Shown here: one piece after another, positions 1 to 15,713 of the stretch
Position numbering within the stretch: the stretch's first letter is position 1
Layout of the letters: each line of letters begins with the position of its first letter
Source: Thermoplasmata archaeon
GTDB lineage: Archaea > Thermoplasmatota > E2 > DHVEG-1 > B18-G2
DNA length: 15,713 nt
Direction of reading: 5' to 3'
Assembly (NCBI GenBank): GCA_021161685.1
Contig: JAGHAD010000124.1
Span: 1-15,713, forward strand
Translations under genes and position numbers: made by a program
Notes under the pieces: model-generated
What the model was told of the DNA's origin: nothing
What the model saw: the letters and a program-made list of their open reading frames with translations, nothing else
The model's database searches: none

Positions 1-1
1 A

Positions 2-142
2 GGAAAGGTGAGAGAAATAAGCATCCAGGTAGAAAAATACTGCAAGGAAATTGGAGGGGAGCTCATCGGATTTACTAAACAATCATTTGGGCCAGTTTAC
101 GAGATCAACCTAAAGAAGGTGCAACTTCAAAGTTTCTTCTAG
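2..142 (+). CDS. C-terminal fragment of an unidentified protein (cut by window start)
   Basis: An open frame runs from the window edge to a TAG at 140-142, giving the last 46 residues of a protein. The visible part is a short mixed alpha/beta tail (for example KYCKEIGGELIGF and FGPVYEINLKK). I do not recognise the family; a small ligand-binding or regulatory domain is possible but unsupported. It is followed by about 60 non-coding bases and then the GTPase trio, so it may be a separate upstream gene rather than part of that operon. The start and most of the protein lie outside the window. Confidence 0.5.
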   Translation, partial: GKVREISIQVEKYCKEIGGELIGFTKQSFGPVYEINLKKVQLQSFF

Positions 143-161
143 CTTCCAAACCACCGCTAAG

Positions 162-204
162 CTAATAAACTTAAACTGCATTCCTAGCATGTAGGAGGAA
201 GAGG
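162..204 (+). promoter_or_regulatory. Putative promoter and ribosome binding site of the GTPase trio
   Basis: The gap between the upstream stop at 142 and the ATG at 206 holds an AT-rich TATA-like stretch (CTAATAAACTTAAAC, about 162-176) and then a strong purine-rich ribosome binding site (AGGAGGAAGAGG) just before the start. This suggests a short-leader transcript beginning around 190. The box was identified by eye only. Confidence 0.4.
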
Positions 205-205
205 G

Positions 206-862
206 ATGGGATTTCATTTCTCATCACTCGCAAGGATAATCCAGCTATTGTTTGGGAAAAAGCATGCAAGAATAGGCATATATGGAGCTCCAAATGTTGG
301 AAAAACGACTCTAGCTAATAGAATAGCGATGGATCTAGCTGGCGAGGTTGTTGGTACGGTTTCGGATGTCCCTCACGAAACTAGGAGGGCAAAAACGAAG
401 AAAAATCTGAAAATAGAAAATGGGACATCATCTTTAACAATAGACATAGTGGATACCCCGGGAATCGCAACAAAAGTTGATTACATGGAATTTGTCAGAA
501 ACTATGGTATAGATGAGGAAGAGGCAAGGAGAAGGGCAAAGGAAGCTACGGAAGGAGTGATAGAAGCGATAAGATGGCTCGATAATGTCGATGGCGTCCT
601 TCTCGTTATGGATTCAACCGAAGATCCATTTACACAAGTCAACGTCACCATTCTTGGAAACCTAGAAGCCAGAAACCTACCAGTTATAATCGCCGCAAAC
701 AAGATAGATATGGAAACCTCAAGTCCAGCTACCATTAAGTCCGCTTTCCCTCAGCATCCAGTTGTTCCAATAAGTGCACTCACTGGGCATAACATGCAAG
801 CACTTTATTCAAAAATGATAGAGCACTTTGGCAAAAGGAAGAAAAGGAGGTGGATCAAGTGA
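206..862 (+). CDS. Era-like GTP-binding protein (first gene of the archaeal GTPase/OapB/OapC cluster)
   Basis: This is a 218-residue TRAFAC-class GTPase related to Era/Der. The G1 P-loop is GAPNVGKT at residues 27-34, a G2 candidate is PHETR near residue 59, G3 is DTPG at 83-86, G4 is NKID at 165-168 and G5 is SAL at 190-192. It has no KH domain, unlike bacterial Era, and ends in a basic tail (KRKKRRWIK). The family is conserved in Euryarchaeota next to the DUF2073 and zinc-ribbon genes found downstream here. The cellular role is not firmly known; the homologous haloarchaeal trio is known as origin-associated oapABC, as far as I recall. The start is supported by an AGGAGG-type ribosome binding site. 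The stop overlaps the next gene's start in a GTGA arrangement, so the two are translationally coupled. Confidence 0.93.
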   Translation: MGFHFSSLARIIQLLFGKKHARIGIYGAPNVGKTTLANRIAMDLAGEVVGTVSDVPHETRRAKTKKNLKIENGTSSLTIDIVDTPGIATKVDYMEFVRNYGIDEEEARRRAKEATEGVIEAIRWLDNVDGVLLVMDSTEDPFTQVNVTILGNLEARNLPVIIAANKIDMETSSPATIKSAFPQHPVVPISALTGHNMQALYSKMIEHFGKRKKRRWIK

Positions 863-1227
863 AAGAAGGAATAACCGTGGATCTGGTATCAAAGGATAAG
901 CTGGATGAGTTATCAAGCGAAGAGAGAATAAACTACATAATCGATGAGGTAAGAAAGGGGAAGATACTGGTTTTGGAGAGAGGGTTAACCTCAAGCGAGA
1001 GGGTTAAGCTGATCCAGCAGACCATGGAAAAGATAGATCACGATACCTTTATAGGGATAGAGATAGAGGGATATCCAGAAGAAAAAAGGAGCTTCATACA
1101 CAGAATATTTGGTATGGTTGGAAAGCCAAGGATTACCGTAATAGGTCCAGCTCACCTTTTAAAAACCATAAGAAGGGATGATAGGGTTATAGAGACCGTC
1201 ATTGTGCCGGGTAGGAGAGATGCCTGA
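859..1227 (+). CDS. DUF2073 family protein (OapB/ArvB-type)
   Basis: This 122-residue soluble protein of the DUF2073 family is found in archaea beside the Era-like GTPase. It has an acidic, helical N-terminal half (LDELSSEERINYII) and a compact alpha/beta C-terminal half (ITVIGPAHLLKTIRRDD). I start it at GTG 859 rather than the in-frame GTG at 850. The 850 codon is part of the AGGAGGTG ribosome binding site, and a start at 859 gives the classic GTGA overlap with the GTPase stop. Its stop overlaps the next gene's ATG as TGATG. No catalytic residues can be assigned, and its function is unknown beyond presumed partnership with the GTPase. Confidence 0.88.
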   Translation: MKEGITVDLVSKDKLDELSSEERINYIIDEVRKGKILVLERGLTSSERVKLIQQTMEKIDHDTFIGIEIEGYPEEKRSFIHRIFGMVGKPRITVIGPAHLLKTIRRDDRVIETVIVPGRRDA

Positions 1228-1640
1228 TGCCGCATCAATGCATTGAGTGCGGAAGAATCTTTGAAGATGGATCACCAGAATTGTTAAGAGGTTGTCCTTC
1301 ATGTGGAGGTAACAAATTTATTTTCATAACAGAACCACTCACAGAGAAGCAAAGGAAAGAAATAAAGAAAAAATCTACAGAGAAAAAAATAGAGCTACCA
1401 AAGGAAAGAAAATATGAGAAGTTCAGGATAGAAATAGATGAAAGGAAGAGAGAAGAAGCCATAAAGCGTTTCATGAAAAGAGAAAAGATACCAGAAACCA
1501 TAGAGATAAAAGGTCCTGGGGAATATGAGCTAGATTTGAAGGGCTTGCTCGATGAAGAACCAATAATAATAAAGAAGGACGGGAGCTACGTTATACACCT
1601 TCCTTCTCTATTTGAGATGATCAACAGACCAAAGAAGTAA
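1227..1640 (+). CDS. Zinc-ribbon protein (OapC/ArvC-type, DUF2072)
   Basis: This 137-residue protein opens with a zinc ribbon, CIEC near residues 5-8 and CPSC near 23-26, so four cysteines can bind one zinc. The ribbon is followed by a highly charged Lys/Glu linker (about residues 40-90), likely helical or coiled. The C-terminal module contains GPGEYELDLKGLL and EPIIIKKDGSYVIHLPSLF, which is characteristic of this archaeal family. It is the last gene of the trio and is coupled to the DUF2073 gene by a TGATG overlap. Its TAA ends at 1640, directly against the stop of the opposing ribH gene. The role is unknown; the ribbon suggests nucleic-acid or protein binding. Confidence 0.88.
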   Translation: MPHQCIECGRIFEDGSPELLRGCPSCGGNKFIFITEPLTEKQRKEIKKKSTEKKIELPKERKYEKFRIEIDERKREEAIKRFMKREKIPETIEIKGPGEYELDLKGLLDEEPIIIKKDGSYVIHLPSLFEMINRPKK

Positions 1641-2054
1641 TCACTCCTTTAACCTTTTACACATCTTTACTACCGCCTCAACGGCTTGTTTAGCTCTGTC
1701 TATCCTATCCTCAGCCTGAAGCCTTGTCATTCCCGGCCCGGTTATTCCCAGTCCAACTGGCTTGTCATATTGCAAAGATAAATCGATGATCTTCCTCGCT
1801 GCATGTTGCATGACGACTTCATCGTGTTCTGTTTCGCCCTCTATTACTGCTCCAAGTGCAGCAACACCATCTATGTCGTTCCTTTCCAGTAACTTTTTAA
1901 TTGCGAGAGGCATGTCAAAAACTCCAGGAACCTTTATCACCTTCCTCACTTCTGCACCCAAAAATTCTGCATGCTCTTTAGCTCTTTCTAGCATCATCAT
2001 GGTTATATCGTAGTGGAACTCACTTACCGCTATACCTATCCTAATTCTATCCAT
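1641..2054 (-). CDS. ribH: 6,7-dimethyl-8-ribityllumazine synthase
   Basis: RibH condenses 5-amino-6-ribitylaminouracil with 3,4-dihydroxy-2-butanone 4-phosphate to form lumazine, the penultimate step of riboflavin synthesis. The 137 residues match the usual archaeal length. The substrate-binding segment SEFHYDIT lies at 11-18, VPGVFDMP at 43-50, and the signature [13 protein letters not shown] at 68-80 carries the active-site histidine (H77). It is the last gene of the rib operon. The ribC stop TAG is followed directly by this ATG, and an AGGAGG ribosome binding site lies inside the end of ribC, so translation is coupled. The ribC product is a distant paralogue of this enzyme family, as is typical of archaea. 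Confidence 0.97.
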
Positions 2055-2960
<906 letters not shown>

Positions 2961-2973
<13 letters not shown>

Positions 2974-3656
2974 TTCCTCCACTCCTCTTCAATTTCCCTC
3001 CCTTCTAGAAAAACATAACCCTTTTTTCTTGCATATGCCTCAGCTTCTTCCTTGCTGAGAGCCTTTCCATCCTCGCCCATCATCTCGCAACCGCAGGCAA
3101 CTGGGGTTAGACCAGCCATTTTCAAGAGAGCGACACTTAATTCAGTATGACCTTTTCTTTCTTTCAACAACCTTTCCCTAGCTATACAAATTGGAACATG
3201 ACCCGGAGATCTGAATTCTTTGCCGAATGCTTTTACTCCATCTTTGATATTGCCAATTCTCCCAGCGAGCTCCGCGAAGCGCCTTATTGTTAGTGCTCTA
3301 TCTCTATCTGTAATGCCGGTAAATGTATTTCTATGATTTATGGAAATGGAAAATGATGTTCTACCATCGTAAGGAATGTCAGACGGGTGTATTTCTTCGA
3401 ATAGGGGGAAACTGTATCCGAGAAATTTGTATATCTCCTCGAGATAAGGTAACTTAAAGAACCTTGCTATCTCGTTTGATACCATTAACACTATGAGTCC
3501 TCCACCATCCTTCCTCATTAATTTTATATGATCAGGTGTAACAAACTGTGCAGGGATTATCAAATCTGTTTCTCCCTCTCTATTTTCGTCATCGAATATG
3601 AGGATCGTTTTTCCCTCCTTCAGATCATTGCAAGCTTTTGCTATCTTAGAAATCAT
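2961..3656 (-). CDS. ribB: 3,4-dihydroxy-2-butanone-4-phosphate synthase
   Basis: RibB converts ribulose 5-phosphate to 3,4-dihydroxy-2-butanone 4-phosphate and formate. The 231-residue protein has FDDENREGETD at 21-31 (acidic metal and substrate site), DGRTSFSISINHRNTFTGI at about 97-115, RSPGHVPICIA at 149-159, and KGHTELS with H170 and E172. It is a stand-alone enzyme with no RibA (GTP cyclohydrolase II) fusion, as expected in archaea, where the GTP branch uses other enzymes. It is the first gene of the rib operon. The upstream GGTGAT sits immediately before the ATG, so the ribosome binding site is close and rather weak. A 64-base gap separates it from S17e. Confidence 0.96.
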
Positions 3657-3720
3657 ATCACCAAAATAGCGATGAAAAATTGAAAGATAAAATTAAGTTT
3701 TCTACTCAAAAATGAGTTAA
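3657..3720 (-). promoter_or_regulatory. Putative rib operon promoter with a 5-4-5 inverted repeat
   Basis: The 64 bases between S17e and ribB contain a perfect inverted repeat, ACTCA-AAAA-TGAGT, at 3704-3717. On the rib-coding strand it is followed by an AT-rich TATA-like stretch (about 3685-3700) and then the ribB start. Its position just upstream of the likely core promoter suits an operator. Many archaea control rib genes with the kinase-regulator RbkR, so this is a candidate site. The same repeat could instead form a weak hairpin at the 3' end of S17e. No FMN riboswitch structure is apparent. Confidence 0.35.
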
Positions 3721-3915
3721 TTAAGTGGCAAACTTTCGAGCATAATACCTGGTTACATATCCAGCTATTCTATTTCTCACTTCCTTACTCGATACATCGG
3801 TGAGCTCTTCAACCTTCCTTTTATTGTGTTCAAAATCCGTCGAGAATTGATCTGGGAATTTCTCAACAAGCTGTATGGCAATATTCTTTATATTTGCCTG
3901 CTTGATGTTTCCCAA
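3721..3915 (-). CDS. rps17e: 30S ribosomal protein S17e
   Basis: This small-subunit ribosomal protein is present in archaea and eukaryotes. The body ([20 protein letters not shown], then [20 protein letters not shown] and [11 protein letters not shown]) is clearly S17e. I choose TTG at 3915 (64 residues, beginning [10 protein letters not shown]) instead of the GTG at 3924. The GTG is part of an AGGTGAT ribosome binding site four bases ahead of the TTG, and archaeal S17e proteins typically begin M-G-x-I. The gene diverges from the TraB-family gene, and their promoters share about 60 bases. Confidence 0.93.
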
Positions 3916-3924
3916 GTCTATCAC

Positions 3925-3976
3925 CTTGGCTTGGAATAGAATATATTTTTCTTATAAAAGCCTATCTCAATTCACA
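3925..3976. promoter_or_regulatory. Divergent promoter region between S17e and the TraB-family gene
   Basis: On the + strand, CTTATAAAAG (3951-3960) is a good archaeal TATA box centred about 22 bases before the ATG at 3977, which has no ribosome binding site. The TraB-family mRNA is therefore probably leaderless or nearly so. On the - strand, the AT-rich ATATATT near 3939-3946 can serve S17e, giving a short leader that includes its AGGTGAT. Confidence 0.5.
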
Positions 3977-4645
3977 ATGATAACGCTGGTTGGAATAGGT
4001 CATGTCTTTGATCTTAGAAAAGAGATAGAGAAGATCATTGCCTCAGAAGAACCCGATTTAGTTTGCGTGGAGCTGGACAAGGAAAGATACGAATCCCTTT
4101 TGGCTGAGCATGAAGAGGGCAAGCTGAGAGGTATGCCACTACCATACGTATTTCTTGCCCGCTTCCAAAGAAGGATAGCCAAACTCTATGGCGTTAGCGT
4201 TGGTAGCGAGATGCTTGCTGCCATCAAAGTTGCTAGGGAAAAGGGAATAAGGGTTGAGCTCATAGATGTAAATGTTAGAGAGATGTTTACCAGATTGTGG
4301 AGATCTCTTTCTTTTAAGGAAAAACTAAAACTCTTTGTCACTTCTCTTGTTTCCCTCTTCGTAGGAAAGAAACATGTGGAGAGAGAGTTGAAAAGATTCC
4401 AGAAAAACGAAGAGAATTTCTTGAAAGAGGTTGCTAGAGATTTTCCAGTAATGAAGAGGGCTGTGGTTGATGAGAGAAACGAGTATATGGCTAGGAAGTT
4501 AAATGAACTTAGCAGGGAGCATGAAAAGATAGTAGCCATCGTTGGAGACGGTCATGTTATGGGTATAGAAGATTTGCTAAGGAAAGAGGGTTTGGAAGTA
4601 AAAGTTATAAGGCTGAGAGAATTAATTGATTTCGGGGACCCGTAG
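3977..4645 (+). CDS. TraB/PrgY-family protein (short form, Tiki/GumN-like fold)
   Basis: This 222-residue protein belongs to the TraB/PrgY family, which shares the EreA/ChaN-like putative metallohydrolase fold with Tiki proteases. Visible family marks are GIGHV with H9 near the N-terminus, ELDKERYESLL, SVGSEMLAAIKVA in the middle, DERNEYMARKLNEL, and the C-terminal GDGHVMG (H193). The family's GxxH-type histidines are thus present at both ends. PrgY-like archaeal members often carry a C-terminal membrane region; none is evident here, so this looks like the catalytic domain alone, apart from a mildly hydrophobic segment around LKLFVTSLVSLFVG. The substrate is unknown. I use ATG 3977 because longer in-frame starts would extend into the divergent promoter. 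Its TAG stop lies within the tRNA gene that follows. Confidence 0.87.
   Translation: MITLVGIGHVFDLRKEIEKIIASEEPDLVCVELDKERYESLLAEHEEGKLRGMPLPYVFLARFQRRIAKLYGVSVGSEMLAAIKVAREKGIRVELIDVNVREMFTRLWRSLSFKEKLKLFVTSLVSLFVGKKHVERELKRFQKNEENFLKEVARDFPVMKRAVVDERNEYMARKLNELSREHEKIVAIVGDGHVMGIEDLLRKEGLEVKVIRLRELIDFGDP
4601..4612 (+). promoter_or_regulatory. Possible internal TATA box for tRNA-Arg
   Basis: AAAGTTATAAGG inside the end of the TraB-family coding region is centred about 30 bases before the mature tRNA 5' end. That fits archaeal TATA-to-start spacing with a few leader bases. If real, the tRNA has its own promoter within the coding gene rather than depending on read-through. Confidence 0.35.
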
Positions 4646-4710
4646 CCTAGCCTGGATAGGGCGACAGCCTCCTAAGCTGTAGATCGCGGGTTCGAATCCC
4701 GCCGGGTCCG
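4636..4710 (+). tRNA. tRNA-Arg(CCU)
   Basis: A full cloverleaf folds by hand. The acceptor stem GGACCCG pairs perfectly with CGGGTCC and the discriminator base is G at 4710. The D arm is GCCT with GGGC, including one G-U-type pair. The anticodon stem ACAGC/GCTGT encloses the seven-base loop CTCCTAA with anticodon CCT, which reads AGG. The T arm is GCGGG-TTCGAAT-CCCGC. There is no intron and no encoded CCA. The first ten bases overlap the TraB-family gene, whose TAG stop is formed by T8, A9 and G10 of the tRNA. AGG is a common arginine codon in this window. A recombinase remnant lies immediately downstream, suggesting past use of this gene as an integration site. Confidence 0.96.
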
Positions 4711-4742
4711 TTCTCTTCACAGGGAGGAATTTCCATCAAAAC

Positions 4743-4755
4743 CGTTTTTATTTTC
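4743..4755 (+). terminator. T-rich terminator candidate after tRNA-Arg
   Basis: The run CGTTTTTATTTTC lies about 33 bases after the tRNA 3' end. Archaeal transcription commonly ends at oligo-T tracts, so this is the most likely end of the TraB-family/tRNA transcript. A weak TTTTC/GAAAA dyad overlaps it. No strong GC hairpin is seen. Confidence 0.4.
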
Positions 4756-4771
4756 GAAGTTTTGAAAAAAT

Positions 4772-4831
4772 GGTTCCGGCTATCTATCTCCCCGGTTTTG
4801 CCCCACCCGGTTCGGAGGACGTACCGGAACC
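4772..4831. repeat. 8-base inverted repeat GGTTCCGG ... CCGGAACC
   Basis: Perfect 8-base arms at 4772-4779 and 4824-4831 are separated by 44 bases that also hold shorter CCGG-containing repeats (CCCGG at 4791 and 4807). The element lies at the 3' end of the recombinase remnant and next to the tRNA. It may be a recombinase arm site or a scar, or chance in a GC-richer patch. Confidence 0.4.
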
Positions 4832-5157
4832 AATCAAAGGGATACTTGTGAAAGAGAAGATCAGCCTGCTTCACGTATCTCATGGTCGTTTTTGGATCCC
4901 TGTGCCCAAGCCAAGAAGTTACAAGGTAGAGATCATAGGATCCACTTTCAAGCTTCGATTTTATCAGCAACCCGCAGGCACACCATAATCGGCTGGAATA
5001 GGGATAAAACTGTGCCCAGACTCTCTTGCCGTGCTGTAACAGGGGTCTTCTCAGGTATTCTTTAGAACTCAGGGGATGCCGTTTGACAGAAGGAAAAGGT
5101 AATCCTGATTTCAACCAGTTTGCAAAGCTTGCGAAAGAGAAAATCTGTCTACAAAGG
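4780..5157 (-). pseudogene. Truncated tyrosine recombinase/integrase remnant
   Basis: The reading frame keeps the catalytic C-terminal half of an archaeal tyrosine recombinase. It has EYLRRPL and FYPYSSRLWCA (the second catalytic arginine, in the archaeal YPYxxR form), then VTSWLGHRDPKTTMRYV. The latter carries the box histidine of LGH and the nucleophilic tyrosine in TTMRY, followed by YPFDWFRYVLR. The N-terminal core-binding domain and the first catalytic arginine are missing. Upstream, the frame runs straight into the 3' end of the radical SAM gene with no start or ribosome binding site. Downstream it continues past the recombinase homology into the antisense of tRNA-Arg, which is not real protein. 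It is most likely the remains of an element once integrated at this tRNA. Boundaries are approximate. Confidence 0.8.
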
Positions 5158-6030
5158 CTAAAGCATCTTTTCATACTCCTCAGGCAAAGCACAGCAAGCT
5201 TCTATTCTTTTTATCTTATAACCAATGTCTTCAGCCAACTTCAAAGTTTCCTTTGATGGAATCTCCATTCTATTAACCCCAGCCAAAAGAGCTTTTCTCT
5301 CTATCTCCACCCTTCCCTTTGTTCTTGGCCTCATGCAACCTAAGGAAATGTCAACATCGGGAAAGCTCTCCTTTGCATATCTCGCAACCTTATAAACATC
5401 TTCTGGATCCGGAATTTTTGCCTTTTCAAATTCCGTCCCCTTTGTTGGCTTCAAAACTATGAGAACAAAAACAGAAGGTTTCACAACTTCCTTGACAATA
5501 TCTATTGCATCGAATTCACCACCAAGATTTCCAGCATTGAGACCTATGCATACATGTGGAACGATGTGCTTTACCCCTGCATCCCTAAGGTTTTCAAGTG
5601 TCCTTCTGTAATCATCTACCTTCAAATTCACCCCAAAAACGTCCTTTATAATTCTATCTGATCCAACCACTTCAACCGAAGCGATATCTATGCCTGCACT
5701 CGCTATACCCTCGGCAAGCTCTTTATCTACGATTCCAGTGTGAAGCTTTATGATAAGATCTGTTTCCTCTTTTACCCTCCCTATTACCGGAAGGAACTTC
5801 CTTAGATTTATCATTTCTCCATTTCTTTTAAAACCTCCACTCAGCAACACACCAACTGCACCCTGCTCCTTTAGTTTTTTACAGGTTTTCATCAATTTTT
5901 CTGGAGAAGAGACGTCAAGCATATCCTTTAGATAAATCCTGTTGCAGTGCTTGCATCGCAGGGCGCAGGATAGACCTGATAATGATAGTGATGGAAACCT
6001 GGGCCAGACGTAATAAGCCTTAAAGATCAT
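5158..6030 (-). CDS. Biotin-synthase-like radical SAM protein, probable lipoyl synthase component (LipS type)
   Basis: This 290-residue radical SAM enzyme has the [4Fe-4S]/SAM motif C22-x3-C26-x2-C29 (SCALRCKHC). Extra cysteines at C232 (SLGCMRPRTKG) and C279-C280 could bind an auxiliary cluster. It resembles the COG1856 'biotin synthase homologue' family, to which a component of the archaeal two-protein lipoyl synthase LipS1/LipS2 (shown in Thermococcus kodakarensis) appears to belong. Those enzymes insert two sulfurs into octanoyl chains on carrier proteins. I cannot tell which of the two this is. Context supports lipoyl assembly, since the first gene of the operon is a lipoate ligase. The ATG overlaps the upstream gene's stop by 11 bases, so translation is coupled. 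The gene ends at the junction with the recombinase remnant. Confidence 0.8.
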   Translation of the reverse strand: MIFKAYYVWPRFPSLSLSGLSCALRCKHCNRIYLKDMLDVSSPEKLMKTCKKLKEQGAVGVLLSGGFKRNGEMINLRKFLPVIGRVKEETDLIIKLHTGIVDKELAEGIASAGIDIASVEVVGSDRIIKDVFGVNLKVDDYRRTLENLRDAGVKHIVPHVCIGLNAGNLGGEFDAIDIVKEVVKPSVFVLIVLKPTKGTEFEKAKIPDPEDVYKVARYAKESFPDVDISLGCMRPRTKGRVEIERKALLAGVNRMEIPSKETLKLAEDIGYKIKRIEACCALPEEYEKML

Positions 6031-7222
6031 AATCCTCTCTTACCTCGTAGACCAGTTTGATAAAATCATCATCGCTAACCTCTCCCTTTTTCTCTCCCAA
6101 TTCCTTTACCATGTTTACTATCGCATTTATTTCTTCCTCATCTGCATTTATTCCAAACTCTCCAAGCTTCTTCTCTATAGCATGTCTACCGCTGTGCTTG
6201 CCTAGAACTATTCTCCTTCTATTTCCAACGATCGATGGATCTATGGGCTCGTAGGTTCTTGGGTTTCTTAGAACGGCAGCAACGTGTATGCCAGATTCAT
6301 GTGCAAATGCATTTTCTCCAACAAATGGTTGGTTCTTTGGAACATCTACACCAGCACATTTCGATACTAAGATAGACAGCTCCTTTAATTTTTCCGTATC
6401 TATTCCAAGGTCTATGCCATACAGATACTTGAGAGCCATTATCAGCTGTTCTAAAGGAACATTTCCAGCTCTTTCTCCCCATCCATGAACCGTAGCACAG
6501 ACATATCTGGCACCCGATTTTAATGCTACAATCGCATTTGCCAGAGACAATCCAAAGTCATTGTGTAGGTGGGCGGATATTGGTAGGCTAGTGAATCTGT
6601 ACATCTCTGAAAACAGGTATTCTATTGCTTCAGGTGTTGCACAGCCTAAGGTATCTGTGAAGCCAACCCTTTTTGCGCCGACTTTCTCTGCTAACTTGAC
6701 AAACTTCTTTAAAATATCCATTGGTGTTCTCGTGCTATCCTCGGTGCTAAAGCTGGGAATAACACCATGTTCTTTCACATAGTCTATGGAATCTGCAATC
6801 AACTTTTCAATATCTTCTATGCTCAAGTTAAGCTTGTATTTCAGATGCAGAGGCGATGATGCTATAAACAGGAGAATAACATCAACATCAGCTTTTATGC
6901 AGGCATCGATATCTTCCCTCTTTAATCTTGATAAAGCCAGGATCTTCGCCTTTAACCCTTGTTCTGTTATCATCTTTGTGGTTTTGACTTCCCTTTCGGA
7001 TATTCCGGGAAATCCAGCTTCTATCTCTTTTATTCCCATTTCATCGAGCAATATGGCTATGTTCAACTTCTGCTCAGGAGAAAATGCAACTCCCGGCATC
7101 TGCTCTCCATCTCTTAGCGTAGAATCGTAGATTATGATATCGTTTCCCCATGGAAAGTGAACCTTTTTATTGTACATGCTCAGAGAAAATTCATCTCCAG
7201 AAATTCCATTCATCCCTTCCAT
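6020..7222 (-). CDS. Homocitrate/2-isopropylmalate synthase family enzyme (AksA-like)
   Basis: This 400-residue DRE-TIM metallolyase condenses acetyl-CoA with a 2-oxoacid. The signature YDSTLRDGEQMPGV (R37, D38) is near the N-terminus, FIASSPLHLKYKLN lies at 119-132, the metal-binding HLHND at 218-222, GWGERAGN at 247-254, and FAHESGIH at 306-313. FIASSPLHLKYK and the C-terminal GKHSG region resemble homocitrate synthase AksA of methanogens more than leucine-pathway LeuA. It lacks the roughly 120-residue C-terminal LeuA regulatory domain, so leucine feedback is unlikely. Substrate choice (2-oxoglutarate, pyruvate, 2-oxoisovalerate or a longer 2-oxoacid) cannot be read from the sequence. It sits between a lipoate ligase and a LipS-like enzyme, with overlaps of 32 and 11 bases, and no leu, aks or nif partner is nearby. 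An ATG at 7213 is an alternative start. Confidence 0.88.
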   Translation of the reverse strand: MEGMNGISGDEFSLSMYNKKVHFPWGNDIIIYDSTLRDGEQMPGVAFSPEQKLNIAILLDEMGIKEIEAGFPGISEREVKTTKMITEQGLKAKILALSRLKREDIDACIKADVDVILLFIASSPLHLKYKLNLSIEDIEKLIADSIDYVKEHGVIPSFSTEDSTRTPMDILKKFVKLAEKVGAKRVGFTDTLGCATPEAIEYLFSEMYRFTSLPISAHLHNDFGLSLANAIVALKSGARYVCATVHGWGERAGNVPLEQLIMALKYLYGIDLGIDTEKLKELSILVSKCAGVDVPKNQPFVGENAFAHESGIHVAAVLRNPRTYEPIDPSIVGNRRRIVLGKHSGRHAIEKKLGEFGINADEEEINAIVNMVKELGEKKGEVSDDDFIKLVYEVREDYDL

Positions 7223-7904
7223 ACCTCTCCTCTATCAGCCTTTCTATCATCTCCTTTTCATAATCACTCAAATCACCCTTCACAAATCTCGCTCCCATCG
7301 CTTTACTAAATTTCTCAACCAACGTTCTTTTAAGCCCTTTAATGTCGACCTTTTTCCCCTCTTTCTCCAAGCTTGTTACTTCAACATCCTTTCTCTTTGG
7401 AAGAATCCTTTCCATCGCATCAAGATCACTATTAACCAATATCGTTCCATGAACAAGAACAACACCTTCTCTTACGAGCAGGGCAGAACCAGATACTTTC
7501 TTGCCATTTACCAGTACATCGTTTGGTTTCTTGTAACTAGCATCAAAACCAAGATCTTCAAGAGCACTCCTTATGGAGTTGCAAACCATTTCAAAGATCT
7601 TTAATGGATTCATAATATGAGATTTAAAAATCAAGCCATAAATCAAGCAACCTTCATCGGTGTATATAGTCCCTCCGCCACTCTTCCTTCTAACGATCAT
7701 AACGCCTCTCTTCCTGCATTCTTCAAGGTTAATCTCTTTTATGCTTTTCATCCTTCCAATTGATACGGCTGGTGGATACCTTCTATAGAAATGTAAAGTA
7801 AAAGGGGCTTTGTTCTTTGAAACAGCTATGGATATGGCATCGTCTGCTGCGGTAACATAATATGGATGGGCGAGATCGGTATCTATCAGCCTCCAAGTGT
7901 GCAC
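7191..7904 (-). CDS. Lipoate-protein ligase family protein (LplA catalytic domain type)
   Basis: This 237-residue protein of the biotin/lipoate A/B ligase family activates lipoate or octanoate and transfers it to lipoyl domains. The lipoyl-AMP-binding segment RRKSGGGTIYTDEG lies at 72-85, PNDVLVNGKKVSGSALL at 127-143 with the expected catalytic lysine K136, and HGTILVNSDLDAM at 152-164. The cysteine that LipM octanoyltransferases carry just ahead of the GKKVSG segment is absent, which favours an ATP-dependent ligase. The separate accessory domain of some archaeal ligases is not in the window. Translation probably starts at GTG 7904 with no clear ribosome binding site; a TTTTATC box about 27 bases upstream suits a leaderless transcript. 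It is the first gene of the operon. Confidence 0.88.
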   Translation of the reverse strand: MHTWRLIDTDLAHPYYVTAADDAISIAVSKNKAPFTLHFYRRYPPAVSIGRMKSIKEINLEECRKRGVMIVRRKSGGGTIYTDEGCLIYGLIFKSHIMNPLKIFEMVCNSIRSALEDLGFDASYKKPNDVLVNGKKVSGSALLVREGVVLVHGTILVNSDLDAMERILPKRKDVEVTSLEKEGKKVDIKGLKRTLVEKFSKAMGARFVKGDLSDYEKEMIERLIEERYGRDEWNFWR

Positions 7905-8022
7905 GAATAGAGCATGTAAAATCGCGATAAAAATGATGCGAAATTAATTTGTCTTCTATAAATCAATAGCTTTTTATATTAAAGAGAGCATATCTATTTA
8001 AGGCATACCAGAGGGGAGGAAA
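7905..8022. promoter_or_regulatory. Divergent promoter region between the lipoyl operon and the C25-like gene
   Basis: On the + strand, CTTTTTATATTAAAG (about 7971-7985) is a TATA candidate giving a leader of about 20 bases that ends in the ribosome binding site GGGGAGGA (8013-8020) before the ATG at 8023. On the - strand, ATTTTTATCG (about 7926-7935) is about 27 bases before the ligase GTG, consistent with a leaderless message. Spacing is estimated by eye. Confidence 0.45.
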
Positions 8023-10947
8023 ATGAGAGATCACGACAAGGTAATAATAGCGGTTGGGATAGCTATCCTAGTTATAGCATCCGTTGGCATTTTTTTCTAC
8101 AAGCCTGGTGGAGCTATTCAGAGGCTAACGAGCGAGGAAATTGCCCGCATGATGGGCATCCTTCGAGATGTTCCATCGGGAATAGAAGTGTCCGATAAAA
8201 ACCCATTCTATCCATTAATACTAACACCATTGGCAATTCATTACGATAGGGAAGGGAATAGGGAGGCGATTCCCCTTTACGTTAAGAACATGACAAATCC
8301 TTCAAAGGCGGTGATAAGAACGGAAATGCTTGTTGGTAAGCCAATTGATTTGCTTATAGATGGAAGTAAAGACCCGGAGCAGGTATCTCTAGAAATAGCA
8401 GAAAGATATTGGAAGAAAGCCGATATTGCACTGATCTTAAAGGATGATAGAGAAGGATACATAGTTGGACTACCAGCAGTACCAATAGCAAGTTATCTGA
8501 CCGCTCCGATAATAGTTACAGATGAGATAGATTCGAAAGTTTCTAGGGTGCTCGGTAAACTTGGGGTTAAGTGCTTGCTACTATGCGGTAATATTTCAGC
8601 TGATGGTTATAGTTCTTACAAGATAAAGAGCCTAGATGATGCCCTGAACCTTACAATTAGTATAGTTGAAAGGAAATTCGGAGAGGTTGAATACATAACC
8701 ATGGCAAATCCTTTAGATGCATGGCCTCCCAAAGTATTGGATAGAAAATTCTACTCCTCTGATGTTCTCGAGCTTTCAACATTCGCCGGAGCGACTCAGC
8801 TCATTCCTTGGTTAACAGGGCTACTTACCGGCAAAACCCAAGGTGTTTTCGAGTTTGATATACCGGAGGATTACAAGTATGCCCTTGTAAAAATAGAGGT
8901 CATCAACCTAGATCATGAAGGTGTTGATCTGTTTGGAGATAAAGTGAGCGTCAGTGGTGGTATTGTAGATCCTGATGAGCCAGAGAATCTTCAAACCGAT
9001 GAGCTGATAAGCTTTGGTTTATCTACGGCATCTAATCCAGCTGTTAGGGATGCAGGCGGAAGGGTAATCAAGGACAGATTTTACCATGAGACCCTGCTGT
9101 ACGGAAGGGGCGGAGCCAAGTACAGGATTGTAGTAAGTGGAACTTGGCTGGAAAAGAAGAGAGGAAGGGTAAAGATAAACGTTGAGGTTGATAAGCTTGA
9201 AAGTCCTTATTATGCGATGATGAAGAAACTCTCGAGCATAGCACCCTATTTAACCGCATACCACAGGGGTATCATCTTTGCAAAACCCGAATTTGCCTTC
9301 TATCCAAACGATGATGTGAGAACACCAAAGGATGAGAAATGCGCTGGTTTCTATTCGGTTAGGAAGAATCCAAAGCTGGTTCATGCTCACAACAGGCACG
9401 TGCTCAAGATCCATGAAAAACTTAACAAGTTACTTGCAAGGTTAGCAGATATTCCCGTTGATGATCTGAAAAATCTCAGAGAGTATTACAAGGAAAATCC
9501 GATCTACATAGCCATAGTTGGAGATGGAGAGATGATACCAAGGATAATCTATGATAATCCAATCTGTCCAATTACCTATGAACAAAGTAGATATGGTTTT
9601 GCATATGGAGTGGGAACACCCAGCGATTTCATCTACGGAAATATAGATCCAATCTATGAGGATATCCTAACCTTTTCATACACCGCAAACGATACTTACA
9701 GTTACTATCCATACCAAGAAAACATCGTCGGAAGACTTGCCGGCTGGGACGTCCAAGATGTTTGTGCCCAAATCATAAGGACGATCTTCTACTACGATAT
9801 CATAGAGAAGTTAGGCGATTGGAAAGACAATGCGGCCGTACTGGTTGGAGGAGGGCAGGACTTCCAGAGGCCACCGATCAGATACATGATATCAAAGCTA
9901 ACTGGCAATGATGAAGCATGCGTCAAGTTGCCAACTGGATACACAAAGATAATGATGGAGAGAACGAAAGAGCTTATCCTAGAGCCCATGGGATTCAATG
10001 TCTTGACCGCACTGGATTATAAAGCTATGATAACTGGACTGAGCGATGAAGCCTTAACAAGGCTTAAGAATGCTAACCTGCTGAATAAGCTATTTCTCTT
10101 CAGGAAAAACTACGTTGCAAGGTTCTTGGGTGAGGATGTAGCTAAAGGAGGAGAGTACATAGAGAAGAGTAACTTTGTCATGATAAACGCGCACGCACAG
10201 CCAGCGAACATGGGGGCAACCGGTCCATCCGTACTTGGAGTGGGATGGGGAGGTCCTCTATCCAGATTGTTCTTTGAGAGGATAATGGCATGCATAGATG
10301 GTGGATGGTTCGGACCAAGCGCCTTAGGCATGGATGACATCGGAGATTATACCGCTAGAAGTATATCCAGGCTGAAGCTCGGTCCATCCGTGATATGGCT
10401 GAATGGATGTAATCCGGGCAGGATGACCGGTGTTTATCCGATTCATCTGGTAGCCTTTGCATTCATTCATTCAGGCGCAGCAGTTGTGTTTGCTCCATCC
10501 ATGGAAAGTAACATAGCCGGTGGTTACCTCGAGCCAAAGAAGCATGTATGGGATACGCCTTGGTCCGTCCTTAGGGCTTATCTCAATACAACAAGGAATG
10601 CAAAGAAGGGAATCTATCCGGATGCGCACTTTGGTTATCTACTGTATGAAGACATGTGTAAGGAGCTGATGAAGAATGCAACCATAGGTCTTGCATTCAG
10701 GAATGCCAAGAATGCATACCTACCAAAAGATGCAAACTGGACTCTCTGGTGGTCTCCACCGCTCATGACGACTGGTAACTTCTTGCTAGATTTCAAGATC
10801 GTGAAGGAGAGGTTCGAAAAGTTCGTGGAGATGTCCGGTGGAAAGAAGACGAGGGTCTTGCCAAACAAGTACTTTGAATTCCAGGAATGGGAGCTTTACG
10901 GAGATCCAGCCTTCAATCCATACATACCTGGAGAAGAAAGTGAGTGA
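8023..10947 (+). CDS. Membrane-anchored C25 (gingipain)-like cysteine protease, extracellular
   Basis: This 974-residue protein has an N-terminal hydrophobic segment (residues 7-26, after RDHDK) that is either an uncleaved anchor or a signal peptide, so the rest is probably outside the cell. Residues about 155-195 (YLTAPIIVTDEIDSKVSRVL, then GVKCLLLCGN) resemble cell-wall-binding repeat 2 or a Rossmann-like half. A beta-rich stretch follows at about 280-400. The C-terminal half looks like the caspase/gingipain fold: YIAIVGDGEMIP at 495-506, VGRLAG at 569-574, a likely catalytic histidine in INAHA (H724), and a likely catalytic cysteine in IWLNGCNPG (C796). The chain ends in LYGDPAFNPY, a common closing motif of C25 proteins. 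It is monocistronic. The substrate is unknown; nutrient peptide breakdown or surface-protein processing are options. The assignment rests on remembered motifs. Confidence 0.72.
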   Translation: MRDHDKVIIAVGIAILVIASVGIFFYKPGGAIQRLTSEEIARMMGILRDVPSGIEVSDKNPFYPLILTPLAIHYDREGNREAIPLYVKNMTNPSKAVIRTEMLVGKPIDLLIDGSKDPEQVSLEIAERYWKKADIALILKDDREGYIVGLPAVPIASYLTAPIIVTDEIDSKVSRVLGKLGVKCLLLCGNISADGYSSYKIKSLDDALNLTISIVERKFGEVEYITMANPLDAWPPKVLDRKFYSSDVLELSTFAGATQLIPWLTGLLTGKTQGVFEFDIPEDYKYALVKIEVINLDHEGVDLFGDKVSVSGGIVDPDEPENLQTDELISFGLSTASNPAVRDAGGRVIKDRFYHETLLYGRGGAKYRIVVSGTWLEKKRGRVKINVEVDKLESPYYAMMKKLSSIAPYLTAYHRGIIFAKPEFAFYPNDDVRTPKDEKCAGFYSVRKNPKLVHAHNRHVLKIHEKLNKLLARLADIPVDDLKNLREYYKENPIYIAIVGDGEMIPRIIYDNPICPITYEQSRYGFAYGVGTPSDFIYGNIDPIYEDILTFSYTANDTYSYYPYQENIVGRLAGWDVQDVCAQIIRTIFYYDIIEKLGDWKDNAAVLVGGGQDFQRPPIRYMISKLTGNDEACVKLPTGYTKIMMERTKELILEPMGFNVLTALDYKAMITGLSDEALTRLKNANLLNKLFLFRKNYVARFLGEDVAKGGEYIEKSNFVMINAHAQPANMGATGPSVLGVGWGGPLSRLFFERIMACIDGGWFGPSALGMDDIGDYTARSISRLKLGPSVIWLNGCNPGRMTGVYPIHLVAFAFIHSGAAVVFAPSMESNIAGGYLEPKKHVWDTPWSVLRAYLNTTRNAKKGIYPDAHFGYLLYEDMCKELMKNATIGLAFRNAKNAYLPKDANWTLWWSPPLMTTGNFLLDFKIVKERFEKFVEMSGGKKTRVLPNKYFEFQEWELYGDPAFNPYIPGEESE

Positions 10948-10967
10948 AGATAAGGAATAGCTCTTTT

Positions 10968-11294
10968 CTAGCTACGATGTAGACAGATCTCTACTATGGT
11001 AGGTTTATGAGGATGTACATAGACGGGAGATGTGGTGTTTTCGACGTAGCCAGGTGCGGATGCCGATTTTTCCATCAAGTATCCTCTAATACTAGGACGA
11101 ATTAGGCCATTCTCAACAAGTTTCTCTTTTACATCTTTATTTACTTCATTTGCCTCGTCATTGTTAGACGATGATGTGGGTATCCTTTCACTTGCTGCTG
11201 GAGTTGTGTTGATTTCCGATAATTATTACGACTATTGCCAAAGCAAAGTGTGACTAAAATTTTGTTCCGAATAGCCAGCAAGGTATCCAGTCAC
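10968..11294 (-). pseudogene. Probable decayed small membrane-protein gene in the 357-base gene-poor gap
   Basis: The gap 10948-11304 has no intact gene of normal length, but protein-like segments follow one another in different - strand frames. A GTG at 11294 opens a short frame. From 11253 a second frame encodes the hydrophobic SHFALAIVVIIIG. An 84-codon open frame then runs from 11222 to the TAG at 10968, beginning EINTTPAASERIPTSSSNND (Thr/Ser/Pro-rich, like an extracellular linker) and ending PTIVEICLHRS, with no start codon at its head. This order (membrane segment, linker, small domain) suggests a secreted or anchored protein broken by small indels. I do not recognise the family. A sequencing error or chance open frame is possible. 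Confidence 0.35.
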
Positions 11295-11304
11295 TACAAA
11301 ATAT

Positions 11305-11757
11305 TTACTCTTTGGGTATTCTCTTTGAAATCCACACCTTGCCACTATCTATTATATGAACCACTTTCCATCCTTTCTTGATTAACTCATAACCTATAAA
11401 CCTCCTATGACATCTCCATGGAAATTTTTCACAGCACATAAGGGCTGTTCTGCCCTCGCTTGCGGTTTTAATAAGCTTTTCGAGGCCATTTGCAAATTTC
11501 TCAGTCTTCACATATTCCAGATAGCCTCCTTCTCTATATCCTCCCAGTTCCTCTCCGAGGTAGTAATAGCTTATACCTGCCTTGCTCATTTCAGCCTTAA
11601 GATTTTCTTTTTTGAAATGCTCAAACTTACTGGTTGGGAATCTCCTAACATCAACCAGAATTTCTATCCCGTAAAGTTTCAATATCCTGATAAATTCTTC
11701 TAGCGTTCTGTTACTCGTTCCAATGGTGTAAATTACTTTTTCCTGTCTTTTGAGCAT
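11305..11757 (-). CDS. DUF488 family protein
   Basis: This 150-residue DUF488 protein begins with VIYTIGTSNRTLEEFI, followed by LVDVRRFPTSKFEHF (about 35-48), YYYLGEELGGYREGGY (about 64-79) and the family hallmark ALMCCEKFPWRCHRR with C108, C109, C116 and H117. The biochemical function of DUF488 is not established; the Cys/His cluster hints at metal or nucleotide chemistry. It overlaps the ASCH gene by 25 bases with GGAAGG ahead of its ATG, so it is the third gene of the tmcA transcript and is translationally coupled. That placement suggests a nucleic-acid or nucleotide-related role, by inference only. Confidence 0.88.
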   Translation of the reverse strand: MLKRQEKVIYTIGTSNRTLEEFIRILKLYGIEILVDVRRFPTSKFEHFKKENLKAEMSKAGISYYYLGEELGGYREGGYLEYVKTEKFANGLEKLIKTASEGRTALMCCEKFPWRCHRRFIGYELIKKGWKVVHIIDSGKVWISKRIPKE

Positions 11758-12074
11758 TTGCTTCCTTCCACGATATCAAAAACGATCTGGGTAAAAATGG
11801 TATCGTCATCAAACTCACCGTATATCTTCTTCAGCTCTTTCTCCAAATCTCTCTTCCTCTTGAGACCTTCCATCCTAACATCGTTCTTGTCGATATCGTT
11901 CCATCTCAATATTCTAACATCGAGCACCCTTGCTATCCCTATTTCTTCTCCTCCAGCAACCACTTTTACCATTTCATCCTTTTCATATTCCTTTATTCCC
12001 ATCCTAAGGGTTGCCACTTTCTTTTTCTTCTTCAGCAGGGACTTGTACTTCTTTCTGAAATTCAAGCACTTCAT
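11733..12074 (-). CDS. ASCH-domain protein, candidate N4-acetylcytidine amidohydrolase or RNA-binding protein
   Basis: This 113-residue ASCH (PUA-like) protein has FRKKYKSLLKKKKKVATLRM near the N-terminus, a beta core (VKVVAGGEEIGIARVLDVRI) and a C-terminal helix and strand (DLEKELKKIYG, FTQIVFDI). The bacterial ASCH enzyme YqfB hydrolyses N4-acetylcytidine with a Lys-x-x-Thr pair and a glutamate. Aligned by eye, K19, T22 and E69 here occupy the same places. The start ATG at 12074 has GGTGAT four bases upstream; an in-frame ATG at 12110 would only extend further into tmcA. The gene overlaps the end of tmcA by 71 bases. Since TmcA makes ac4C in RNA, a role in reading, removing or salvaging ac4C is attractive but unproven. 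Confidence 0.85.
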   Translation of the reverse strand: MKCLNFRKKYKSLLKKKKKVATLRMGIKEYEKDEMVKVVAGGEEIGIARVLDVRILRWNDIDKNDVRMEGLKRKRDLEKELKKIYGEFDDDTIFTQIVFDIVEGSKCSKDRKK

Positions 12075-14301
12075 CCAGATCACCATAGAATTCCATGATA
12101 ACCTTTTCAACCGTTTTTACCAGCATCTCTTTGCAAGAATCCTCATCCATACCAATTATATCAGCCACCCTATCCCATCCCTTGCACTGTAAATTCTTTG
12201 CAAGCATCAGCAACCTTTCCCTTTCGCTCAGCACTTGCTTCCTGTCACTGAGGAAAAAATTGTACGAAAGTTTGAACAAACAATCTTTAACGGTTCTATA
12301 GGTTAAACCCGCATCCCATATATATGCAAGTAGCCTGCTCAGTTCTTCGCTGTTTAAACCAAGGTCGTTCATCTTTTCTCCATATGAATCAAGTATGGCA
12401 AGAGCAACTTTAGTGTTCAAATCTCTTAGAGGTTCCACCAGCCAGTACATGAATCTCCTAACAAATTTTCTCCTTATGTCTTCTAGCTCCCTTTCAAATT
12501 CTTTACTCAACGCTTTCATTACCGTAACCGAAAACTCAGCGCTCACGTCGTTTCTGCTGGTAGAGATATGCATTGGGAGGAAGCCATTTTTTATCCAGAA
12601 TTTTAGTAGGTTGCAGGTCGCACCAAAGCTCGCTCCAACGTAATCTAAGCCAATTTCCCCCGCCTCATCTATAACTTCATTTAAAGCCCTTGAACCTATA
12701 CCGTTATTAAAAAAGTTTGGATGAACCGCTATTCTGACGATCCTCATTCCTCTAAATTTACCATAATCCTTCTTCCTGTAATGCCTTATCATCAGCTGAG
12801 GGATCACATTACCAAGGACCGCTTTCCTTCCATAGAACAGGCTCAGGCAGTCTTCCTCTCCCATTCCCCCTTCAAGTGCCAACTGCAATGAACACACAGC
12901 CTTTCCCTTGTATGTTAAAGCCCTTGCCAGTTGATTTGGAGCATCCAATAGTATAGCTAGATCGTTGGGATTATTCTTGTAGTGAGCTAGTATGAGTATA
13001 CCAAAGTATTCTCTCATGCTCTTCTCATCTAAGGTTATTTTATTCATGTCGAATTTTTTGTAAGAAAGATCTTCAACCTTAACTTCCTTCAGATCTGGAG
13101 CCTCAGCATCGAGCAGAAGGGCATCGAACGCCCATTTTTCGATCGGATCATTCTTGCTGTACCTTACAGGCTCTTCCATTTCAAATTCCAAGAGCCTTAA
13201 CTTTTTGCTCCTTAGCCTTTCGAGGAACCTTATTGAGAAACTGCGCCCCGCTCCCTCGTAGCCATGAACTGTAGATGAATAAATGATCCTGTTTGTTCTG
13301 TCTAGAAGGTTTAACAGAATATTTGGTGGTATGGATGCGGCTTCATCAACCACGATAATATCTGCGTATTTTTCTATGGCATCTATTGGTTTCCAATATT
13401 CTATTACACTCCGATTGGTTGAAATCTCCACGATGTTTTCTCCAAGTGTTTTCCTCATCGGCTTGTATCCGAGCTTTTCCCATGATATCATTGAAAACTT
13501 GAAGATCTCTTGAACGTTCTCAATTTCTGGAGCGACGAGCATCACCCTTATTTCTCTCTTGAAATCTAGCAACCTCTCTATCAGGGCTGGCAATGCAATA
13601 CCTATGGCACTGGATTTCCCTCTGCCTCTGTTGGATTTCAATACTATGGCTGTCAATGGATCTGGCTTTTCTATCATTTCTTCCATTAATTTTATAAAAT
13701 CAACCTGATCTTGAGTTATTGCTAGCTTGTAGATATCGATGCTGAACTTCCTTCTTGCTGGAAACTTCAACCTCTTCTTTTCCTCTAACTTGCTCTCAAA
13801 AAATCCTTCCTTTATTATTCTTCCATCTTCAATGATCGCCACTCCATCGCTTTCCATCAATTTTCTTATGAACCATGGTACGAAATTTCTCCTTATATCC
13901 CTCTCGGTATATGGAGGAGTGAGAATCCTGTAGTGATATCTGTTTAGCATTTGTTTCCACTCCTCAAGAGGAGGGGTTACAAGGAAAATCAGACCCCCTC
14001 CTCTCACTATTCCATATAGTTTTCCGATATCGGAAGGTTGCAAGGAATGGCAGAGATCTAGGATGAGCATGTCATACGTTGTTCCGAGCAGTTTTATGCT
14101 GTCTTTAAGATGAAAACACTCCGCCCTATCTATTTTCTTTTCATGATAGTAAAGCAAAGCAACCCTTCCCTTAAAATTTGAAACGAACTTGTTCAGCAAG
14201 TCATAACTTCTATCTCTATCTCCGGCTAGAACGATCAGCCTTCTCTCGTTGTACTTTTTTGCCTCCGAATGCAATCTTTTTATCAATGTTATCGGTTTCA
14301 C
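12004..14301 (-). CDS. tmcA: tRNA(Met) cytidine acetyltransferase TmcA (NAT10/Kre33 family)
   Basis: TmcA uses ATP and acetyl-CoA to form N4-acetylcytidine in RNA; archaeal members modify tRNA and, in some thermophiles, rRNA. The 765 residues match the archaeal length. An N-terminal Rossmann-like domain (about 1-180) is followed by the RecA-like helicase module with Walker A SNRGRGKSS at 223-231 and Walker B IIVVDEAAS at 315-323. The GNAT domain contains RIVRIAVHPNFFNNGIGSRA at about 520-539 for acetyl-CoA binding. A helical C-terminal region (about 600-760) follows. The start is GTG at 14301, with CATTTAAATG centred about 26 bases upstream and no convincing ribosome binding site, so its message is probably leaderless and separate from the upstream folate gene. 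Its end overlaps the ASCH gene by 71 bases. Confidence 0.96.
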   Translation of the reverse strand: MKPITLIKRLHSEAKKYNERRLIVLAGDRDRSYDLLNKFVSNFKGRVALLYYHEKKIDRAECFHLKDSIKLLGTTYDMLILDLCHSLQPSDIGKLYGIVRGGGLIFLVTPPLEEWKQMLNRYHYRILTPPYTERDIRRNFVPWFIRKLMESDGVAIIEDGRIIKEGFFESKLEEKKRLKFPARRKFSIDIYKLAITQDQVDFIKLMEEMIEKPDPLTAIVLKSNRGRGKSSAIGIALPALIERLLDFKREIRVMLVAPEIENVQEIFKFSMISWEKLGYKPMRKTLGENIVEISTNRSVIEYWKPIDAIEKYADIIVVDEAASIPPNILLNLLDRTNRIIYSSTVHGYEGAGRSFSIRFLERLRSKKLRLLEFEMEEPVRYSKNDPIEKWAFDALLLDAEAPDLKEVKVEDLSYKKFDMNKITLDEKSMREYFGILILAHYKNNPNDLAILLDAPNQLARALTYKGKAVCSLQLALEGGMGEEDCLSLFYGRKAVLGNVIPQLMIRHYRKKDYGKFRGMRIVRIAVHPNFFNNGIGSRALNEVIDEAGEIGLDYVGASFGATCNLLKFWIKNGFLPMHISTSRNDVSAEFSVTVMKALSKEFERELEDIRRKFVRRFMYWLVEPLRDLNTKVALAILDSYGEKMNDLGLNSEELSRLLAYIWDAGLTYRTVKDCLFKLSYNFFLSDRKQVLSERERLLMLAKNLQCKGWDRVADIIGMDEDSCKEMLVKTVEKVIMEFYGDLDEVLEFQKEVQVPAEEEKESGNP

Positions 14302-14321
14302 TTACCTAGCAAAGATCACAA

Positions 14322-14332
14322 CCATTTAAATG
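14322..14332 (-). promoter_or_regulatory. TATA box for tmcA (leaderless start)
   Basis: On the - strand, CATTTAAATGG lies centred about 26 bases before the tmcA GTG. That is the classic archaeal distance from TATA box to the first base of a leaderless mRNA. Only 32 bases separate tmcA from the upstream gene, so this box decides whether tmcA is its own transcription unit. Confidence 0.5.
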
Positions 14333-14333
14333 T

Positions 14334-14900
14334 TTATTCTCTGCAATCGAGGATTCTTTTATCGGTAACAATGATATCCATCTTTTGATCATATTCCAGG
14401 TGAGGGACTTCATTTATTACCTGAAAATCAAAAGCAAGCCCTATTCTGGTTGCTCTCAATTTCTCCAAAAATTTATCATAGTATCCGAGACCATGCCCTA
14501 TCCGGTAACCTTTTTCATCAAAAACTACACCTGGAACGAGAACGAGATCTATGAGATGAAGAGGAAATAAATTTCTATGTTCTGGTTCGAGTATGTTGAA
14601 TGCCCCTGGCTTGAGTTCTTTCCATTCCTTTATTTCAACCGGAACAATCTCATCATCCAAAAGAAGGGGAACTATAACCCTTTTTTCGGAAAAGCTCTCC
14701 TTTATGAGGTCGTGGGTAAACACCTCGTTATTGTAAGATACGTAGAACATCACATTCCTTGCGCTTCTGAACTCCTTCATTTTCTTAACTTTTTCTTTTA
14801 TCACCCTGCTTTTGGCAATGACTTCCTCTCTTGGCATTTCTTTCCTTTTTTCTATCATCTTTTTCCGCACGATTCCTTTCATTTCGAGAATCTTTTCCAT
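14334..14900 (-). CDS. 5-formyltetrahydrofolate cyclo-ligase family protein (MTHFS)
   Basis: This 188-residue protein of the 5-FTHF cyclo-ligase family converts 5-formyltetrahydrofolate to 5,10-methenyltetrahydrofolate using ATP. The N-terminal basic helix VRKKMIEKRKEM, YVSYNNEVFTHDLI at about 53-66, and the nucleotide/phosphate signature GYRIGHGLGYYDKFL at 131-145 are intact, with DIIVTDKRIL near the C-terminus. Archaea may use tetrahydromethanopterin rather than folate, so the natural substrate could be a modified pterin. An ATG at 14900 with GGAGGG upstream follows the preceding gene's TGA by one base, indicating cotranscription with the UPF0282 gene. Confidence 0.92.
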   Translation of the reverse strand: MEKILEMKGIVRKKMIEKRKEMPREEVIAKSRVIKEKVKKMKEFRSARNVMFYVSYNNEVFTHDLIKESFSEKRVIVPLLLDDEIVPVEIKEWKELKPGAFNILEPEHRNLFPLHLIDLVLVPGVVFDEKGYRIGHGLGYYDKFLEKLRATRIGLAFDFQVINEVPHLEYDQKMDIIVTDKRILDCRE

Positions 14901-14901
14901 T

Positions 14902-15713
14902 TCAACCCTCCACGCATTCCAGAACCTTTGGAGTTTTTCCCAGGTATTCTGCTGCGGTCAAGACATCTTTACCTTCCTTTTTTGCTTCCTTCCACACATC
15001 TATGGTATTCTCCCTGAACCTTGCTTCTCTAGGAAGGTGGTGATCGTAAATTATCAACCTTGTATCCGTTTTCTTTACTATTCTCGTTGCATTCGCGATA
15101 GCCCTTCTGAGATTGGTTTTATTCAAGAGATATCCAAGCATGTAGGTCATTGGTCCATCGAGTATTAGAACATCTGGATTTTCCCTTATGAAAAAATCCG
15201 CATAATCCTCTATAATCGGACCATTAACATCGCTCGAGTGAATGAATTTGCTCCCTTTGTATTCTATAATCGTAGCGAATATCCATCCAACTCTCGAAAA
15301 TTCTATTCCATGAAATAAAGGTTTTGTGAACCTTACTTTTGTCTCTCCAAAGCTAAAGATCTTACCTTCTGGATAGATGAATCTCGTTCTTCCAAAGTTC
15401 AACTCAGGTATTCTATCATAATTTTTCCATTTGTTTTCTCTCTTTCTAAACCATTCCATTCCTTGCTTGAGCAGGTATCTCCTTCTATCGTTGTAATCCC
15501 CAAAGTCCTTTGAAACAGCAGCGGGAATGTCTTTCAATGGCTCTCCATAGTTTTTCATTTCCGGCTTTTCTAAAAAATTTTCTAAAGAGGTTTTTCCAAA
15601 TTCTTCACATACCTTTGAGAAGAACTTCTCTGCTCTATCCCTTTGAGAATCGTTTATGTATTCATTTGGATTTTTAATAAAAATAATCTTATTTTTATAG
15701 ATGCTCAAATCCT
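14902..15713 (-). CDS. UPF0282 family metallo-beta-lactamase-fold protein (5' end beyond window)
   Basis: The frame stays open to the window edge, and about 270 C-terminal residues are visible. The visible part starts inside the UPF0282 (COG2248) family. IYKNKIIFIKNP and INDSQRDRAEKFF match the middle of family members, so the TTG at 15708 is probably internal, not the start. Further marks are FSFGETKVRFTKPLFHG, the metallo-hydrolase-like FIHSSDVNGP, NPDVLILDGPMTYM and IIYDHHLPRE. The N-terminal HxHxDH metal site expected of this fold would lie outside the window. About 75 residues between the SQRDRA and FGETK segments look longer than I remember for the family. Its function is unknown (predicted hydrolase). 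It precedes the cyclo-ligase gene by one base. Confidence 0.85.
   Translation of the reverse strand, partial: DLSIYKNKIIFIKNPNEYINDSQRDRAEKFFSKVCEEFGKTSLENFLEKPEMKNYGEPLKDIPAAVSKDFGDYNDRRRYLLKQGMEWFRKRENKWKNYDRIPELNFGRTRFIYPEGKIFSFGETKVRFTKPLFHGIEFSRVGWIFATIIEYKGSKFIHSSDVNGPIIEDYADFFIRENPDVLILDGPMTYMLGYLLNKTNLRRAIANATRIVKKTDTRLIIYDHHLPREARFRENTIDVWKEAKKEGKDVLTAAEYLGKTPKVLECVEG

Follow-up and report, generated by a model that had tools for sequence, protein, structure and literature searches.

An AksA-like synthase gene coupled to lipoyl-assembly genes in a Thermoplasmata archaeon and other archaeal genomes

Main

In a Thermoplasmata archaeon, a gene for an AksA-like synthase lies between the genes for an LplA-type protein and for LipS1 and overlaps both; the three form a real coupled unit. 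They are found in a 15,713-nucleotide stretch of DNA (the window), contig C140 in a draft genome of 1.16 Mb (G000; 157 contigs, 87.9% complete) whose gene families and relatives are archaeal and which belongs to a little-known group. Comparison among genomes shows that this linkage generalises across a clade of the synthase, and its best single reading, as yet unproven, would be an elongation pathway: we put a little less than even chances on the synthase elongating 2-oxoacids towards the C8 chain of lipoyl, independently of fatty-acid synthase. If so, one chemistry would connect coenzyme B, leucine and lipoate biosynthesis, suggesting a possible way for microbes that lack ordinary fatty-acid synthesis to build the eight-carbon backbone of lipoate.

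The octanoyl source of archaeal LipM homologues is called unresolved in passages of PMC10332631; the presence of the synthase in a non-methanogen lipoate operon makes this question testable with one purified enzyme. Engineered pathways use iterative ketoacid elongation, according to parts of PMC5595793, and literature titles and abstract openings, with subscription journals mostly outside their scope, contained no proposal of elongation for lipoate. A first-pass annotation of the window had interpreted the operon along the same lines; as a whole this interpretation was partly supported, and its path from 2-oxoacids to octanoyl is still an inference.

A three-gene lipoate operon

Given first starts, the end-to-end overlaps are 32 bases between the LplA-type and synthase genes and 11 bases between the synthase and LipS1 genes (Table 1), and the same three-gene order was found again in other genomes. 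The first-pass annotation had reported three overlapping genes for a lipoate-protein ligase, a synthase and a LipS-type protein; ORF coordinates and Pfam and NCBIfam matches agree with it, the naming was correct and the radical SAM protein could be specified as LipS1. Scanning the window for promoters and terminators gave signals no better than those of shuffles.

Table 1. Coordinates of the operon genes in the window and of related genes elsewhere in the same genome.
Feature	Position	Strand	Remarks
LplA/LipM-type lipoyl(octanoyl) ligase or transferase, catalytic domain only	7191-7904	minus	237 aa, GTG start; Pfam/NCBIfam
AksA-like synthase, isopropylmalate/homocitrate family, DRE-TIM barrel, without LeuA regulatory domain	6020-7222	minus	400 aa
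LipS1, radical SAM half of two-protein lipoyl synthase	5158-6030	minus	290 aa; C6 sulfur insertion by homology
RSAM6, radical SAM family	L002:1237-2235		another contig
LeuC	L104:7827-9086		passes HacA_Meth, 557.4 of 550
LeuD-type gene	L104:9083-9580		adjoins LeuC
AksF2-like dehydrogenase	L106:3720-4847	minus	393.5 of 540

The LplA-type protein matched the lipoyl ligase A/B catalytic domain PF21948 with 144.4 bits (5.8e-42) and PF03099 with 3e-13. In an alignment of 12 sequences it has RR..SGGG and GKKVSGSA, and thus both the RR..GGG motif and the GKK lysine of the LplA catalytic domain. A Pfam and NCBIfam search of this protein found no LplB-type domain; passages of PMC10332631 describe LipMs as lacking an LplB domain.

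LipS1 was identified by its model NF053742 (258.3 bits; cut-off, 230), the LipS2 model giving the same protein only 21.7 bits. Passages of PMC9585515 place sulfur insertion by LipS2 at C8 and by LipS1 at C6, and list C230, C276 and C277, with H159, as auxiliary ligands of LipS1 in T. kodakarensis numbering. The window's protein carries the corresponding motifs (Cx3Cx2C, C, CC and PH), which are kept in an alignment of 11 sequences other than that of T. kodakarensis. Archaeal neighbourhood networks described in PMC9585515 include the ligase, GcvH and a further radical SAM protein; neither its main text nor that of PMC10332631 contains the word isopropylmalate.

For the synthase, Pfam listed HMGL-like (4.1e-74) and HCS_D2 (9.6e-28) domains and no LeuA dimer or regulatory domain, bearing out the earlier description of an enzyme without the LeuA feedback domain. 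Its scores fell below the cut-offs of TIGR02090 (468.4 bits; 484.75), the CimA model TIGR00977 (236.8; 450), the NifV-type homocitrate synthase model TIGR02660 (370.8; 462.9) and the LysS-type homocitrate synthase model TIGR02146 (358.7; 413.55). It was the single match in the window's genome, where no second family member was found. An AlphaFold2 model (pLDDT 93.8) had homocitrate synthase 6ktq and methylthioalkylmalate synthase 6e1j among its top fold matches, the latter ranking third (TM 0.85, 36% identity).

Recurrence of the linkage

One set of 194 genomes from the phylum was searched both for LipS1 and for the synthase (the latter at E<=1e-30). In 61 of them LipS1 was matched strongly (best E<1e-40); the synthase lies directly beside LipS1 in six of these, with LipS1 directly downstream (G000, G146, G129, G105, G175 and G126), and two more come close: in G163 LipS1 stands at the edge of a contig, and in G080 a single gene, a methanogenesis marker 11 gene, separates the two. 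No synthase match at 1e-30 was obtained in some LipS1 genomes that are nearly complete, G034 and G068 among them.

Reading 18 neighbourhoods of the synthase clade, we found LplA and/or LipS1 adjoining the synthase in 12, namely the eight above and G005, G017, G035 and G041, in which LplA only stands beside it (the G041 locus, L219, is cut by a contig end). These 12 genomes are 72-99% complete. LplA is absent at the synthase locus of G105, and the neighbourhoods of G177, G168, G083, G007, G010 and G018 had no LplA or LipS1 link. In the other family belonging to the window's order, operons carry a PhzF-family isomerase gene between LplA and the synthase; the window has none.

A scan of named genomes, confined to the best 80 loci of a longer list, many of them short and one (L200) without a called synthase, showed the link in 14, of which seven (L155, L156, L157, L158, L160, L161 and L171) are additional to the 12 linked genomes. 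The neighbourhood survey that the first-pass annotation had proposed therefore extends the association beyond one genome. The linked records are named Thermoplasmata, Thermoplasmatales, Candidatus Thermoplasmatota or Euryarchaeota archaeon; at Bathyarchaeota, Thermoproteales, Methanothrix and Hadesarchaea loci, models made from the phylum's own copies detected neither LplA nor LipS1 within a distance of four genes.

Within the window's order (32 genomes), the synthase is next to LipS1 in six of the seven LipS1-bearing genomes, counting G163 through its contig-edge fragment and with G169 as the exception, and the clade synthase occurs in none of the other 25 (Fisher 8e-6, ignoring kinship). G184 and G193 carry copies of 38% identity, which were counted as another kind, in G193 on identity alone. 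Synthases of the linked lineages are 44-59% identical to the window's, rising to 77% in G163.

The synthase belongs to a distinct clade

We built a first tree from 119 synthase rows (identical ones removed), reduced to 99 at 90% identity, and a careful tree of 54 rows that inadvertently left out six of the 53 clade rows (L045, L173, L176, L180, L181 and L203). In the 99-row tree the window's synthase belongs to a clade of 53 rows (SH-aLRT 99), and rows passing the NCBIfam models of LeuA (L238), CimA (L240), NifV (L235) and LysS (L246) fall outside it; none of these four models is passed by the window's protein, the methanogen copy L071 or L077 of G005. On the careful tree the clade had support of 100/98 and a 12-row subclade with the window 100/99. 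The tree check anticipated by the first-pass annotation set the synthase apart from rows passing these models, and neither a grouping with LeuA or CimA nor a restriction to one genome, which that annotation had named as refuting, was seen; the clade takes in methanogen copies, and the trees held no characterised AksA as reference. Several rows are long-branched and their placement is unsure.

All 12 rows of the window's subclade, L155 included, are linked. The 16 linked rows, again with L155, imply four changes on the careful tree, two of them forced by starred branches, and the link is therefore either old with losses or of more than one origin. Sister synthases in methanogens adjoin ComA-like, cysteine and pyrimidine genes, without a lipoate link, and methanogen G177 has a clade synthase without a strong LipS1 and without any GcvH match.

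We also considered the active site. The Arg of the RFxxED motif in LysS-type homocitrate synthase binds the far carboxylate of 2-oxoglutarate. Ser157 of the window's synthase aligns with Arg in homocitrate synthases 6ktq and 3ivs, as in the LysS-passing row L246, and with Glu in isopropylmalate synthase 3rmj; across the 119 rows this column has Ser in 66, Arg in 18, Glu in 17 and other residues in 18. The NifV-passing row L235 carries Ser too. Ser157 therefore does not decide the substrate; we dropped it as proof against 2-oxoglutarate, which stays a possible substrate, and lowered the elongation reading from an even chance to slightly less. Trp248 in the GxGER motif occurs in 12 of the 119 rows, all within the window's subclade, and is missing in L160 and L161; it marks lip-linked synthases.

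A radical SAM family tracks the synthase

A LipS2 model search of 35 genomes (E<=1e-12) gave matches of at least 160 bits, a line we set ourselves, in 15, of which five pass the cut-off of 270 and those in G035 and G041 are fragments; the genomes without one include G000, G163, G146, G105, G175, G126, G007, G010 and G018. The search revealed a family of radical SAM proteins about 330-380 aa long, here RSAM6, in 12 of 18 synthase-clade genomes versus none of 17 others at its cut-off (Fisher 3e-5, ignoring kinship), and weaker copies may be missed by this model. Adding G126 and G018, whose copies missed that cut-off and came to light only through their place beside the synthase, gives 14 of 18, the first count being less biased. 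RSAM6 is the first operon gene in G126 and adjoins the synthase in G018; in sister loci a CysK-CysE-CysS-RSAM6 run lies near the synthase.

RSAM6 combines a Cx3Cx2C motif with a conserved KIC and, C-terminally, MCxxC..C. Among solved sequences its best matches, and in Foldseek its top ones, are biotin and lipoyl synthases (model pLDDT 91.4). It scored 37-76 bits against the LipS2 model NF053743 (cut-off, 270), the window genome's copy reaching 76.4, and of the auxiliary cysteines of LipS2 (C85, C276 and C279) the C-terminal CxxC is present, with Cys in the C85 column in none of 11 RSAM6 rows. Score and C85 column speak against a simple LipS2. RSAM6 might stand in for LipS2, of which the window's genome gave no strong match, as the C8 sulfur inserter; G177 carries RSAM6 but neither a strong LipS1 nor GcvH.

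Genomic background and a proposed route

We surveyed 37 genomes, many incomplete, among them all 12 linked ones. IlvD was found in none of 33 non-methanogens, including all 12 linked genomes (the window's being a partial draft at the completeness given above), versus all four methanogens, which are also the only four of the 37 with mcrA; the linked genomes have none. GcvH is present in 35, including all 12 linked genomes, and missing in G177 and G060. That the linked genomes show no IlvD and no mcrA, and all have GcvH, speaks against a job of the synthase in making leucine or coenzyme B, and the missing mcrA makes a coenzyme B role there unlikely.

LeuC/LeuD- and AksF-like genes of the window's genome lie on other contigs than the operon. 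Related LeuCD and AksF-like dehydrogenase genes also occur in synthase-less genomes, so we rejected LeuCD co-occurrence as support for a synthase pathway. The LeuD loop reads YLAI, without the Arg that the M. jannaschii homoaconitase small subunit 2pkp has in YLRT. The same YLAI occurs in synthase-less G097, and YLEI or YLDI in several f3 genomes, so that the loop gives no clear sign of alkyl substrates; the loop pattern missed several loci, for example in G163 and G146. In G177, the NifV-type copy L235 adjoins LeuC, LeuD and a dehydrogenase.

In the elongation that we propose, the synthase would condense acetyl-CoA with monocarboxylic 2-oxoacids, LeuCD would isomerise the product and an AksF-like enzyme would oxidatively decarboxylate it, each turn lengthening the chain by one carbon until 2-oxononanoate is reached. 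A putative 2-oxoacid oxidoreductase would then yield octanoyl-CoA, from which the LplA/LipM protein would transfer octanoyl to GcvH, and LipS1 with a C8 sulfur-inserting partner would complete lipoyl. Several findings count against this reading: in most LipS1 genomes no such synthase stands beside LipS1, the sister synthases of methanogens are not linked to lipoate genes, LeuCD and the dehydrogenase turn up in synthase-less genomes, Ser157 leaves 2-oxoglutarate a possible substrate, Re-citrate synthase activity is conceivable, and the window's genome gave no strong LipS2 match. A fuller version, a lipoate pathway entirely free of fatty acid synthase, is unlikely: it would comprise AksA-like elongation to 2-oxononanoate, its oxidative decarboxylation giving octanoyl-CoA, LplB-less LipM-type transfer, and sulfur insertion by LipS1 and by RSAM6 as a new C8-inserting family replacing LipS2, while in methanogen relatives the synthase-RSAM6 pair would serve some other acyl cofactor that bears a thiol.

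Alternative explanations

That RSAM6 tracks the synthase, methanogen G177 included, would also fit a synthase that, with RSAM6, builds the chain of a different sulfur-bearing cofactor (a coenzyme-B-like thiol or other) or that elongates 2-oxoglutarate, the lipoate genes adjoining through shared sulfur or acyl chemistry. Sister loci holding RSAM6, CysS, CysE, CysK, PyrK/PyrD, SufS-like and partly XcbA genes (families named on L071 of G177) point in this direction, as does the marker 11 gene of G080. We nonetheless consider it rather unlikely, given that the linked genomes have no mcrA and that the window's genome keeps RSAM6 on another contig, its tight overlaps being with LplA and LipS1. Adjacency through chance or a regulatory neighbourhood, with no common pathway, seems very unlikely: the genomes are drafts and the partner set varies (PhzF in one order, the G105 locus without LplA), but the linkage appears on several branches with synthases as divergent as noted above, and the genes overlap.

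Two further readings assign other activities to the synthase. It could be a Re-citrate or methylcitrate-type synthase feeding a route to 2-oxoglutarate in which LeuCD serves as aconitase and the AksF-like enzyme takes the isocitrate dehydrogenase step. A citrate synthase domain, searched in 35 genomes, was indeed unmatched in five linked genomes (G000, G163, G080, G017 and G035), as in G002, G038, G177 and G055, and LeuD adjoins the dehydrogenase in relatives G002, G023, G038 and G060. Those four relatives, however, have no synthase match at 1e-30, most other linked genomes encode a protein with a citrate synthase domain, about 620-650 aa long (a putative ATP-citrate lyase), G105 has a fused aconitase, and this role gives no reason for coupling with lipoate genes, all of which makes it distinctly unlikely. 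An ordinary leucine or isoleucine enzyme, that is, an isopropylmalate or citramalate synthase, is suggested by family resemblance; it was already weak and we regard it as highly improbable, since no regulatory domain is listed, the clade is apart from LeuA- and CimA-passing rows, and IlvD is missing in all 33 non-methanogens, many of whose genomes are incomplete.

Comparison with known systems

AksA, the chain-elongating synthase of methanogen coenzyme B, is likewise short and without the LeuA regulatory domain. IMG calls several near homologues 'methanogen homocitrate synthase', and the genome's LeuC passes HacA_Meth. Unlike AksA, the window's synthase has a host without mcrA and a gene within a lipoate operon. 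Plant methylthioalkylmalate synthase (MAM) carries out iterative 2-oxoacid elongation on methionine-derived substrates; MAM 6e1j resembles the window's synthase in fold and differs in organism, substrates and context.

The LplAB/LipM-LipS1-LipS2 assembly, as described in parts of PMC10332631 and PMC9585515, shares with the window an LplA-type domain and LipS1 in one operon, whereas the window's operon adds the synthase, its ligase protein has no LplB domain and the genome has no strong LipS2. RSAM6 shares the Cx3Cx2C radical SAM core with LipS2, biotin synthase and LipA, while KIC and MCxxC..C are its own.

Synthase residue Trp248 and further synthase copies

Among 119 aligned synthase sequences, Trp248 (numbering of the window synthase; GxGER motif) is Trp in 12, all of which fall within the subclade whose genes adjoin LplA and/or LipS1; the remainder have Ile, Leu, Met or Phe at this position, and Val once.

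Four genomes (G129, G146, G169 and G184) encode separate synthase-family copies of 372-373 aa (loci L246, L247, L248 and L249), all with the Arg motif VRYTPED; that at L246 passes the LysS homocitrate synthase model. We found no LplA, LipS1 or RSAM6, the radical SAM family that tracks the synthase clade, in the 10-13-kb stretches around these copies. A database homologue of the synthase, P0015 (61% identical), is labelled Petrotogales bacterium, reflecting either transfer or mis-binning.

Gene neighbourhoods

Directly behind LipS1 lies the C-terminal piece of an ORF (SWLGHRDPKTTMRYV) that by eye resembles a tyrosine recombinase, had no matches in Pfam or NCBIfam, and extends into a tRNA gene; it is likely the leftover of an integrated element. 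Encoded divergently from LplA, a 974-aa protein with an N-terminus hydrophobic by eye likewise had no Pfam or NCBIfam matches; long ORFs occupy the same position in G163 (935 aa) and at L155 (989 aa), the latter overlapping LplA.

Features in the window and in related genomes
Feature	Location	Remarks
Compact riboflavin cluster	window 1641-3656	ribB, adenylyltransferase-like gene, archaeal ribC, lumazine synthase
Recombinase-like piece	window 4636-5192	
tRNA-Arg(CCT)	window 4636-4710	
974-aa protein	window 8023-10947	
PhzF-family isomerase	L065:7636-8505, L066:6650-7519, L067:6271-7140	just upstream of synthase; family tested on L066 copy
Methanogenesis marker protein 11	L070:7753-8706	between synthase and LipS1 in G080
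Second LeuD copy, tail-to-tail with GcvH	G000:C78:2-806, G163:C72, G097:C34	three genomes, all of the window's family

The operons with the PhzF-family gene belong to a family neighbouring the window's. A search for mcrA in G080 gave no matches.

Close to sister synthases, which are of the same clade without the lipoate link, we observed RSAM6-CysS-CysE-CysK (L071, L166, L168, L178, L180, L183, L184 and L186; CysK was not seen in L178, unlike the others), with PyrK/PyrD and SufS-like genes likewise nearby. In many methanogen relatives, the sister synthase adjoins XcbA, which is ComA-like.
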